NCBI GenBank assembly: GCA_031277615.1
Contig: JAITMC010000035.1
Span: forward strand, 186,001-250,000
Reading direction: 5' to 3'
Length of the DNA: 64,000 nt
Source: Chryseobacterium sp.
GTDB lineage: Bacteria; Bacteroidota; Bacteroidia; Flavobacteriales; Weeksellaceae
Below, piece by piece: positions 1 to 64,000 of this stretch. The notes under the pieces were generated by a model. It saw nothing but the letters and a program-made list of their open reading frames with translations, did no database searches and was not told where the DNA came from. How positions within the stretch are numbered: position 1 is the stretch's first letter; each line of letters begins with the position of its first letter. A program made the translations under genes and the position numbers.

Positions 1-57
1 TCAATTAAAAGTACCCAGGCAGCCGATATTAGTGAAAGTGTGCTTTCAAACCAATAA
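1..57 (+). CDS. Possible C-terminal end of a gene cut by the window edge
   Basis: Frame 1 is open from the first base to a TAA at 55-57 and would encode 18 residues ending SESVLSNQ. The codons look ordinary for the neighbourhood, and the next gene starts 180 bases later, which leaves room for an upstream gene to end here. A second frame is also open, to a TGA at 62-64, so the reading is weak. No function can be given. Confidence 0.3.
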   Translation, partial: SIKSTQAADISESVLSNQ

Positions 58-116
58 ATCATGAAAGTAAAAGAAAGGACTGTACCCGAGCCAATAGAGA
101 CGATTTGAAATAATCA

Positions 117-189
117 CCCGCTGCGCAAAAGTCTCCCGACTTTGCGCCACAAAACAAAATTCTCCGAAGTCAGGAGACTTCGGAGAGCG
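117..189 (+). repeat. Twin stem-loop intergenic repeat, copy A
   Basis: First of a family of about 70-bp intergenic repeats. The left half forms a stem around a TCCC loop (AAAGTC-TCCC-GACTTT, extended by GCG/CGC). The right half forms a 10-bp stem, CTCCGAAGTC-AGGA-GACTTCGGAG. No T-run follows, so it is not a standard terminator. Other good copies lie at 941, 2028, 2671, 3661, 22401, 26447 and 27008, all in the same orientation. Confidence 0.9.
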
Positions 190-238
190 TATTCCCTTTA
201 GAACTTTCAGCTGTAAATCATTATAAACCACTAAAAAA

Positions 239-841
239 ATGACCATCATGGAATTTGAAATTAAGTATGAAGATTATTTTGAAAATGAAATAGATTTTAA
301 TTCTATCAATTCTAATGAAAAGTATTTAAAAGTGTATTATAAAAATGGCTTTATAAAAAAGAAAGAGGAGTATTTAAATGATAAAATAACCCATCTGATT
401 TATTATTTAGACGAAACCGAAAACATCAAGGATGTTCTGAAAGAAAACGTTGATATTTCTTCCGTTGAAATAATTGAGTTACAAAAAATTGGTGAATACC
501 TTAAACGAACCCACAGAGATTACCATTCCGGCATTAAAGATGAACATAACAGCATCTCAGTTATTGACAGCTATAATCGGGAAATTTATTACAACTCAAT
601 AATTGGTGGGGAAGAAGAAACCAATAAATATTTTTATAATAAGAATGGTAAAAAAATATATACATTCTGGTATTACAAAAAAGGTACAGTTGGCCATATA
701 GATACTTTAAATCCAAAACATTTTGATTATCTCAATGATTTTAAACAGTCTTTTACTGCCGAAGAATTTATGAATCTACCTGATGTTGATTGGAAAAACA
801 TGAAATATTATCATCATGCAGAACCCATAATCCCGGAATAA
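239..841 (+). CDS. Unknown 200-residue cytosolic protein
   Basis: Encodes a 200-residue soluble protein rich in Glu, Lys, Tyr and Asn with no signal peptide or membrane segment. I do not recognise the family. A stretch around residues 30-60 (KVYYKNGFIKKKEEYLND) resembles the short beta-hairpin modules of MORN/antitoxin-like proteins, but this is only an impression. The start at 239 follows an A-rich leader; an in-frame ATG at 248 is an alternative. It sits alone between two copies of the stem-loop repeat. Small solitary acidic proteins of this type are common in immunity-rich regions, but nothing in the sequence proves that role. Confidence 0.75.
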   Translation: MTIMEFEIKYEDYFENEIDFNSINSNEKYLKVYYKNGFIKKKEEYLNDKITHLIYYLDETENIKDVLKENVDISSVEIIELQKIGEYLKRTHRDYHSGIKDEHNSISVIDSYNREIYYNSIIGGEEETNKYFYNKNGKKIYTFWYYKKGTVGHIDTLNPKHFDYLNDFKQSFTAEEFMNLPDVDWKNMKYYHHAEPIIPE

Positions 842-940
842 CACACACAGCAGACCTTGGATACAATTACATGGCTATATTTCGAAAGAGATTTAATCCT
901 TAATAAAAAAATAATCGGTCATTAAGTTTACAAACCAGAA

Positions 941-1008
941 CCCGCTACGCAAAGTCTCCCGACTTTGCGTCAAAACAAATCCTCCGAAGTCAGGAGACTT
1001 CGGAGAGC
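941..1008 (+). repeat. Twin stem-loop intergenic repeat, copy B
   Basis: The best paired copy. The left half is a perfect 10-bp stem (ACGCAAAGTC/GACTTTGCGT) around TCCC, and the right half is the 10-bp CTCCGAAGTC/GACTTCGGAG stem around AGGA. It lies in the 333-bp gap between the genes at 239 and 1175; apart from this copy and the decayed one at 1071, I see nothing else in that gap. Confidence 0.9.
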
Positions 1009-1070
1009 AGACTATGCAATTTTATCAACTGACGAAAGAAAATAAAAACGTCGTAACCCTACGAATGACT

Positions 1071-1130
1071 CGCTGCGCAAAAGTCTCCCGATTTTGAACA
1101 ACAAATCTTACGAAGTCCAGAATTACCGAA
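1071..1130 (+). repeat. Decayed copy of the stem-loop repeat
   Basis: Begins with the conserved CGCTGCGCAAAAGTCTCCCG but then diverges: the left stem loses its closing arm and the right half is only a trace (CGAAGTCCAGAATTACCGAA). It shows that copies are eroding as well as being conserved. Confidence 0.65.
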
Positions 1131-1174
1131 ACTTTCCTATATTTGAAAACTAACCGTATCTGAAAAACTAACCC

Positions 1175-1954
1175 ATGGGACTATTTGACCTTTTCAAGAA
1201 AAAAGAAAAGCCACAACCGAAAGAACAAGCAGCACAAAAAGAACCCGAACCTTATCTCGGTGATCTGGACAAAACCTCTATTTTGTCCAAACTTGTCCAG
1301 ACACCTCCGGCAGAAAGAGATGATAAGTGGCAACAAACTTTCCTTGAAAATATCGGTCATGCAAGTTTCCGATGCGGAGACCCACAAGTCGTTACAGGAC
1401 CGGATGGCTTTCCTTATTTCCAGCTTTTTTTACCGGAGCCTAACCAGCCTTTCCAATGCTATGTCATTGACAATATGAAGGATGATTTCCTATTATCATC
1501 AGGTCTGGGCGTGGTCATCAACCCTACCGAAACCAGGGCAGATTGGGTTTTATCTTATGGTGATATCCTGAATTATCATCTTAGTAATAGCTTTTACACC
1601 ACAACAGCAACTGACTTCTCCCATGAAACAAGCAACGAAACGGTTACTGAAGATGAAAAGGTAATGGTAGGCCAGCCATCAGAAATAATTTTACCTGAAC
1701 AGACCAGAAAGCTTCTTGCAGAGTTCCTTACATCCAATGGAATGATTACTCCAAAAATCCTGCTCATGATGCGGCAGAGAAAAGACGGAGCCGGAGTTTC
1801 TCAAGATCTTGTCTTCAATGTAACCCCACATCATTTTAAGGATGAAAACACTTACAGAAGCATCATGCAGGCGATCGGCTGGTATTTACCCAGACATTAT
1901 TCATATGTCGGTATGGGCGAAGATACCTTAGGAACTGATTTTATGCCTTTATAG
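1175..1954 (+). CDS. Unknown 259-residue protein with a charged N-terminal linker
   Basis: Opens with MGLFDLFKKKEKPQPKEQ, a short amphipathic segment followed by a Lys/Pro/Gln-rich linker to about residue 27, then a folded domain to the C-terminus. The MGLFDLFKK opening is often seen on peripheral membrane or phage-shock-like bacterial proteins. Here it may only tether the protein to the inner face of the membrane, which is inference. No catalytic motif is obvious and no signal peptide is present. The domain (residues 30-259), with VTGPDGFPYFQLFLPEP and GWYLPRHYSYVGMG, is one I cannot assign. Single gene, flanked by stem-loop repeats on both sides. Confidence 0.8.
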   Translation: MGLFDLFKKKEKPQPKEQAAQKEPEPYLGDLDKTSILSKLVQTPPAERDDKWQQTFLENIGHASFRCGDPQVVTGPDGFPYFQLFLPEPNQPFQCYVIDNMKDDFLLSSGLGVVINPTETRADWVLSYGDILNYHLSNSFYTTTATDFSHETSNETVTEDEKVMVGQPSEIILPEQTRKLLAEFLTSNGMITPKILLMMRQRKDGAGVSQDLVFNVTPHHFKDENTYRSIMQAIGWYLPRHYSYVGMGEDTLGTDFMPL

Positions 1955-2027
1955 ATTAAGAAGTAATATAAACCGTTCTGATTATCATTTTATGATTGTT
2001 GATAAGGAACTGTTAAAAATTACCACA

Positions 2028-2098
2028 CCCGCTGCACAAAGTCTCCCGGCTTTACGTCACAAAATAAATTCTCCGAAGTCAGGAGACTTCGGAGAGCG
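2028..2098 (+). repeat. Twin stem-loop repeat, copy D, joined to a promoter
   Basis: Left half slightly mispaired (TCTCCCGGCTTTACG), right 10-bp stem intact. It runs directly into a block ending in the promoter box at 2126. The same repeat-plus-promoter block recurs at 2671-2783, making a direct repeat of about 105 bp around the gene at 2161. Confidence 0.88.
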
Positions 2099-2125
2099 GA
2101 TGATCTACAATGTTGATTTAATATG

Positions 2126-2133
2126 TAAATTTG
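2126..2133 (+). promoter_or_regulatory. Flavobacterial -7 promoter box
   Basis: TAAATTTG matches the Bacteroidota consensus TAnnTTTG exactly and lies 28 bases before the ATG at 2161. The 14-base stretch ending here, AATATGTAAATTTG, is repeated exactly before the gene at 2813, and all but its first two bases before the gene at 31717. No clear TTG -33 element is seen at the usual distance. Confidence 0.7.
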
Positions 2134-2160
2134 GGCGTAAAGAGACATTGTAATAAGCAT

Positions 2161-2646
2161 ATGGGATTTCAATCAATCGTACACGGAAGAATAGTTATAG
2201 AAAATGACCTTAACAAAGTAAGAGATATCATTCAAAATCTAGGAAATGATCAATGGATGTTTAGGACTGAAATGTTTGGGCTTGCCATCTCAGATCGGGC
2301 TTATTATGAAAACCCTGTAATTTCATTTGGAGCAACATATAAGCAAATTGAGTATTATTGGGCAGAATTTATTCAAAATTTTGAAGATATTTTACGGCAA
2401 ATTGAATTCGATACAGCAAAAATTGAATTGGAAACGGAAATAATGGGGACGTATCATTTTTTTTGGAAGTCAAAAAAGCAAGGAAAAATAAGCTACGAAA
2501 AAGAGGCTAAAATGATTGAAGTTGAAGAATGGTTTTTTGGATTCGGAAACCGGGATAGATGGGGACATCTGGTAACTGGTTTGTCTGAAAAAGAAATTTT
2601 CGCAATAGATGATTTTAAATATCCAATTATAAATAATGCCAAATAA
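2161..2646 (+). CDS. Unknown 161-residue protein, paralogue of the gene at 53240
   Basis: A soluble protein without signal peptide. It shares a clear core with the protein at 53240-53791: both have an ISFG segment, then FEDIL, a spaced beta segment ending in FFW plus basic residues (FFWKSKK here, FFWLNKK there), an aromatic FxFGxG/FYFGLG patch and a closing FKYP. The family is unknown to me. The start is the ATG at 2161, because a longer in-frame TTG at 2131 would lie inside the promoter box. The gene is bracketed by two nearly identical repeat-plus-promoter blocks, an arrangement that could allow loss by recombination. Confidence 0.82.
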   Translation: MGFQSIVHGRIVIENDLNKVRDIIQNLGNDQWMFRTEMFGLAISDRAYYENPVISFGATYKQIEYYWAEFIQNFEDILRQIEFDTAKIELETEIMGTYHFFWKSKKQGKISYEKEAKMIEVEEWFFGFGNRDRWGHLVTGLSEKEIFAIDDFKYPIINNAK

Positions 2647-2670
2647 ATATTCCACTTATAGAACTGCCCC

Positions 2671-2740
2671 CAGCTGCGCAAAAGTCTCCCGACTTTGAGC
2701 CGCAAGATAAATCCTCCGAAGTCAGGAGACTTCGGAGAGC
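2671..2740 (+). repeat. Twin stem-loop repeat, copy E, joined to a promoter
   Basis: Both stems present, beginning 25 bases after the stop of the gene at 2161. Followed by the same GCGGATGATCTACAATGT block as copy D and a promoter box at 2776. Confidence 0.9.
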
Positions 2741-2775
2741 ATAGAGCGGATGATCTACAATGTCAATTTAATATG

Positions 2776-2783
2776 TAAATTTG
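2776..2783 (+). promoter_or_regulatory. Flavobacterial -7 promoter box
   Basis: TAAATTTG, exact TAnnTTTG match, 30 bases before the ATG at 2813. The flanking 40 bases are nearly identical to those at 2094-2133, so one promoter is probably a duplicate of the other. Confidence 0.7.
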
Positions 2784-2812
2784 AACATTAAGCAAAAACA
2801 CTACAGTCAACC

Positions 2813-3655
2813 ATGAAAAAACAATTATCAATATTTATATTCCTGATTCTTCTTACAAGCTCAAACTTATATTCACAACTTGATAAAAATGGAAATCCAA
2901 TATTCAACAGTGAAAAAATAGAAAATATCAACTTTGAAAATCTTGAAATAATATCAAGTTATTATACGATTAAAGATAATATCGATAACAAACAATCATC
3001 GGTTTTCATAAATGAAAATCCCACTTCAGATGACTATTGGAATTTTTCAACAAAATTACCATCCTACTACTTTATGATTGTTGATAAAGGGATTGTCAAT
3101 GGAATGTTAATGTTGATTCCCAAGAATGATGATTCGTTCTTCTATAATGTAGTAATCCCAGGTAAAAAGGAAAATTTTCAAATTCCCTCGACACTTAAAG
3201 GTAAAATAACAGAAAACAGGGCAAAAGAATTAGCAGGCATTAAAAAAGCCAATGCCAGCATCCATAATGGTGTATTAAAATTCAACAATAAAGATTTTCA
3301 GATTTTAAAATACAATGATATCATTGAAGAAGTAAAAAATATTGCAAAGGAAAAAATCATTAAAAATAACGATAGTGAAAGTCTTACTATTGAAGAATAC
3401 ATTAAGGCAGAATCTAAAGGAGGAAAGCTTGATTTCAAAAAAACGGTCGAAGAATATAATGGTTTCTTTATCAACTTCGACGGAATTATGTATAACAAAA
3501 AAGACTTTGCCATCTTGATGTGGGGTGCCGCCGTTAAACAAGCTGGTATCACAGAACTGGATAAAGCACAGTTACTTTGGCAAAAAATCTATGAAAGGAA
3601 TTTAAGCGAGCCAGAATTGAAGGCACTCCGGAAAGGTTTTGAATCTAAGTTTTAA
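2813..3655 (+). CDS. Secreted unknown protein, 280 residues
   Basis: Begins with a Sec signal peptide (MKKQLSIFIFLILLTSSNLYSQ, predicted cleavage after YS or SQ near residue 22), so it acts in the periplasm, at the surface or outside. The mature part is Asn/Lys-rich with no catalytic motif I can name. Residues 170-260 look helical (IIEEVKNIAKEKIIKNN, LTIEEYIKAESK) and the tail ITELDKAQLLWQKIYERNL is a likely helical hairpin. It has its own promoter box at 2776 and is followed after 5 bases by another stem-loop repeat, so it is probably monocistronic. Function unknown. Confidence 0.82.
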   Translation: MKKQLSIFIFLILLTSSNLYSQLDKNGNPIFNSEKIENINFENLEIISSYYTIKDNIDNKQSSVFINENPTSDDYWNFSTKLPSYYFMIVDKGIVNGMLMLIPKNDDSFFYNVVIPGKKENFQIPSTLKGKITENRAKELAGIKKANASIHNGVLKFNNKDFQILKYNDIIEEVKNIAKEKIIKNNDSESLTIEEYIKAESKGGKLDFKKTVEEYNGFFINFDGIMYNKKDFAILMWGAAVKQAGITELDKAQLLWQKIYERNLSEPELKALRKGFESKF

Positions 3656-3660
3656 GGTCA

Positions 3661-3729
3661 CTGCTGCGCAAAGTCTCCCGACTTTGCACTACAAAACAAA
3701 TCCTCCGAAGTCAGGAGACTTCGGAGAGC
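3661..3729 (+). repeat. Twin stem-loop repeat, copy F
   Basis: Both stems intact, starting 5 bases after the stop codon of the gene at 2813. Such a position suits a role at mRNA 3' ends, for example processing or stability. No T-run follows. Confidence 0.9.
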
Positions 3730-3781
3730 TAGGTTATATAAAATTGACATTCATAGAAATACAACAAAAACAACAACATTA

Positions 3782-4516
3782 ATGGGATATTGGCGCTCAC
3801 TCCATTTATTTGACGATAAAAAATTTTATGCAGACGTGGTTCCCACTTTAAAGGGAGAAAAGGGAGATCTAACAGCAGATTGCCTGGAATTCCTAAAATT
3901 CCATATTACCGGAAGCACTTCACGCCTGTCTCAACACGAGCTGGAAAAACTCGTCAGGGATATTATTGACAATATTATTTCAATATCAAAATCATTTGAC
4001 CCAACTTTTAAAATCAATAGCGAATATGACAAAATAGGAGATCGTGATGCCCAGCAAATATTTTTAAATGGTTCGGATGAGCATTATGATTTTTGTAAGT
4101 TTTTCGAGTTTTATGTCTTCAAGACCTGCGCTGATTTCTCCCCGCTTTTAGCCCTTGGAAAAGGCGGTGTATTCCGGAATTTTGACCTCTCTGTAAAAAC
4201 ATTTTCCTATTCCATCATTGAAGAGCTGGACGACTGGAACCATTTTTTTCATTATGACAGAATGGGAATCACAAACTGGCTCACCGATGAAGATCTTCAA
4301 TACCTTTATCTGGATAAAGAGAATTTGAAGCATAACGGCAATGAACCGGCTAAGGCCTTCCTTTCCCTTCTTGAAGTAGCTCACAGTAACGAATTAGGAA
4401 TGATTATAGGAGTAGATATGAGAGAAGACAGATTAAGGTTACTTCCCGGTCATAAAACGGTAAAACCTGAAATCTGGACATCAGAAAATTCATCCGGACT
4501 GTTTTGGGATTTATAA
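3782..4516 (+). CDS. Unknown 244-residue cytosolic protein
   Basis: A soluble protein starting MGYWRSLHLFDDKKFYADVVP. No signal peptide, no transmembrane segment, no catalytic signature. Predicted mostly alpha-helical with acidic patches (SIIEELDDWNHFFHYDRMG, LTDEDLQYLYLDKENL). I believe similar MGYWRSLHLF proteins occur in other Bacteroidota as uncharacterised proteins, but that is from memory. The start is supported by an A-rich leader and the lack of an upstream in-frame alternative. The next gene follows after 34 bases, so the two may be cotranscribed and end at the terminator at 5092. Confidence 0.82.
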   Translation: MGYWRSLHLFDDKKFYADVVPTLKGEKGDLTADCLEFLKFHITGSTSRLSQHELEKLVRDIIDNIISISKSFDPTFKINSEYDKIGDRDAQQIFLNGSDEHYDFCKFFEFYVFKTCADFSPLLALGKGGVFRNFDLSVKTFSYSIIEELDDWNHFFHYDRMGITNWLTDEDLQYLYLDKENLKHNGNEPAKAFLSLLEVAHSNELGMIIGVDMREDRLRLLPGHKTVKPEIWTSENSSGLFWDL

Positions 4517-4550
4517 CAACATTGGCTGCAATAAAAAACATTAACAATCC

Positions 4551-5048
4551 ATGAATTTCATCAAAAAACACTTCTCAAAATCAAAAAAGAGAATAGGCGT
4601 CATTTTAACATTAGAGATTTCTACATCAGATGTCAACACTTCTGAATTTGCAGATTTTAAAGTAGTCAGCTGGTATGACATTCTTGAAAAATATAATTAT
4701 CGTCCGTCAATGGATCCTTATGCCAGGAAACTTGACTCCATTTATGAAGAGATCATTCGTTCTGAAGATCCTATTTTAATCTGTAATACCGGATTAAGTG
4801 TTCCCGACATTGATGCGCTCTCTGAAATGTTGAAGCCGCACGAGCTATGCATCGATAAAATTTTAATCCCCACCGAATCCAAAAGGAAGAAAAAACTTGC
4901 TGAAGGCCAGGAAGCCTATAGAAATCACAGTCGATGGCTCAATCTTTACCCCGGAGAGATTGAAGATATATACCACGAATTTGAAGCGAAAATTGAGGGC
5001 TTAAAATCAAGGTATAAAAATACCGGAACGGAAGTGCTGGAAGTTTAA
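4551..5048 (+). CDS. Unknown 165-residue protein
   Basis: Begins with a basic stretch (MNFIKKHFSKSKKRIG), then a beta-strand (VILTLEIST) and an alternating helix/strand pattern to residue 165. No signal peptide. The C-terminal third (KRKKKLAEGQEAYRNHSRW) is strongly charged. I do not recognise a family. Thirty-four bases separate it from the gene at 3782, suggesting a two-gene unit that ends at the strong hairpin with nine T at 5092-5122. Confidence 0.75.
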   Translation: MNFIKKHFSKSKKRIGVILTLEISTSDVNTSEFADFKVVSWYDILEKYNYRPSMDPYARKLDSIYEEIIRSEDPILICNTGLSVPDIDALSEMLKPHELCIDKILIPTESKRKKKLAEGQEAYRNHSRWLNLYPGEIEDIYHEFEAKIEGLKSRYKNTGTEVLEV

Positions 5049-5091
5049 AGCTGAACGCTCAACACGGAATTGGAGTCGATACAATGCATCA

Positions 5092-5122
5092 TCTGAAGTC
5101 AACGGATTTCGGATTTTTTTTT
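5092..5122 (+). terminator. Intrinsic terminator after the gene at 4551
   Basis: A 9-bp hairpin (TCTGAAGTC/GATTTCGGA with two G-T pairs) around an AACG loop, followed by nine T. The stem resembles the right arm of the stem-loop repeat (CTCCGAAGTC/GACTTCGGAG), so it may descend from one. It insulates the peptide operon that follows. Confidence 0.75.
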
Positions 5123-5391
5123 AATTATATGATCAGCTCTTTTGGAGGTGTTATGAAGAAAAGTCTGTAACAACAGTTTAGACCCAACAAAAGCATTAAA
5201 AATTAAAATCATGATGGATTTTCCAACCAATATTCCTGTAAGATAGGGGAATCATTCAGATACATCCATGAAATTTATTTAGCAAATCAGCCATTTATAC
5301 TGAATAAAATTTTAATTAATACAATTGTAATTTAATAAAATAAATCAATTATGAAAATAAAAATAAAAAGTAGCGATATTTAAATAAAATA
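5123..5391 (+). other. AT-rich intergenic leader of the peptide operon, no gene seen
   Basis: No convincing gene. It holds a GGAGG-preceded mini-frame (ATG at 5153, MKKSL then stop) and a few other frames of about ten codons, none with support. The DNA becomes very A/T-rich toward the promoter at 5392. The stretch could contain operator sites for the peptide operon, but no clear dyad is visible. Confidence 0.5.
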
Positions 5392-5422
5392 TTGCGTAAC
5401 TGATTTTTTATTGTTAAAATTG
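5392..5422 (+). promoter_or_regulatory. Candidate promoter of the peptide (RiPP-like) operon
   Basis: TTG at 5392-5394, a 20-base spacer, then TAAAATTG at 5415-5422, one mismatch from the flavobacterial TAnnTTTG. It lies 28 bases before the precursor ATG at 5451. The spacing equals that of the exact promoter at 8757-8787. Confidence 0.6.
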
Positions 5423-5450
5423 AAAAGTTTAACTTAAAAAACAAAATATT

Positions 5451-5789
5451 ATGCAAACAAAAACATTAAACATTCAGTACAATCCAAATGTACTTAACAA
5501 CAGTAAGGTAGAATCTCCAAGAGACACTTATTCCTTTCTTAACAAACTTGTTAATGACAAAGACTTTTATGTAGAGTTTCAAATGAATCCTATGAAAATC
5601 TTTAAAGATTATAATTTTGATACCAGTAAGATTGTCATCCCAAATGATTTTATTCTGCCTTCCCAACAGGAACTGCGCGAAAGATTATCATACATAAACA
5701 ACTATGAAGATTTTGTTTCTCCTTCTCAGATTCAAAGCTTACCTATTCTTCCGGTAGTTTTTGTATTTATTCCAATTTTCGCTTATTAA
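5451..5789 (+). CDS. Candidate RiPP precursor peptide with NHLP-like leader
   Basis: A 112-residue protein read as a modified-peptide precursor. Residues 27-68 (from YSFLNKLVNDKDFYVEFQMN to IVIPNDFIL) follow the plan of nitrile-hydratase-like leader peptides: a helix, an F-x3-F-x2-NP motif, an acidic position and an IxIP strand. Residues 91-112 form a separate tail, PSQIQSLPIL then PVVFVFIPIFAY, made of Pro, Val, Ile, Leu and Phe and ending in Tyr. It contains no Cys, and no Ser or Thr after residue 96. It is not a signal peptide because it is C-terminal. The dehydrogenase gene starts 16 bases downstream, then a membrane protein and an ABC ATPase. Seen: leader pattern, tail and context. Inferred: that the tail is modified and exported. 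Confidence 0.72.
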   Translation: MQTKTLNIQYNPNVLNNSKVESPRDTYSFLNKLVNDKDFYVEFQMNPMKIFKDYNFDTSKIVIPNDFILPSQQELRERLSYINNYEDFVSPSQIQSLPILPVVFVFIPIFAY

Positions 5790-5805
5790 TAAAAAATCAT
5801 CACCT

Positions 5806-6993
5806 ATGTTATTAAAAAGGTCTAAGTATATTTTTTTCTTTTTTAGAAATTTTCCAACGTTAAATCTAAAGGCAATTTTAGAAAACAATTTTGAATTCAA
5901 TGAAGAGATCATCTCAATACCCATTCTTTATGGAAAAGAAGTGAAACTCTCAAAAGAAGAATTTGAATTTTTATTATCTATAAAAGAAAATGACTGGGCC
6001 TTTTATGAAAATGTAAATGATGAAATAGTAAAGAAATTTGTCGAAATAGGAGTAATTTTTGATAAAAATTCAGAAGCAAGTCAGGCTTTCCTTAACAAAG
6101 AAAATATTCTCGTTGACCAGCAATGGCATATTTATGCAGCATTATACAGTGCGATGACCAAGTGGAGAGATATTGATATTAAATTTAAAATAGCCACCAC
6201 TAAAATGGATTCTGCGGAGGATATGAAAAAAATGATCGAAGAAAATGGATATCCTCCGTTATTTTACCATACCGTAGACCAATATATCAACAAAGTAAAG
6301 ATCAATTACCCGGATCTGAAAGAAGACCCTTTCTTCAATATTCTGCTTCAAAGAAAAACATCCAGAAACTTTGATATTCATAAAAAATTATCTTTTACGG
6401 ACTTATCTGTTATTTTAAAGTATACATTCGGAGTTCACGGAATCCGCAGCTTATATGATTCCAACATTCAATCTGTAAAAAAAACAAGCCCTTCGGGAGG
6501 AGGATTGCATTCTACCGAAGCCTATATTCTGGTAATGAGAGTAGAGGGACTAGAATGTGGAATGTACCATTATAACACCAATGATGACAGCCTATATCTG
6601 GTCAAAAAGTACACGGAGGAAGAAGCCGTTCAGAAAGCATATCAGTTCACTGCAGGACAGGAATACTGCTCAGATGCTTCGGTACTCTTTTTTATGTCGC
6701 ACAGATACTACAGAAACTATTGGAAATACCGAAAAAACACGAGTGCTTACTCCGTACTGTTAAGAGAAGCCGGTCATTTATCACAAAATATTTATCTTAT
6801 CGCCACAAAACTTAATTTAGGAGTTTTCACAGCTGCGATCAACCATATTAATATTGAAGAAGAGCTAACTTTGAACAGCTTTGAACAGGGAATTTCTGCA
6901 ATGGTGGGTATTGGCATAAAAGATAAGAATCCTGTAATGAGTATAGAGCCGGTATTCCATGAATTTATTGCTGATGAATCCAAAAATACTTAA
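5806..6993 (+). CDS. SagB-type (nitroreductase-fold) peptide maturation dehydrogenase
   Basis: 395 residues. The C-terminal half is a SagB/ThcOx-type flavin domain: RKTSRNFD (183-190) matches the R-x2-SR-x-F opening, TSPSGGGLHSTEAYI (227-241) the PSGG-x-HP-x-E FMN loop, and REAGHLSQNIYLIATKLNLG (320-339) the GH-x2-QN helix. Family members use FMN to oxidise azolines to azoles or otherwise dehydrogenate peptides. The N-terminal 100 residues look like a winged-helix (residues 46-86), possibly a precursor-recognition element. From memory, a SagB-related family called putative peptide maturation dehydrogenase (TIGR04511) fits. The ATG at 5806 is preferred over an in-frame TTG at 5761 that would overlap the precursor gene. 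The 3' end overlaps the next gene by 20-35 bases. Confidence 0.82.
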   Translation: MLLKRSKYIFFFFRNFPTLNLKAILENNFEFNEEIISIPILYGKEVKLSKEEFEFLLSIKENDWAFYENVNDEIVKKFVEIGVIFDKNSEASQAFLNKENILVDQQWHIYAALYSAMTKWRDIDIKFKIATTKMDSAEDMKKMIEENGYPPLFYHTVDQYINKVKINYPDLKEDPFFNILLQRKTSRNFDIHKKLSFTDLSVILKYTFGVHGIRSLYDSNIQSVKKTSPSGGGLHSTEAYILVMRVEGLECGMYHYNTNDDSLYLVKKYTEEEAVQKAYQFTAGQEYCSDASVLFFMSHRYYRNYWKYRKNTSAYSVLLREAGHLSQNIYLIATKLNLGVFTAAINHINIEEELTLNSFEQGISAMVGIGIKDKNPVMSIEPVFHEFIADESKNT

Positions 6994-7873
6994 TTATTTT
7001 AATTTCAGAATCAACCAGTTTTTCAGACTCTTTAATCATGAAAGTGATTTCGGAGCCATTTATAGTATTGGTTTCCTATGTATTATCTTTTTGAACTTAA
7101 ACGCATATCCATTCGTATTTGTTTTACCCATTCTGCTCATTCATCTGAGAAGAAAAGATATTGATTTTGTAAAGAAAATTTTCCCGGATTATTGGTTTGT
7201 TCCTGTTTTAACAGAATATACAATCTTGTTCCTGCTCTTCATTGTAGCAAATATACATTATAAAATTTCCATTCATTCTTTTTACATTTATTTCATTGTC
7301 ATTTCAACAGTCTTCATTCCGGTATACTCCAATGCTGAATATTCATTGATAAAATGGAACTTTATTCCGAATACCACATTTGAATGGAAATCATTTTTGA
7401 GAGAAAAGACACTCATTGCATTCATTTATTTCATTGGGCTTCTTTTTTCTGCCTATCACCCGTTTACCCTTATTCTGATGGGAGTTTTTTATTTGGATTT
7501 CATTTCAAATATTTATAAAACCAATGAGAATAAGGAGTTATTGGAATCTTTCTTTAAAAATTATGATTTCTCGGAAAAACTAAAATTCAATATCATAGTC
7601 TTCAATCTGACTTTGCTGCCAACGATTATCATCTATCTGATTATGAATTACTCAGAATTTGTATATTTACTCTATTACATTCTTGCTATGAATTTATATG
7701 TATTACTCATCATTAGCAGAAAGTATAGTATTTACAGCCACAGAATCAAAGAAAATGGTTATAATTCAGGAATATTCATGAAGTATTTGATAAGCAGTTT
7801 TTTCGTTATTCCGTTCTTTTTTTTCTTCAGAGAAAACTATAATAACGCCATTAAAAGAATCAATTTATTTTAA
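6959..7873 (+). CDS. Polytopic membrane protein, likely exporter permease of the peptide operon
   Basis: About 300 residues, strongly hydrophobic, with roughly eight membrane spans (for example ILFLLFIVANIHY, YIYFIVISTVFIPVY and TLLPTIIIYLIMNY). No enzymatic motif. It overlaps the dehydrogenase gene by 35 bases, or 20 if the in-frame ATG at 6974 is the true start. The ATPase gene starts 2 bases after its stop. This overlap implies coupled translation. Small ABC-2-like permeases paired with a separate short ATPase are a standard way to export or gain immunity to peptides (BcrA/BcrB-like). I infer that role. Sequence alone would not identify it as an ABC permease. Confidence 0.75.
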   Translation: MNLLLMNPKILNYFNFRINQFFRLFNHESDFGAIYSIGFLCIIFLNLNAYPFVFVLPILLIHLRRKDIDFVKKIFPDYWFVPVLTEYTILFLLFIVANIHYKISIHSFYIYFIVISTVFIPVYSNAEYSLIKWNFIPNTTFEWKSFLREKTLIAFIYFIGLLFSAYHPFTLILMGVFYLDFISNIYKTNENKELLESFFKNYDFSEKLKFNIIVFNLTLLPTIIIYLIMNYSEFVYLLYYILAMNLYVLLIISRKYSIYSHRIKENGYNSGIFMKYLISSFFVIPFFFFFRENYNNAIKRINLF

Positions 7874-7875
7874 AA

Positions 7876-8514
7876 ATGTTATCAATTAAAAATCTACAGG
7901 TAGCTTACAATAATATTTCGATTATTGAAAATTTAAATGTAAATATTGAAGAAGGAGAAATAATAGGGATACTTGGAAAAAACGGGGCAGGAAAGACTAC
8001 ATTTTTCAATGCATTATATCATAACATTCCCTATAAAGGAAGTATACATTTTGAAAACAAGGCTATTTCAAGAAAACAGATTGGTTTTTTGGAAACCGAA
8101 AATTATTTTTATCCATATATGACAGGAGAAGAATACTTATCTTTTTTCACCCATAAAAAGAGTTCTGACTTCTGTAGAAATCTGATTAAAAAATTCGATT
8201 TGCCTCTAAAGAAATTTGTACAAAATTACTCCACAGGAATGAAAAAAAAGCTGGCCTTGCTCGCCTTGCTTTTATTGGATAAGCCGGTCATCATTCTGGA
8301 CGAACCGTTTAACGGAATGGATTTCGAAGGCGTGGGTCTTTTATATGAAGTGATTCAGGATCTAAAAAAAGAAAAAAAAATAGTACTGATAAGCTCCCAT
8401 ATTATTGAGACGCTATTTAATACCTGTGATAAAATTGCTATTCTGCAAAACAAACAAATTACTGAAGTAATTGAACATAATAACTTTAGCTTATTAAAAG
8501 ATATTTATTCATAA
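7876..8514 (+). CDS. ABC transporter ATP-binding protein of the peptide operon
   Basis: 212 residues, a single minimal nucleotide-binding domain. Walker A is GKNGAGKT (34-41), the signature is YSTGMKKK (118-125, a variant of LSGGQ), Walker B is VIILDEP (138-144) and the H-loop is His175 in SSHIIE. There is no C-terminal extension and no C39 peptidase domain, so it would drive transport but not cut a leader peptide. It should pair with the membrane protein encoded 2 bases upstream to export the matured peptide or protect the producer. The operon ends here; a hairpin with a short T-run lies at 8600. Confidence 0.92.
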   Translation: MLSIKNLQVAYNNISIIENLNVNIEEGEIIGILGKNGAGKTTFFNALYHNIPYKGSIHFENKAISRKQIGFLETENYFYPYMTGEEYLSFFTHKKSSDFCRNLIKKFDLPLKKFVQNYSTGMKKKLALLALLLLDKPVIILDEPFNGMDFEGVGLLYEVIQDLKKEKKIVLISSHIIETLFNTCDKIAILQNKQITEVIEHNNFSLLKDIYS

Positions 8515-8599
8515 AAAAATTGACAAATTAACACAGCCTCACAAAGTTTCCTCTCTTTGAATAAATAAGCCAAGATGGAAAACCGGTAACGTCAGCTTT

Positions 8600-8622
8600 A
8601 GATAACCGTAAGTTATCTTTTT
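8600..8622 (+). terminator. Probable terminator of the peptide operon
   Basis: AGATAAC-CGTAA-GTTATCT, a 7-bp A/T-rich stem with a 5-base loop, followed by TTTT at 8619-8622. It sits in the 303-bp gap between the ATPase gene (8514) and the next gene (8818). Apart from this and the promoter at 8757, that gap holds only a very degenerate piece of the stem-loop repeat near 8535. Confidence 0.6.
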
Positions 8623-8756
8623 CATCCTTCCACACATCATATTCCGGCAAGTATTCCGGCTTTGCACCAGAAAAAATGATTCAAAAACGAATACCTATTC
8701 CAGCAGATTACCTGATACAGAATATTATTTTTCAATAAAATACATATCACTTTTAC

Positions 8757-8787
8757 TTGCAGGATATAGGGGCAATACGTAGATTTG
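8757..8787 (+). promoter_or_regulatory. Flavobacterial promoter for the gene at 8818
   Basis: TTG at 8757-8759, a 20-base spacer and an exact TAnnTTTG box (TAGATTTG, 8780-8787), 30 bases before the ATG at 8818. This is the clearest complete promoter in the window. Confidence 0.75.
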
Positions 8788-8817
8788 GAAGTCTACAACA
8801 TAAAAAACTAATAACTT

Positions 8818-9378
8818 ATGGCAAACAGATCATATCTTTACACGGCAAGTAAAGAATTAACCCAGCTGCGTGATGTATCGGAATGGAACTATGACATTCC
8901 CCTGTTTTATAAAATCGTTCTGGGTTCTGAAACTCAAATGTCTGCTTCTAAAATATGGAACTTTGAGCTCCCCATCGTCATTAAAGGCGATTTCAAAAAC
9001 GGATTAAAGAAATTTTACGATTTTTTAGATTACCTCGAAACCCAACAGGATCTTGATAAAGAAGCAATAGCCGGATACAGGCAGGACACCCTGGATTTCT
9101 TTGAAAAGTATCCTGAAAGAGCACTGGATCTATTTTTTATGGAAGGAGGTGAAATTTTTGATATGACAGGAGACGTCACTCCCATTGAACAGCAAAACGA
9201 AGCCCTTTACCACGAAATTATTTCAATTTCAAAAGACATTGATGATATTTTAAATCAAAAACCAGACAATGTATTCGATTTTAAACACACTCCGTGGCTT
9301 CAGGAAATAAAAAAAGACATTAATGCATTATCGGTATACTGGACGTATGTAACGTATTTCTCATTCAATAAATCATAA
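8818..9378 (+). CDS. MANRSYLY-type small cytosolic protein, function unknown
   Basis: 186 residues, soluble, acidic. It opens MANRSYLYTASKELTQLRDV and continues with SEWNYDIPLFYKIVLG. I remember a family of uncharacterised proteins with the same MANRSYLY opening in many bacteria, often found as small solitary genes near toxin/immunity loci. The family number is not certain. The protein looks mostly helical, with an acidic middle (DYLETQQDLDKEA, FMEGGEIFDMTGDVTP). No catalytic motif. It has its own complete promoter at 8757-8787, and the next gene follows after 25 bases, so the two may be cotranscribed. Confidence 0.85.
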   Translation: MANRSYLYTASKELTQLRDVSEWNYDIPLFYKIVLGSETQMSASKIWNFELPIVIKGDFKNGLKKFYDFLDYLETQQDLDKEAIAGYRQDTLDFFEKYPERALDLFFMEGGEIFDMTGDVTPIEQQNEALYHEIISISKDIDDILNQKPDNVFDFKHTPWLQEIKKDINALSVYWTYVTYFSFNKS

Positions 9379-9403
9379 AAACAACCGAAATAGACAAAAG
9401 ATT

Positions 9404-9973
9404 ATGGCAACAATGTACAACATCAGGATAAAAGAAATCGATAAAAACAGCCTGACGACAGAAGTAACATATATTCATCCGGATGCCGGCAAAGAAATAG
9501 GCAGTAAAGATTTTGCTTTACAGATTATATGCAATACTTCAAGAGATTTGAATTGGAGGGAATTACCCGTTTCTAAGGAAGAATGGAAGAATTCAATTGA
9601 TAATCACCCGGAAAAAGAAAAAATCACAACATTAAATGAATATTTATCGGGCAAAAAAATTTTTATTGATGAAGAAGAGTACGCAAGCCTGTCCGATCAT
9701 GAATCGAAAAGAAATATAGAAAGAAAGTACCAGCATAGATTTGATAACTGGGGAATAGAAAACGGACAACATTACATCCAGACTAAAATGAATGTAGCTG
9801 ATTTTACGGATGAAGCTGATACAATCATTATTGACCAACCTACAATAGTTTCAGTCAATAAGGATTCAAATCTCCTGACCTTTCAAGTAAATGATGAAAA
9901 TTTATTAGCGCATATCAAAGAGGGAATGAGCTATGACACAGCTTCATTCAGCATTCAGGATTATTATTTTTAG
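9404..9973 (+). CDS. Unknown 189-residue cytosolic protein
   Basis: Soluble and acidic, beginning MATMYNIRIKEIDKNSLTTE. The N-terminal part alternates short strands and turns. The middle (EKEKITTLNEYLSGKKIF) and C-terminal half (DTIIIDQPTIVSVNKDSNLL) give no recognisable motif. No signal peptide. It follows the MANRSYLY gene by 25 bases, with a perfect 15-bp hairpin 13 bases after its stop. Function unknown; a possible immunity or housekeeping role is only suggested by its neighbours. Confidence 0.8.
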   Translation: MATMYNIRIKEIDKNSLTTEVTYIHPDAGKEIGSKDFALQIICNTSRDLNWRELPVSKEEWKNSIDNHPEKEKITTLNEYLSGKKIFIDEEEYASLSDHESKRNIERKYQHRFDNWGIENGQHYIQTKMNVADFTDEADTIIIDQPTIVSVNKDSNLLTFQVNDENLLAHIKEGMSYDTASFSIQDYYF

Positions 9974-9985
9974 AAATAGAATTTT

Positions 9986-10020
9986 CCGGTTCGGCAAAGT
10001 CTCCGACTTTGCCGAACCGG
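9986..10020 (+). repeat. Perfect 15-bp hairpin derived from the repeat's left half
   Basis: CCGGTTCGGCAAAGT and its exact complement enclose a CTCCG loop. The core CAAAGT-CTCCG-ACTTTG is the left hairpin of the stem-loop repeat, but the flanks have changed together so that the stem is longer and perfect. The right hairpin is missing. No T-run follows. Thirteen bases after the stop at 9973. Confidence 0.85.
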
Positions 10021-10049
10021 GATAAAAAACAGTAAAAGAACGAACAAAA

Positions 10050-10613
10050 ATGACATTTTTATATACCGCAAGAGGAACATATGACAAGCATTATAACGAA
10101 GGCGGCATGTCCTGGGACAGGTATATGGAATGGTCTGAGCTGAAACATCTCACAGAACTTGTTTCTCTTGACGGAATGCTCAATGAAATTTTAGTGGAAC
10201 CCGATTTTGACAATGCTGACGACTGGAACTATATTCACGTTATCGGACACTATCAGACAGGCTTTTTTACAAGCTTTGATTTTGTCTGCAAACGATTAAA
10301 GAAAAAAGAAAAGTTCAATCTTCTCGCAGTTATGATAGAACCCGACCGGGAATGCAGTAAAATAAATCCTGACGGATTCGAGTTTATAGGCTATGAGCTG
10401 CTTGACCAGGATTTCAGCATCAGTGCTTTGACGAATTGCGGCAGTTTCTTTAACGAAACATTTTTGCCTGAAGACCTGAACAACAGAGGCCTTATTGACG
10501 GATTTGAAAAAGCATATGATCTGCAAAAGCGGCTTTTAGAAAATCATCCCGACGAATATCATGCAGACACCAACGTGATTGCCGTTTGGAGACATAAAAC
10601 AATAGGAAGGTAA
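10050..10613 (+). CDS. Unknown 187-residue cytosolic protein
   Basis: Soluble, with aromatic and acidic residues spread throughout: MSWDRYMEWSELKHLTELVS and FDNADDWNYIHVIGHYQTGF. No signal peptide or membrane span. The segments are typical of a small alpha/beta fold, but I cannot name a family. The next gene, encoding a secreted protein, starts 12 bases downstream, so the two are probably cotranscribed. The pairing of a small cytosolic with a small secreted protein recurs in this window but has no obvious meaning. Confidence 0.8.
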   Translation: MTFLYTARGTYDKHYNEGGMSWDRYMEWSELKHLTELVSLDGMLNEILVEPDFDNADDWNYIHVIGHYQTGFFTSFDFVCKRLKKKEKFNLLAVMIEPDRECSKINPDGFEFIGYELLDQDFSISALTNCGSFFNETFLPEDLNNRGLIDGFEKAYDLQKRLLENHPDEYHADTNVIAVWRHKTIGR

Positions 10614-10625
10614 AATAAAAGAATC

Positions 10626-11108
10626 ATGAAATATCTGTCAATTGTAATTCTATTCCTTTTTTTCAATGGTAATGCACAGAAAATGAATACAAAAAATAAC
10701 CACGATTTTATTCAGATAAATAAATCCGAAGTAAAAGAAGCTGATTTGGAGACCTTTGAATTCGCCAATTATGGGAAAATAAGAAATGAAGCAGCACCTT
10801 ATGGCGATTTTTTATCAAGAATGTGGACCAATTTTGGAAAACCGGAAAGTATAATGTTTGAAGGCTTTAATTATTTTATTAAGGATCAACAAACCAATAT
10901 TGTTTTTTTAGCTTTTTTTGGAGCTTCCGGTCCGGGGTATGCCGCAAAAAAAAATGATCTTGCAGCAATAAAACCCAGAATTGCAGAACTTGAACTGATT
11001 CTGGACCATTCAAAAAATGCAGATTGCGAGGAAGAAATTGAAACTGATTTTGGAATATTTTTATGTGGAGCAAAAAATGGAATTCCTTACGATAAACAAA
11101 AGCAATAA
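10626..11108 (+). CDS. Small secreted unknown protein, 160 residues
   Basis: Signal peptide MKYLSIVILFLFFNGNAQ, cleavage near residue 18. The mature 140 residues contain two cysteines (in NADCEEEIETD and IFLCGAKNG) that could form a disulphide, and the motif FFGASGPGYAA. Family unknown. It follows the gene at 10050 by 12 bases. A decayed trace of the repeat family's left half lies just after it, at about 11130-11165. Confidence 0.8.
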   Translation: MKYLSIVILFLFFNGNAQKMNTKNNHDFIQINKSEVKEADLETFEFANYGKIRNEAAPYGDFLSRMWTNFGKPESIMFEGFNYFIKDQQTNIVFLAFFGASGPGYAAKKNDLAAIKPRIAELELILDHSKNADCEEEIETDFGIFLCGAKNGIPYDKQKQ

Positions 11109-11181
11109 AAATCAATATTTCTTCCCTACCCCAGCTTTGCAAAAGCCTTCCAATTTTGAGCCGGCAAAATAAACCCATTCC

Positions 11182-11970
11182 ATGAAAAACACAATATTAC
11201 TCCTTATTTTAATTTTTAGCAGCATCAAAACTCTGGCCTGTTCATGTAATTTCAAAAACATTGCTCAAGAATATATTGATGCCGATTTTGTTGGTGTTGT
11301 AACCATAAAAAAAACGTATGACAATAAAAATATACAGTTTGAAAATAACATTCAGAGGACCTATAAGGCAGATTTAGTTTTTGAAAAAATTTATAAAGGA
11401 AAAGAATTTGATGCTTTAAACATTTATGGAGCAACTAAAGCTGAAATTGCAGACGGTGAAGAATTATTTTTTGGTGGCTGTGACCTGTTTGTTGAAAAAG
11501 GAGAAAAATTCATAGTAATTCTTAATAAAAACAAAAACAATGAATACTGGGTAAACCAATGCAGCCGGTTAATTTACTTATCTCCAGATGATCATTTCGA
11601 TGATGAATCGGAGAAAATTAATTCATATTCAAATCTGTTCACAAGTATTGAAAAATATAAAGACCATTTTTCAGAATTAAAATTTGTTAATTTTTACGAT
11701 AAAACTTTAGTATTAGATGATAGAACAAATCATTTGAAATCAGATTTCACAAAACTGAAAATAAAACATCCTTCTGAAAAAATCGGGTTTTATAAAGTTA
11801 CTTTAAATGATAAAATGAAAATCAGCAGTATATCGGCAATTAAAAAAGTTGGAGCTAAGGATCAGGAAATTGAAAAGATCATCATGAAAAATTTAAGCCT
11901 GAGTGATTCTCAATATGCCAAAAATAGATCTAAAGAACTATTGCTCTTGCTATATTTTGAAGACTTTTAA
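11182..11970 (+). CDS. Secreted protein with a CxC N-terminus (TIMP/netrin-like), 262 residues
   Basis: Signal peptide MKNTILLLILIFSSIKTLA followed immediately by CSCNFKNIAQEYIDADFVGV. In known TIMP/NTR-fold proteins the mature chain also begins with CxC, and bacterial relatives with the same ADFVGxV pattern are common in Bacteroidota, so residues 20-150 may form such an OB-like domain with disulphides. Further cysteines are in FFGGCDLF and VNQCSRL. The C-terminal 100 residues are a second, unrecognised domain that includes VGAKDQEIEKIIMKNL. Function unknown. The start is clear: an ATG after an A-rich leader with a typical signal sequence. Confidence 0.8.
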   Translation: MKNTILLLILIFSSIKTLACSCNFKNIAQEYIDADFVGVVTIKKTYDNKNIQFENNIQRTYKADLVFEKIYKGKEFDALNIYGATKAEIADGEELFFGGCDLFVEKGEKFIVILNKNKNNEYWVNQCSRLIYLSPDDHFDDESEKINSYSNLFTSIEKYKDHFSELKFVNFYDKTLVLDDRTNHLKSDFTKLKIKHPSEKIGFYKVTLNDKMKISSISAIKKVGAKDQEIEKIIMKNLSLSDSQYAKNRSKELLLLLYFEDF

Positions 11971-12144
11971 ATGCCACTAAAATATTACTCCTTCTCAAAT
12001 TTTCGCCATTTTGTACCAATAAAGATTTTCAGTTTTTTTTCTTAGTTTAGTTTCATGGAAAATTTTAATTTAGACTGGTAAAAACTGAGCTTCCAGCTCA
12101 AATTTGGATTACGGGGCATCCATACTTTTCCGTTGTAATAGCTT

Positions 12145-13668
12145 ATGAAAACAACTCTTCCCATTTTAATATTACTCTTTTTTATACAATTTTATAAATC
12201 GCAGGAAAAGCAGATTAATGTAAAATATGAAAATATTGAAATAAATATTCCGGGAAAACCTGGCCCCTGGCTTATGCATAATCAAAGCTTTTATTGCTAT
12301 TACAGTACAGATTATGACAGTTACAGTTCCACTTCAAAAAATAGTTTTTATGTCCTTGATAAAAAAGGAAAAATAAAATCAAAAATTGAAGTTCCTAAAG
12401 AACTGCTGCAAACATCTTATTATGATTTGTACATGAGAAATGATTCAATATTTACTACAGAATATGACGATCAAAATACTTTTTTCCTTGATGAAAACAA
12501 TCAAAAATGGATCAGGACAAAAAAAAGAATTGACTTGATTTATCATGATCATTCTTACGAAGTTTTTTCAAAAGATTTCGGTCCATGGGGCGGAGTCACC
12601 TGGTTCAAAGACAAGAAGACTAAAAAACAATATGAATTTGCAGGTTCAAACCCGGTAATAAATTATTTCAACAACATTTACTATGCTACATTAAACCATA
12701 GAATATTGAAAATATCCAATCCTAAAGCCATGCAGCTGAATGAACCTTATGATTATGAAAAACCTATTCTGGCAAAAGATTATTTCAGAAACGGAAGTCA
12801 TTCACTGACAGGAACAAAAACGATATTTGAAGATAAAAACAATGATTATAAAACCTACTTTTCTATCGCGACTTCTTTCATTGCCAATAAGAAACTGTAT
12901 AGCATATATACTGATAATATGTCCAGTAAGATAGGGATTCTTGATCATCATAAATTAATTCCCATTTATGAATTTGAAGAAAAAATAAAACCTTTTGTAT
13001 GGAATTACACCTGGAGAAATCTCATATCAAATAATCATTATCAGACCTTTCAGTTTTCAAACGAAAAAACAAAACAATTAGGAATTCTGGAAATTGATTG
13101 TAATAACATTCATGTTTTCAACTTTACAAATTCTTATAAAGAACCTGTTTTTGGGGAACAAAAATTACAGGAAATAGTTGAAAAAGCAATAAACTATTAT
13201 ATTGACAATTTTAATCATTTAAATTTGAGTCCAATTGATTCTATTGAGCAGAGTGATAATGCAACTGATGTTACACAAAGCCATAAAATGACTCATTATT
13301 TATTAAAATGCAGAGATGTAGAAACGCCGAGAATTTACAGGAAATTTGAAACACCTCAAATCAAGTTACTTTCTGCATATTATTATACCTCTAAAGAAAA
13401 AAGAATTGAGCTTATCAACCTTGAGTGGAAGACTAAAACAAATTTCGAGTCTATGGAAGAAGCTATTGAGGAATTGAAATTTAATCCACTGCATTCATAT
13501 AAGTCTAAATTTAGCAAATTATCAATTTTTTTAATCAATAAAATAGGTGAGCCTTCAAAAAGGTCAGTTGATAAAGACCGTTCAAGACTGCAATGGGAAA
13601 GTTCTACTAAATCTATTGAATTATATTATGATAAGGATATAGTAAAATTAAGTATATTGAGAAAGTAA
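12145..13668 (+). CDS. Large secreted unknown protein, 507 residues
   Basis: Signal peptide MKTTLPILILLFFIQFYKSQ. The mature protein is rich in Tyr, Asn, Lys and Phe. Repeated short strand motifs with aspartates, such as FYVLDKKGKIKSKI and TFFLDENNQKWIR, suggest a beta-propeller-like region in residues 30-320. Residues 340-507 are more helical. No catalytic motif is evident. The sequence is very A/T-rich compared with genes after 40 kb. It stands alone, with 174 and 144 bases on its two sides. Function unknown. Confidence 0.8.
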   Translation: MKTTLPILILLFFIQFYKSQEKQINVKYENIEINIPGKPGPWLMHNQSFYCYYSTDYDSYSSTSKNSFYVLDKKGKIKSKIEVPKELLQTSYYDLYMRNDSIFTTEYDDQNTFFLDENNQKWIRTKKRIDLIYHDHSYEVFSKDFGPWGGVTWFKDKKTKKQYEFAGSNPVINYFNNIYYATLNHRILKISNPKAMQLNEPYDYEKPILAKDYFRNGSHSLTGTKTIFEDKNNDYKTYFSIATSFIANKKLYSIYTDNMSSKIGILDHHKLIPIYEFEEKIKPFVWNYTWRNLISNNHYQTFQFSNEKTKQLGILEIDCNNIHVFNFTNSYKEPVFGEQKLQEIVEKAINYYIDNFNHLNLSPIDSIEQSDNATDVTQSHKMTHYLLKCRDVETPRIYRKFETPQIKLLSAYYYTSKEKRIELINLEWKTKTNFESMEEAIEELKFNPLHSYKSKFSKLSIFLINKIGEPSKRSVDKDRSRLQWESSTKSIELYYDKDIVKLSILRK

Positions 13669-13812
13669 AAACAAGTGACTTATAATCCCTCTTTACAAAG
13701 CCTCTCCAATTCAAGCAATAAGATCCACCAATAACAGGATTTTTTGAAATTGATGAAGGTTACTGACAGAAAAACAATCTTATAGATTTAAATAATAAAA
13801 GACGATATAACC

Positions 13813-14661
13813 ATGAAAATAGCCCTCTTTTCCGATATACACGGTAAAATACTGTTGCCTTTCAAGCTGGTTGATCTCTACCAGAAAGAGACGGGAAACA
13901 AAATTGATTTTATTTTGCAATGCGGTGATATGGGTGCTTATCCTGACATGGAAAATCTGGACAAAGCAACCATAAAGCACGCTCAATACGACAGGGATGA
14001 GCTGGGCTTTCATGATGACTTTACCCAAATACATCCGGACATTCAAGCATTTTTGGATGAGCTTAATATCAGTATGATCTGTGTCCGCGGAAATCATGAA
14101 GACCACGATTTCTTAGATGCTCTGGAAAAGGAGAATTTCCAGAATCCCATGTTTCCCATTGATGTTTATAAAAGAGTATTCGTCTGTAAATCGGGACTGA
14201 AGCAGGAATTAAAAACCGAAAATGAAAGCCTGACTTTTGTAGGCATTGGCAGAATCGGAGACCGGAAAGGAAGATCAGAAAAACGTTTTATCCAGGATTA
14301 TGAAAGAAAGGAAATTAAGAAGCTGCTTAAAACAAAAGATTCTTTTGATATTTTAATTACTCATGACAAGGACGACAGCAGCCAAAGAGGTTATGGAATG
14401 GCAGAAATCAGAGAAGTGCTGGATCATGTAATTTTTTATTACCATTTTTATGGCCACACCGGAGAACCGTTTAAGCAGGAAACAGATTTCAACGGCATCA
14501 CAGAATCCATCAAAATCAAGGAACTGGAATTTAATGAAAGCGGAATCCTGGAAAAAGGTTGTATGATCATCCTTACCAAAGAAGATGGTAAGTTAGTTAT
14601 TGAGATTGTTGATCAGAAACTCACCAATAAAATGACAAAATTCAATTGGAAAAACTCATAA
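13813..14661 (+). CDS. Calcineurin-type metallophosphoesterase
   Basis: 282 residues, cytosolic. It has the five metal-binding blocks of the metallophosphoesterase superfamily in order: FSDIHG (Asp8, His10), QCGDMG (Asp39), RGNHED (Asn94, His95), LITHDKDD and FYGHTGEP. The enzyme should bind two divalent metals and hydrolyse a phosphomonoester or phosphodiester. The substrate cannot be told from sequence, but the short length and compact motifs resemble YfcE- or ApaH-like proteins. The start ATG immediately precedes the KIALFSDIHG strand, as expected. It is followed after 65 bases by an unknown gene. Confidence 0.92.
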   Translation: MKIALFSDIHGKILLPFKLVDLYQKETGNKIDFILQCGDMGAYPDMENLDKATIKHAQYDRDELGFHDDFTQIHPDIQAFLDELNISMICVRGNHEDHDFLDALEKENFQNPMFPIDVYKRVFVCKSGLKQELKTENESLTFVGIGRIGDRKGRSEKRFIQDYERKEIKKLLKTKDSFDILITHDKDDSSQRGYGMAEIREVLDHVIFYYHFYGHTGEPFKQETDFNGITESIKIKELEFNESGILEKGCMIILTKEDGKLVIEIVDQKLTNKMTKFNWKNS

Positions 14662-14726
14662 ATCGAATTGAATAAGCTTGTACAGACCAGGAATCAAGTC
14701 ATAATGCATGTAAAAACAGAATAAGA

Positions 14727-15236
14727 ATGGAAAGACTTTCAAATGATATAACAGCAGTCATGAAAGAAGCTGAAACTGAAATAGAGCGCTTTGACTTAAA
14801 GTACGGAGAGAAAATCATGGCTTATTTCTCTGAGATGCCAACAATTGGCGGATTTCCGTATAGAATAATTGTAGTGGAGAAGCCTGATGGAATAATCTAT
14901 TCAGGGTTCAGGCAGTGGGACACCGCACACAACATCTCACAATGGACTGCCGGAATTTACAATCTGGACCGGTTGAGAATCATCACTGACGAAAAAATTC
15001 TGCCTGAAGCAGATACCGCAATCCTGAAAGCAGAATTATTAAAGCTGGAACAAATAGAATTACCCGAAAACATACACAATGAAAAAGCCATCGTTCTGGA
15101 CGGTTCCGAATGGAAATTCGGAGTCAGTCTGGCCCATAAAAACATCGATTATACCTGGAAAACACCTACTGAAGACATCAATCTCTTCATTCCTATCATT
15201 GAACTGATGAGAAAACAGTATCCGGATAAAATCTGA
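14727..15236 (+). CDS. Unknown 169-residue cytosolic protein
   Basis: Soluble, no signal peptide. A helical N-terminus (MERLSNDITAVMKEAETEIE) leads into a strand-rich centre (GGFPYRIIVVEKPDGIIYSG) and a tail of alternating helix and strand. No catalytic motif and no family that I recognise. The gene stands between the metallophosphoesterase and a TPR protein with gaps of 65 and 80 bases. Size and acidity match the other small solitary proteins of this region. Confidence 0.78.
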   Translation: MERLSNDITAVMKEAETEIERFDLKYGEKIMAYFSEMPTIGGFPYRIIVVEKPDGIIYSGFRQWDTAHNISQWTAGIYNLDRLRIITDEKILPEADTAILKAELLKLEQIELPENIHNEKAIVLDGSEWKFGVSLAHKNIDYTWKTPTEDINLFIPIIELMRKQYPDKI

Positions 15237-15316
15237 TAAAGTTTTGGCAGACTTATCAGCTTTTGATTTGTCTTTTTTCACCAGTATAGACGCCCAGACC
15301 ATCAACATTAGAAAAA

Positions 15317-16180
15317 ATGAAACATACAATTTTATTAATAATACTGTTAAACTGTTTTTTTGCTTATGGACAAACCGCCACAGAATATGTGGATAATGGA
15401 AAATCAAAACAGGAAAAACACGATTTTGAAGGAGCAATAAAAGATTATGGTAAGGCCATTGAAATCGACCCCACATTCTCAGACGCCTATTATCTCCGGG
15501 CATCCCTGTTTTATGATCATGAACGGTATAAAGAAGCGATAACAGACCTGAACCAACTTATTTCGTTAAAACCGGAGCCTATAGAATTCCATATGGCAGC
15601 ACTGATATTAAGAGGGGAAAATAATCTTAAAATTAATAATAAAGAGAATGCATGCCTTGATTTTATTGAAGCAAGACAGCTGGGAGCATCAGTGGATGAA
15701 AAGTATTTAAAATTTTGCGGACATCAGGAAAAGAAAAAGGAAAAAATTTCCGTGAAATTACCAGATCCGGAAAACTGGGAAATAACCGATCAGGGCATTA
15801 AAAATAATCAACTGACCACATTAATAGCTCATACAAAAAAGCCTTCTGAATATTTAAGTTTAGCCTCACTTGACAAAAAAGGTATTGATTTAATAAAAGC
15901 GATGAATGATGTATACAAAACAACAAAAAGCAAATCAAAAGGTGCTGAACTGAACTTCATTGAAAAAGATTTAAACACAAAAGAACCGTGGATCATGTAT
16001 GAAATACAAAATGTTGATTATGAAGAATGCCATTGTAAAGTATCACAGATCTGGTATCTTACCCAGGGAGAAAATTTTTTCCATTCCTGTTTTATGTCCG
16101 TCAGATCGGATACATTTACAGAAGAAAAAAAGGAGGAAATGATTAGGGTTTTTAAAACAGCTAAAATAATATACCAGTAA
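15317..16180 (+). CDS. Secreted TPR-repeat protein, 287 residues
   Basis: Signal peptide MKHTILLIILLNCFFAYGQ, then at least two tetratricopeptide repeats in residues 22-90. They show the usual A-x3-Y, D-A-Y-x2-R and P positions, for example FEGAIKDYGKAIEIDPTFSD and YKEAITDLNQLISLKP. A third helical pair (LILRGENNLKINNKENACLDF) is likely. Residues 140-287 form a separate domain of unknown type with a CHC motif (YEECHCKVSQ). TPRs bind peptides or protein partners, so the protein is probably a periplasmic scaffold. No partner is evident in the neighbourhood. Confidence 0.85.
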   Translation: MKHTILLIILLNCFFAYGQTATEYVDNGKSKQEKHDFEGAIKDYGKAIEIDPTFSDAYYLRASLFYDHERYKEAITDLNQLISLKPEPIEFHMAALILRGENNLKINNKENACLDFIEARQLGASVDEKYLKFCGHQEKKKEKISVKLPDPENWEITDQGIKNNQLTTLIAHTKKPSEYLSLASLDKKGIDLIKAMNDVYKTTKSKSKGAELNFIEKDLNTKEPWIMYEIQNVDYEECHCKVSQIWYLTQGENFFHSCFMSVRSDTFTEEKKEEMIRVFKTAKIIYQ

Positions 16181-16291
16181 CTGCAAAAGTATGATATACG
16201 ATAGGCAGGAAACAATTATCTCATAGGATCCGGACAAGCTGAAAAGCTGGCTGAAAGTTCAGATCAGTTACGATTAATAAAAACTAAAAAA

Positions 16292-16843
16292 ATGAACGAT
16301 ACTTTTACAATTGATGATTGTCAGGATTTATGGCAGAAAGTAAGTATTCTCCATAGCGGCCAAACGTATGGAGGTCAAAATAAAAACCAAAAAATTGAAT
16401 ACATCAACCATATCGGCAGCGTGGTATTTGAAATCATGAACGCTTCTAAAAACAGTCCTGATTTTAATACAGCACTTGCCGTACAATGTGCATTTCTGCA
16501 TGACACCATAGAAGATACCGGCTTCAGTACGGAAGATCTGGAAAAGGAATATGGCACCCAGGTTAAAGAAGGGGTTCTGGCATTAACCAAAAACACGGAA
16601 CTTGAAAAAAAGGATCAGATGATGGACAGCTTAAACCGGATCAAGGCACAACCTAAAGAGGTCTGGGCCGTAAAAATGGCCGACAGAATCTGTAACTTAT
16701 ACGCCCCACCCTATTTCTGGAACCAATCGAAGAAAGAGAAATACCTGGAAGAAGCCAAAATGATCTACGAGCATTTAAAAGACGGCAATGCCTATTTAGC
16801 CCAAAGGCTGTCAGAAAAAATTGAGAGGTATAAAAACAAATGA
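16292..16843 (+). CDS. HD-domain protein related to (p)ppGpp hydrolases (MESH1/SpoT-like)
   Basis: 183 residues, a single HD domain. The pattern HSGQTYGG, YINHIG (His40), FLHDTIEDTG (His70-Asp71), GVLALTKN and VKMADRICNL (Asp131) is that of the hydrolase half of RelA/SpoT and of stand-alone MESH1 enzymes, which use Mn2+ to remove pyrophosphate from (p)ppGpp. There is no synthetase or regulatory domain, so it can only hydrolyse. The activity on (p)ppGpp itself is inference; some relatives act on other nucleotides. Its stop overlaps the next start by four bases (ATGA), so it heads a probable operon running to 18747. Confidence 0.85.
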   Translation: MNDTFTIDDCQDLWQKVSILHSGQTYGGQNKNQKIEYINHIGSVVFEIMNASKNSPDFNTALAVQCAFLHDTIEDTGFSTEDLEKEYGTQVKEGVLALTKNTELEKKDQMMDSLNRIKAQPKEVWAVKMADRICNLYAPPYFWNQSKKEKYLEEAKMIYEHLKDGNAYLAQRLSEKIERYKNK

Positions 16844-17247
16844 TCAAGATCGAAATACATACGCTTGCCGGGCAGCTTGATATTGAAATTAAAAGGAACG
16901 AAAACTCTTATGATCTTTTAGTTATTCTGTCCCGATCACAATATTTCCACGAAAACGGAAGAGTCTGGAACGGAAAAATCATACAGACAGAAAAGCTTTC
17001 TGACATAGCCGGCCTTATCAAAGCCTGCAATAAAAACCCATCTGTCCACACAAAAAAAACCATCAATGACGGAAGATTAATACAAATCAATTTAAACAAT
17101 GATGAAGCATTAATTGGATTACGGCTGACAGATATTGACGAAAATACCCATGAGTCTGAATTAATACGAAAAATTAAAGAGCTTACCAACGAGGTAACAG
17201 CCTACAACGCAGACTTAGAATATTATTTGAACGAATTTATGGATTAA
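16840..17247 (+). CDS. Unknown 135-residue cytosolic protein, coupled to the HD gene
   Basis: Small soluble protein, start overlapping the HD gene by ATGA, so translation is coupled. N-terminal strands (MIKIEIHTLAGQLDIEIKRN), a polar centre and a helical acidic C-terminus (ELIRKIKELTNEVTAYNADL). No motif recognised. Coupling to a nucleotide hydrolase might mean a shared function, but similar coupling of unrelated small genes is frequent here. The next gene starts after 20 bases. Confidence 0.78.
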   Translation: MIKIEIHTLAGQLDIEIKRNENSYDLLVILSRSQYFHENGRVWNGKIIQTEKLSDIAGLIKACNKNPSVHTKKTINDGRLIQINLNNDEALIGLRLTDIDENTHESELIRKIKELTNEVTAYNADLEYYLNEFMD

Positions 17248-17267
17248 ACCATATATTTAACCAAAAT

Positions 17268-17801
17268 ATGACTTATAGCGAATTTTATAACAATATCGGC
17301 CGCAGCCATCATGCAGACAACAGGGATTTGGAAACCTATCTCCTGGCCCTGCTTCATCTGGTCGAACAAAACAGGGAACAGATTTTAACCGCTGATCTAT
17401 TATCAAAGCTTTTAGAAGACGCATTTACTTCTGAACCTAAAAAATTTGATCCAGAATGGTTAAAAATTGTAAAAGCGCCTGACGAAAAAACGATCTATAA
17501 AAAATGGGGTAATAAGGCAGATAACGCTTCAGAAGATATCGGAATTTATTATACCCTGGCCGTTTTGCAGTTTCAGATTGCTGAATTGCACAAAATGAAA
17601 GGCAAACAATTAGAGAATGAAGGACGCTATTTCGGGATTGATTCTGAAACAGGGAACAGATGGTATAATTTTGAACCCGGTTCTATTTTAGATTGCGGCA
17701 TGAGGTGTTATTTAGACCATTGTGAAGATGATGAACAGGAATTTGAAGTGAACTGGCAGACTTTGGGCGATTTATTGGAAATGGGCAGAATTTACGAATA
17801 G
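17268..17801 (+). CDS. Unknown 177-residue cytosolic protein
   Basis: Soluble, helical, acidic. Begins MTYSEFYNNIGRSHHADNRD; the centre contains a Trp/Tyr-rich stretch (NRWYNFEPGSILDCGMRCYL) and the end is ENEQEF-like acidic (CEDDEQEFEVNWQTLGD). No signal peptide or known motif. It lies 20 bases after one gene and 25 before the next in the same direction, within the presumed 16292-18747 operon. Confidence 0.8.
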   Translation: MTYSEFYNNIGRSHHADNRDLETYLLALLHLVEQNREQILTADLLSKLLEDAFTSEPKKFDPEWLKIVKAPDEKTIYKKWGNKADNASEDIGIYYTLAVLQFQIAELHKMKGKQLENEGRYFGIDSETGNRWYNFEPGSILDCGMRCYLDHCEDDEQEFEVNWQTLGDLLEMGRIYE

Positions 17802-17826
17802 AAATCAATCATCAACATCTTTTAAT

Positions 17827-18747
17827 ATGAACAGCGAAAACAGCCAACAGCCCTTTATCATTAACGTTAAAGAGGACGGAATTGAAATTAATGAACACTA
17901 TTTTCCACTTCCGTTAAATTTTGCAGACTTAAAAAAACAATTGGGTGACCGCTACGAGCAATGGAAAGAAACAGATACCAATACGGTTTACAGGTGGAAT
18001 GATTTGGGCATCCAGTTGTATATTCCTAAAAATGAACATGGAAGAATTGAAATATCCATAAAAACAGCAGATATTGATGAAAGCTTTTTACCGGACAACA
18101 GATTCATGGGTGAGCTGAGAATCAAGGGTCAGAACTATTTGGATTTCTTCTCCAATACACAGGTTCATCAGAGTTCTAAAGATATTGAAATGGAAAATCT
18201 GAAAATTTCAGCGTCGGTCTCCGAAAACGAATCTCAAAATATTGAAGAAATTTCCATCAGTGAAATCGTTAAAGAGGAAAAAATCAGAATTCAATCTGAT
18301 CCATACAGGCCCAATACAATATCCGGCGAAAAAATCCTGTTTACGGACTTTAATTTTAAACTGGCTGTTATTGAAGAATTAATGTATACTCAGGAACTGA
18401 TACAACCTAAGTTCGATATTTTTGAATTTGCAGATCATTACCAACAAAGGCAAATCAATACCGATGAAGAAGGGTACAGCCCAATTCCTGAAGCTATGGA
18501 ATATTTTAAAAACTTAGAAATCGACAAAACATTGGCCGGACAGGTAACCCAAATCTACCAGGACGGAGGAAATGATATTTATATGAACATTATCCCTTAT
18601 TGGGATGGCGAAGATGATTTTTTTAATATTGAAGTTTATGATGATATTAAACATTTTCCGAACTTAAAGAAAATGACTCTTTTCAGTAATGATCCCAAAG
18701 TGTATGAGGAGCTTCAATTAAAAGGAATTGATGCTGTGCCCTTATAA
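17827..18747 (+). CDS. Two-domain unknown protein, possibly DUF6892-type
   Basis: 306 residues, cytosolic, acidic. Residues 1-110 form one strand-rich domain (INVKEDGIEINEHYFPLPL, YRWNDLGIQLYIP). A low-complexity linker follows at about 120-155, then a second domain (FKLAVIEELMYTQELIQPKF, IFEFADHYQQRQINTDEEGY). The second domain resembles what I remember as DUF6892, which is uncharacterised. The association is from memory and should be verified. No enzymatic motif. Last gene of the presumed operon that starts at 16292. Confidence 0.82.
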   Translation: MNSENSQQPFIINVKEDGIEINEHYFPLPLNFADLKKQLGDRYEQWKETDTNTVYRWNDLGIQLYIPKNEHGRIEISIKTADIDESFLPDNRFMGELRIKGQNYLDFFSNTQVHQSSKDIEMENLKISASVSENESQNIEEISISEIVKEEKIRIQSDPYRPNTISGEKILFTDFNFKLAVIEELMYTQELIQPKFDIFEFADHYQQRQINTDEEGYSPIPEAMEYFKNLEIDKTLAGQVTQIYQDGGNDIYMNIIPYWDGEDDFFNIEVYDDIKHFPNLKKMTLFSNDPKVYEELQLKGIDAVPL

Positions 18748-18887
18748 AATTCAGACCATATTGCTGTAAAAAATTGAATTTCTGACTTAACAGACAGCTT
18801 ACAGTTCCGAATCCTCAACCTGTAACACTTTATTAGGCTGAAATATAAAAAAACTAAACCATAAGTGAATTTTCAAGGTATGAAAAA

Positions 18888-19895
18888 ATGTCCAACAACT
18901 TAAAAAAATTAGGCTTAAACGAAAATGATTTTTCCAAGATGGAAAAATTAAAATGGGTGGTAACCGAAAAAGTACACGGCGCCAACTTCAGCTTCATCTA
19001 TGAAAACGGCAATCTGAAATTTGCCAAAAGAAAAGAATACCTCAACTGGACAGATGATTTTTTTGGCTTCCAGCTGGTTGTCAGCAAACTGGAAGACAAC
19101 ATCCTTCGTCTTTTTGAATATCTGAGCAGCGAGATCACCGGAGAAAAATATATGGTGTACGGCGAATTGTTCGGCGGTAAATATCCTCACCCGGAAGTAG
19201 ATCCCGTAACAGGTTTACATGCCATCCAAACCGGTGTGTACTATACCCGTTCCATTGAATTCTGTGCCTTTGATATCGCTATTGAAACCAATGGTTCAGA
19301 TTCCAAATATTACCTGGATTATGAAACTTCGGTCGCCTGTTTCAATCAGTTCGGAATATTCCACGCACAACCACTGTTTATTGGAAAATTTAATGAGGCT
19401 ATGAATTTCAATATCAGAATGAACTCAGCGGTTCCTAAAGAATTCAATCTTCCGGAACTACAGGACAATTTAATTGAAGGGGTTGTGATAAAACCTTTCA
19501 ACCAAACCGACAACAGTCTGTTTTCAAGGCCCATCATCAAATTAAAAAATCCTGAATTTGATGAAGAGGATAAATTTCATGAGGCAGCAAAATGGTCGTT
19601 CATCCCCGATGTTTCCTCTAAAACAGAAGATTTATCCTTTATTACGGATGAACTGAGGAATTACGTTACCCTCAACAGATTAAAAAGTGCAGTCTCCAAG
19701 ATCGGTGAGCTGGATATGAACAACCCGCTCCGGATCTCAGAAATTAAGACCGAATTTTTAGAAGATGTCATCACAGACTTTAATGAAAACAACAATGGTC
19801 TTTTAAACGACTTATCTCCCGGCGAAAAAGAATGGATCATTACCCGGGTAAATGCGGAAATCAATAAAATAATCAATCTGGAGATTACAGATTAA
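18888..19895 (+). CDS. Rnl2-type RNA ligase
   Basis: 335 residues. The nucleotidyltransferase motifs of T4 Rnl2-like ligases are all present. Motif I is TEKVHGAN with the AMP-accepting Lys28, motif III is VYGELFG (90-96), motif IIIa is EFCAFD (124-129), motif IV is EGVVIK (197-202) and motif V is PIIKLKN (215-221). The family seals nicks in double-stranded RNA: ligase-AMP forms, AMP is passed to a 5'-phosphate and the 3'-OH attacks. The helical C-terminal part (230-335) resembles the Rnl2 accessory domain. No kinase/phosphatase partner lies beside it, so the in vivo substrate is unknown. The start at 18888 is chosen because the only upstream ATG, at 18880, is out of frame. Confidence 0.92.
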   Translation: MSNNLKKLGLNENDFSKMEKLKWVVTEKVHGANFSFIYENGNLKFAKRKEYLNWTDDFFGFQLVVSKLEDNILRLFEYLSSEITGEKYMVYGELFGGKYPHPEVDPVTGLHAIQTGVYYTRSIEFCAFDIAIETNGSDSKYYLDYETSVACFNQFGIFHAQPLFIGKFNEAMNFNIRMNSAVPKEFNLPELQDNLIEGVVIKPFNQTDNSLFSRPIIKLKNPEFDEEDKFHEAAKWSFIPDVSSKTEDLSFITDELRNYVTLNRLKSAVSKIGELDMNNPLRISEIKTEFLEDVITDFNENNNGLLNDLSPGEKEWIITRVNAEINKIINLEITD

Positions 19896-19950
19896 AAGAA
19901 GGGATCAATTTATATTAAATTTATCATCAATACCACACAAAAAACTAAAT

Positions 19951-20994
19951 ATGCAGCCTTATAAAAAACTATTTTTCCTTACTACGATCCTACTTCTTTT
20001 CACCCATCACGCATTGGCTCAGGTAAAAAAAAATGTTCAGATTGATTCTCTGATGAAATGGTCATATCAGAATGGCCTGTTTAATGGCAACGTATTAATT
20101 GCAGAAAATGACAAAATAATTTATAACGCGTCCTTTGGCTTTACGGATGCTTCAAAAACGGAAAAGCTTACCTCCGATTACAGATTCAATATAGGCTCCA
20201 TCACCAAAGAGTTCAGTGCTGCAGCCTTGTTGCAGTTACAGGAAAAAGGAAAACTGAAGCTGGAAGATCCTGTTTCCCGGTTTATTCCGGAATTACCCCA
20301 ATGGGCACATGAAGTCACGATAAAAGATCTTTTACAGTACACCAGCGGAATTCCCAACGTCAACTGGAAAAAGATTAAAAACGATCAGGATCTTTTTGAT
20401 GGATTAAAAAATGCTGATTCACTCGATTTCAAACCGGGAACCCAATACAATTATTACAACAACAATAATATTTTTTTACGTCATTTTATTATAGAACGAT
20501 TAACCGGAATGTCTTTTAAGAGCTATGCAGAAAAATTCATTTTCAAACCCTGCAAAATGACTTCTTCTGTAATGACTCCCTTTGAAAACGAAAAAAATAT
20601 TGCCAAAGGATTTAATAAAGACCTGGTAGCAGACAAACCTGATTTGCCCATTACAGGCGGAACCTATATAACCACCCGGGATTTGCTGAAATGGGCAGCA
20701 TGCCTTCACTCAAACAAAATCATTACTACCCATTCATTGTTTGAAATGGGACAGCATTTTAACCTTCCGGAAACCCAGTCCTCTTTGGGCGAAGCCGTAT
20801 TCAAAAACCAAAAACTGGTACAGCATATACACGATGGAAGAGCCGGAAGCTATGAAGCTCTTTTAGTTTCGGATCTGAATAAAAACTTCACCATTATTTT
20901 ATTAGGAAATAGTTATAAAGGAAAATTATTTGAAATTTCTGATGCCATCACAGCCATTTTGAAAAACGAAAAATATAGTTTACCAAAAAAATAA
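19951..20994 (+). CDS. Secreted serine hydrolase of the class C beta-lactamase/DD-peptidase fold
   Basis: 347 residues with a signal peptide (MQPYKKLFFLTTILLLFTHHALAQ). The catalytic SxxK is GSITKEF (Ser83, Lys86). The YxN motif is in YNYYNNNNIFL (Tyr169-Asn171). A late HDG in QHIHDGRAGSYEAL replaces the usual KTG/HxG triad. These features place it in the serine beta-lactamase-like family (PF00144), which includes esterases, D-aminopeptidases and class C-like proteins. The sequence does not show true beta-lactam hydrolysis. Monocistronic, between the RNA ligase and a zinc peptidase gene. Confidence 0.9.
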   Translation: MQPYKKLFFLTTILLLFTHHALAQVKKNVQIDSLMKWSYQNGLFNGNVLIAENDKIIYNASFGFTDASKTEKLTSDYRFNIGSITKEFSAAALLQLQEKGKLKLEDPVSRFIPELPQWAHEVTIKDLLQYTSGIPNVNWKKIKNDQDLFDGLKNADSLDFKPGTQYNYYNNNNIFLRHFIIERLTGMSFKSYAEKFIFKPCKMTSSVMTPFENEKNIAKGFNKDLVADKPDLPITGGTYITTRDLLKWAACLHSNKIITTHSLFEMGQHFNLPETQSSLGEAVFKNQKLVQHIHDGRAGSYEALLVSDLNKNFTIILLGNSYKGKLFEISDAITAILKNEKYSLPKK

Positions 20995-21100
20995 TTTCAC
21001 TTTCGCAACAAAAACCTCCTGACTTCGGAACACATCAATCAGGTTAATAAATTGTGTAATTTTAGGAACTAAATGTCTTTGTCTGACTAAAATAAGCCTC

Positions 21101-22393
21101 ATGAAAAAAATATTTTCCGTTTTCCTGTTTATTATTTCTGCAGCTGTATCTGCACAAAAAGCAGAAATTCAGAATTCAGAACAGATTTCTGATTATTTTG
21201 ACGAAATCAAAACCGCTGCTCAGCGAGGCGCCGAGCTATGGAATCAGGATCTGTATGGCAGCATCCTTCTGGTAGAGCCTAAAACCAGGCAGCTATACAG
21301 CAACGAAGCAGATACAGATAAGACATTAAAAGAACAGGGCGCAATTTACAGCGGAAAACTCCCTGATCATATTAATATTGCCAATACATCTATCGTATGG
21401 AACGGCAAAACCTGGGCTATGATTATGCTTCCCCTGCCTGAAAATAAATATGACAGGATCAACTTACTGGCTCATGAGCTTTTCCACAGGGTTCAGGCCT
21501 CATTAGGATTCGTACAGAGCAATAAAGAAAGCATCCATCTGGACCAAAAAGACGGAAGAATATTTCTTCGCTTGGAATTGGAAGCTCTTACAAAAGCCAT
21601 TCTCTCGGATTCAAAAAAAGAACAGAAAACCTATTTGACGGATGCACTTACCTTCCGCAAATACAGAAATTCCCTTTTCCCTGAATCTGCAGCCATGGAA
21701 AACCAGCTGGAACTGAATGAAGGATTGGCCGAGTACACCGGATTGATCATCAGCGGAAGAGACAGACAACAGACGAAGGAGCATTTTGCCAGTACCATCA
21801 GCAGCTTCCTTAAAAATCCAACCTTTGTCCGCTCATTTGCTTACCATACAACACCTGCCTATGGCTATCTGCTCGGTTTAACAGACCAGTTCTGGAATCA
21901 AAAGATAAAAGGGAATACTGATCTGACAGCGTTTTTTATTCAAAGCTTTGCCATAACAGTTCCGGATCATCTGAAAGCAGCAACAGAAAAAGCAGCTGTG
22001 CGGTATAACGGGAAAAAGATTGCCTCAGAAGAAAAAACAAGAGAAGAAAAGATAAAGAAACAGATTGCTGCTTATAAAAGCCAGTTCATTGATCAACCCC
22101 ATTTCGACCTCCGGTTTGAGAAAATGAATGTTTCCTTTGATCCAAGAAATATGGTACCGCTTGAAGATAAAGGAACAGTGTATCCACAAATCCGGGTTAC
22201 CGACAACTGGGGAATTCTTGAAGCGGAAAAAGGGGCATTAATGAGTAAAAACTGGGACAAAATATCCGTCAGCTTTCCCACAAAAATCAGTGATGAAACA
22301 GTAGAAGGCGATGGATGGAAACTTCAGCTTAATAAAGGTTACTCCATAAAAAAAGACGCACAGAATATACATTACCAACTCATAAAAGAATAA
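21101..22393 (+). CDS. Secreted predicted zinc metallopeptidase (HELFH)
   Basis: 430 residues with a signal peptide (MKKIFSVFLFIISAAVSAQ). The motif LLAHELFHRVQ (His125, Glu126, His129) is a gluzincin-type HExxH. About 80 residues later LNEGLAEYTGL supplies a plausible third ligand (Glu207 or Glu211), as in many M1/M4-like and DUF-type peptidases. The C-terminal 130 residues form a separate strand-rich domain. The family is not certain, and substrate and partners are unknown. Followed after a few bases by a rearranged copy of the stem-loop repeat. Confidence 0.82.
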   Translation: MKKIFSVFLFIISAAVSAQKAEIQNSEQISDYFDEIKTAAQRGAELWNQDLYGSILLVEPKTRQLYSNEADTDKTLKEQGAIYSGKLPDHINIANTSIVWNGKTWAMIMLPLPENKYDRINLLAHELFHRVQASLGFVQSNKESIHLDQKDGRIFLRLELEALTKAILSDSKKEQKTYLTDALTFRKYRNSLFPESAAMENQLELNEGLAEYTGLIISGRDRQQTKEHFASTISSFLKNPTFVRSFAYHTTPAYGYLLGLTDQFWNQKIKGNTDLTAFFIQSFAITVPDHLKAATEKAAVRYNGKKIASEEKTREEKIKKQIAAYKSQFIDQPHFDLRFEKMNVSFDPRNMVPLEDKGTVYPQIRVTDNWGILEAEKGALMSKNWDKISVSFPTKISDETVEGDGWKLQLNKGYSIKKDAQNIHYQLIKE

Positions 22394-22400
22394 AAAACTT

Positions 22401-22487
22401 GCCGCGTAAAATCTCCCGTTACACAAATTCTCCCGACTTTGAGCCAGATATCAAAAATACTCCGAAGTCAGGAGACTTCGGAGAGCA
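22401..22487 (+). repeat. Stem-loop repeat, copy with a duplicated left half
   Basis: GCCGCGTAAAATCTCCCG is a decayed left half, followed by a second left half (ACAAATTCTCCCGACTTTGAG) and an intact right hairpin (CTCCGAAGTC-AGGA-GACTTCGGAG at 22460-22483). It lies 39 bases before the SUKH gene. Confidence 0.8.
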
Positions 22488-22526
22488 GAGGAAAATTGCA
22501 GCTAAAAAAGATATACCACAGACAAT

Positions 22527-23210
22527 ATGTTTTTAACGACAGACTACTTAGATCCTGACAGACAAAATACAATCCTGAATCTTGACCGGGTAGTTTTGAA
22601 TATTCTACCCAAAGACTATCTGAGTTTTTTAAATGAATACGGACCGGGTACTTATTGTAATGAAGTTTATATCACCTATCCCGACAGCCGGAATATTCCC
22701 CTGACCTTTAAAGACAATACTGATCTCTGGGAGTTACATGATGAGTATAATGAGACTGATTTACTGGAATCTGTTCAGATCGGCTCAACAGCTAACGGTG
22801 ATATCATCTGCGTAACTCAAAACAGGAAGGATAAAATATTTGTACTTCCCAGACATTCGATGGAAGTGGCTTCTTTCAAGTCCTTTAATGATTGTATACA
22901 GGCTTTGATACCGAAAGACTCTGAAAAATATTTTGATCCTTTATTTGACAGCCGGTATGAGCAGATCAGCTTAATACAATCTTCAAAAGAACAGATTGAT
23001 ATTTTCCCAATTCATGAGCAGTTTTTACAAAAATTTTCTTTTGATATGGTGATCAACGGAACAACACAACCCAAATATTTTTTCAGAAATTTCGGAGGCT
23101 GGATCACCTTTGACCTCATCTATAAAAACGGAATTTACATCAAATTTCAAACCCGGTATTCCGATAATGTTTCTACGGTGCTGGATTTTTTGAAAAATCA
23201 TCTTCAATAA
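22527..23210 (+). CDS. SMI1/KNR4 (SUKH) family protein, candidate immunity protein
   Basis: 227 residues, cytosolic. Residues 25-45 (VLNILPKDYLSFLNEYGPGTY) and the later IGSTANGDIICV match the SUKH superfamily core, in which an LP-x2-Y-x2-FL helix precedes a G-x-G turn. SUKH proteins are the most abundant immunity proteins of bacterial contact-dependent toxin systems and bind the toxin domain directly. That role is inferred from the family. No toxin gene is next to it, as is usual for orphan immunity genes. Residues 150-227 form an additional C-terminal part with YFFRNFGGWITFDL. Confidence 0.85.
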   Translation: MFLTTDYLDPDRQNTILNLDRVVLNILPKDYLSFLNEYGPGTYCNEVYITYPDSRNIPLTFKDNTDLWELHDEYNETDLLESVQIGSTANGDIICVTQNRKDKIFVLPRHSMEVASFKSFNDCIQALIPKDSEKYFDPLFDSRYEQISLIQSSKEQIDIFPIHEQFLQKFSFDMVINGTTQPKYFFRNFGGWITFDLIYKNGIYIKFQTRYSDNVSTVLDFLKNHLQ

Positions 23211-23586
23211 TTGTTATAGAACTTGCTTATTTTTTTGAAACATTAAGGTGCTTTAAGAGGTAAGATTCATTAAGGAAAATCAAAGACTTTTATAAGCGGA
23301 ATAACCTGCTACTGTGAAAGATATAAAATTCCTAATATAACTTCGCAGAGAAGGTAATGGAAAACCTAAAATGATGGAACAGCGTTTTGCTAATACAATT
23401 TAATATACTACCGTTCTGCTTTTGTGAGGTGTTTTCTAAATATGGATTTCCATAATCAAGGATCAATTTAATTTAGTGAAGGATCCAATTATAAAATATC
23501 ACCTGTATTATTAAAACCTATTAGCCTATTCCTCAAAATCTTTATTTTTCTCTCATCTCATTTATTTTCCATAAGAAAATAATTTT
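23211..23586 (+). other. 418-bp intergenic region, no gene seen
   Basis: The gap runs from 23211 to 23628. Several short frames occur but none has more than about 25 codons or a credible start. A small palindrome, TATGGATTTCCATA, lies at about 23442. The only supported signal is the promoter box at 23587. The A/T-rich composition matches the toxin-like gene that follows, so the segment may have arrived with it. Confidence 0.45.
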
Positions 23587-23594
23587 TACATTTG
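23587..23594 (+). promoter_or_regulatory. Flavobacterial -7 promoter box
   Basis: TACATTTG, exact match to TAnnTTTG, 35 bases before the ATG at 23629. No clear -33 TTG at the usual spacing. Confidence 0.6.
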
Positions 23595-23628
23595 ATATAC
23601 ATTACATCTGTAATTAAAAAACACATCA

Positions 23629-25130
23629 ATGAGTAGAACAAGAATTGTTAAAGGTAAATATACAATCATTATCGGTGGTGACTACAATCTTTATTCTAAA
23701 GAAAATATTGTGACCACTGCACAAGGTGCAATAACCGAAATAGGTGTAGAAAATGGAGTTACATATGGTAACCCTAAAGAGCCTCCCATTCTAAAAATAG
23801 ACATTCTTGCGGATGCTGTCGTACATTTTCGTCCAAAAAATAATTGGAAAGGAGAGTTTGGATTTGATTGGTTCAGAATTGAGGATACAGAAAAAATATG
23901 TGGAGTAAAAATTCCCGGAGATATTGATTATGAGAATTCTATTGGCTCATACGATAAATATCCTTCTATACAATCTGCAAAATTTTCCAAAAACAATGAT
24001 ATGGTAAACAGACTGAAACGTGACTATGGAAATATTTATTCTATACCATGGCTCAAAAAAGACAATGCTCCTGTAGATTACATTGTTCCATGTATAATTG
24101 CACCTCAATTTCGGATTGTAACTTTATCATTAGGTGTGAATTTAAAAAATGTAGAAGAAGCTCCTAAAAACATTACTATTGCATATGATAAAAAACTGTT
24201 TAAAATAGAGACTTCCTTAGGCGAAGGAACTAATTCCTATAAGGTAATGAACATAGAAAATGATCCAATATTTAACTACGCAAACATACCCATCAAAACT
24301 GAAAAAAATTTTTATAATTTACCTAATGAAGTAAAAATCACCTGTCTTACTAAAAATAGCCAAAATTCTAAAATAAGAGTATTAGCAGATGGGAAAGAAG
24401 CAGGCTTTTTAAATATTTATGCGAATGCAGAACAAGAAATGAAAATTGTTCTAATAAGTGTAAAAGCTGATTTTGGCAATCCTATAGGAGAAAATGAAGA
24501 GAAAAATAAAGGAAAAATTCGAGGGAAGGAAGAGCTCAAGAAAGTTTTGAATTCCATTGGAATAAGACCTGTTTTTGAAGATTTAGAACTCGATTTAACC
24601 AAAACTCGTAATGGCATTTCTGAAAATATGGATTTAAAAAACACAAGTATTATAAACGAAGTAGGTGATTTAAAAGCCCTTTCCGGCAATGTAAATGGGA
24701 AAGATTTTGATGAGTATCTCGAAGATGAATTTAGAAATAGAATAAAAGATACAAATGGTAATTTTTTATATAAAAATCATCTTCGCATTTATTATGTGAA
24801 TCAAATTGCAAAAATGTGGGTTAATGGTGGAGAAGGACAAATTGGCGGAAAAGGACAAATTAACAAGGGAGTTTGTATAATGTATATTGGGGAACTCTAA
24901 CTGATGTAGTGCACGAGTCTCTTCATGCTTTGGGACTTGGCCATAGTTTTTCAGCACAAGATATTAAGCCTCAACAAAAATTTGTATATAAATATAAAAA
25001 AACAGATAATTATATGGATTATGGACATTTAGAATCAGTTACCGCTGTATCTCTTTGGAAATGGCAATGGGATATGTTAATAGGGAAGAACAAAACAACT
25101 ACAGCACAAAGGCTGATAACAGCCATATAA
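23629..25130 (+). pseudogene. Frameshifted toxin-like zinc protease (metzincin motif)
   Basis: The first frame (23629-24900) encodes 423 residues that open MSRTRIVKGKYTIIIGGDYN with no signal peptide. From memory this opening resembles Flavobacteriia cargo proteins encoded near VgrG/PAAR genes of the subtype-iii type VI system. The zinc motif lies in another frame just downstream: VVHESLHALGLGH, a full HExxHxxGxxH, with NYMDYG as a likely Met-turn, ending at 25130. One extra T in the run at 24872-24874 would join the frames. So one gene of about 500 residues appears broken by a single base, either real or an assembly error. If intact it would be an effector protease. No slippery heptamer is seen, so programmed frameshifting is unlikely. 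Confidence 0.72.
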
Positions 25131-25223
25131 CTCAATATTCAAATAAGTTTTTTTTCTTTTCTTAATTCTATACTATTGAAGAGCATTGCTTTTTCAAATA
25201 GCTATTTAATAATCATCAGCAAA

Positions 25224-25775
25224 ATGACCCAATTAAAAAATATCAGCCGAATTTTTCTTTTATCCTCTTTTTTGCTTGTCTTTGTAAATTGTTTTTCCCA
25301 AAAGAATGCAAATCCTGAACAAGCCCTTAATAAAGAATTTAAAAATGGTAAAATAGATTTTGAAACCTACATCAAGAAAATTAATGCACAGAATCTAAGT
25401 AAAAATGATACTATATTAAAGAAAGGAATTAAGTTAGATCATAAAACGATTAATTTTTTACAACTCAGCTCAATTCACCCAAGGTCTAAAAATTATTTTT
25501 TTTGTAGAAAAATAGATGTTTCAAAAAACTTCTTATCGGTCATTATATCCTCTGAAAAAGAGGATCAGATCAACTGGTATTTAATAAATTACGACCAATA
25601 TTTCAAAGTAATTGATTCATTACTTATTTTCAAGAATATTAACAATGTAAATCATATTTCGAGTAAAATTTTAAATAATAAGGTTTCCACTATGGAAGTA
25701 TTCATTGATCAAGGCCAGGCTATTATACAAAGCTGGGAAACAAAAATTAGTGAGAACGGAAAGTTTGAAAAATAA
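25224..25775 (+). CDS. Secreted 183-residue protein, candidate immunity partner of the upstream protease
   Basis: Begins with a signal peptide (MTQLKNISRIFLLSSFLLVF, then VNCFSQ). Cleavage may be after FS, or the Cys could be a lipobox, although NCFS is a poor one. The start at 25224 is preferred over an in-frame ATG at 25176, which would put a non-hydrophobic extension before the signal peptide. The mature part has no known motif. It lies 93 bases after the protease-like gene, in the position where a periplasmic immunity protein would be expected. That role is inference from gene order. Confidence 0.75.
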   Translation: MTQLKNISRIFLLSSFLLVFVNCFSQKNANPEQALNKEFKNGKIDFETYIKKINAQNLSKNDTILKKGIKLDHKTINFLQLSSIHPRSKNYFFCRKIDVSKNFLSVIISSEKEDQINWYLINYDQYFKVIDSLLIFKNINNVNHISSKILNNKVSTMEVFIDQGQAIIQSWETKISENGKFEK

Positions 25776-25860
25776 ATCCCACACACAAACGACAGCACAT
25801 CATCCTTTATCTCCAGATAAAATACCCCACTCCTTCATTTCCTATCCCCCAACTTTTACT

Positions 25861-25868
25861 TATATTTG
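25861..25868 (+). promoter_or_regulatory. Flavobacterial -7 promoter box
   Basis: TATATTTG, exact TAnnTTTG match, 20 bases before the ATG of the XRE regulator at 25889. Confidence 0.6.
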
Positions 25869-25888
25869 TTTCTATAACGTACACAAAT

Positions 25889-26296
25889 ATGCAAGACAAA
25901 AAAATACATCAGGGGAGAAATATCAAGCGTTTTCGTGAGATGCTCGGCATAAAGCAAGAAGCTTTGGCTTTTAATCTTGGTGAAGACTGGAACCAGAAAA
26001 AAATTTCGCTCTTAGAGCAGAAAGAAACTATTGAAGACCCTTTGTTGAAAAAGATTTCCGAAGTATTAAAAATTCCTGTGGAAGCGTTTCAGAATTTTGA
26101 TGAAGAAGAGGCTGTAAATGTCATTGCAAATACTTTTGGAGATCATAGTATTGGATATCAGAAAAATGATAATCCTATTTTTAATCCTATTGAGCAGGTA
26201 TTAAAACTGCATGAAGAAAAAATTGCTTTGTACGAAAGAATGTTGAAAGAAAAAGATGAGATGATGGCCAGACTGGAGCAGCTGATCCGGAAATAA
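25889..26296 (+). CDS. XRE-family helix-turn-helix regulator with coiled-coil tail
   Basis: 135 residues. Residues 7-63 form a lambda-Cro/XRE type HTH (GRNIKRFREMLGIKQEALAF, ISLLEQKETIEDPLLKKISE). An acidic linker follows, then a helical C-terminus (LKLHEEKIALYERMLKEKDE) that probably dimerises by coiled coil. Proteins of this layout are frequent in Chryseobacterium and likely control a local promoter, but no operator is obvious. It has its own promoter box at 25861 and is followed by a perfect 14-bp hairpin at 26323. Confidence 0.88.
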   Translation: MQDKKIHQGRNIKRFREMLGIKQEALAFNLGEDWNQKKISLLEQKETIEDPLLKKISEVLKIPVEAFQNFDEEEAVNVIANTFGDHSIGYQKNDNPIFNPIEQVLKLHEEKIALYERMLKEKDEMMARLEQLIRK

Positions 26297-26322
26297 AAAC
26301 CATCATTTCGTTATAAACAATA

Positions 26323-26362
26323 TTGCGGGAAACAAAGTACGATTACGTTTTGTTTCCCGCAA
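26323..26362 (+). other. Perfect 14-bp inverted repeat after the XRE gene
   Basis: TTGCGGGAAACAAA and its exact complement TTTGTTTCCCGCAA enclose a 12-base loop. No T-run follows on either side, so this is not a plain intrinsic terminator. It could be an RNA processing hairpin or a binding site for the adjacent regulator. The gap 26297-26599 otherwise holds a copy of the stem-loop repeat. Confidence 0.7.
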
Positions 26363-26446
26363 CTTGTATTGGACTTCTGTACATTTCCGGAGTTCACTAA
26401 CAAGGTTGTTTCTAATTTCCGCAACAAGTACTTTATGATAAACAAC

Positions 26447-26528
26447 CCCGCTGCACAAATTTTCCGACTTTGAGCAAGACGTCATATTGCTAATATCACA
26501 TACTCCGAAGTCAGGAGACTTCGCAGAA
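26447..26528 (+). repeat. Stem-loop repeat with enlarged spacer
   Basis: The left half is partly decayed (CCGCTGCACAAATTTTCCGACTTTGAG). The spacer is lengthened to about 30 bases, and the right hairpin has one mismatch (CTCCGAAGTCAGGAGACTTCGCAG). It lies 72 bases before the Nudix gene. Confidence 0.8.
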
Positions 26529-26599
26529 CAAAAAATAATAAATAATTTTTACTGTAAATTCAGCAAATAAAATTAACAGTTCAGTTTACAACATTAAAA

Positions 26600-27004
26600 A
26601 TGACCAAAACAATAATAGATAAGCTTGCCTGGATCGAGTTAAAAAACAAATCTATTCTGTCAACAAAAAGTTATGGAAAAGACAAATACTATATTCCCGG
26701 AGGTAAAAGAGAAGCCGGAGAGACCGATAAACAGGCTCTGATTCGCGAAATATATGAAGAATTAAGCGTAACCATTGACAGCAATACATTACGCTTTATA
26801 GGAGTTTTTGAAGCTCAGGCACACGGCCATGCGGAAGGAATAACCGTAAGAATGACGTGCTACTCGGGAGAATATTCAGGCGAATTAAAAGCAAGTTCTG
26901 AAATTGAAGAAATAAAATGGCTCAGCTTTTCAGATCAAGACAAAATATCAGAAGTTGACAAAATAATTTTTGATCATTTACACCGTGATAATTTATTGGA
27001 TTAG
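26600..27004 (+). CDS. Nudix hydrolase
   Basis: 134 residues, a single Nudix domain. The Nudix box is complete: G35-x5-E41-x7-REIYEEL (49-55), starting GGKREAGETDKQALIREIYE. The fold hydrolyses nucleoside diphosphates linked to another moiety, with Mg2+ held by the glutamates of the box. The residues outside the box (WIELKNKSILSTKSYGKDKY, FEAQAHGHAEGITVRMTCY) resemble small MutT/ADP-ribose-pyrophosphatase-like members, but substrate cannot be assigned. Probably monocistronic, flanked on both sides by stem-loop repeats. Confidence 0.93.
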   Translation: MTKTIIDKLAWIELKNKSILSTKSYGKDKYYIPGGKREAGETDKQALIREIYEELSVTIDSNTLRFIGVFEAQAHGHAEGITVRMTCYSGEYSGELKASSEIEEIKWLSFSDQDKISEVDKIIFDHLHRDNLLD

Positions 27005-27007
27005 CAG

Positions 27008-27165
27008 CCGCTGCGCAAAGTCTCCTGACTTTGAGTAGATAACTTGTATAAAAACCCCGCTGCGCAAAGCTTTACGACTTTGTGCAGATTAATTCTCGCT
27101 ACGCAAAGTCTCCCGACTTTAAGTAGATAACTTGTATAAAAACTCCGAAGTCAGACTTCGGAGAA
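27008..27165 (+). repeat. Compound array: three left halves and one right half of the stem-loop repeat
   Basis: Left-half hairpins at 27008-27033, 27058-27083 and 27097-27120 are followed by one right hairpin at 27141-27164 that lacks its AGGA loop (CTCCGAAGTC-A-GACTTCGGAG). The spacer GTAGATAACTTGTATAAAAA occurs twice (about 27034 and 27123), so part of the array arose by tandem duplication. The rest of the 259-bp gap up to 27263 shows no gene. Confidence 0.82.
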
Positions 27166-27263
27166 CAAAAGAACAAGAGCCGAACTATAAAAAATAACTG
27201 CTGACATTAAAGTATTTTCCACACAGAAGAAGAATTTATTTATTTTTAAGGCATTAAAAACGA

Positions 27264-27905
27264 ATGCCCATGATCTCTGCCAAAAACTACAGTCTGCTGC
27301 CGGATGTAAAAACCCTGCAAATGATCTGCAAAGCAATTTCTGTTCTGGATGCTATAATCTGCCCGGAATGGGAGTACCGGTACTATTCCTATAACAGTAA
27401 ATGGTCTGATGATGAAGAGTTTTTTGAGATGCGGAACGGTTCCGGAGACCATATGCTGATGCTCTTCTCTCAGAAATGCAGTGTGATTAATGGATTCATT
27501 CAGGATGCTCCACAACCGGACATACAAAAGGTAACGGCCGATCTTCCTTCTGTTTTTGAGGAATTTATTTTTGGGGAGCCCGTACATTCAATCGGAACAA
27601 CCTTTTGTTTATGGACTACGGAACCTAAAAGCTGGCACACCGGCGAATCTGGAATTACGGATGATCATTTACAGGAAATGCTGCATATTTTTGACGGAAA
27701 TCCTCAGACCTATATCAACTGGGCTACCGGATATTTTGAAGACAGCTACAAAGCATCCGGGATTCCTTTAGAAACCGTCACCCGGATTTACAACGGAGAA
27801 GTTCTTACCAAAGAAATGGTTTTAACCATCGTTGGAGAACCCGAAGACTGGGATCAGCTGGAAGAGGACCTTACCGAAGCAGATTATCCTTACAGCTTTG
27901 ATTAG
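27264..27905 (+). CDS. Unknown 213-residue cytosolic protein
   Basis: Soluble, acidic, without signal peptide. Starts MPMISAKNYSLLPDVKTLQM, with a second in-frame ATG at 27270. It contains a Trp/Tyr-rich N-terminal segment (ICPEWEYRYYSYNSKWSDDE), a FWG-like central strand region and an acidic C-terminus (EPEDWDQLEEDLTEADYPYS). I believe relatives occur in other Bacteroidota as small uncharacterised proteins. Function unknown. The next gene starts 54 bases downstream. Confidence 0.8.
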   Translation: MPMISAKNYSLLPDVKTLQMICKAISVLDAIICPEWEYRYYSYNSKWSDDEEFFEMRNGSGDHMLMLFSQKCSVINGFIQDAPQPDIQKVTADLPSVFEEFIFGEPVHSIGTTFCLWTTEPKSWHTGESGITDDHLQEMLHIFDGNPQTYINWATGYFEDSYKASGIPLETVTRIYNGEVLTKEMVLTIVGEPEDWDQLEEDLTEADYPYSFD

Positions 27906-27959
27906 TCTCAGGATGGAAGAAAAGTTTGATTTTACAACTAAAAAACTAAAGTAATTTCG

Positions 27960-28481
27960 ATGACCACAAGAAAAACCATATGGCTTATCCTGTTTCTCCT
28001 GTTTTCAGGAGTCATCCTGTATTATTTTTATCCGGAACATAAACTTCCGGACAACATTCAGATCGATCAGCTGGTGGTTTACAAATCAAAAAGACAGCTG
28101 TTGGCTTACTCAGACGGACAGCTTGTAAAAATGTATACCATTTCACTGGGAGGGCAGCCAACGGGGCATAAAGAATTTGAAGGTGATAAAAAAACGCCTG
28201 AAGGCCATTATTACATCAATGCTAAAAATCCCAACAGCGGCTATCACAAAAATTTAGGAATCTCTTATCCCAATCAGGAGGATATCAATAAAGCAAAACA
28301 GCTTGGTCAGCCGGCAGGAGGCGATGTGAAAATTCATGCACTGCAAAACGGAAGAGGTTTCATTGGAAAATTTCACCGCTGGACCGACTGGACATTAGGC
28401 TGTATAGCCGTCACCAATGAAGAGGTAGATGAGCTTTACCGTTCCGTAAAAGTAGGAACTCCAATAGATATTAAACCCTGA
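27960..28481 (+). CDS. L,D-transpeptidase (YkuD family), membrane-anchored
   Basis: 173 residues. An N-terminal membrane anchor (TIWLILFLLFSGVILYYFY) places the catalytic domain in the periplasm. The YkuD signature is present: KIHALQNGRGFIGKF with His126, then HRWTDWTLGCIAVTN with catalytic Cys148. Such enzymes join peptidoglycan stems by 3-3 cross-links or attach proteins to the wall through a cysteine acyl-enzyme. The short single-domain form without a LysM or peptidoglycan-binding domain is common in Gram-negatives and is sometimes called ErfK/SrfK-like. The 31-base gap to the next gene suggests cotranscription with the genes to 31587. Confidence 0.9.
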   Translation: MTTRKTIWLILFLLFSGVILYYFYPEHKLPDNIQIDQLVVYKSKRQLLAYSDGQLVKMYTISLGGQPTGHKEFEGDKKTPEGHYYINAKNPNSGYHKNLGISYPNQEDINKAKQLGQPAGGDVKIHALQNGRGFIGKFHRWTDWTLGCIAVTNEEVDELYRSVKVGTPIDIKP

Positions 28482-28512
28482 ACTGATTATTTTTTAACTT
28501 CACAAAAACAAT

Positions 28513-29109
28513 ATGAATACCAATACCATAGCAGCCAAAATAGATGATGCCTTCAGAAAAAAATTCCTGCTTCCACGTGAAAAGGTGGTCACTGATTTTT
28601 TAGCTGATATTATGAATCCCCAATACCCATTCCGGAAAGATTCTGTTAAAATTGAAGTGCTTAATGTATTTTACGAGGCTTTAAGCCCGTTAAGCTTTAT
28701 CTTTGCTGCACCCAGTTATGATCATTATGATCAGGATAAAACAATCCGGTTTGCAGAACTGGACCTGGAAGCAGATCATTCATTTGAATACTACACCTAT
28801 ATAGATGTGGATGACCTATGTATACAGGTCCTGGATGAAAATCAGGTGGATTATTCCGGAGATCTGGACGAGGACGAAGAACTCGATCCGGCTGAATATT
28901 GGGAGAACCAACTTGATCTGGAAGTGGATTTTCTGGTACATTGCTGGAAAAAAGCCAAAGAAAGAACCCAATCTCAGATGCTCGGTTTTTTAGAGTCTGC
29001 AGACAACACAGGTAAAATTTACGACCTGGATACCGGTGAAGAACTTGATGGGTATGTTGATGAATATCTGCAATCTAAAGGCCGTTTCATAAAAAAAGAA
29101 ATTGAATAA
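28513..29109 (+). CDS. Unknown 198-residue acidic protein
   Basis: Soluble and very acidic (DYSGDLDEDEELDPAEYWEN). N-terminal helices (MNTNTIAAKIDDAFRKKFLL), a centre with FYEALSPLSFIFAAPSYDHY, and a helical tail. No signal peptide or motif. It follows the L,D-transpeptidase by 31 bases and precedes a small membrane protein by 2 bases, so it is part of a dense gene run. Function unknown. Confidence 0.8.
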   Translation: MNTNTIAAKIDDAFRKKFLLPREKVVTDFLADIMNPQYPFRKDSVKIEVLNVFYEALSPLSFIFAAPSYDHYDQDKTIRFAELDLEADHSFEYYTYIDVDDLCIQVLDENQVDYSGDLDEDEELDPAEYWENQLDLEVDFLVHCWKKAKERTQSQMLGFLESADNTGKIYDLDTGEELDGYVDEYLQSKGRFIKKEIE

Positions 29110-29111
29110 CC

Positions 29112-29411
29112 ATGAATAATCCTTCCACCCATAAAGCCAGGAAACTCACCCTCTTTTTAATTCTGGGTCTGCTGGCCATTCTTCTCGGACTCATTTTTGC
29201 TGTCGTTGCATTCAACAGTGTTTCCGCAGTAGACGGACTGGCAGGGATCTATACTTTGTTCGGTCTGATTCCTGTCGCTGTGACAGTTATCATAGACAGA
29301 ATCTTCGTCTGGAAATTCGGAGCAAAAAAGGTCAATAAAGTTGAATTTTATATTGCCGGAGGATTTATTCTCCTGTTTATCCTGAACATGATCAGGCTTC
29401 AACTTCAATAA
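29112..29411 (+). CDS. Small three-span membrane protein, 99 residues
   Basis: Three predicted membrane helices (LTLFLILGLLAILLGLIFAV, GIYTLFGLIPVAVTVIID, EFYIAGGFILLFILNMIRL) with short polar loops. No enzymatic motif. It starts 2 bases after the stop of the gene at 28513 and ends 16 bases before the next gene, so it is cotranscribed. Family unknown. Confidence 0.8.
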   Translation: MNNPSTHKARKLTLFLILGLLAILLGLIFAVVAFNSVSAVDGLAGIYTLFGLIPVAVTVIIDRIFVWKFGAKKVNKVEFYIAGGFILLFILNMIRLQLQ

Positions 29412-29427
29412 AAAAACAATAATTAAT

Positions 29428-30087
29428 ATGAAAAAGACATTCAAATTCATAGGAATCTTCCTTGGCGTAGTTCTATTATTTTTAATCGCCAGCAATTTTA
29501 TACAGCTGAACGAAAGAGAAACCCTTCTTTACAAGATCCAGCAATATGTAACTTATAATAAAGAAGACTGGAAAAACTATGAAGCCAACCAGAAATACCT
29601 GGCTGAAAATCCACCTGAAGCTGCACAGACTGATGTAGCGGCTCCGATCATCGATTTTCATCCTTACGACATCAACAGGCTGCCCGAAAATGCAAAAAAA
29701 GAAGAACTGGAAAAAATCAAAAACGGACATTTTGATCAGTTAACGGCTGCCCAAAACAAACCTTCTGATGATGAGGCCCAGGCTGCTTTGATCAGACTCA
29801 CAAAAGGACAATTAACGGATGTTATCATCAATCAGAAACTGGATATCAAGATCGGAAAATGCTATGAAAACCCGGATACACAGGGTAATTTCAGTTGTGT
29901 AAGCTGTATGATCCTGCTCTATAACCGGGATAAAAAGGACTGGCAGGAAGCTCCGGACGGGAAAAACTTCCTTCAGAATTCCTATGATTTCTACCAGCCT
30001 TCCGAGGGTGGAAACTGGGAGGCCAAAGACCTATCTATGCTGATTCCTTATGATTATAACCTGATCAAAAAGTACGAGAAAAAATAA
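29428..30087 (+). CDS. Membrane-anchored unknown protein, 219 residues
   Basis: A single N-terminal anchor (FKFIGIFLGVVLLFLIASNF) is followed by a periplasmic domain of about 190 residues containing a FSCVSCMILLYNRDKKDW patch with a CxxC. The CxxC could be a disulphide or a metal site; nothing else suggests thioredoxin activity. A Pro/Ala-rich linker (LAENPPEAAQTDVAAPIID) precedes the domain. It lies between the small membrane protein and the metallo-beta-lactamase gene, with gaps of 16 and 27 bases. Function unknown. Confidence 0.78.
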   Translation: MKKTFKFIGIFLGVVLLFLIASNFIQLNERETLLYKIQQYVTYNKEDWKNYEANQKYLAENPPEAAQTDVAAPIIDFHPYDINRLPENAKKEELEKIKNGHFDQLTAAQNKPSDDEAQAALIRLTKGQLTDVIINQKLDIKIGKCYENPDTQGNFSCVSCMILLYNRDKKDWQEAPDGKNFLQNSYDFYQPSEGGNWEAKDLSMLIPYDYNLIKKYEKK

Positions 30088-30114
30088 AATTCTTATCGCT
30101 CAACATCGCCTGAT

Positions 30115-30861
30115 ATGAAAAATATTCTGATTATTGTATTCGTTTTCATTATCGCAGGCTGTACCCAAAAAAATACGGACAGCTTCAAAGCCAAAGAGCT
30201 ATATAAATCTTCTGATCTGGTCATTACCCAGATTTCGGAGAACGCATATATCCATACCTCTTTTAAGCAAACCCAGGATTTCGGGAATGTTCCCTGCAAC
30301 GGACTGGTGGTTAAAAACAATCATGAAACGATCGTTTTTGATACGCCTGTGAATGATAAAAGCTCGGAAGAACTGATCAGATGGATCAACGGAACACTTC
30401 ATGCTAAAATCAATGCTGTTATTCCTACCCACTTTCATGATGACAGCGCAGGTGGATTGCAGGCATTCCATAACCATCATATTCCTTCTTATGCCTATTC
30501 CAGAACAATTGAGCTGGCCCGGGAAAACCATTCCGTACTTCCGGAAAACAGCTTTAGTGATTCTCTTGTTTTAAAAGCCGGCCCACAGGTAACCATCACG
30601 AAATTCTTTGGAGAAGGCCACACCAAAGATAATGTTACAGGCTACATTCCGGGAGAAAATATCCTCTTCGGCGGCTGTCTTCTGAAGGAACTGGAAGCAG
30701 GAAAAGGATATCTGGGGGATGCCAATGTTTCAGCCTGGTCTGCAACCGTAGAAAAAGTGAAAAAAGAATATCCCGATGTTAAAATTGTGATCCCCGGACA
30801 TGGAGCTTACGGAGATCAAAAACTATTGGATTACACTATACAGCTATTCAAAAACAAATAA
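30115..30861 (+). CDS. bla: Subclass B1 metallo-beta-lactamase, probable lipoprotein
   Basis: 248 residues. The signal sequence ends in a lipobox (FIIAGC, Cys16), so the enzyme should be lipid-anchored rather than free in the periplasm. All B1 zinc ligands are present: THFHDD gives His106, His108 and Asp110, GHTKDN gives His169, FGGCLLKE gives Cys188, and IPGHG gives His229. Lys191, three residues after the Cys, is the B1 residue that binds the substrate carboxylate. The family hydrolyses penicillins, cephalosporins and carbapenems. Chromosomal B1 enzymes are typical of Chryseobacterium and relatives (IND, CGB, BlaB). Spacing from neighbours is short (27 and 9 bases), so it may be co-expressed with them. 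Confidence 0.93.
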   Translation: MKNILIIVFVFIIAGCTQKNTDSFKAKELYKSSDLVITQISENAYIHTSFKQTQDFGNVPCNGLVVKNNHETIVFDTPVNDKSSEELIRWINGTLHAKINAVIPTHFHDDSAGGLQAFHNHHIPSYAYSRTIELARENHSVLPENSFSDSLVLKAGPQVTITKFFGEGHTKDNVTGYIPGENILFGGCLLKELEAGKGYLGDANVSAWSATVEKVKKEYPDVKIVIPGHGAYGDQKLLDYTIQLFKNK

Positions 30862-30870
30862 AATATCCTG

Positions 30871-31587
30871 TTGAAAATAATCACCATAAAACCTGTATTG
30901 CTCCTGCTTGCTTTAATTTCAGAGATTTTGTCGCCGGCCCAACAGCGCAAGGATACCACCTGCACCGAATTTCATCAGAAGGAAAAGATACTTTACCACC
31001 AGCTCATTCTTGAAAAAAAACAGACGGATTACAGCCAGCTGGGAAAACTGATCATTAAAAACCTGGACCTCAGTTCAGTTTCTTCTGACCATCTTGTATT
31101 GATCATAGGCGGACATATCAATTTCACAGGAGGATGCCCGATGGATGAACTGCGTGGCTGCCAACACACACTCAATGTATCCGACCCTAACTACAGCAGC
31201 AGGGATTTCTGGAATATCAGCAATATCAAAACCCTGAGTGCTGTTTCTAAAAAGAATCTCATTTTTAAGATTTTCAGTGGAGATATTTACAATACCACTC
31301 ATTTCGTCAATCAACAACATCAGATCGCCGATCAGAAACTTTTCCAATACATCCTCTCCAGTGCTTCCGGAACCTTTGAAGATAAAAAATATTACTATCT
31401 CCCCTATTCTCATCATAAAACGGTTTCCCCGGAACATTCAGATTCCGTTTATCTTACTTTCAGCAATGAGCCTGGCCAAAAAGTGGAAGTACATATACGG
31501 TATAATTTCCAAACGGAAAAAGCAAAAACCCAAATCATACATTTTCAGTTTGTTAATAAAAAATGGATACTTATAAAAAACCAGTAA
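30871..31587 (+). CDS. Secreted unknown protein, distant paralogue of the gene at 37601
   Basis: 238 residues with a signal peptide (MKIITIKPVLLLLALISEIL). The start is a TTG, since no ATG fits the signal sequence. The core resembles the protein at 37601: both share a KLIIKNL/SVIINDL strand, paired cysteines before and after a GC/RC turn (GGCPMDELRGC here), a YSSRDFW/YSNRSWT segment and an SLS/LSAVSKK step. The family is unknown to me. It begins 9 bases after the metallo-beta-lactamase gene and ends the run of close-packed genes that starts near 27960. Confidence 0.75.
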   Translation: MKIITIKPVLLLLALISEILSPAQQRKDTTCTEFHQKEKILYHQLILEKKQTDYSQLGKLIIKNLDLSSVSSDHLVLIIGGHINFTGGCPMDELRGCQHTLNVSDPNYSSRDFWNISNIKTLSAVSKKNLIFKIFSGDIYNTTHFVNQQHQIADQKLFQYILSSASGTFEDKKYYYLPYSHHKTVSPEHSDSVYLTFSNEPGQKVEVHIRYNFQTEKAKTQIIHFQFVNKKWILIKNQ

Positions 31588-31665
31588 TATATACTGAAAA
31601 CCAAAACCCACCGCTTTATTTTACAGAAACGGAAAGCATACCTTCAAAATATACTTTCAAATATG

Positions 31666-31673
31666 TAAATTTG
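31666..31673 (+). promoter_or_regulatory. Flavobacterial -7 promoter box
   Basis: TAAATTTG in the context ATATGTAAATTTG, the same 13 bases as at 2121 and 2771. It lies 43 bases before the ATG at 31717. Confidence 0.6.
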
Positions 31674-31716
31674 ATCTCAGAAACTGATACAGAAAAATAC
31701 ATTCAATATTAAACCC

Positions 31717-32127
31717 ATGAGTACAGGCTGTCACACGGCTCCATCCAACAAAAAAGAATATATAGCCGACATCGGAAAAATCCTGGTACAGGAATACGGT
31801 ACCCAAAAATATTACAAACCGGAAGAAGTAAAAACTGCCCACCAGAAAAGCAAATGGTACGATGGGCTTGATTTCTCCTGCTGGGCCATGAGTGTATACT
31901 CTTCCCACTCCGATTTTACCGGCTACCACCAGCAGACAGGAGAGATCTGTGATTATACGGCAATGAAAACCGCCATGCTGCAGGGCATATCTGTTCCCAC
32001 TGGATCAGGACTTCCGGAATTACCGGATGCTGATATCGATTCCTCATGGCTGGACTTCGGTGAAGTGTTCGGAAATATATTGGAGGGAATCGGAGATTTT
32101 ATCGGCGGAATTTTTGATGGCTTTTAA
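31717..32127 (+). CDS. Unknown 136-residue protein with Gly-rich C-terminus
   Basis: Starts MSTGCHTAPSNKKEYIADIG; no signal peptide. Residues 30-70 contain aromatic and charged clusters (QKSKWYDGLDFSCWAMSVYS). The C-terminus (SSWLDFGEVFGNILEGIGDF, then IGGIFDGF) could be an amphipathic or membrane-touching helix. No family recognised. A promoter box lies upstream, and a membrane protein gene starts 13 bases downstream. Confidence 0.75.
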   Translation: MSTGCHTAPSNKKEYIADIGKILVQEYGTQKYYKPEEVKTAHQKSKWYDGLDFSCWAMSVYSSHSDFTGYHQQTGEICDYTAMKTAMLQGISVPTGSGLPELPDADIDSSWLDFGEVFGNILEGIGDFIGGIFDGF

Positions 32128-32140
32128 TCCGTAAGCTTTC

Positions 32141-32656
32141 ATGAAAAAGCTATCCAATTTCATCCTGATCATTTTAATTTCGGTATTGTTTGCGGGAGTG
32201 TATGGAATTATCCACGACCAGGTTACCTACACCATTTCGCCGGAATATTTTACGCTGCTGAAGTTTCCGCAGTTCGGTATTGAACAGCTGCACTGGCCAG
32301 TCAGGCTGAAAGTGGGAATGATTGGCTTCCTCGCCACCTGGTGGGTCGGATTGTTTTTAGGTTTTGGTTATGCTTTTGTATCGTTGCTGTTCAATCCTGA
32401 AAACATCCTGAAAGTTACGCTTCAATCTCTGTTCATCAACATTGGGGTGACATTTATATTGGGAATTTCCGGATATATATGGTCTGTTTTCCTGCTAACA
32501 CAGGAAAATATCAGCTGGTATATTCCACCCGGAACGCAGGATATCCGTAATTTTATCAATGTAGGTTCAATCCATAATTTCGGATATATCGGAGGAATAG
32601 CAGGACTTATTGCAGGAATAGCCTATCTTATCCGAAAACAGAAACCCTATCGTTAA
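32141..32656 (+). CDS. Integral membrane protein, about four spans, 171 residues
   Basis: Hydrophobic helices at about 5-25 (FILIILISVLFAGVYGIIH), 60-90 (GFLATWWVGLFLGFGYAFVS), 95-120 (SLFINIGVTFILGISGYIWS) and 145-165 (GYIGGIAGLIAGIAYLI). It has no catalytic motif. Similar uncharacterised four-span proteins are widespread in Bacteroidota, from memory. It follows the gene at 31717 by 13 bases and the next frame begins 11 bases after its stop. Confidence 0.82.
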   Translation: MKKLSNFILIILISVLFAGVYGIIHDQVTYTISPEYFTLLKFPQFGIEQLHWPVRLKVGMIGFLATWWVGLFLGFGYAFVSLLFNPENILKVTLQSLFINIGVTFILGISGYIWSVFLLTQENISWYIPPGTQDIRNFINVGSIHNFGYIGGIAGLIAGIAYLIRKQKPYR

Positions 32657-32667
32657 TTAAAAATAGC

Positions 32668-32814
32668 ATGTCAGACGCATCCGCCATCATCCACGAAATC
32701 GATATTTTTTTAGAAAAATCGATGCTCAGAACTTCAAAGATCACCAGAGAAGATCTCATCCGATTTATTGAAGAGAAATGGGCAGAAGCGGATGAAGAAA
32801 AATATGTATGGTGA
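32668..32814 (+). CDS. 48-residue frame, probable 5' part of the frameshifted gene at 32808
   Basis: Encodes MSDASAIIHEIDIFLEKSML and then a helical acidic segment ending ADEEKYVW. The stop overlaps the start of the next frame (ATGGTGA). Inserting one G in the GG at 32810-32811 would fuse it in frame with the following protein as EKYVWVNEYIREKDF, which reads naturally. It is therefore more likely the true N-terminus of the TPR-like protein downstream than an independent small gene. Translational coupling of two separate proteins remains possible. Confidence 0.5.
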   Translation: MSDASAIIHEIDIFLEKSMLRTSKITREDLIRFIEEKWAEADEEKYVW

Positions 32815-33590
32815 ATGAGTACATCCGGGAAAAAGATTTTGAAAATATGATGCGGTGGCTCGATATTTCGGAGCGGCATTCCGCAGCCCGTAAAAATGCT
32901 CCATACATCCTCAATTATTACCGGGGACAATGTTGTCTTGAATGTGGAAATGAAGAAAAGGCCCTTGAGTACTTCAACTTATGCTATGCTGAAAATGAGG
33001 ATTATATTTTCACCAGAGCACCGTTCTGCTATGAATTTTTCAATAAAAATCTCGACAACCCAAGAGATCTGCCCCGGACGGAAGAAGACGAATATGAGGA
33101 TTTTGTCCTCAGCATCGGATTAAAAGACTGGCAGGAATTCTTTCTCACCAAAGATCCGGAATTCTATTACGAGATTCTTGATGAAGAGGATGACTATAGG
33201 GACGAACCCACCCGGGAACAGCAAAACGGACTGGAATACCTTGAGAAAAATCAGAAAAAAATCCTGGAAAACATGATGCATGAATTACTGAAACAGTATC
33301 CCGGGCTGCAAAGAACATACGGTTATTCTGAAGAGGACAAACCGGATTTCATGCCGGACATCAGCCGGATTCAAGGTTTTGCAGAGCTTTTATTGCCCAC
33401 CTGTTTCTATGTAACCTCAGTCATTCAGGACGGGCTTCCGTATATAGGTTTCGGGTTTTCCTGTTCATGGGACAGCGAGCACGGGCTTGGGATCATGACC
33501 CATAGGGACCGGATCATAAAAACAGGAGGCGCAGATACAGCCTTTGATACCTGGTCCGCTGAAGAAGATATAAAAACAAAACACAAATAA
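32808..33590 (+). CDS. TPR-like protein with DUF6985-type C-terminal domain
   Basis: 260 residues as an open frame from an ATG at 32808; probably longer at the N-terminus if joined to 32668. Residues 1-70 are TPR-like helices (YRGQCCLECGNEEKALEYFN, LCYAENEDYIFTRAPFCYEF), a pattern common for repeat-type interaction domains. Residues 130-255 resemble DUF6985 as I remember it: a helical start (NQKKILENMMHELLKQYPGL), then CFYVTSVIQDGLPYIGFGFS and SWDSEHGLGIMTHRDRI. No catalytic activity is implied. The next gene starts 3 bases after its stop. Confidence 0.8.
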   Translation: MVNEYIREKDFENMMRWLDISERHSAARKNAPYILNYYRGQCCLECGNEEKALEYFNLCYAENEDYIFTRAPFCYEFFNKNLDNPRDLPRTEEDEYEDFVLSIGLKDWQEFFLTKDPEFYYEILDEEDDYRDEPTREQQNGLEYLEKNQKKILENMMHELLKQYPGLQRTYGYSEEDKPDFMPDISRIQGFAELLLPTCFYVTSVIQDGLPYIGFGFSCSWDSEHGLGIMTHRDRIIKTGGADTAFDTWSAEEDIKTKHK

Positions 33591-33593
33591 AAG

Positions 33594-34052
33594 ATGGAGC
33601 TTCATCAAAAAAAATTCAACGAAATCAGAAAACTCCTTCAGTCCAGATTGGGAGACCGGGTTAAAATCTCCGAAGAGTACGGCAATGAAAGGCTTGAGCT
33701 GAAAGATTCCTCTTTCTGGATGATGACTGATCAATCCGAGCTCACGGTGGGCTACGGCGCAAATCATACGCACTTCAGTACAGATTACAACAATCTGGAG
33801 GATGGTATCATCATGGCTTTCGATCTCCTTACCAATCCGGTTAAGACGACCCAATATATAAAAGGAAATACCGTTTTCAGAGTCATGACAGAGATTGAAT
33901 ATCCGGGCTCAAAACCTGTGAATATCGGGACAACTTCTATTCTGATTTATCCGTTCTGGAAAAAAACAAAAACAGAGATCACCGTTTCTGAAGGAATACT
34001 GGACAGGAACGATATCCGGGAAGAAGTCAACCTGATTCTGAATGAAGAATAG
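33594..34052 (+). CDS. Unknown 152-residue cytosolic protein
   Basis: Soluble alpha/beta protein: helical start (MELHQKKFNEIRKLLQSRLG), central strands with SFWMMTDQSELTVGYGANHT, and a strand/basic C-terminal part (TTSILIYPFWKKTKTEITVS). It starts 3 bases after the TPR/DUF6985 gene, so it is coupled to it. Size and composition are like immunity-type proteins, but no known family was recognised. Confidence 0.8.
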   Translation: MELHQKKFNEIRKLLQSRLGDRVKISEEYGNERLELKDSSFWMMTDQSELTVGYGANHTHFSTDYNNLEDGIIMAFDLLTNPVKTTQYIKGNTVFRVMTEIEYPGSKPVNIGTTSILIYPFWKKTKTEITVSEGILDRNDIREEVNLILNEE

Positions 34053-34093
34053 CGGAAGCGTCAGCCTGTTAAACTGTTTTTTATAAAGCACTT

Positions 34094-35140
34094 ATGAATA
34101 AAATTATATTTCTTATCATCATGGTTTTCAGTTCCGGTATGTTCGGACAGAAATCCAGGCTCCACATTTCCATTGATGAAAGAGTGGAAACCGTCTATTC
34201 CATTGCTTTTTTAGCAGATTATTCTCTGATCAACAGCCATGATCATCTTTACAAACAGGCATTAAAAGAGAAATATGCCGCCCTTAAAAACCACAAGGCG
34301 GTCGCTCTTTTTGATTCGCTCTCCAATAAAAAAGGATTCAACGGGTATAAAATTGTGGACTGGGCATTGCAGTTTGACCGGTTTCCAGCCTTAAATATCA
34401 TCAATAAACCTGCTGAAACCTATGATTTTGTTAAAAATGACAGGAACAATCTACTGGGTGATTTCAAAAAAGAACTGATCCTCTTTCATCAGGATTCTTT
34501 ATTTCAGGAATACCGTAAAGAAATGCAGGAAGCCGACCAGAAAGTGATCCGGCAGGTTGAAAACTCACCCCATATTCAGGAGCTCCCCTCCTACCTTGAA
34601 CAATATTATGGCGGAAAACTGAACTCCTATCATCTGATTCTTTCTCCATTCCTGCATACCGGAGGTTTCAATTCTGAAATGATTACTCCCAACGGACAAA
34701 AACAGGTCTTCGCACTGGTAGGTCCTAACGGGGAAATTGATTTCTACCCTTATTTTGACCGGGATTATATAGAAACCGATATGATCCTGCATGAATTCGG
34801 GCATTCATTCGTGAACCCGATTACTCAGAAAAACGAAAAAGAAATTGAAATTCTAAAAGAAAAATATTATAATAAAACGCTTCAGAAAACAGGAAAACAG
34901 CAAGGATACGGAAACTGGTATGACGTGTTTAATGAGCTTTTATTACGAGCCACGACCCTCAGAATAACAGAAACCCATTTTGGAAAAGATAAAAGCAGGG
35001 AATTGCTTGAATTTGAAAAATCAGCGGGCTTTGGTCTGGTGGAGGATATAGCAGTTATTTTAAAAGAATATGAACAAAACCGGAAAAAATACCCAACTTT
35101 TGAAAAATTCTTTCCTGTTTTAATTGAAAAAATGCGCTAA
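34094..35140 (+). CDS. Secreted DUF4932-type predicted metallopeptidase
   Basis: 348 residues with a signal peptide (MNKIIFLIIMVFSSGMFGQ). The motif ILHEFGHSFVNP (His233, Glu234, His237) is an HExxH within the HEFxHSFVNP pattern that I associate with DUF4932, an uncharacterised Bacteroidota family. A downstream glutamate in VFNELLLRATTLR is a plausible third zinc ligand. It would act in the periplasm or outside, substrate unknown. It lies 41 bases after the gene at 33594. Confidence 0.85.
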   Translation: MNKIIFLIIMVFSSGMFGQKSRLHISIDERVETVYSIAFLADYSLINSHDHLYKQALKEKYAALKNHKAVALFDSLSNKKGFNGYKIVDWALQFDRFPALNIINKPAETYDFVKNDRNNLLGDFKKELILFHQDSLFQEYRKEMQEADQKVIRQVENSPHIQELPSYLEQYYGGKLNSYHLILSPFLHTGGFNSEMITPNGQKQVFALVGPNGEIDFYPYFDRDYIETDMILHEFGHSFVNPITQKNEKEIEILKEKYYNKTLQKTGKQQGYGNWYDVFNELLLRATTLRITETHFGKDKSRELLEFEKSAGFGLVEDIAVILKEYEQNRKKYPTFEKFFPVLIEKMR

Positions 35141-35251
35141 TAGAGAAAACAGATTTTTATTTTTGATATAAAATTTTATTTGAATTTATACTTTTCTCAA
35201 CGGTTTATAATTTTTATTAACTTAGTTATCTAATAACCAAAGCTTAATGAG

Positions 35252-35350
35252 ATGAAAATAATAAATCTTCTGTGTATTCTTGTTTTCTCAGTCTGCTTTT
35301 CACAGGAAAACAACATAAGCCCCGATAGAAAACAGATTACACTTTATTAA
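35252..35350 (+). CDS. Mini-frame consisting of a signal peptide plus a short tail
   Basis: Encodes 32 residues: MKIINLLCILVFSVCFSQ, a good signal peptide, then ENNISPDRKQITLY and a stop. The rest of the 213-bp gap holds only A/T-rich DNA with a GTTATCTAATAAC palindrome at about 35226. It is either the leftover 5' end of a deleted secreted-protein gene or a tiny secreted peptide. The next gene, also secreted, starts 3 bases after the stop. I lean towards a remnant. Confidence 0.4.
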   Translation: MKIINLLCILVFSVCFSQENNISPDRKQITLY

Positions 35351-35353
35351 TTC

Positions 35354-35893
35354 ATGAAAAACTTTATTTTCATATTACTCCTTCCCCTTTTCTGGTCCGC
35401 CCAGCAGATCAGGACAGACGATATTTATCCGAAAGAAAACATCAGCATCAGTCTCGATAAGATAAAAGAGGCTGATGATGAAACATCCAACTACCAGCTG
35501 AAGATCTATAAAAACAAAAAGCTCATTTTAAAAGATCTTGTTTACAGTAAAGTGGGGGAATTTGAGTTTGAAGATTTTAACGGGGATGGTATAAAAGATT
35601 TGCTTATTCAGAATATTTCTGATGTACGAAGCAACTGGACCTACTCCCTTTACTTATTCGATCCTAAAAATAAAACATTCAAAAAAGTGCTGAATTTTGA
35701 GTCCATCAAAAACCCGGTATATCAGTCGAAACACAACTGGATTGAAAGTTATACGGTTTCAGGAGCCAATTATTTAAGCTTTTATAGAATTGTCGGAAAC
35801 AGGATCAGGGATTTAAATTACACCATCCACGATAATGATTCTGTGAATTTTGAAAACGAATATCAAAGGGCGGTTAAAAAATTTTCCAAATAG
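35354..35893 (+). CDS. Secreted protein with an FG-GAP-like DFNGDG calcium motif
   Basis: 179 residues with signal peptide MKNFIFILLLPLFWSAQQ. Residues 72-90 (EFEFEDFNGDGIKDLLIQ) are a DxNxDGxxD calcium loop like that of FG-GAP and XAC2610-type proteins, where it lies between beta-strands. Only one such motif is present, so it is a small domain rather than a propeller. It probably binds calcium in the periplasm or at the surface. Function otherwise unknown. Confidence 0.8.
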   Translation: MKNFIFILLLPLFWSAQQIRTDDIYPKENISISLDKIKEADDETSNYQLKIYKNKKLILKDLVYSKVGEFEFEDFNGDGIKDLLIQNISDVRSNWTYSLYLFDPKNKTFKKVLNFESIKNPVYQSKHNWIESYTVSGANYLSFYRIVGNRIRDLNYTIHDNDSVNFENEYQRAVKKFSK

Positions 35894-35959
35894 AAGTATG
35901 TAAGATCATTTTACTGATCTGAAAAAAAATTAAAATAATTAGTGGTCTAACCTATGGGA

Positions 35960-36005
35960 GCAAGCACGACACTCAGTGTCTTTTGGCCTTCTTTTTGCTG
36001 CTTGC
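35960..36005 (+). other. Nested inverted repeats before the frameshifted secreted gene
   Basis: Outer arms GCAAGCA (35960-35966) and TGCTTGC (35999-36005) enclose a second palindrome, GACACTCAGTGTC (35968-35980). The structure lies just before the ATG at 36023. It does not fit a tRNA or a known riboswitch, and no T-run follows the outer stem. Possible regulatory RNA fold or terminator remnant for the gene at 35354. Confidence 0.4.
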
Positions 36006-36022
36006 ATCGCAAAAAATAAACC

Positions 36023-36729
36023 ATGAAAAATACATTCTTGCTTTTGTGCATTATAGCAACTTCGGTACTTTACTCACAAAACAAAGACATTACAGGCATT
36101 TACGGACAGGGGCTGATCGGGAAGTTCGATCCGGTTGCGGATTATATTGAGCTGAAATCAGACTCAACTTTTACCTACAATTATGATGGAAAAAAATACC
36201 AGGGAAACTGGAAGCTGTCTGAAAATAAAGTTTTACTGAATCCGGAGCTCAAAAAAGAATACGCCCGGATACAGATGAAAGAATCAAGAATCAATTCTGA
36301 TTCTATGACAATTAAAATCAATTATCATCTTAAAAAAGATGCTGCGGGAGATCAGGAATTCAGAATGGCTACCATTTATTTTGATAAAAAGGGTAATTAC
36401 ATGAATGTTCTCAAAAATCCTTACATCAGAGAATGTTCCTGGGCTCCGGTAATCAGAAACAGAAGATCCTCGATAACAATAACACCGTAACCGTTGCACA
36501 AAAAGATTTTTCAAAGATTGCTGTTATGACGTACAATCTTAAAGATTATCTTGTATTTACGCGGAGCAGTAAGGATTCCAACTTTTTTGAATTTGATATT
36601 GAAGATGTTCAGAATGAAGATACCATCAAAGACTCTTTTCTTATTCTTGACGGAAAGTTTTTATATTACCCCAACAAAAAAGGCAAAAAAGATGTGATGG
36701 AATTGCCTCTGGTAAAAAAGAAAATATAA
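36023..36729 (+). pseudogene. Frameshifted secreted protein, two overlapping frames
   Basis: The first frame (36023-36490) has a signal peptide (MKNTFLLLCIIATSVLYSQ) and a lipocalin-like strand pattern (YIELKSDSTFTYNYDGKKYQ, GNWKLSENKVLLN) typical of small copper-resistance-like or lipocalin-type secreted proteins. The second frame (open to 36729) continues with QKDFSKIAVMTYNLKDYLVF and FFEFDIEDVQNEDTIKDSF. Adding one A to the AAAAA at 36413-36417 would fuse them as VLKKSLHQRMFLGSGNQKQK, giving about 235 residues. It is probably one gene broken by a single-base loss. Function unknown. Confidence 0.68.
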
Positions 36730-36916
36730 ACAAACTTTTAAAGTAGCTTTATTTCAGTTAAAAGTTCAGAAATAATCCTATGAAAAGTTAAATTTATACT
36801 TTCATAGAACAAGTTTTTATTAATTTAGTCCCGTTAGAAACTCAGGCTGTATTTCAGGAATTCATAGGACTGATCTTAGCCCTTCTGCCTGTTTTATCAT
36901 AAAAAAAATACCACTA

Positions 36917-37558
36917 ATGACCGAAGAACAAAAAATTAAAACGAGAGAACTCAACAATCAGCGGATTGAAAGCAAGCAATACAGGTTCAATTCCTGGCTG
37001 CCGATTTTAGAAGATCCTAATACCAGGACTCTTGAAGAGATAAAAGGCAGAATGGGCGTGATGAATGCCCTGATTAATATTTCCTTTGAAGCTCCCGTCA
37101 GCGTGATCAGAAAATGGATCGACCAGAATGGGCTTACTCCCTATCTTTCTAACTGGGAACATGAAATTCTGCTGAAAGACAATGAAGAATTATCCGACTA
37201 CGAAATCAATTCACTAAGATGGTACCTTGAAGGACTCTGGGCCATGATGTGGGCTGCCAATATGATTCATAACCTTGATGAAACCCAGTGGTGCAGTGAT
37301 GAAATGGCCTCCATGCTTCCCAATCTTGAAAGAAATGAGACCAATGAAAAAATAAATATGGTTTCTGAATTAAGAACCGACGAGGAAATCTATGAGATGC
37401 TGGATTTATATTACCGGCTGCACTGGTACTGCGTTGACGAAAGGCTTAAAGGTCAGCAGGCCAAAATAAACGAAGGATTGGTATACGAGCGAAGAAAAGC
37501 TTTGGAGTGGCTCATTAATACAAATTCTGACTGGGATGATATTGAAATGAGCACCTGA
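36917..37558 (+). CDS. DUF4272-family protein
   Basis: 213 residues, cytosolic. The family pattern is visible: a regulatory-looking N-terminus, then WIDQNGLTPYLSNWEHEILL, the Trp-rich core SLRWYLEGLWAMMWAANMIH and the C-terminal LYYRLHWYCVDERLKG. DUF4272 is uncharacterised. Members are widespread in Bacteroidota and some occur in immunity arrays, from memory. Adequate spacing on both sides (187 and 42 bases) suggests its own promoter. An AT-rich block precedes it but I could not settle a -7 box. Confidence 0.82.
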   Translation: MTEEQKIKTRELNNQRIESKQYRFNSWLPILEDPNTRTLEEIKGRMGVMNALINISFEAPVSVIRKWIDQNGLTPYLSNWEHEILLKDNEELSDYEINSLRWYLEGLWAMMWAANMIHNLDETQWCSDEMASMLPNLERNETNEKINMVSELRTDEEIYEMLDLYYRLHWYCVDERLKGQQAKINEGLVYERRKALEWLINTNSDWDDIEMST

Positions 37559-37600
37559 AACGAATGTTCTTATTCATTTGATAAGCATTAAAAATAGCCT

Positions 37601-38374
37601 ATGAAAAAACTTTTAACCCTCTTCTTTTTCATGATTTCACTGTATTCTTTTTCTCAAAAAAAAGATACAACCAAGTATTACTACCACAGATATGAGCCAA
37701 CAAAAGCTGAACTCAGGAAATGTGAGCAAAAACAGAAAAAAAATATAGCCTTATTTAATCAGCTATCTGAAGAAGCAAAAAATATAGACTTCAAAAAACT
37801 AACTTCTGTAATTATTAATGATTTAAATAATTCTGATTTTAAGGGAGATGTTATATTATTTTATGTTACCTACAGCAATACAGTATGTGGTAATGATGAT
37901 GAAGATACATTTAGATGCGTTATGGAACATAACAGCATTAATCCATTTTACAGTAACAGATCATGGACTTATGATGACCTTATTTCTCTGTCGAAAGTTC
38001 TCAATAAAAAAGTGATTGTACCCAGTAAAAAAAACTTCGGATTCAGTATTTCCAACAGGTTATTCGGAGAAGATATGAAGGAAATGATAAGCGGGTATAA
38101 AGAATTCAAAACCGGTAGGGTGCAAGATAAAGAAGTAAATGAAGGAAGTGAAAAATTCTTTTATCTTACTGAAAAAACACAGGAAAAAGATTTGTTATTG
38201 CAAACTGATTATATCTATAATAAAGTATTAAATTATTCATATGACACTCTTTATTTCAAATTTAAAAATCTACCTGGATATAAAGTTCAGGTAACAATAA
38301 TCATCAATTCCAACCCCATCTCAAAAACCTATGAATATTACAGCGGCGAATGGAGTTTAGTTGATTCTGAATAA
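37601..38374 (+). CDS. Secreted unknown protein, paralogue of the gene at 30871
   Basis: 257 residues with a signal peptide (MKKLLTLFFFMISLYSFSQ). It shares with the protein at 30871 an SVIINDL strand, paired Cys (TVCGNDDEDTFRC), YSNRSWTYDD and a LSKVLNKKVIVP step. Their surroundings differ, so this is a dispersed pair. Residues 160-257 hold strand-rich segments (FYLTEKTQEKDLLLQTDYIY, YKVQVTIIINSN). Function unknown. Confidence 0.78.
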   Translation: MKKLLTLFFFMISLYSFSQKKDTTKYYYHRYEPTKAELRKCEQKQKKNIALFNQLSEEAKNIDFKKLTSVIINDLNNSDFKGDVILFYVTYSNTVCGNDDEDTFRCVMEHNSINPFYSNRSWTYDDLISLSKVLNKKVIVPSKKNFGFSISNRLFGEDMKEMISGYKEFKTGRVQDKEVNEGSEKFFYLTEKTQEKDLLLQTDYIYNKVLNYSYDTLYFKFKNLPGYKVQVTIIINSNPISKTYEYYSGEWSLVDSE

Positions 38375-38416
38375 AACCGCTCATTAAAAACTTCTCAATC
38401 ATTAATTTTTATTTCC

Positions 38417-39136
38417 TTGAAATTAAATACCGCTTTCATAATTTCCTTTCTGTTCTTTATTTTTTCCTGTAAAGAAAAGGCAGAGCATGAAGAAAATTTT
38501 GTGATCTACCAGGTAAACCCTCAAAAGCAGAACATTCAGCTGTATTGGAAAAATCATCAGAATGAGATCCTTAAAAGCATCCGTAACCTTGAAAAATACA
38601 CTGCTTCCCAAAATGAAAAATTAGTATTTGCCATGAACGGAGGTATGTTTGAGCCTGATTATTCGCCCAAAGGGCTTTATATTGAAAACAATGTTGTAAT
38701 ACACCCTGCAGATACCTCAAAAGGGAACGGAAATTTTTATCTTCCTCCCAACGGAATATTTTATATCACCCGAAATCATCTGGCTGAAATCATTGAAACT
38801 CAAAAGTTCAGGATTACCCCGGATATCAAATATGCTACACAGTCGGGACCAATGCTTGTTATTGAAAATAAGATCAATACAGCTTTTCAATCCAGTTCTA
38901 AAAATCTGAATATCAGAAACGGCGTGGGAATTCTGGATAATGGAGAGATCATCTTTGCCATGTCTAAAAAAAAGGTTAATTTTTATGATTTCGCCTCGCT
39001 CTTTAAAGAAATGGGCTGCCGTAATGCTTTATATCTCGATGGATTTGTTTCCAGAACCTACCTTCCTGAAAAGAAATGGATTCAGAAAGACGGCGATCTT
39101 GGAGTAATGATCGGGGTAACAGAACCTTTACCTTAA
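38417..39136 (+). CDS. Phosphodiester glycosidase family lipoprotein
   Basis: 239 residues, starting at a TTG because the hydrophobic segment (FIISFLFFIFSC) needs it. Cys18 is a probable lipidation site. The NAGPA-like signature is present: VFAMNGGMFEPDYSPKGLYI, SGPMLVIEN, LNIRNGVGILDNGEIIF and NALYLDGFVSRT. These enzymes cleave the phosphodiester bond between a sugar and an alcohol, as in removal of GlcNAc from mannose-6-phosphate targeting groups. Bacterial members probably act on cell-envelope polymers. Anchored in a membrane, so it acts outside the cytoplasm. Confidence 0.85.
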   Translation: MKLNTAFIISFLFFIFSCKEKAEHEENFVIYQVNPQKQNIQLYWKNHQNEILKSIRNLEKYTASQNEKLVFAMNGGMFEPDYSPKGLYIENNVVIHPADTSKGNGNFYLPPNGIFYITRNHLAEIIETQKFRITPDIKYATQSGPMLVIENKINTAFQSSSKNLNIRNGVGILDNGEIIFAMSKKKVNFYDFASLFKEMGCRNALYLDGFVSRTYLPEKKWIQKDGDLGVMIGVTEPLP

Positions 39137-39195
39137 AATCTTTTAATAGTTTCAGACGTAAATTTATTTACCTTTAACACAAAAAACCATTGGCC

Positions 39196-39579
39196 ATGCC
39201 TCATTTTATTATCGATTGCTCTCAAAACATTATTCAGCAGGAAAATCCCGAAAAAATCCTGGATATTGTGTATACAACTGCTGAATCAACAGGGTTATTT
39301 GCAGAAAATGACATCAAGGTAAGATTACAGCCTTATTTGTATTACCGGTTGGGAAAAAATAAAGAAAACTTCATGCACATTTTCGGATATATTATGGAAG
39401 GCAGAAGCACGGAGCAGAAAGCTGATCTTGCTCAACGGATGGTCACAAATCTTACAGAACTGTTTCCCGATATTTCATTTCTGTCGATGAGCATTAATGA
39501 TTTTGAAACGGCAACCTATTCCAATAAATCGTTGATCAACCCTGAAAACAAAGACCACAACCGGCATTTTGAATGTTAA
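39196..39579 (+). CDS. CHMI/HpaF-like isomerase of the tautomerase superfamily
   Basis: 127 residues. The ATG at 39196 is chosen over an in-frame TTG at 39190 because it gives MPHFIIDCSQNI. Removal of Met then exposes the catalytic Pro1 that all members of this superfamily use as a base. The rest matches 5-carboxymethyl-2-hydroxymuconate isomerase (HpaF/CHMI): a strand, a helix of about 20 residues, then RLQPYLYYRLG and SFLSMSINDFETATYSNKSL. In 4-hydroxyphenylacetate degradation the enzyme isomerises 5-carboxymethyl-2-hydroxymuconate. No other pathway gene is nearby, so its role here may differ. Confidence 0.88.
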   Translation: MPHFIIDCSQNIIQQENPEKILDIVYTTAESTGLFAENDIKVRLQPYLYYRLGKNKENFMHIFGYIMEGRSTEQKADLAQRMVTNLTELFPDISFLSMSINDFETATYSNKSLINPENKDHNRHFEC

Positions 39580-39612
39580 ATAATGACATCCAACTCACAA
39601 AAACAATATAGT

Positions 39613-40116
39613 ATGAATCTGAAAACATTAATTACCCACACGGCTCAGTACAACCATTGGGTTGTCTGTAAATACATTGACTGGCTGGCCACCAAATCTG
39701 ATGAACAGCTGAACCGGGAAACCCCTTCAAGCTTTCCGACGATCTTAAAGACCCTGCACCATATCTGGCAAACCCAGGAATACTGGTGGAGCCATATATC
39801 CGGAAACAACGATTTTGATTTTGAAGCCACCTCAGCGGCAGTTACCAAAGATGAAGTATTCTTTGCCATAAAGGACAATTCCCGAAAATTAATGGAGTAC
39901 GTTGAAAGTCTTTCCGAAGAAGATCTGGCTCAGAATGTAAAGATAGAATCGCAATGGTTTCAGTGTAATTTTTCCAAATACGAGTATATTCAGCATGTCA
40001 TCATCCATGGAACCTACCACAGGGGCCAGATTGTGACCATGGGAAGAAATATCGGGATCACAGATGCTCCCATGACGGATTATAACTTCTGGAATATCTA
40101 TAAAGATCAGCAATAG
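39613..40116 (+). CDS. DinB-family protein
   Basis: 167 residues from the ATG at 39613; an in-frame ATG at 39583 would add ten residues and is possible. The metal-binding histidines of the DinB four-helix bundle are present: TLHHIWQTQEYWW, and HVIIHGTYHRGQI near residue 135. DinB-like proteins include bacillithiol-S-transferase-type and mycothiol-dependent enzymes as well as members of unknown function. The substrate cannot be told here. It begins 33 bases after the isomerase gene and ends 52 bases before a perfect palindrome. Confidence 0.85.
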   Translation: MNLKTLITHTAQYNHWVVCKYIDWLATKSDEQLNRETPSSFPTILKTLHHIWQTQEYWWSHISGNNDFDFEATSAAVTKDEVFFAIKDNSRKLMEYVESLSEEDLAQNVKIESQWFQCNFSKYEYIQHVIIHGTYHRGQIVTMGRNIGITDAPMTDYNFWNIYKDQQ

Positions 40117-40168
40117 AAAGAATACAGGGAAGGCCTCAATGCAATATCAAAGCCATTGAAAATGATTA

Positions 40169-40189
40169 ACAATGGAGGCCCTCCATTGT
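40169..40189 (+). promoter_or_regulatory. Candidate operator: perfect 21-bp palindrome
   Basis: ACAATGGAGG-C-CCTCCATTGT, ten bases on each side of a single central C, immediately followed by the A/T-rich TATAAAATATAC before the ATG at 40223. Such short perfect dyads next to a promoter usually bind a dimeric repressor. No cognate regulator gene is next to it, so it is only a candidate. Confidence 0.4.
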
Positions 40190-40222
40190 ATAAAATATAC
40201 ATTCAACTCAATAACCACCACA

Positions 40223-40792
40223 ATGGGACAGCTATTTGAACTTATCTCGGATGATGCTTTGGAAAAACAGGATGCCGACTATACAGAATGCCACGTTTGT
40301 CAGAAGACAGGAATAGACCTGTATCCCTATCAGGGAAAGGTTATCCTGGACGACGGAACAGTGGATGATGATATTTATGCCGTGTGCAATACCTGTCTGA
40401 AATCTAAACCTTTAGCTCATACCTGCGATTTTTTTTATACGGAAACCGTTGAAAAATACCTTTCCACGCAATCTCTTACCGAGCCTCAAAGGTTGGAGCT
40501 TAAAAAACAACTTGTTGAAAAATACAACCGTACTCCTGATATCCCGATATGGATGCAGCGGCCGGATCTGCCTCTGTGCTGTGAAGATATTACTGAGTTT
40601 ACAGGCTACCCCGAAAGTGATGAAAGCTTATATGAAATCAGTGAAAATCATCTCTATTGGGAAGGCGGAATTAAAGAAAAAAGTGAATATTATGATTTCA
40701 GAAAATATGGAAGCCCTGAAAGCTTTCGTGAAATAGCCTCTTTTAAATGCAGCCACTGCGGCAAAAAATATTTTACATTTCAGTTTACCTGA
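40223..40792 (+). CDS. Cysteine-rich CbrC-like protein
   Basis: 189 residues from the ATG at 40223. An upstream in-frame ATG at 40172 is inside the palindrome and would add a non-conserved leader, so the later start is preferred. Zinc-binding-looking cysteine pairs occur at TECHVCQKTG, AVCNTCLKSK, PLCCEDIT and FKCSHCGKKYF. The layout recalls the CbrC/UPF0167 family, though the match is loose. No catalytic motif is seen. Confidence 0.75.
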   Translation: MGQLFELISDDALEKQDADYTECHVCQKTGIDLYPYQGKVILDDGTVDDDIYAVCNTCLKSKPLAHTCDFFYTETVEKYLSTQSLTEPQRLELKKQLVEKYNRTPDIPIWMQRPDLPLCCEDITEFTGYPESDESLYEISENHLYWEGGIKEKSEYYDFRKYGSPESFREIASFKCSHCGKKYFTFQFT

Positions 40793-40853
40793 ATCCATTT
40801 AAAATTAAAACAACTTAACCGAAAACCATAGAACCCAAAATTAACACTGCTCA

Positions 40854-41858
40854 ATGAAGAACATTATTCCGATCATATCCTTATCAGTCATTTTTTCCTG
40901 CACTACTCAAAAAACAACAGACACTGCCTTTGATTATGCCCAACTGGAGCATGTGGCAGACAGCGTAAAAGTAGGAAATATAGTCATCCTTAATTCATTC
41001 AAGCACCAGATGCTTGCGCATAAAAACAATCAGTATGACCCGGCGAGAATCATCAATAAAGTATACAAGCCGCACCAAAAATTATGGGACAGCTGCTATG
41101 CGGTGATCTTTGGTGATGAAAATGCTCATTTATTCAATACTCCCAAAGGAATGGCGGAATGGAATAACAGCTTTTATCAGAAAAACAGACCGATGTTTGA
41201 AGAGAAAACCAAGATTCTGCTGGGTATTAATCTTAAAAAAACATTCGAAAAAAGCCTTGTCAGATTCAACAAACTGGTTCCGTTTCAGCCTAAAGCCAGG
41301 ATAAGCCTGGTCTTCACGCCGATCACGGGAATTGCTTTCGGCGGATGCTCCAATGAACAGTTTGCCCTGGAGCTTAATAATAAAGGGATAGATATTCCTG
41401 TTACCCTTAAAGTGGATCTTCCCCACGAACTGAACCATATGGTTTACGAACAGTTCAGAAATGCGGATCCTGATCATGCCTCTGCCCTGAATCAGACCAT
41501 AGACGAAGGATTTGCCTGCTATTTTACCTATGTATTTTTTGAAGGAAAGCTGCAAAAACATGAAGCCATTCATCTGACTCAAAAAGAATGGGACTGGTTC
41601 ATCAGCAATGAGAAACAGCTTTTCACTCAATTAAAAACATATTTTGCTGACACATCCGGAAAAAATCCTCTGCTCCTGAATGAAAAAATCAAGCTGTTTC
41701 CGGAGGCTCCCAAAAACATCAATTACTGGATGGGCTTCCGGATTATTGAAAAATATGTGGAAAAGAACGGCCCTGATTCGTGGAAGGATGTCTACCGCTT
41801 AACCGCAAAAGACCTGCTGCAAAAAAGCGGCTATGAACAATACATCGAAAGCCTGTAA
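40854..41858 (+). CDS. DUF2268-like predicted zinc protease lipoprotein
   Basis: 334 residues. The lipobox SVIFSC puts a lipid on Cys16. LPHELNHMVYEQF (His191, Glu192, His195) is the HExxH and IDEGFACYFTYVF (Glu218) is the likely third ligand. The spacing matches DUF2268 and related putative Zn-peptidases. It would be anchored in the periplasm or at the surface, substrate unknown. Third gene in this window of this general type. Confidence 0.82.
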   Translation: MKNIIPIISLSVIFSCTTQKTTDTAFDYAQLEHVADSVKVGNIVILNSFKHQMLAHKNNQYDPARIINKVYKPHQKLWDSCYAVIFGDENAHLFNTPKGMAEWNNSFYQKNRPMFEEKTKILLGINLKKTFEKSLVRFNKLVPFQPKARISLVFTPITGIAFGGCSNEQFALELNNKGIDIPVTLKVDLPHELNHMVYEQFRNADPDHASALNQTIDEGFACYFTYVFFEGKLQKHEAIHLTQKEWDWFISNEKQLFTQLKTYFADTSGKNPLLLNEKIKLFPEAPKNINYWMGFRIIEKYVEKNGPDSWKDVYRLTAKDLLQKSGYEQYIESL

Positions 41859-41908
41859 ATTTTTCACAGATAAAATAACCTCATAACTTTTACAACCCAT
41901 AACCAACC

Positions 41909-42736
41909 ATGAAAACAATTTTCACAGCTTCTCTGCTATTGATAGTCAGCCTTATCCAAGCTCAGATTATCACCGGCAGGATCCTTTCAGAAGATAAAAG
42001 GCCTGTTCCTTACGCACGAATAGGTGTTGATCAGGAAAATCTCGGAGCGATAGCGGATGAAGCGGGCAACTACTCCATTGATCTCACCCAGGCAGACAAA
42101 AACAAGATGATTACCATTCAGATGGGAGGTTACGTGAATTTCAATCAGAAAATAGCAGATTTTATCCAGGCTAAAAACCACGACATCCTTCTCCGCGAAA
42201 AAATTACCGAGTTGCAGGCGGTGGCTGTCATCCCTAAAAAATATACCGCTAAAAACTGGGGAACCCGTGCCAAAACAAAGAAAGTTCTGTTCGGTTATAA
42301 TCCCGCAAGAACCAAAGAAGATCAGTCAAAGGAATTGGCGGTACTGTTCAATAACAGCAAAAAAGTAAAGCTTCAGAAAATCAATCTTAATATTGTTGAC
42401 ATCAAGACCGATCAGCCCATTTTACTCAATTTCAATGTGTATTCAAAAGATGATAAACTTCCGGGACAATCCATCATTTCGGAAAAACTGAGTGTTGAGC
42501 TTACCAAAGAGCAGATTGTGGATAATACGTTTACGTTTGATGTAAGCGATAAAAACATCTGGATCGACAAACAGGATTTCTTTGTATCGATGCAGGTAAT
42601 GAACGGATTCGATGGCTGGATTTATCTAAGCGGAGCACTATTGAAAAGCATATATCACAGAAAATTCTACAGCCCCTGGACGAAAACCACCATCGCCGGA
42701 CCCGCCCTGAATATTGATGTTAAAGTAGAAAAATAA
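41909..42736 (+). CDS. Secreted carboxypeptidase-regulatory-like domain protein
   Basis: 275 residues with signal peptide MKTIFTASLLLIVSLIQAQ. Residues 20-100 match the carboxypeptidase regulatory-like beta-sandwich: ITGRILSEDKRPVPYARIGV, then GAIADEAGNYSIDL and the MITIQMGGYVNF strand. Such domains usually sit at the N-terminus of TonB receptors or of surface proteins. Here the rest (residues 110-275) is an unrecognised strand-rich domain without a barrel. Its stop lies 23 bases before the next start, so it may be cotranscribed with the hydrolase that follows. Confidence 0.83.
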   Translation: MKTIFTASLLLIVSLIQAQIITGRILSEDKRPVPYARIGVDQENLGAIADEAGNYSIDLTQADKNKMITIQMGGYVNFNQKIADFIQAKNHDILLREKITELQAVAVIPKKYTAKNWGTRAKTKKVLFGYNPARTKEDQSKELAVLFNNSKKVKLQKINLNIVDIKTDQPILLNFNVYSKDDKLPGQSIISEKLSVELTKEQIVDNTFTFDVSDKNIWIDKQDFFVSMQVMNGFDGWIYLSGALLKSIYHRKFYSPWTKTTIAGPALNIDVKVEK

Positions 42737-42759
42737 TCTTCATCAGAAAAACCGACCTC

Positions 42760-43749
42760 ATGAAAAAATTACTCACCGGGATCCTGTTGTTTATTTTTTA
42801 TCTGGGATATTCCCAGAATGGTTCTTCTTATGACAAGTTCCGGCATTATTCAATCATCAGGAAAAACGATACGATCAATTATTATGTATATTCTCCGGAA
42901 AAAATTACGGAAACCACCGGGATCCTGCTGTTCATTCACGGATCAGGTGCCTTTCCGATGTTCAGTGTAACCAAGGAAAAAGGAGTGGTCTCTGAAGTTT
43001 CCACAATGCCGTTTGATCTGGAAAAACTGCCCCGCGATTATGCTTTCGTTATGGTTTCTAAAAAGTGCGTTCCGTTTGTCACCACGAATCAGAAATATCA
43101 TGCGCCTCAATGTTACTATGAAAACGAATCTCTGAACTACAGGGTCTGGCAGTATGACCAGGTACTGAATGATATCATCCGGCAGAAGATCAGGCATCCT
43201 AAAAAAGTGGCTGTTATCGGACATTCGGAGGGAAGTGATGTGGTGGCCAAATTAGGAACCGTCAACAAAAAAATGACACATATCGGATTCTGGTCCGGAA
43301 GCGGAAGCACCCAGTATCATGATTTTGCACTCATGATCAGAAAAGAGGTCAGTGAAGGAAAAACGGATGAAAGTACGGCCATGAAAAAACTGGACAGCCT
43401 GTATGCCAAACTCCAGGAAATAGAAGCCGCTCCTAATAATACCAGCTCATTCTGGCAGGATAACACCTACAAAAGATGGCATGAATTTTCAGAACCCGCG
43501 GTGGAAAACCTGTTAAAGATAAACATCCCTATTTTTGCAGCCATCGGTTCAAAAGATCAGGCCGTTCCTATTGAATCTACCCTGCTCATCAGATCAGAAT
43601 TCATCAGAAAGCATAAAAAAAATTTAACGTTCAAAATCTATCCCGGCTACGATCATGGCTTTGAAACCGTTCCCGATAATCCGAATGAAGAACCACAGGA
43701 TATGTGGATGAGTGTTTTCCGTGAATTTATGGAATGGGTCGGAAATTAA
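42760..43749 (+). CDS. Secreted alpha/beta hydrolase
   Basis: 329 residues with a signal peptide (MKKLLTGILLFIFYLGYSQ). Features of the fold: LLFIHGSGAFP for the oxyanion loop, VAVIGHSEGSD with the nucleophile in GHSEG, AAIGSKDQAVPIE for the acid and YPGYDHGFE for the catalytic His. Reaction and substrate cannot be deduced. It is probably exported and would act on an extracellular or periplasmic ester or amide. Starts 23 bases after the previous gene. Confidence 0.88.
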   Translation: MKKLLTGILLFIFYLGYSQNGSSYDKFRHYSIIRKNDTINYYVYSPEKITETTGILLFIHGSGAFPMFSVTKEKGVVSEVSTMPFDLEKLPRDYAFVMVSKKCVPFVTTNQKYHAPQCYYENESLNYRVWQYDQVLNDIIRQKIRHPKKVAVIGHSEGSDVVAKLGTVNKKMTHIGFWSGSGSTQYHDFALMIRKEVSEGKTDESTAMKKLDSLYAKLQEIEAAPNNTSSFWQDNTYKRWHEFSEPAVENLLKINIPIFAAIGSKDQAVPIESTLLIRSEFIRKHKKNLTFKIYPGYDHGFETVPDNPNEEPQDMWMSVFREFMEWVGN

Positions 43750-43870
43750 ATAAAAGAAGGCAGTGAGATCATATTTTCTGACCGTACAAACCTTGTTCAT
43801 CATTAAATATTTCAATTCCGGGTTTATATTACCGTTACATTTTGTATCTTAAATTTCTAAAAACTAAGCA

Positions 43871-44662
43871 ATGAAAAAGAGTCTGCTGATCCTGTCTGCT
43901 TTTATTGCCGTTCATGCTCCGGCCCAATCTACCCACGCTATAAAAGTATCTCATGCTTCCCAATACGAAGATTTTATTGAGATCGGGATAGAAATGGATA
44001 AACCCATGAGCAAATTTGAACTGATCGGACTGGATACCATGACGGTTGCCTCCCCACGGAATTCTGTGCTGAAAGAAAATAAAGACTACCCTCTGAATTA
44101 CAATTACAATAACGGAAGAGGCTTTGTAAGACGTTATAACATCCCTGATAAAAAAGTGAAAACAGTGCATATTACCGGGATCATCAGCTATTTCACCCCT
44201 TCAGAGGCCAACGGTTCGTATATTGATCTGGGTACTCTTAAAAATATACAGCGGAACACAAACCTCGTCGGCAAAAAGATCAGCGAGAAAAATCAGGACC
44301 TTTATTTCAGTATTATCAATGCGGAGATGTTCCATAAAGTATTCCCGGATTTCAAATACAAATCAGACGCTGACAAAGACTACAGGAAACCTGATTTTGA
44401 AAGTTTCGACATCATGTATGCCTATCGGTACAATAACAAACAGAAACTGCTTTTTTTCATTAATGATGATCCTGACCCGGGTTACAATAATCTATCGGTC
44501 CGGGACAAAAAGACCGGCATTATCTATAAGCTGGTCAGGCTGAAAAAGAATATGCCCCAATCAGAAAGAGATCAGATTAAAGTTGAACTGATGATCGAAA
44601 ATGAAAAATCAGTCAGAAAAATTCCCTTTGAGCTGAAAGATGTTGCCATTCAATCAAAATAA
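43871..44662 (+). CDS. Secreted unknown protein, 263 residues
   Basis: Signal peptide MKKSLLILSAFIAVHAPAQ. The mature protein has an N-terminal strand region (ESx-like IKVSHASQYEDFIEIGIEMD), a central section with GIISYFTPSEANGSYIDLG and a charged C-terminal third. No catalytic motif or known family. It is followed after 10 bases by another secreted protein gene, so the two are probably one transcript with the lipoprotein at 45430. Confidence 0.78.
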   Translation: MKKSLLILSAFIAVHAPAQSTHAIKVSHASQYEDFIEIGIEMDKPMSKFELIGLDTMTVASPRNSVLKENKDYPLNYNYNNGRGFVRRYNIPDKKVKTVHITGIISYFTPSEANGSYIDLGTLKNIQRNTNLVGKKISEKNQDLYFSIINAEMFHKVFPDFKYKSDADKDYRKPDFESFDIMYAYRYNNKQKLLFFINDDPDPGYNNLSVRDKKTGIIYKLVRLKKNMPQSERDQIKVELMIENEKSVRKIPFELKDVAIQSK

Positions 44663-44672
44663 ATGTCTTCCT

Positions 44673-45413
44673 ATGAAATTGTTACTGATATTCATATTCC
44701 TTTCGTTGTCCTGCTATTCACAGATAAAATATCCTGTGTACCTTATTTCGGATCAGAATATTCAAGATAAAAAATTTAAGAGCACTGATGATATTTATTT
44801 CTTTTATCACAAAAACATCCAGTACATTGGTGATCTGAAGCCTCGTATTGAACTGAATTATTCTTCTCATCTTATAGAAAACTCCATTCTTATCAATAAT
44901 TATAAGCAGCCTGATGATGAAATGCATAAGAAGTTCAAGAATGATTACAAAAATGTAAAAATATTTGTAGACACTCAACAGTCAACACCTTTAACAGTGA
45001 CTTATCCGGACACATCTAAAATATCTCCGGAAGCTTTAGAAGCAGAAATAGACAGGATGAACGAAGGGCATGAACCTACCGTTGAAATACCCCGTATAAC
45101 AACTTATTATGATGGCTACCCTGTCACCATCCATAATCTGGGAAAGCAGGAGATTATTTTAGGATTTGGAAATCATGTTCCCTTAATATTTGAAGCCTTA
45201 GATAAAGAAAATAACTGGCGGGAGATTTCCGGCATAAGAAAATATACCTGTGCATACAAAATACAGTACATCCTGTTAAAATCTAACCAAATTGCTACTG
45301 TTTTTGAACCTAAAATTAAAGGGGATTTCAAAACAAAATTCAGATACAGATTAAAAAATGTAGTATCAAATGAGTTTGAAGGAAGCCTTAATGAAGATTA
45401 TTTTAAAAATTAA
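44673..45413 (+). CDS. Secreted unknown protein, 246 residues
   Basis: Signal peptide MKLLLIFIFLSLSCYSQ; an in-frame ATG 33 bases earlier is rejected because it would precede the hydrophobic core with a polar stretch. Residues 150-230 form a strand-rich domain (YYDGYPVTIHNLGKQEIILG, FGNHVPLIFEALDKENNWRE) that looks like an immunoglobulin-type or inhibitor-like sandwich, but the match is only visual. Unknown function. Lies 10 bases after the gene at 43871 and 16 before the next lipoprotein. Confidence 0.78.
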   Translation: MKLLLIFIFLSLSCYSQIKYPVYLISDQNIQDKKFKSTDDIYFFYHKNIQYIGDLKPRIELNYSSHLIENSILINNYKQPDDEMHKKFKNDYKNVKIFVDTQQSTPLTVTYPDTSKISPEALEAEIDRMNEGHEPTVEIPRITTYYDGYPVTIHNLGKQEIILGFGNHVPLIFEALDKENNWREISGIRKYTCAYKIQYILLKSNQIATVFEPKIKGDFKTKFRYRLKNVVSNEFEGSLNEDYFKN

Positions 45414-45429
45414 TAAATCACCACCAGCT

Positions 45430-46164
45430 ATGCATTTCACTAAATATATAATACCTCTTTTAGGACTCTTACTCAGCTCCTGCTCCGGTCCGGTCCCCGC
45501 ATCAAAGGTTACGGATATCTCCGACATCAAAGCAGAAATCGATATTTACCAGAGTCTGACAGATTCAGCAGATAATATCATGTCGGTAGCTTTGTATGAT
45601 AAAAATGATAAGGAAATCGGCAGCGATTCGATTAGCCTTTTTGTCAATGAGAAAAAAACAGAATATAAAGTGATCGAACAGCTGTATTACACCAAAAATT
45701 ACCTGTACCGCATTGAAGATGTTGCCCCTGAAAATAAACAATACCAATTTCAGATCCAGCTGTCTAATGGGAAAAAATTCGATTTGGGGGCTGTTTCTGC
45801 CCTGAAGTTAAGCGATCCTTCCCGTATCATCGGCTCCGAAGCCAATACCAATCAGGATTTCTCGGTACGCTGGTCTGATCTTTATGAGGTGAATAACCTT
45901 TCTATCTCAAAAACGTTTGAGAAAAAAGATAAGGAAAATCCCAATATCACCATTGCTACGCCGGGAAGAAACGATACGGTGAAGATCAGGCAGGACGGCA
46001 GCTATTCGATTCCCAGAGAAAAACTTTTTAAAGCAGATGAAAAACTGAGCATCATCAGCATGCAATTTATCGCCCGGAAAACAGGGACGGTCCATCCTCT
46101 TCTGCTGAAAGGAAGCTATATAAAGATCTACGGCAATCATGATCACGACATATTCTTTAAATAG
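45430..46164 (+). CDS. Lipoprotein of unknown function, 244 residues
   Basis: Starts at the ATG at 45430; an upstream in-frame ATG at 45370 overlaps the preceding gene and would add 20 non-hydrophobic residues. The lipobox is LLSSCSGPV, so the Cys is near residue 14. The mature part has an asparagine/aspartate-rich middle (YDKNDKEIGSDSISLFVNEK) and strand-rich C-terminal half. No known motif. Probably a surface or periplasmic lipoprotein of the same transcript as the two secreted genes before it. Confidence 0.78.
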   Translation: MHFTKYIIPLLGLLLSSCSGPVPASKVTDISDIKAEIDIYQSLTDSADNIMSVALYDKNDKEIGSDSISLFVNEKKTEYKVIEQLYYTKNYLYRIEDVAPENKQYQFQIQLSNGKKFDLGAVSALKLSDPSRIIGSEANTNQDFSVRWSDLYEVNNLSISKTFEKKDKENPNITIATPGRNDTVKIRQDGSYSIPREKLFKADEKLSIISMQFIARKTGTVHPLLLKGSYIKIYGNHDHDIFFK

Positions 46165-46284
46165 AATCACTATATTTACTACAATACCCACTTACATCCT
46201 ATAGAGTAAGTACCTGCAGTTGACGAATATCTCCGGATGAGTTTCTGTTCACCTCTATGGAATAAAGCTTTAATAAACAACTTC

Positions 46285-47529
46285 ATGCAAAACACTACAA
46301 TCCAAAAAGAATGGTTCTCGGAAGGAGAACAATATGCAACAGCCATTAATGAAATGGTGGAATTCGGCGAAAAAAACGGCTGGGAAAACTGGAACGGTGA
46401 AGAACCACAGGATAAAAGAGAACGCTTAGCCGCTGAAATTTTTGAGCTGCTGAAAACAGCAAACCGGAATAACGAAACAGAAAGTTTCAGAGCCTGTTTT
46501 CCTCCTGCCCACTCGCCCATTATTCCTTTAATGAAAGACCAATCCCAGAGTATCGAGCAGATGCATTATATTGCAGATGAAAAAATAGTTTTTGTAACCG
46601 GAGCACATTATGAAAAAAGGCAGGCTTATCTGCTTGACCACGATCAGATCACTCCGCTTGATGAAAGCATCCATGCCATAGGAAAATCCAAACAGGGAAA
46701 TGTATTTGCTATAGCCCGGAATCAGACCATCTCACTTTATCAGAACTGGGATGGCGAACTGATTCATGAGTTTTCAACCGACAAAACAATCGATTCGGGG
46801 ATCACAGAAATAATTCCGTTCAATAACGGCAGTAAGGTTCTGATCGTTTCCTCCAATGGTATTTACCTGGTTTCTCAGGATGATGAAAAGCTCATTCATC
46901 CGCTTAATGAAGATGATGATGAAGACTGGTCTCCTGATATCGACATGGAAAACGCTACCCTTTCCAATGATAATGCTTATATTGTGGTAGGAGACCAATC
47001 CTACGATCACCGGATATTGGATTCCGAAGGCAATACCATAGGTACCATCGGACCTCAGTCATCCTATCCGCATTTCTGTATGTTTTCTAAAGATGACAGC
47101 CAGCTGATCACCAATTCCTGCCATTTCTACAACGGAATTACCATTGCCATTAATGCAGATCAGTATGATGGAGCTGATGTTGAAGCCTACACAGAAAGTG
47201 AGGACCTCATCTACATTAATGAAGAGATGAGAGTATATGCAGGTACTGCCACCAGAGACTATTACATTTTAGGTGATGCATATGGCTATATCAAAGCATT
47301 TGATAAAAACGGCAATCAGATCTGGAGACATTTCTTAGGATCAACCATCAGCGGAATGGTTCTCTCTGACGATGAAGAGACCCTTTGGGTAGGGTCCTGT
47401 TCCGGAATGCTTCACAAGCTGAGACTCGGAAAAGGGCACCGCGATACCCATACCATCGGAAACGGAAACCATTATGAAGATTTCAGACTGCTGATCTGGC
47501 AAAACGAACCGCAAGCCTGGAAATGGTAA
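46285..47529 (+). CDS. Cytosolic beta-propeller-like protein, 414 residues
   Basis: The ATG at 46285 is preferred; an in-frame ATG at 46237 adds only a short variable leader. Residues 1-90 are helical and charged (MQNTTIQKEWFSEGEQYATA). From residue 95 on, repeating strand blocks appear, for example AIARNQTISLYQNWDGELIH, VLIVSSNGIYLVSQD, AYIVVGDQSYDHRILDSEGN and YGYIKAFDKNGNQIWRHFLG. This is a WD40/PQQ-type propeller of perhaps six blades. There is no signal peptide. Partner and function are unknown. The next 500 bases contain only the repeat pair at 47635. Confidence 0.8.
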   Translation: MQNTTIQKEWFSEGEQYATAINEMVEFGEKNGWENWNGEEPQDKRERLAAEIFELLKTANRNNETESFRACFPPAHSPIIPLMKDQSQSIEQMHYIADEKIVFVTGAHYEKRQAYLLDHDQITPLDESIHAIGKSKQGNVFAIARNQTISLYQNWDGELIHEFSTDKTIDSGITEIIPFNNGSKVLIVSSNGIYLVSQDDEKLIHPLNEDDDEDWSPDIDMENATLSNDNAYIVVGDQSYDHRILDSEGNTIGTIGPQSSYPHFCMFSKDDSQLITNSCHFYNGITIAINADQYDGADVEAYTESEDLIYINEEMRVYAGTATRDYYILGDAYGYIKAFDKNGNQIWRHFLGSTISGMVLSDDEETLWVGSCSGMLHKLRLGKGHRDTHTIGNGNHYEDFRLLIWQNEPQAWKW

Positions 47530-47634
47530 TGGTCTGATGATTCACTGATAATAGCCGCAAACTGAAAATTCAACAAAGTTGAAAAGCATCTTCAGTAACC
47601 TTTAATTTTAATATATTGTGTTTAGAAGTAAAGA

Positions 47635-47965
47635 AGTACACTTAAGTTCCCCGAAAATCTTCGGTTTTCTTAAGTGTACTTTTTATGCAGACCAATGGTT
47701 AACTTCTTACGTGAACTAAAGTGTAAAAATTCTGGTGGTTAAATGTTTCCCACAAATCCCACGGATTTACACAGATTTTTTAGGCTTAAAAAAATGAAAC
47801 ACTTAAGTTGCGCAGATGAAATCCTCTTAAGTTTTCTGAAAATCTTCGATTTTCTTCTTAAGTGTGCTTTTATGCAGACCAAAGGTTAGCTCCTTACGTG
47901 AACTAAAGCGTAAAAATTCCCGCAGTTAAATAGGTTTCCCAGAGATCTCGGATTTATAGAGATTT
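47635..47965 (+). repeat. Tandem pair of about 165-bp intergenic repeats
   Basis: Two imperfect units lie head to tail in the 527-bp gap 47530-48056, which holds no gene. Unit 1 begins at 47635 with a hairpin whose arms are GTACACTTAAG (47636-47646) and CTTAAGTGTAC (47669-47679). Unit 2 begins at about 47800 with the related ACTTAAG...CTTAAGTGT arms. After the hairpin each unit continues with TTTATGCAGACCAA, GGTTA, CTTACGTGAACTAAAG and a GATTTACAC/GATTTATAG part. They differ at scattered positions. This family is unrelated to the stem-loop repeats of 1-27 kb. Confidence 0.8.
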
Positions 47966-48056
47966 CTGAAGTTATTTCATCTTCACATGATGATGCAGAT
48001 TGTTTTTTGTAATTTAGATTTTTTAAAATTTGAATACCATTACACAAAATAATTTC

Positions 48057-48836
48057 ATGGAAAAATATGCAGTATCTTCAGACGGACAGAAAATTCATTA
48101 TCAGGAATACGGAAACGGAACTCCTTCCATCATCTTTATCCACGGATGGCTGGGTAATGGAGAATGGTGGACCGCCCAGCAGGAATATTTCAAAGACCGT
48201 TATCATCTGGTGACCATGGATCTTGCAGGGCACGGAAAATCCGACTCATCCAGAACCGACTGGACCAGCTCCCGCTATGCTGATGACATCAAAGCGGTAG
48301 CAGATGCGGTTGGTTCCCCTGAAATAATCCTTGTAGGCCATTCTATGTCCGGAGCTTATGTGCTTGAAGCGGCATTAAAAATCTCCAGCGTGAAATCTCT
48401 GATCCTGATAGATACCTTAAAGAATCTGGATGAATATTTCACCCAGGAACAGGTGGAAGAGTTCTTATTTACCCATTACCGTCAGGATTTCAAAAATGCG
48501 GTGGAAAATATCCTTCCCCAACATCTTTTTGCGGAAAAAACACCGGTTGACGTGAGGAAAAAAATACAGTCCGAATTTTTGCAGAACGATCCTGAAACGG
48601 CCATTAATCTTCTTATTCCTTTATATCAGACAGATTTCAGAACGATTGCAAAACAGATCGATATTCCGGTAAGAGCCATTAATTCCGACGCTTCCCCCAC
48701 TCATCCCGAAAATAACCGGAAGTATTTAAAGGATTACGATTATGTAACCATTACAGAAACCGGACATTACCCAATGCTGGAGAAGCCGGAAGACTTCAAT
48801 ATGATACTGGAGAAGGTTATTAAAGAATTAATTTAA
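48057..48836 (+). CDS. Alpha/beta hydrolase, cytosolic
   Basis: 259 residues from the ATG at 48057; an upstream in-frame TTG at 48030 is less likely. Signatures: [14 protein letters not shown] (oxyanion loop), [25 protein letters not shown] with Ser96 as nucleophile, and [12 protein letters not shown] with the catalytic His near residue 245. No signal peptide. The substrate class (ester, epoxide, haloalkane or lactone) is not decided by the sequence. The next gene follows after 11 bases. Confidence 0.9.
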
Positions 48837-48847
48837 ATTCAAAAAAA

Positions 48848-49201
48848 ATGCAGAATACAAGAGTTTTTGCCATGGCTTTCTCCGGGGTTTATCCTCACTA
48901 CATTCAAAAAGCAGAGAAAAAAGGACGCACAAAAGCTGAAGTTCATGAAATCATATTCTGGCTCACCGGATATGACGAAAAAAACTTACAGGACATTCTG
49001 GACAACAAAACCGATTTCAAAACTTTTTTTGAACAGGCTCCGCAAATAAATCCCAATGCATCACTGATTAAAGGGGTTATCTGTGGATATCGCATAGAAG
49101 AAATTGAGGATGAGCTGATGAGAAATATCCGTTACCTGGATAAGCTCATTGATGAGCTGGCGAAGGGAAAAACAATGGAAAAAATATTAAGGACCCCTTG
49201 A
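48848..49201 (+). CDS. DUF2200 family protein
   Basis: 117 residues. It matches DUF2200: [60 protein letters not shown] and [20 protein letters not shown]. The family is small, conserved and uncharacterised; the fold is unknown to me. Cytosolic. It lies 11 bases after the hydrolase and is likely cotranscribed with it. Confidence 0.88.
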
Positions 49202-49231
49202 AAAAGTAAAAATATACCCCGCTGATTAACC

Positions 49232-49981
49232 ATGATTGAAAAAGCTTTTATCCATGAATACGGTAATAAAAAAGTAGAACCGGAGCATCAGGATGTGATG
49301 GATGTATTAGAAAAAAGAAATATAGGATACGAACTTTTCACCGATAAAAAGATTTTCAGAAATCAACTGAATATTGATAAGACAACATTCATGGTCGGAA
49401 ATCATTTTGTTTTTTCTTCTCTATTCAAAAAATATAAAATTAAACCGCCTTGCAGCTGTTATCCTCAGAGCCTGAAAAAATACCTGCAAAGGAATATATG
49501 GGAAACAACGATACATGATCTCTGTAAAGATTCTGACAGAGATATCACCCCTGTTTTTGTTAAACCCAAATCGGACACCAAGCTTTTCACCGGATTTACA
49601 ATAGAGTCCGCTGCCGATCTTTACCGTCTGTCCGAGTTTTCAAAAAATACAGCAATATACTGTTCACCAATTGTCACCTGGAAAGCGGAGTACAGGGTTT
49701 TTGTTAATCATTCCAAAATCGTCGGCATGCAATTATACGATGGTGATGAAAATGAACAGCCGGATATGGATATCATCAGGAATGCAGTAAATGATCTGGA
49801 GAATTCTGAGGAGAAAACCTGCGGATATGGCATTGACTTTGGTATTCTATCCAATGGAAAGACTGCACTGGTAGAATGGAATGACGGGTACGCATTGGGA
49901 TCTTACGGTCTCGATAAGGAACTATACACCGATTTACTTATAGCCAGGTGGTCAGAAATATTAAAACAGATACCATTCTAA
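49232..49981 (+). CDS. ATP-grasp protein of the R2K type (DUF4343-like)
   Basis: 249 residues, soluble. ATP-grasp features: VKPKSDTKLFTGFTIES (the Lys strand and glycine-rich loop), ITWKAEYRVFVNHSKIV (Glu-Arg strand) and ALVEWNDGYALGSYG (metal-binding end). This pattern matches R2K-clade ATP-grasp proteins (Pfam DUF4343 in memory), which Burroughs and Aravind predicted to form peptide or amino acid bonds on unknown substrates, often in biological conflict loci. Activity here is inference. It follows DUF2200 by 30 bases and precedes the PhyH dioxygenase by 19, and the two may act together. Confidence 0.75.
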   Translation: MIEKAFIHEYGNKKVEPEHQDVMDVLEKRNIGYELFTDKKIFRNQLNIDKTTFMVGNHFVFSSLFKKYKIKPPCSCYPQSLKKYLQRNIWETTIHDLCKDSDRDITPVFVKPKSDTKLFTGFTIESAADLYRLSEFSKNTAIYCSPIVTWKAEYRVFVNHSKIVGMQLYDGDENEQPDMDIIRNAVNDLENSEEKTCGYGIDFGILSNGKTALVEWNDGYALGSYGLDKELYTDLLIARWSEILKQIPF

Positions 49982-50000
49982 GACCTTTAATCCCAAAAAC

Positions 50001-50741
50001 ATGAATGAACAGATCTCAAATTATAACCGTCAGGGCTATCTTTATCTCGGACAGTTTTTTTCCGAAGCTGAGTTACAGCCGCTGGAACAGATACTCCATA
50101 CCTTTCACCGGGACTGGCTGGAAAATAATGATGCGGATTATAAAGCCGGAGCCATCAACAGTCATAGCATTACTTCAGGAAAATCCATCAGTGAACAGGA
50201 AAGACTGGATATTTTCAAATTTATTTCTCAGGAAAAAATCAGGGAAATTATCAGCGGAATTTTCCCGGGAAAAGCTGTATTTCTCAATACCCAGCTATTT
50301 TTTGATCCGTTGAACCCTCAGCAGCATAATTACTGGCATCGCGACATCCAGTATACAGGAATGACCATTGAGGAACAGAAAAATACTATTCTTACTCAAA
50401 ATGTCCTTCACTTCAGGATTCCTTTACAATCGGAACCCGGTATCGAGCTGATTCCGGGAACCCACCGGGAATGGGATCAGGAGGAAGAAATGGAAACCCG
50501 GCTTTCGGTGAATGGAAGAAAGCCTGACGACGATCTTGAACGGGGAAGAAAAATCCCGTTGAAAAGAGGAGATCTGCTGATTTTTTCTGCCCATATGATT
50601 CACAGGGGACTGTATGGCAATAAACGTTTTACGTTTGATATTATTTTTGGTGACGACACTCCGGAATTCAGAAATTTCATTGATTATAAAAATCATCCTT
50701 CAGAACAGGAATTGGAGTTTTTAAATACTGATTTATTTTAA
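50001..50741 (+). CDS. Phytanoyl-CoA dioxygenase (PhyH) family protein
   Basis: 246 residues. The 2-oxoglutarate/Fe(II) dioxygenase facial triad is visible: YWHRDIQYTG (His113, Asp115) and IHRGLYGNKRF (distal His201 with Arg209 for the cosubstrate), separated by GIELIPGTHREWD (148-159). PhyH-type enzymes hydroxylate varied substrates, from phytanoyl-CoA to small metabolites and peptides. It follows the ATP-grasp gene by 19 bases and precedes the DUF2157 gene by 13, so it could modify a product of the former, which is only a suggestion. Confidence 0.88.
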   Translation: MNEQISNYNRQGYLYLGQFFSEAELQPLEQILHTFHRDWLENNDADYKAGAINSHSITSGKSISEQERLDIFKFISQEKIREIISGIFPGKAVFLNTQLFFDPLNPQQHNYWHRDIQYTGMTIEEQKNTILTQNVLHFRIPLQSEPGIELIPGTHREWDQEEEMETRLSVNGRKPDDDLERGRKIPLKRGDLLIFSAHMIHRGLYGNKRFTFDIIFGDDTPEFRNFIDYKNHPSEQELEFLNTDLF

Positions 50742-50754
50742 CCTTAACATTGAA

Positions 50755-51714
50755 ATGAAAAACATACAAAGAGAAGATATTCAGATTCTCAGCAGATACA
50801 GTAACCTTACAGAAAAGGAAGTATCTGCTGCTCTGAAGCAGAATATCTACAACGGACAGGATTCCTGGAAGAAATTTCTTCAGCTATTTTTAATGACGCT
50901 GGGAATTGGCTTTACTGTATCGGGAATCATTTTTTTCTTTGCCTACAACTGGGCAGATGTACCCAAATTTGTAAAAATCGGCCTCACTGAAGTGCTGGTA
51001 GTAATCACAACTGGCCTTACCTTTCTTCCGAAGATCAGCCCCATAATCAGGAAAATCATCCTTACCGGAGCTGCTGTTTTGGTTGGAGTATTATTTGCCG
51101 TATTCGGACAGATTTATCAGACGGGAGCCAATGCCTACGATTTCTTTTTAGCGTGGTCTGTTTTTGTCACCTTATGGGTTGTTATTTCCAATTTTGCCCC
51201 ACTTTGGCTGATTTATCTGTTCCTGATCAATACCACTTTCGTTTTATACACCCGGCAGGTAGCGAAAGACTGGGAGATGTTGTCTGTTTTCAGCCTGCTT
51301 TTCATCTTCAATGCATTGGTACTGGTTACAGCAGTTCTGATTTCAAGAGATAAAAAAGACATATCCATTCCCAATTGGTTTATGAATACGTTGTCACTGG
51401 CTGTTGCCGCCTTTGCCACCTGTGGAATTATTAACGGAATTTTCACAGGCCTCAGTGCAGAATTATTCATTTTATCGGCTTTAACCATTATCCTTTATAC
51501 TTCAGGAATTCTGCATTCATTAAAGGTTAAAAACAGTTTTTATATGGCCGTCATCCCGTTCAGTATGGTGGTCATCATTTCGGCTCTGATTTTCCGGATT
51601 GCAGGAGAAAATGTAGGTTCATTTTTATTCGTTGCCCTGTTTATTTTAGGAAGTATTACCCTTGTTATTAAAAATCTGACCGACTTTCAGAAAAAATGGA
51701 AAAATGAGAACTAA
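50755..51714 (+). CDS. DUF2157 membrane protein
   Basis: 319 residues. An N-terminal cytosolic part of about 45 residues (IQREDIQILSRYSNLTEKEV) precedes about eight or nine membrane helices (FLMTLGIGFTVSGIIFFFAY, FGQIYQTGANAYDFFLAWSV and others). The FGQIYQTGANAYDFFLAW segment is a DUF2157 hallmark. It heads the three-gene DUF2157-DUF4401-GDYXXLXY set, in which genes overlap by 11 and 14 bases, so the products form a complex or pathway. Function is not known. Confidence 0.88.
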   Translation: MKNIQREDIQILSRYSNLTEKEVSAALKQNIYNGQDSWKKFLQLFLMTLGIGFTVSGIIFFFAYNWADVPKFVKIGLTEVLVVITTGLTFLPKISPIIRKIILTGAAVLVGVLFAVFGQIYQTGANAYDFFLAWSVFVTLWVVISNFAPLWLIYLFLINTTFVLYTRQVAKDWEMLSVFSLLFIFNALVLVTAVLISRDKKDISIPNWFMNTLSLAVAAFATCGIINGIFTGLSAELFILSALTIILYTSGILHSLKVKNSFYMAVIPFSMVVIISALIFRIAGENVGSFLFVALFILGSITLVIKNLTDFQKKWKNEN

Positions 51715-52768
51715 AGAAAATATAAAAGAGCTGATGCATGCTCTGCAAGCCGCATCAGACAGAGAAATTCATTTTGATGAGGAAGCTATTGTTTCCGTCT
51801 ATCAGAAAAAAGATGCGGACCAGTCTCTGGCCATTAAAATACTGTCTGTTTTCGGAGGAATACTGGTGTGTCTGGCCTTTATAGGATTTCTGTTCCTGGC
51901 TGATATATTCCGTTCGGCAGAAAGCATTACCCTATTGGGAGCCATCTGCATTACAGCTTCCGCAGCAGTCAGCAGATTTTTAAAGAAAGTCATTACCGAT
52001 ACCCTTTCGGTTTCATTTTATATTACAGGCTTTGCGCTTCTTGGATTTGGCCTTGCCAGCCAGGGAAATGATGTAGAGCTGGTGTTTATCGCAATAGCAT
52101 CGGCAGTCTTATTGCTGGCTCAGAATTATATCCTTTCCTTTATTTCTGTACTCATCATCAACGGCAGTATAGCAGCACTGATCATCTCCGGGGGAATACC
52201 CAATCTGGTTTATGTCTTTATTGCAGTTCAGGCATTGGTAATTACTTTTATGTTGATGCAGGAAGCCAAAATCATCACAGCCGGCAGGATATTTTCTGCT
52301 TTATACGATCCTGTCCGTACGGGAATGGTATTTTCATTTCTGGGAACCTTGGTTTATACCGGATTTGAAACGAAGATATCCATATCAACCTTCTACACCT
52401 GGTCGTCATCAGTAGTGATTATTCTGGCAATTCTGTATGTAGTTTCTGTTCTGATGAAGACCCTGTATGTTACAGATACGTCTTATAAGATCGGGATTTA
52501 TCTCCTGACAGTTCTGATTTTGTCGCCTACGGTATTATTTCCGGCTATACCGGGAGCCATACTGATTATTTTACTAAGTTTTATGGTCAATGATAAAACC
52601 GGATTTGCCACAGCCTGTTTAGGACTGATTTATTTTATCGGTAAATTTTATTATGACCTTCATTTAACATTGCTTACCAAATCTATTCTCCTGTTTTCTT
52701 CAGGGATCCTGTTTCTGGCAATTTATATATTTATCCACAAAAAGCTCACCTCCCATGAAAAAATATAA
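51704..52768 (+). CDS. DUF4401 membrane protein
   Basis: 354 residues with about ten predicted helices (for example ILSVFGGILVCLAFIGFLFL and FYITGFALLGFGLASQGND). A short cytosolic N-terminus (ENIKELMHALQAASDREIHF) precedes them. It overlaps the DUF2157 gene by 11 bases and the GDYXXLXY gene by 14, a conserved gene order in many bacteria. DUF4401 is uncharacterised and the role is unknown. Confidence 0.88.
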   Translation: MRTKENIKELMHALQAASDREIHFDEEAIVSVYQKKDADQSLAIKILSVFGGILVCLAFIGFLFLADIFRSAESITLLGAICITASAAVSRFLKKVITDTLSVSFYITGFALLGFGLASQGNDVELVFIAIASAVLLLAQNYILSFISVLIINGSIAALIISGGIPNLVYVFIAVQALVITFMLMQEAKIITAGRIFSALYDPVRTGMVFSFLGTLVYTGFETKISISTFYTWSSSVVIILAILYVVSVLMKTLYVTDTSYKIGIYLLTVLILSPTVLFPAIPGAILIILLSFMVNDKTGFATACLGLIYFIGKFYYDLHLTLLTKSILLFSSGILFLAIYIFIHKKLTSHEKI

Positions 52769-53240
52769 AGGGTTTATCATCCTCTTCAACCTTGTTCTCT
52801 TATTCATTTATTTTAATTATTCGGTGATCAGGAAGGAGAATCTGCTCAAAGAAGGACAGCTGGTACTGCTGAAGCTCGCCCCGGTTGATCCGCGTTCGCT
52901 TATGCAGGGAGATTATATGAGTTTAAGGTATGCGATTTCAGATATCGGTAATATAGAAGACCTCCCGAAGCGTGGTTATTGCGTTGTGAAAATTGATGCC
53001 AGCAGGGTTGCCCATAAAGTCCGGTTTCAGGAAGGCAGACTTCCGCTGAAAGCAGGAGAACACCTGATCAGTTATACTTCCAATGACTGGAACATTAATA
53101 TCGGGGCAGAATCTTTTTTCTTTCAGGAAGGACATGCCAAAAAATATGAGGCTGCTGTTTACGGCGGGATAAAAACAGATAAGAACGGAAACAGTCTTTT
53201 AGTAGGGCTTTATGATCAAAATTTCAAAAAAATAAACTGA
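52755..53240 (+). CDS. GDYXXLXY-domain membrane protein
   Basis: 161 residues: one N-terminal membrane helix (GFIILFNLVLLFIYFNYSV) and a periplasmic domain with the naming motif SLMQGDYMSLRYAI. It overlaps DUF4401 by 14 bases and its TGA shares one base with the next gene, so all four genes from 50755 to 53791 are coupled. The trio is conserved but uncharacterised. Confidence 0.9.
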   Translation: MKKYKGFIILFNLVLLFIYFNYSVIRKENLLKEGQLVLLKLAPVDPRSLMQGDYMSLRYAISDIGNIEDLPKRGYCVVKIDASRVAHKVRFQEGRLPLKAGEHLISYTSNDWNINIGAESFFFQEGHAKKYEAAVYGGIKTDKNGNSLLVGLYDQNFKKIN

Positions 53241-53791
53241 TGTACGAGTGGAATTATTTTTACGGAGCCATTATGCTGAATTCCGATTACCAGGGGTTTC
53301 TGGATTTTATTCAGCATAAAATGAAAGATAAAGGATATCATTATTTCCATCCGTCAATTTTTTCGCAGGCGATCCAGGAGTATCCTTACTATTACGACAA
53401 TATTCTTATTTCTTTCGGGCGGACGGCCAAGTGGTTTCTTGATGATGAAAGAGAGCTCAAAGAATTCATCAGGGAATTTGAAGATATCCTGTCCCATCTG
53501 GATTTTCAGAGCATTCAGATAAAAGTAGGCGGCGTATATAACGACTTTAGTTTTTTCTGGCTCAATAAGAAAAGACTTCTCAGTGAACCCGGAAGCGGCT
53601 ATGAAATCACCATGAAATATGTACATGAAAATAAGATCCGCTTGTACGAAAGTGAAGATTTTTATTTCGGATTGGGCGAGATCAACATGTCTACGGGATG
53701 GTGCGAAAAAAGCAGTGATCCGGACGACCTGGCATCTTTTGACCGGCAATATCCGGATTTCAAATATCCTGTTGAACAGATTAACCGTTAA
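53240..53791 (+). CDS. Unknown protein coupled to the DUF2157 operon, paralogue of the gene at 2161
   Basis: 183 residues, soluble. It starts on the last base of the GDYXXLXY stop (TGATG), so translation is coupled. It shares NILISFG, FEDIL-x-LDFQ, DFSFFWLNKK, FYFGLGE and FKYP with the protein at 2161 but has a longer N-terminus (MYEWNYFYGAIMLNSDYQGF). The family is unknown. Its coupling to the trio may be accidental or may point to a shared function. Confidence 0.82.
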   Translation: MYEWNYFYGAIMLNSDYQGFLDFIQHKMKDKGYHYFHPSIFSQAIQEYPYYYDNILISFGRTAKWFLDDERELKEFIREFEDILSHLDFQSIQIKVGGVYNDFSFFWLNKKRLLSEPGSGYEITMKYVHENKIRLYESEDFYFGLGEINMSTGWCEKSSDPDDLASFDRQYPDFKYPVEQINR

Positions 53792-53901
53792 AAAGCTTCT
53801 CCAATTCAAAAAACTTCCCGAAATTTGCGGTCTGTGCGTTAAATAATAATTAATGAAATAAAAAATTTAAAGTCAACATACAGTAAAACTTAGGATAAGT
53901 T

Positions 53902-54018
53902 TTCTTCGGGGCAGGGTGAAATTCCCTACCGGCGGTTACAGTCCGCGACTCCTTTCTCCGGAAAGGACTGATCTGGTGAAATTCCGGAACCGACAGTTAA
54001 AGTCTGGATGGGAGAAGA
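53902..54018 (+). promoter_or_regulatory. FMN riboswitch (RFN element)
   Basis: Contains the conserved RFN blocks in order: CTTCGGGGCAGGGTGAAATT, CCTACCGGCGGTTACAGTCC, a variable stem (CTCCTTTCTCCGGAAAGGA), CTGATCTGGTGAAATTCC, GGAACCGACAGTTAAAGTC and TGGATGGGAGAAG. FMN binding folds the RNA and represses riboflavin synthesis or transport genes. It lies directly upstream of ribB, about 100 bases before the ATG, so its target is clear. Confidence 0.96.
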
Positions 54019-54025
54019 AAATGAA

Positions 54026-54062
54026 ACGGTCAGTAAGATTTCTTACAGGCTTACTGTGCCGT
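54026..54062 (+). terminator. Candidate expression platform of the FMN riboswitch
   Basis: A stem formed by ACGGTCAGTAAG (54026-54037) and CTTACTGTGCCGT (54050-54062) around a 12-base loop, followed by a short T-rich run (ATTTCATTT). It lies between the riboswitch and ribB and probably forms only when FMN is bound. The T-run is weak, so control by translation is also possible; a CCTTTTAAAAGG dyad lies just before the ATG. Confidence 0.55.
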
Positions 54063-54114
54063 ATTTCATTTCCATGTACCGAAGATTATTTTACCTTTTA
54101 AAAGGAAAAATAAC

Positions 54115-54759
54115 ATGGAAAAATTATTAGAACAATTTGGAGCAACCTCCACAGAACGTGTAGAAAAAGCACTTCTGAAATTACAACAGGGAAAAGGAAT
54201 TCTTTTAGTGGATGACGAAAACCGCGAAAACGAAGGCGACATCATCTTTCCCGCCTCTACCATTACAGAACAGGATATGGCATTACTGATCCGCGAATGC
54301 AGCGGTATTGTATGCCTCTGCATTTCGGAAGAAAAAAGCAGGCATCTGAATCTGCGTCCGATGGTAGAAAACAACAACTCTAAAAACCAAACCGCATTTA
54401 CCATTTCTATTGAAGCCAAAGAAGGAGTAGAATCCGGAGTTTCAGCCAGGGACCGTGTCACAACGATCAGAACGGCTGTTGCTTCTGATGCTCAGGCAGC
54501 CCATATTGCAAGCCCGGGACACGTTTTCCCGCTGATCGCTAAAAAAGACGGTGTTTTTGAAAGACGCGGACATACCGAAGGCAGTGTAGATCTTGTAAAA
54601 CTGGCTAATCTCGGCGATGATGCCGTACTTTGTGAACTGACCAACGAAGACGGCTCTATGGCAAGGCTTCCGGAGATCGTTCATTTTGCTTCCCAAAGAG
54701 AGATGAGCGTAGTCACCATTGAAGATATTTATGCTTACCGCAAAATGATCAGTAACTAG
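54115..54759 (+). CDS. ribB: 3,4-dihydroxy-2-butanone-4-phosphate synthase
   Basis: 214 residues, close to E. coli RibB (217). It converts ribulose 5-phosphate to 3,4-dihydroxy-2-butanone 4-phosphate and formate, the first step of the pentose branch of riboflavin synthesis. The acidic Mg2+-binding loop [10 protein letters not shown] (33-42) is present, along with [26 protein letters not shown] and GHTEGSVDL. There is no GTP cyclohydrolase II (RibA) domain, so the enzyme is monofunctional. It is preceded by an FMN riboswitch and followed by a bidirectional terminator. Confidence 0.97.
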
Positions 54760-54830
54760 AAACGCAGATCCGGAAAATGATCTTCTGAATCAGCTCTTCG
54801 GATCAACACACGCAATATATTTAACGCACA

Positions 54831-54866
54831 GAAAAAGCCGCTTCAAATCATTAAGCGGCTTTCTTT
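54831..54866. terminator. Bidirectional terminator between ribB and the TonB receptor gene
   Basis: AAAGCCGCTT (54834-54843) pairs with AAGCGGCTTT (54853-54862) around a 9-base loop. A T-rich stretch follows on the plus strand, and a run of five T is present when read on the minus strand. It separates two convergent genes. Confidence 0.85.
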
Positions 54867-54891
54867 ATGGTAATTCAGCATTAAAAAAGGA

Positions 54892-56976
54892 TCAGAAAGT
54901 AGCAGCCGGAGCCGTATCATTATTCAGTTTTCTCTGGATTTCGGTCTTTTTTCCTTTTGAGAAATCAAAGCTTACGCCCAAAACAAACATCGATTTATTA
55001 TTCATGATCTTTGTATGGACATTATAATTAACTAAACTCTGTGAAAGGCTTTTTGTTTTATACTCCGAAGGCATTCCTACCCAGTACATTCCTGTGGTGA
55101 ATGTCCAGCTTTTCAGTTTATAGCTGGCAAAGACGTGACTCTTGTTTTCATTGGTCATCAGAAAAGCTCCGCTTAAGGTGTATACCGGAATATTGACCAT
55201 ATACTGTATGCTGAAAGACTTATATTCCGAAGAGGCTACCAGATAATTGGAGAGATAATTATTTTTGATCTGTTCCCCTGAAGCTGTTCTGATCATTTCC
55301 GAAACCGGAGCGATCATTGCCTTCAGCACAAGCAGGCTGCTTCCGAAAGGTTTGTAAGATCCCGTAAACTGCAGACCGTACTTCTGTCCGTTTTTAGCAT
55401 TTTCATACGTTAATGCATACCCTCCGAAAGTATCATCCTGAACATAATACTGGTTGATCATCCTGTCTGTATATGTGTAAAACAGCGAAGCATTGAAATC
55501 AAGGTACTTATTGTTCAGCGAGTAAATCAGGTTATTGGAAAATACCTGCTGCGATTTCAGATAAGGATTTCCGCGCCTTACGATATTGGGAGCCTGCTGC
55601 ACAATATTGCTGCTGAGAGCATTACTCCCGGGACTGGCCGGTCTGTAGCTTCCTGTGAACCTAAGGCTCTGATTGTTTTTAAGCTGATATGCCAGTACGA
55701 TTTTTGGGGTAAAAGACCATTCATTGAACGTATTTTCGGCACTTTTATTATGAATATTGGTAAGCCCGGCACCCAGTCTGTAGCTCAGTTTACCTGTTTT
55801 TCCTGAAAATTCGGAGTACAGGTACTGTTCTGTATAATTGACGTTATAGCGGGAATATCCTGCAAGATTATTCAGATCATTGGAAATAGAAGAACCGGAA
55901 ATCCTGTAACCGGACGATAATTTCCCGGCTTTAAAATCATGGGTATGAGCCAGCTCACCGACAAAATTAGTTTGTTCTGTTTTCAGGATCATATCGTTAT
56001 CATACACAGAATCTCCGGAAATCGTTACCCATTCTTTGGCAAATTCCGTAATATCTGTATTGTAATGAGAACCCACTGCATTGAGGCTTACTTCATCCTT
56101 GCTGCCTATTTTTTTAGAATAATACAGGTCCAGTTTCGGATTAATATAGTTGGAGGCGTTGTTTTTAAACATCTCATGCTCTTCAGTAAAGCTGTCTCTG
56201 GTAAATAAACTTCCTCCTTTGGCTTTTGAAAAACTGTCTACAATATCCATATTCAGTTTGGCCTGAAAAGTATAATGGTCCGGAATCGTACGTGTATATC
56301 GCAATGCGATGTTCTGGGTAGTATATCCGAAATGATCTTTTCTTCTCTCGTCTGAGCGGTAATGTTCCCCGTTCAGGTTATAATCATAAATACTCTTTAC
56401 CTGCCTGTCGTCATAATCCCTCATGCTAAGTGTATATTCAAATCCGAAGTCATTCTTCCCTTTGGTATAACTGGCATAGGCTGCTGCATCCACAAATCCG
56501 GTATTCAGGGCAGAAGTTACCTCAGCTCCCAGAAGATATCCTGTTTCCGTAGATCGGGTCAGGATATTCACGACAACATCCGCTCTCATTGCCCATCGTG
56601 CCGGCGGGATATCATAATACTCCACTTTTACCACTTCAGCGGGAGCCACACTCCGGATCTGAAGGTCTGTCGCTTCAACCCCGTTGATCAGAATCAGGGT
56701 TGTTCCGCCTTTGATGCTTGAAATGCTGTTGGAAATAGGATCAAGCTGCAATTCGGGAAGCGTACGGATCAGGTCTTTTGCATATCGGGCTTTTTCCAGT
56801 GCTTCTTTATCGAAAGTATAAACGGCTTTATCAGCAAACTGCTTTTTACGCTGGGATTTTAAAATCACTTCCTGGATCTCTTTGGTCTCTGAAGCACTCA
56901 CCGTATCATTCTTTACCTCCTGAGAAAAGATAGAAATACTGCTGAGAAAGCAAATGGTATATATTGTTTTTTTCAT
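54892..56976 (-). CDS. TonB-dependent outer membrane receptor
   Basis: 694 residues on the minus strand. Signal peptide MKKTIYTICFLSSISIFSQ. Residues 35-145 form the plug domain (SQRKKQFADKAVYTFDKEAL, SVAPAEVVKVEYYDIPPARW, VVVNILTRSTETGYL). The rest is a 22-strand-type barrel with alternating Tyr/Phe strands (FGFEYTLSMRDYDDRQVKSI, NQNI-type loops), ending in an aromatic F. There is no SusD partner or CarboxypepD domain, so it belongs to the smaller OMP_b-brl_3-like receptors. The transported substrate is unknown. It is convergent with ribB and divergent from the genes at 57144. Confidence 0.9.
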   Translation of the reverse strand: MKKTIYTICFLSSISIFSQEVKNDTVSASETKEIQEVILKSQRKKQFADKAVYTFDKEALEKARYAKDLIRTLPELQLDPISNSISSIKGGTTLILINGVEATDLQIRSVAPAEVVKVEYYDIPPARWAMRADVVVNILTRSTETGYLLGAEVTSALNTGFVDAAAYASYTKGKNDFGFEYTLSMRDYDDRQVKSIYDYNLNGEHYRSDERRKDHFGYTTQNIALRYTRTIPDHYTFQAKLNMDIVDSFSKAKGGSLFTRDSFTEEHEMFKNNASNYINPKLDLYYSKKIGSKDEVSLNAVGSHYNTDITEFAKEWVTISGDSVYDNDMILKTEQTNFVGELAHTHDFKAGKLSSGYRISGSSISNDLNNLAGYSRYNVNYTEQYLYSEFSGKTGKLSYRLGAGLTNIHNKSAENTFNEWSFTPKIVLAYQLKNNQSLRFTGSYRPASPGSNALSSNIVQQAPNIVRRGNPYLKSQQVFSNNLIYSLNNKYLDFNASLFYTYTDRMINQYYVQDDTFGGYALTYENAKNGQKYGLQFTGSYKPFGSSLLVLKAMIAPVSEMIRTASGEQIKNNYLSNYLVASSEYKSFSIQYMVNIPVYTLSGAFLMTNENKSHVFASYKLKSWTFTTGMYWVGMPSEYKTKSLSQSLVNYNVHTKIMNNKSMFVLGVSFDFSKGKKTEIQRKLNNDTAPAATF

Positions 56977-57143
56977 ATCGGAATTAGTTTTATATCTTTA
57001 GGACAACTGACTTATGGAATTTGCTACATCCTGTTTCTTTTAAATAACCAACTCCTGAAATTTTTTTTGAATTTCTGTCGTTACTAATCTTCTTTCGGCT
57101 TTGCTTATTTTTTATATCTTTAAAGCAACCTGAAAACCTGTGC

Positions 57144-57539
57144 ATGAAAAAACTGGCCACTTTTATCGTCATCGTTCTGATCCTTCTTCCAATGCTGGTT
57201 TATCTGAATCCTTTTACATGGGGAATGGGAAGGCAAAAGAGATATTCACCCAGCTGGAAAACGAAAGAACTGATGGAAAGCCTCAACAAAAAATACAATA
57301 CCAATCTGGAAATTCAGGAAGGTCCCGACACTTTATGGTACTTCAGGGATCTGAAAACAAAGAAGATCCGGAAACTGGAAAACTTCAGACTCTCTTCTTT
57401 TGATAGTGAACATCTGAATTCTAAAGCAATCCCACTGTTTGTCCGTGATTTTAAGGAAAAGTTTGTTCACCGTACCTATTTTGATTCCGTTATTGTTACT
57501 TACGGCGATTCTGTCGTTTATAAAACCCCGATACGATGA
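57144..57539 (+). CDS. Unknown membrane-anchored protein, 131 residues
   Basis: An N-terminal anchor (MKKLATFIVIVLILLPMLVY) is followed by a periplasmic domain with charged helices (LMESLNKKYNTNLEIQEGPD, FVRDFKEKFVHRTYFDSVIV). No catalytic motif. Its stop overlaps the next start (ATGA), so the two are coupled. The family is unknown. Confidence 0.78.
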   Translation: MKKLATFIVIVLILLPMLVYLNPFTWGMGRQKRYSPSWKTKELMESLNKKYNTNLEIQEGPDTLWYFRDLKTKKIRKLENFRLSSFDSEHLNSKAIPLFVRDFKEKFVHRTYFDSVIVTYGDSVVYKTPIR

Positions 57540-57844
57540 AAATCCTGACTGCTTATAAAATCCAGACGGCCGCTTACCTGTTGATTATTCTTTTCGGGCT
57601 TCAGCATTATGTGTTCAACAGCCACAGTTTCAATTATATTTTTTATGAAACGGTACTGAACTGTTTTTTTATTGCTTCCGTAGTTATCATTCTCCTTTCT
57701 GTTCTCATCATGATCATTGAAAGTATGATTACCTTAAACCGGAAAACCGTGATCAACACCGAACTGAAATACCTTATCATCAACCTGGTGCTTTATTATG
57801 CCGTTATCATGACCAGTTTTTATCTTTTCACTCAGATTCGATAA
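57536..57844 (+). CDS. Three-span membrane protein, 102 residues
   Basis: Predicted spans: TAAYLLIILFGLQHYVFN, NCFFIASVVIILLSVLIMII and LIINLVLYYAVIMTSFYLFT. No recognised motif. It overlaps the previous gene by four bases (ATGA), so the pair probably functions together, perhaps as a membrane-anchored complex. Function unknown. Confidence 0.78.
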   Translation: MKILTAYKIQTAAYLLIILFGLQHYVFNSHSFNYIFYETVLNCFFIASVVIILLSVLIMIIESMITLNRKTVINTELKYLIINLVLYYAVIMTSFYLFTQIR

Positions 57845-57968
57845 ATAAATTATAGTAATCCGATATTAATATTATTATTTTTAAGTTAAAAATTAAATCA
57901 TATTGAAATACGATTAGTTTTTTGCCCGTTTTTTGCTGGTATCTTTTTACACCACAAAATACAACGTC

Positions 57969-58721
57969 ATGAAAAAGCTTCTTATGCTGATCCCGTGTTT
58001 TCTGTTTTCAGAGAACAGTGCGCAGGAATCCGAAACCATTCCGGCAGACAAGATGAACATCATCAAGACCAACGTTACCGCTTATGCCTTCCGAAACATT
58101 AACCTGTCTTATGAAAGGGCCATTAACCAATGGTTTTCTCTTAATATAGGATTCGGAACCATGCTTCAGGGAAAAGTTCCTTTCATTAATGCCTTTTTAA
58201 AAGATGAGGATGAAAAAAGATTTCAGAATTTAAGGATAAAGGCCACCAACTTCACCATTGAACCCCGGTTTTATATTGGCCACGGCTATGGTAAAGGATT
58301 TTATTTCGCTCCTTACTACCGGTTTTCTGATGTATCCTCCAACACCTTCGATTTCTATTATGATTATGATGCTCCTGGCGGAATTACCTACCCAATCCCG
58401 CTCAAAGGTAAAGGAAGCACCAAAGGGAATAGTGGCGGCCTGATGGTGGGTGTACAGTTTTTCCTCACCAAAAGCCAAAATCTGGTTCTTGATTTCTGGA
58501 TTGCAGGAGCCCATTACGGAACCGGAACCGGAGACTTCACCATGACCAGCGATTATGTACTGACTCCGGATATGCAGGCACAGCTGAAAAGAGAAATAGA
58601 AAATCTGGATCTTCCGTTTGTAGATTACACGGTAGAAACCAATGCAAACGGAGCCAAAGTAAAGGTAGACGGACCATGGGCAGGCTTCAGAAGCGGGCTC
58701 TCCCTCGGATACAGATTTTAA
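57969..58721 (+). CDS. DUF3575 outer membrane beta-barrel protein
   Basis: 250 residues. The ATG at 57969 gives the signal peptide MKKLLMLIPCFLFSENSAQ; an upstream in-frame start adds 12 residues of non-signal sequence. The rest has barrel-type alternation (MNIIKTNVTAYAFRNINLSY, RFYIGHGYGKGFYFAPYYRF) and ends in Phe after SGLSLGYRF, the usual recognition signal of outer membrane proteins. DUF3575 is uncharacterised. It may be a small porin-like or structural protein. Confidence 0.85.
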   Translation: MKKLLMLIPCFLFSENSAQESETIPADKMNIIKTNVTAYAFRNINLSYERAINQWFSLNIGFGTMLQGKVPFINAFLKDEDEKRFQNLRIKATNFTIEPRFYIGHGYGKGFYFAPYYRFSDVSSNTFDFYYDYDAPGGITYPIPLKGKGSTKGNSGGLMVGVQFFLTKSQNLVLDFWIAGAHYGTGTGDFTMTSDYVLTPDMQAQLKREIENLDLPFVDYTVETNANGAKVKVDGPWAGFRSGLSLGYRF

Positions 58722-58894
58722 ACAATCTGAATTCAGCTTAAATATAATCTACAACAAACATTAAAACAGATCATCAGTTACTTTTACAACTTCCAAAATT
58801 TCCAGCATCCATCATCCCACCCAAACCTGCTCTTTCCGACAGCCACTTTATTTCTGGATGAAATTTGTATATTGGCGCACATTATACCAGGAAA

Positions 58895-59791
58895 ATGATA
58901 GCATTAATCCGGCAAAATAAACTTGCAGAATTTAAACAGGTCTTAAAGGATTCCGAAGAACTTCAAATTCATGAATACCTTTATGAAATCTTGGATGACC
59001 GTCCCGTTGAGATTGATGAGGAAAGCTTTTCACCCCACGGTTATCAGATTGAATTTTTAGAAGGACTCCAACTTTATAAAGCGCTTGAAAAATCGGAAAT
59101 CAGCGCAGATCATCTTAAACAGTTTTCCAATCTTTTGGTGCATCTGGCTTTTATTATGAGTGCCCATGTTCAGAATCTTGCCCATGAAGCAATGGCTCGG
59201 AACGCTTATCTTACGGATCTGGGTCACATTTACCGTTTCAAGGTTTATCCTGAGATCCGGGAAGGTATTCAGGAGCTGATTGATTTGCTTAAGAACCGAT
59301 CCGGTGAAAAAAAATCTATTGCCAATCTTGCTGCTGCAAAGGCTAAAGTGAGCAATTCCATAGACAATACTCTTGAAAAATACCAGATTGGAGAAGATAT
59401 GCTTCAGTTTGCGGAAGCTTTTGAAAAAGCCGGTGAAACAGAAACCGCCATAAGAATCTACCAGGGCATCATGAACGACTTTGAATGTGAATCGGTAAAA
59501 TTAAGTTCCGGTATTATCCCTGAAATGACCCATGTGGACGACAGACCAAAAGCTGAAATTGAGGTTTTCAGTACAGCTAGAATAAGTTTTGAAAGGCTGA
59601 CCGGTAAAAAGATACAGGAACCCAACAGAATTCATATTACAGAAAGCCGGGAAACCGAAAACAAGACTACAGTACCAGAAATGGTCCAGTCTCATGATGA
59701 ACCGATGCATACTCCTGAACCTCATCGTCCTCCGTCCCCGCCACCAGCAGGGCTTGTGGATAAAATAAAAAGATTTTTCGGTAAAAATTAA
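58895..59791 (+). CDS. Unknown protein with one TPR-like region and a Pro-rich tail
   Basis: 298 residues from the ATG at 58895; an upstream in-frame TTG is unlikely. Residues 5-170 are helical (LIRQNKLAEFKQVLKDSEEL, HLKQFSNLLVHLAFIMSAHV). Residues 175-205 form one TPR-like hairpin (LQFAEAFEKAGETETAIRIY). A Pro/His-rich stretch (HTPEPHRPPSPPPAGL) leads to a basic amphipathic end, KIKRFFGKN. No signal peptide or known motif. The basic tail may touch the membrane. It precedes the MFS gene by 23 bases. Confidence 0.78.
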   Translation: MIALIRQNKLAEFKQVLKDSEELQIHEYLYEILDDRPVEIDEESFSPHGYQIEFLEGLQLYKALEKSEISADHLKQFSNLLVHLAFIMSAHVQNLAHEAMARNAYLTDLGHIYRFKVYPEIREGIQELIDLLKNRSGEKKSIANLAAAKAKVSNSIDNTLEKYQIGEDMLQFAEAFEKAGETETAIRIYQGIMNDFECESVKLSSGIIPEMTHVDDRPKAEIEVFSTARISFERLTGKKIQEPNRIHITESRETENKTTVPEMVQSHDEPMHTPEPHRPPSPPPAGLVDKIKRFFGKN

Positions 59792-59814
59792 TCCTTTTCC
59801 CCTCTACTCAGCCT

Positions 59815-61113
59815 ATGAATACCTCACCTATTACCAGCGGTCAGAGAATCAAAGCCATCATTGGCGGCTCCATCGGAAATCTTGTGGAATGGTACGACTG
59901 GTATGCCTATGCAGCGTTTGCCATTTATTTTTCCCATTCTTTTTTTCCGGATTCGGATCTGAATGCCCAGCTGATGAATACCGCCGGGATATTTGCGGTT
60001 GGGTTTCTGATGCGTCCTATTGGAGGCTGGGTTTTCGGAAGCATTGCAGATAAGGTCGGAAGAAAGAAGGCAATGACGCTTTCCGTATTGCTGATGTCTT
60101 TCGGTTCGCTGCTGATCGCCCTCACACCTACCTATCAGTCAATAGGAATCCTTGCACCGATGCTGCTGCTGCTCGCAAGACTGTTTCAGGGATTGAGTGT
60201 CGGCGGAGAATATGGGGTTTCGGCAACGTATCTGAGCGAAATGGCCTCTGAAAACAGACGTGGATTTTATTCCAGCTTTCAGTATGTTACCCTGATCGGC
60301 GGACAGCTTATTGCTCTTGGTGTCCAGCTGATCCTCCAAAAACTGATTCTTACGGAAGCCCAGCTGGAAGAATGGGGCTGGAGAATTCCTTTTGTGATCG
60401 GAGCGATACTTTCTGTGGTTGCTTTATACCTCAGATCCAATCTGCACGAAACGGAAGCTTTTGAAAATAAAAAAGGAACCGGTGAGCAAAAGAAAGGTAC
60501 GGTAAAAGAGCTTTTAAAACATCCTAAAGCCCTTCTTACCGTAGTAGGTTTAACGTTGGGAGGAACACTTGCCTTTTATACGTACACCACTTATATGCAG
60601 AAATTCCTGGTGAATACCGTACACCTTACTAAAGAACAGTCTACCCTGATTTCTTTTGTTTCATTATTTATATTTGCGTGTCTTCAGCCTGTTTTCGGCG
60701 GATTGTCTGACCGTATCGGCAGAAGACCGCTGCTGTTGGGCTTCGGTATTTTGGGAACCTTACTGACGATTCCTCTTTTAACAGCGCTAAGCAACACCAC
60801 TTCTATGCTCGCTGCATTTTTTCTGATCATGGCAGCTCTGATCATTGTAAGCGGTTATACATCAATAAATGCGGTGGTAAAAGCAGAACTTTTCCCTGCT
60901 GAGATCAGGGCACTCGGTGTAGGGCTACCCTATGCCCTTACCGTAGCTGTTTTTGGAGGTACGGCAGAATATATTGCCCTTTGGTTTAAACAGATCGGTT
61001 CCGAACATTATTTTTACTGGTACATTACAGGATGTATTCTGTTTTCCCTGATCGTGTACAGCGGAATGAAGGATACCAAGGAAAATTCTGCGCTGGATAA
61101 AGATGGAGTTTGA
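59815..61113 (+). CDS. MFS transporter of the metabolite:H+ symporter (KgtP/ProP-like) family
   Basis: 432 residues, twelve predicted membrane helices. The family hallmarks are GNLVEWYDWYAYAAFAIYFS near the start, the loop motif GSIADKVGRKKAM and the repeat motif GGLSDRIGRRPLLL in the second half. Other KgtP-like pieces are RLFQGLSVGGEYGVSATYLS and AEIRALGVGLPYALTV. Members carry dicarboxylates, citrate, shikimate, proline or betaine with protons; the substrate is not fixed by sequence. It ends at a strong bidirectional hairpin at 61177. Confidence 0.9.
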   Translation: MNTSPITSGQRIKAIIGGSIGNLVEWYDWYAYAAFAIYFSHSFFPDSDLNAQLMNTAGIFAVGFLMRPIGGWVFGSIADKVGRKKAMTLSVLLMSFGSLLIALTPTYQSIGILAPMLLLLARLFQGLSVGGEYGVSATYLSEMASENRRGFYSSFQYVTLIGGQLIALGVQLILQKLILTEAQLEEWGWRIPFVIGAILSVVALYLRSNLHETEAFENKKGTGEQKKGTVKELLKHPKALLTVVGLTLGGTLAFYTYTTYMQKFLVNTVHLTKEQSTLISFVSLFIFACLQPVFGGLSDRIGRRPLLLGFGILGTLLTIPLLTALSNTTSMLAAFFLIMAALIIVSGYTSINAVVKAELFPAEIRALGVGLPYALTVAVFGGTAEYIALWFKQIGSEHYFYWYITGCILFSLIVYSGMKDTKENSALDKDGV

Positions 61114-61170
61114 GAAGAAGGGAAGCAGGAAGAACAAATTACACCATTGTAATCTTCCATTAACCTTATA

Positions 61171-61215
61171 AAAACGTTCGCCGCAGATTTTCTGCGGCGA
61201 AAAGTCTATTTTTTT
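61171..61215. terminator. Bidirectional terminator
   Basis: TTCGCCGCAGA (61177-61187) and TCTGCGGCGAA (61191-61201), a perfect 11-bp GC-rich stem with a TTT loop. A seven-T run follows on the plus strand at 61209-61215, and a five-T run on the minus strand (A at 61170-61174). It ends the MFS gene and the minus-strand gene at 61214, whose stop codon lies next to it. Confidence 0.88.
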
Positions 61216-61429
61216 AATGATAAGCCTGTTTAAATTTCTCAATCATACTGTCCAGATTATGGCGTTGGACATACACACTTTTTACCTCTTCATACCTTGG
61301 CGACTTATAGAAAACTTCATGAAAATCCATGCTTCCGTTCCCTACTTTTACGACTTTCTGTACTTCGATATTCAACTTTCTTAATTCCTCTTTGAAGACT
61401 TTAAATTCGTCTTGGATACTAGTGCTCAT
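61214..61429 (-). CDS. Small unknown protein, 71 residues, minus strand
   Basis: Minus-strand gene with ATG at 61429. The protein is soluble, helical and charged (MSTSIQDEFKVFKEELRKLN, IEVQKVVKVGNGSMDF, HEVFYKSPRYEEVKSVYVQR). It ends at the bidirectional terminator. Bases 61430-61624 are A/T-rich and probably hold divergent promoters for this gene and the one at 61625; no exact box could be fixed. Family unknown. Confidence 0.75.
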   Translation of the reverse strand: MSTSIQDEFKVFKEELRKLNIEVQKVVKVGNGSMDFHEVFYKSPRYEEVKSVYVQRHNLDSMIEKFKQAYH

Positions 61430-61624
61430 TTATATTTTTGGATTTTAGTTAATAATTAAATTTACGTCATACCCCTTTTTCCCTATGGGCCTGAACATAA
61501 ATTTTTATTAAAATTAATAAATTTTCCAATATAAAACACCTATCATTCATTATTTTTTTATTTATTTTGAGGATTTTTCAGCTATTTCATCATTTTCTAT
61601 ACAAAATAAACAATTAAACCCATC

Positions 61625-61945
61625 ATGAATTTCACTAAAAAACAGCTTGAAAACCTCATCAGTAAAGAGAAAACCATAGGATTATACCGTTTTGATGAAG
61701 ACAGGCAGTGCTTCTTCGGAGATGTGGAAGTAGAACTTTATATCCGGCGTTCCAAGGTATCCAGTTATCATTCTGTATATTATTATTTCGGAGGTTATGA
61801 AATATTTATCCCTGAAGAAAAGCAGGAAATATATGAAGGTGATGAAAGCTCAGCCAAACAGCAGGCCATTGACCGTTTCAACGGTCAGGACTTTATGGGA
61901 TTTCCTGTGATTTTTGAAAACATCACCTGCGAAATTGATGAATAA
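61625..61945 (+). CDS. Small unknown protein, 106 residues
   Basis: Soluble protein, MNFTKKQLENLISKEKTIGL then YRFDEDRQCFFGDVEVELYI and YYYFGGYEIFIPEEKQEIYE. It looks like a small alpha/beta domain with aromatic strands. No known motif. It is divergent from the 71-residue gene and separated from the protease gene by 150 bases. Function unknown. Confidence 0.78.
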   Translation: MNFTKKQLENLISKEKTIGLYRFDEDRQCFFGDVEVELYIRRSKVSSYHSVYYYFGGYEIFIPEEKQEIYEGDESSAKQQAIDRFNGQDFMGFPVIFENITCEIDE

Positions 61946-62095
61946 TTTTGCTGCAGCCTTTAATATACTCAGGACCATCTGATCCGGAAATTTAAAGAAA
62001 AGAAGAATCAGTTCAGGGAATTATGATCAGGAATGATTTAACTATGGTATTTTTTATTTAATTTTAAAAGAGAGAAAACTTAAATATAAAATACT

Positions 62096-63880
62096 ATGAA
62101 AAAACTATTATTTCTTCTAATTTCAGGAGGATTGTGTTCCAATTTTTATTCACAAAAGGTAGAATTTCAGGAATGCGGCACTGATGAACTGATGCGAAAA
62201 CACTATGAAAAACATCCTGAAGAGAAAGCCCGTGATGATGCTTTCAATCTGGAGCTTTCCAGGCAGATCAAAAGCGGAAAGCTGGCTTCAAGACTCAATA
62301 CCAATCAGGTTTATGAGATCCCGGTTGTGGTACATGTTGTAGGTGACGGAAGTGCGATAGGAACCACTAATAATAAATCGGATGCGGATATCATCGCATG
62401 GATTAATTACACCAACGGGGTTTTTGCCGGAAGTTCATCCAGTGGAATGGCAGGAACCAGTGCGGTGCTTCCCGTAAGATTTGTTTTTGCCAAGACAGAT
62501 CCCAGCTGTAATCCCACCAACGGGATCAACAGGATAAATGCTTCCCATCTTCCCAAATATGTAAGCGGCGGTGTCAACAATGACAATACCACCAATGCGG
62601 TAACAGCCTCTGAAATCACGGCACTGGCCATGTGGGATACCAGTAAGTACTATAATATATATGTAGTGAAAAAACTGACTTCCAATGCGGGAGCACTCAA
62701 CGGTTTTGCCTATTATCCGAACAGTACCAACGACTATTCCTTCATGTCTACCAGCGCCTCTGCTGTAAATGCACAGACAATGGCCCACGAATTCGGTCAC
62801 GCTTTGGGGCTTCGCCATACCCATCAGGGCTATGATGAATCTACAGGAGCCTGCCCTACCAATGTAGACTGTACTCTTGAGGGTGACCTGGTATGCGATA
62901 CGGAACCTATGAAAAGCCTTTATCACCCTTCGGTTCCCTATACCTGCCAGACCGGACAAATTAACCCGTGTACGAACCAGCTCTATGCCGGCGGTGAAAA
63001 AAATGTTATGGCCTATACATTCTGCTTTCGGAATTTATTCACTCAGGGACAGGCAGACCGCGCTACTGCACAGCTCCTGCAATACAGACAGTCATTGATT
63101 AATTCTCCGGTAGCCTCTTCTACAGCGCCTGATAACAGTTCTGTACTGGCTACAGCATGTGTTCCGGCTTCCATCACCACTCCCGGTAATTATAATATTG
63201 GGATTACTTCTGTAAAATTCGGAAGTATCAACAACTATTCTACCAATTATAAACAGGCTGCTAATAATTTTTATGAGAACTTTACGGGAACGTACTGTTT
63301 GGGAACTTCAAAAACGACCATCCCAATCGGTTCTGCTACTTCACTTACCGTGACCCCGGGAACAAACAATCCCCATATCATCAAAGCCTATATTGATTAT
63401 AATAATGACGGACAGTTCAGTGAAACAACGGAACTGGTTCTTAACCAAAGCGGAGTAAGCCCCGGTTCTTCAGCTACAGCCTCTGTAACCCCACCGGCCA
63501 CGGCTGTTCTTAACACTCCGCTAAGGATGAGGGTTATTGGTGACTTCAACGGTACAGCCGTTACCTCCTGCTATACGCCACGATACGGACAGGTAGAGGA
63601 TTATTCGGTGATCATCGCACAGAATAATATTTTAGCGGCAAAGGATTTTACAGGAAAAAATACAACCGATATTATTAAGGATGAAAGTTCGGTATATGTA
63701 AAGAGTGATGTAAAGATCGTTTCACTGCACATCTATGATGCAGCAGGAAGGCTTCTTACGAGCCAGAACGGAATTAAAGCTACAGAATACAGATTCCCGA
63801 TCAGCCAGAAAAATATCATTGTGACTGCAACCGCTGTATTGGAAGACGGAAAAGTGGTTACTAAAAAGCTGAAGTTTTAA
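62096..63880 (+). CDS. Secreted M43 (cytophagalysin-type) zinc metalloprotease with type IX sorting domain
   Basis: 594 residues. Signal peptide MKKLLFLLISGGLCSNFYSQ. The catalytic motif MAHEFGHALGLRHTHQGY gives His231, Glu232, His235 and His241 (metzincin HExxHxxGxxH), with a Met-turn in KNVMAYTFC (residues 302-310). Residues 400-510 include AYIDYNNDGQFSETTELVL and RVIGDFNGTAVTSCYTPRYG, QVEDYSVI, a GEVED-like domain. The last 70 residues (KIVSLHIYDAAGRLLTSQNG to VVTKKLKF) are a type A type IX sorting domain, so it is exported across the outer membrane. Probable substrates are extracellular proteins. Confidence 0.93.
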   Translation: MKKLLFLLISGGLCSNFYSQKVEFQECGTDELMRKHYEKHPEEKARDDAFNLELSRQIKSGKLASRLNTNQVYEIPVVVHVVGDGSAIGTTNNKSDADIIAWINYTNGVFAGSSSSGMAGTSAVLPVRFVFAKTDPSCNPTNGINRINASHLPKYVSGGVNNDNTTNAVTASEITALAMWDTSKYYNIYVVKKLTSNAGALNGFAYYPNSTNDYSFMSTSASAVNAQTMAHEFGHALGLRHTHQGYDESTGACPTNVDCTLEGDLVCDTEPMKSLYHPSVPYTCQTGQINPCTNQLYAGGEKNVMAYTFCFRNLFTQGQADRATAQLLQYRQSLINSPVASSTAPDNSSVLATACVPASITTPGNYNIGITSVKFGSINNYSTNYKQAANNFYENFTGTYCLGTSKTTIPIGSATSLTVTPGTNNPHIIKAYIDYNNDGQFSETTELVLNQSGVSPGSSATASVTPPATAVLNTPLRMRVIGDFNGTAVTSCYTPRYGQVEDYSVIIAQNNILAAKDFTGKNTTDIIKDESSVYVKSDVKIVSLHIYDAAGRLLTSQNGIKATEYRFPISQKNIIVTATAVLEDGKVVTKKLKF

Positions 63881-63917
63881 GCAGTTTGCCGGAAGCTGGA
63901 AATACTTTCAGTTATTA

Positions 63918-64000
63918 TTAATGACAATCAGCAGGTTCTTTGCAGCTTTTATCACCTTCGTTTTTCAATTTAATATTAACATCATAAAAAAAATGAGTCC
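63918..64000 (-). CDS. Possible C-terminal end of a minus-strand gene at the right edge
   Basis: On the minus strand a frame is open from the window edge to a TAA at 63918-63920, giving about 27 residues ending NIKLKNEGDKSCKEPADCH. Codons look ordinary. The opposite reading, an ATG on the plus strand at 63993 after a run of A, would be the first codons of a plus-strand gene; the two cannot both be relied upon. No function can be given. Confidence 0.35.
   Translation of the reverse strand, partial: THFFYDVNIKLKNEGDKSCKEPADCH

Follow-up and report, generated by a model that had tools for sequence, protein, structure and literature searches.

The window, a stretch of 64,000 nucleotides of contig JAITMC010000035.1 from Chryseobacterium sp., carries a compact four-gene operon that we read, on balance, as a minimal RiPP pathway, in which a leader-guided SagB-type dehydrogenase would form dehydro residues in the core of a small precursor, followed by export or protection. 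The operon is real and more than a chance arrangement, because the same gene order recurs in a different neighbourhood of another genome of the same family (G311) and because the precursor ORF drifts silently between the two, as coding sequence does. A preliminary description of this DNA as a RiPP-like operon with a TIGR04511 dehydrogenase and without YcaO is upheld at the sequence level by the HMM match, the YcaO search and the gene order in G311. With a single precursor, a single enzyme and a core devoid of Cys and Thr, the operon is a near-simplest test case, since in such a core a shift of −2 Da alone could not mean an azole.

The operon and its relatives

As first described, four ORFs on the same strand, encoding the precursor, the SagB-type dehydrogenase, a membrane protein and an ABC ATPase, are tightly packed at 5451-8514 (+) (Table 1), with a 16-base gap at the first junction, a 20-base overlap at the second (35 bases with ATG 6959) and a 2-base gap at the third. 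The two terminators said to bound the operon were not borne out: terminator-like sites occurred at chance level (two found versus 1.4 expected in shuffles), one lying upstream of the operon (5091-5114) and the other on the minus strand within the dehydrogenase gene (6258-6237), and the terminator scan gave none after 8514. Sigma-70-like sites were also at chance level (20 found versus 20.6 expected in shuffles); Bacteroidota promoters lie outside what such a scan models, so that the suggested promoter is not refuted by it. None of the eight proteins tested matched the anti-phage models at E≤0.01.

Table 1. Features of the operon, with positions in the window
Feature	Position	Strand	Basis or remark
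Precursor peptide gene	5451..5789	+	ORF, 112 aa; G311 orthologue in same position
Helical leader, NHLP-like (residues 23-86)	5517..5708	+	AlphaFold2 helices; hhalign to distant leaders
Proposed core SLPILPVVFVFIPIFAY (residues 96-112)	5736..5786	+	Conservation with G311; boundary inferred
Stand-alone SagB-type dehydrogenase (FMN-type fold), 395 aa	5806..6993	+	HMM, Pfam, Foldseek; start ATG 5806
Lys307-Tyr308 (WKY) of dehydrogenase	6724..6729	+	Invariant in aligned TIGR04511-type proteins
Membrane protein, 299 aa, proposed ABC permease	6974..7873	+	Alternative ATG 6959 gives 304 aa
ABC ATPase, 212 aa	7876..8514	+	PF00005, 85 bits

The G311 copy confirms that the gene order is kept in a relative. 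Its dehydrogenase is 60% identical to that of the window but frameshifted near codon 27, in an A-rich run, which is possibly a sequencing error, and the remaining fragment scores 231.6 bits against TIGR04511, under the cut-off of 240. Two further genomes of the family hold decayed remnants of the operon, and only one of the four flavobacterial copies, that of the window, is fully intact. The precursor was detected at E<1e-30 in 3 of 197 family genomes, all three with the enzyme or an enzyme remnant, and no intact close relative of the dehydrogenase was found without a leader-bearing gene; the one locus lacking the precursor gene (L015) has also lost the first ~145 residues of the enzyme. More distant pairs of precursor and enzyme were found on a Sinorhizobium plasmid and in a Gemmatimonadetes MAG, where the next gene is class III cyclase-like. 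Although 58 plasmid records match the enzyme, the Sinorhizobium one is the only full-length close match (32.5%, 100% covered), and a plasmid search with the Sinorhizobium enzyme returned three records including itself. The family's remaining SagB-like genes are only remotely related, at 25-35% identity. In the same genus, further SagB-like genes without YcaO lie behind tandem arrays of microgenes of 20-30 residues, the DFFD microgenes.

Dehydrogenase, YcaO search and transport genes

The second gene product, initially taken for a SagB-type flavin dehydrogenase, passes the TIGR04511 model (SagB_rel_DH_2; 257.1 bits over residues 4-374, cut-off 240) and also exceeds the cut-off of TIGR03605 (113.4 versus 78.4 bits), so that it is not an unrelated flavin enzyme; its sole Pfam match is Nitroreductase (residues 181-370). 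The best Foldseek matches of its model (mean pLDDT 51.3) are ThcOx, Ava_2154, BmdC and McbC, and the cyclodipeptide oxidase AlbAB appears further down the ranking, in place 45 (E 1.8e-4). The Lys-Tyr pair, found in 5/5 aligned TIGR04511-type proteins, aligns with the WKY of ThcOx/CyaGox and is presumably catalytic in azoline oxidases; no publication on a catalytic Lys-Tyr pair was found in the open literature. The N-terminal part of the model, with strands at 36-39 and 45-48 and helices at 50-58 and 74-80, could fit a leader-recognition domain, but the model is poor and no such claim is made.

YcaO was not found in the window genome (0/1 at E≤0.001, in a search that was positive in 5 of 14 control genomes) or in the other carriers G311, G306, G212 and G639 (0/4, with positive controls). 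The lack of YcaO first noticed in the window thus extends genome-wide, and none was found just outside the window. Since the genome yielded no ring-forming partner, the dehydrogenase probably introduces double bonds directly into amino acids such as phenylalanine.

The last two genes had been regarded as a likely exporter. On the one hand, the ABC ATPase is recognizable as such, with best NCBIfam scores (lantibiotic-protection TIGR03740, 107.9 against a cut-off of 309.75, and PmtC, 104.5) that are both far below cut-offs and with no peptidase domain among its Pfam matches. On the other hand, the membrane protein has no family match in Pfam or NCBIfam, and its exporter role is a prediction. Of 296 family genomes, 57 encode a homologue of it, and in 9 of 11 such loci that were read it lies beside an ABC ATPase and away from dehydrogenase genes, the exceptions being L078 and L081.

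Leader and core of the precursor

AlphaFold2 places helices at residues 23-35, 37-45, 47-53 and 72-86 of the precursor, with pLDDT 69-89 over the block of residues 21-80 and a whole-model mean of 59.1. In profile-profile comparison (hhalign), this leader scores 37 against the Gemmatimonadetes and Sinorhizobium leaders, whereas none of 200 column shuffles exceeded 15.8, which bears out the suggested resemblance to nitrile-hydratase-type leaders. Nitrile-hydratase alpha chains make up 7 of the 10 matches in a PDB profile search, several being near-identical to each other and none significant (E 0.07-0.52). The suggested membership of TIGR04509 (mod_pep_NH_fam, NHLP-related RiPP peptide; cut-off 34 bits) fails for the window precursor itself, which gives no match at E≤10, and the G311 precursor has no match either, with the MIP2422 remnant scoring 11.9; the tie holds through the profile-profile match and the distant counterparts, of which the Sinorhizobium precursor passes (38.9) and the Gemmatimonadetes one falls short (30). 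The sole NCBIfam match of the window precursor is to the Os1348 family NF038399 (14.3 bits, E 0.032), under the cut-off of 40, and the TIGR03793 leader model gave no match. The precursor contains no Gly, hence no Gly-Gly site, and no ARMD tail. A structure search with its model yielded 0/23 significant matches at E≤0.001, the published Os1348 leader structure not being outstanding; the four RiPP-precursor entries among the 23 (8tb1, 7ltr, 9chi and 8t1t), none of them significant, were discounted as evidence.

The core segment is modelled with low confidence as non-helical. It is identical to that of G311 in 16/17 residues, with synonymous changes in 7/17 codons, and azoles in it appear very unlikely because SLPILPVVFVFIPIFAY lacks Cys and Thr and its single Ser sits at the edge. 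The last 25 residues of the precursor likewise have no Cys or Thr, and their three Ser all lie upstream of LPILP. The same stretch holds one Cys and three Thr in the Gemmatimonadetes precursor and one Thr and two Ser in that of Sinorhizobium, so that an inability to form azoles cannot be assumed across the wider family. Aromatic residues there number five in the window, five in G311, three in Gemmatimonadetes and four in Sinorhizobium, an aromatic preference being argued from these four precursors only.

Proposed chemistry and known systems

In the pathway that we favour, the folded nitrile-hydratase-like leader would deliver the free, hydrophobic, aromatic-rich C-terminal core (approximately SLPILPVVFVFIPIFAY) to the dehydrogenase, which, with FMN and the Lys-Tyr pair as base, would strip two hydrogens at C-alpha/C-beta of at least one core residue. 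The targets would most likely be Phe or Tyr, each turned directly into an alpha,beta-dehydro residue (−2 Da) without an azoline step, and the membrane protein and ABC ATPase would carry the product out of the cell or shield the producer from it. That the peptide is a RiPP, where and how it reacts, with which cofactor and base, and that it is exported are inferences, as are leader removal and any antibacterial use; no protease gene was seen in the operon.

By analogy, we propose the chemistry of PflD, whose nitroreductase half, according to a 2025 preprint (PMC12636437), makes Z-dehydroPhe in the ...AAIFD... segment of an NHLP precursor without a double-Gly site, from a Pseudomonas cluster listed there without YcaO. 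As stated in that preprint, dehydroamino acids of bacterial RiPPs derive overwhelmingly from Ser, Cys and Thr, no dehydroPhe was known to its authors from any RiPP before this one, and nitroreductases outside YcaO association are rare and uncharacterised; its authors suggest that others of the kind could yield other dehydroamino acids. It also reports a lack of activity in E. coli for the sister enzyme PosD, and a PflD product that was mixed with unmodified peptide. More tentatively, stand-alone YcaO-free SagB-type dehydrogenases might form a class of their own that desaturates peptides at C-alpha/C-beta, either with the guidance of a folded, nitrile-hydratase-like leader (TIGR04511 pairs) or on the tiny peptides that gene arrays encode (DFFD microgenes), and might define RiPPs with dehydro-aromatic residues as sole modification.

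Alternatively, with a rather lower chance, the enzyme could leave another two-electron product on the core, through oxidation at the C-terminal Tyr112, an aromatic cross-link or dehydrogenation of Val, Ile or Leu. The window and G311 precursors both end exactly in Tyr, whereas those of Sinorhizobium and Gemmatimonadetes end in FFL and AAAE; cyclic dipeptide oxidases do introduce dehydro residues, as in albonoursin, cyclo(dehydroPhe-dehydroLeu) (PMC10880069), but the nitroreductase tested on an NHLP precursor gave dehydroPhe (PMC12636437). It is unlikely that the system is no RiPP at all, the small protein serving a small-molecule dehydrogenase as partner or regulatory subunit and the ABC pair exporting that molecule: a strongly conserved hydrophobic tail stands behind a folded leader and the Sinorhizobium counterpart passes a RiPP-precursor model, although the operon has neither protease gene nor Gly-Gly site and comparable pairs of membrane protein and ATPase are also encoded apart from dehydrogenases of this type. 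Precursor and dehydrogenase genes lie side by side in the window, in G311 and at the Gemmatimonadetes and Sinorhizobium loci, which makes it highly improbable that the product is bacteriocin-like, either the whole protein or its hydrophobic tail in unmodified form, and the dehydrogenase incidental, even though the full-length precursor of the related Os1348 system is reported in cell lysates (PMC7726476, PMC12636437). Least probable of all is an ordinary azole (TOMM/LAP) cluster with its cyclodehydratase encoded elsewhere and the SagB enzyme oxidising azolines, which the classical role of SagB-type dehydrogenases (PMC4603692), the azoline oxidases among the fold neighbours and a window genome 98.38% complete (a missing contig being conceivable) would allow, and which we reject on the YcaO searches, the composition of the precursor tail also speaking against it.

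The proposed minimal dehydrogenase pathway resembles the pfl/pos RiPPs of Pseudomonas (PflA/PosA and PflD), as these are described (PMC12636437, PMC7726476): both combine transporter genes and a nitroreductase, which in Os17 is annotated as SagB-type, with an NHLP-type precursor that lacks a Gly-Gly site, and the cluster as described there includes neither YcaO nor a protease gene. In pfl/pos, however, the nitroreductase is fused to MNIO and accompanied by a HEXXH enzyme and a GNAT, whereas the window dehydrogenase stands alone, and neither HEXXH nor MNIO families are among the Pfam/NCBIfam matches listed for the four window proteins. The pfl/pos precursor ends in poly-Gln and ARMD while the window core is hydrophobic, and the likeness of PflD to the window dehydrogenase is one of description. 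The TIGR04511/TIGR04509 pairs share the enzyme family and, by profile, the leader, but in the window the precursor has no TIGR04509 match and a membrane protein and ABC ATPase follow. These two models, their short names and 'peptide modification system cyclase' are unnamed in the open literature searched, where 'peptide maturation dehydrogenase' turns up in one paper, on a different cluster.

Azole-forming clusters (SagBCD, McbBCD and cyanobactin oxidases) have the dehydrogenase fold in common with the window and, in ThcOx, the Lys-Tyr pair, but differ by their cyclodehydratase, none having been found here, and by the lack of Cys and Thr in the window core. The TIGR03793 leader, Gly-Gly site and peptidase-bearing ABC transporter of classical NHLP/proteusin systems have no counterpart in the operon. 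AlbAB, a remote structural match only, is like the window enzyme a nitroreductase-fold flavoenzyme, of a kind that makes dehydro residues; it has a partner subunit, acts on cyclic dipeptides and, by the title of its structure entry, forms filaments.

Operon layout and the dehydrogenase

Four plus-strand ORFs lie within 5451-8514 of the window (see table), as the preliminary description had it, and their GC content is 30.8%, compared with 37.2% window-wide. The promoter and terminators also proposed there were not upheld, candidate sites being no more frequent than in shuffled sequence. The dehydrogenase scored 257.1 bits against TIGR04511 (SagB_rel_DH_2; cut-off 240) and 113.4 bits against TIGR03605, which bears out its assignment to the SagB type, and residues 181-370 form a Pfam nitroreductase domain. 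By sequence, its PDB matches were the putative nitroreductase Ava_2154, ThcOx/CyaGox and BmdC. An AlphaFold2 model built from 3 sequences was weak (mean pLDDT 51.3); it structurally matched ThcOx, BmdC and McbC, with AlbAB at rank 45, and of its 269 matches 80 reached E<=0.001. Lys307-Tyr308 was unchanged in all five aligned proteins.

Coordinates of the precursor-dehydrogenase operon and its distant counterparts
Locus	Feature	Position	Strand	Remark
Window	Precursor ORF	5451-5789	+	ORF reading
Window	Dehydrogenase ORF	5806-6993	+	ORF reading
Window	Membrane protein ORF	6974-7873 (alternative start 6959)	+	ORF reading
Window	ABC ATPase ORF	7876-8514	+	ORF reading
Gemmatimonadetes MAG, L016	Precursor	3656-4000		
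Gemmatimonadetes MAG, L016	Dehydrogenase	from GTG placed at 4018		longer ORF 296.4 bits (TIGR04511)
Sinorhizobium meliloti pSymA, L048	Precursor	7611-7985		tail LAFLSFVAFFL
Sinorhizobium meliloti pSymA, L048	Dehydrogenase	8001-9248		270.3 bits (TIGR04511)

The claim that the system lacks YcaO, the azole-cluster cyclodehydratase, also held: a PF02624 search, positive in 5 of 14 control genomes, detected none in the window genome (98.38% complete), nor in G639 or the three family genomes with close enzyme matches (G311, G306 and G212). None was noticed among the ORFs listed around the Sinorhizobium pair, part of which were searched. Of six neighbouring genes put to Pfam (window 2813-5048 and 8818-10613), only that at 8818-9378 reached the cut-off (DUF7822, 82.9 bits); they give only an impression of being small accessory or immunity-type genes.

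Precursor kinship and proposed chemistry

The window precursor did not match TIGR04509, the NHLP-related precursor model, and its sole family match, to NF038399 (Os1348 family), was weak (14.3 bits). By hhalign, the flavobacterial precursor profile, built from three sequences including one remnant, matched a profile of the two distant ones, from Gemmatimonadetes and Sinorhizobium (85%, E 6e-6); it scored 37.1, whereas the best of 200 shuffles scored 15.8. When the five precursors were combined into one profile and compared with PDB entries, 7 of 10 matches were nitrile hydratase (E 0.07-0.52), none significant and several near-identical. Among 197 family genomes, 11 matched the precursor profile at E<=0.01, strongly (E<1e-30) in the window genome, G311 and G212; the other eight (E 6e-4 to 0.01), within ORFs of 393-681 codons, were taken as chance. 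The window and G311 precursors share 63-66% identity (two comparisons). Their 62 leader codons comprise 22 identical, 19 silently different and 21 residue-changing positions (dN 0.28), versus 11, 12 and 5 in the last 28 codons (dN 0.15) and 9, 7 and 1 in the last 17.

According to the preprint PMC12636437, the nitroreductase half of Pseudomonas PflD makes Z-dehydroPhe from a Phe in an NHLP precursor, the PflD cluster is listed without YcaO, and PosD, the sister enzyme, showed no activity in E. coli; PMC7726476 describes the sister cluster and terms its enzyme SagB-type. Because of the PflD precedent and a core that has neither Cys nor Thr and is rich in Phe, we propose that the window enzyme directly desaturates the core between C-alpha and C-beta, with Phe or Tyr as the likeliest sites. 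The likeness between ...AIFD... in the core described in PMC12636437 and ...PIFAY in the window core is slight and proves nothing. Since family models already exist, this kind of system was foreseen by their authors; the literature searched yielded no paper naming TIGR04511 or TIGR04509, and the four papers mentioning both SagB and Chryseobacterium, PMC8939145 among them, did not concern such an operon as judged by title and abstract start.

Carriage, integrity and putative export

The enzyme was matched at E<=0.001 in 20 of 320 family genomes. Four matches were close, namely the window genome itself, G311 (60% identity over residues 4-390) and the partial copies in G306 (61%) and G212 (57%), and the remaining 16 were remote SagB-like proteins (25-35%, best row per genome). 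In sampled genomes, TIGR04511 was exceeded above cut-off in 1 of 173 from the genus (its own; 14 at E<=0.001), and E<=1e-40 was reached in 2 of 395 from the order (its own and G311, the latter below the curated cut-off), 1 of 395 from the phylum (its own) and 1 of 200 from the phylum of the Gemmatimonadetes MAG (the MAG itself). A search for related loci confirmed 3 of 52 candidate stretches. This sporadic carriage, together with the low GC content, may point to horizontal spread.

G311 has the gene order of the window, in unlike surroundings (fabD-like and clpB-like genes, named by reading translations), and its dehydrogenase frame is broken near codon 27. At L015 (Ap0902), the enzyme start is missing, the ATPase is split across two frames and no precursor ORF was seen; at L017 (MIP2422), the precursor reads on, in a different frame, into the enzyme gene's later part, consistent with a deletion, and a transposase-like pair (by reading) interrupts the membrane gene. 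The G311 frame break and the damage at L015 and L017 leave one of the four copies undoubtedly intact.

Membrane-protein homologues occurred in 57 of 296 family genomes, operon carriers included, and the window genome holds a second membrane protein-ATPase pair (L072 4361-5894, 41%). Nine of 11 paralogous loci read had an adjoining ATPase of 207-228 residues and no dehydrogenase; L078 had no adjoining ATPase and L081 just a 59-residue ORF. Because similar pairs stand at loci without the dehydrogenase, we can only infer export or self-protection for the window pair. Directly after one paralogous pair, a Cys-containing peptide with a Gly-Gly leader (L076 6629-6823) passes NF047798 (bacteriocin-like leader; 30.9 bits, cut-off 23.5). 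A same-genus peptide passes the model named leader_Chryseo.

At the Gemmatimonadetes locus, the dehydrogenase is followed by a class III cyclase-like gene that is truncated where the contig stops. The Sinorhizobium precursor starts Tat-like by reading (MRRRNFVAS...), and this start suggests that the RiPP-like precursor may be exported by a route other than an ABC pair. Adjoining that pair (L048 5484-11085) are a 76-aa IniB/Nif11-like peptide, below both cut-offs, and a tetrapyrrole-methylase-like protein, which resemble a split borosin pair, and a subtilase-like gene (5484-7172, minus strand).

Other SagB-like loci

A different SagB-like enzyme of ~350 aa, with microgenes upstream, was read at L039-L043 (same genus) and L044 (same family); that of L040 scored 120 bits against TIGR04511, below cut-off. 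The microgenes, in tandem with a period of ~120 bp at L040, encode peptides of 20-30 residues, such as MKPVTTSPIENDFFDINIICW, that share the motif DFFD(I/V/F)N and have a Cys close to the C-terminal end; four put to NCBIfam had no match. Motif ORFs (18-45 aa) numbered 17, 7, 2, 2, 10 and 2 at L039 to L044, respectively, near-motif copies (e.g. DYFD) left out and L041 and L042 cut by contig ends. An ABC exporter lies downstream at L039-L043, and L040-L043 have an aspartic-protease-like protein (L040: TIGR02281, 17.1 bits, below cut-off). YcaO was absent from all six genomes, one of them 80% complete, and was found in two of the eight tested, G314 and G052, where the SagB-like gene adjoins the YcaO gene in the manner of azole clusters (L045 and L046).
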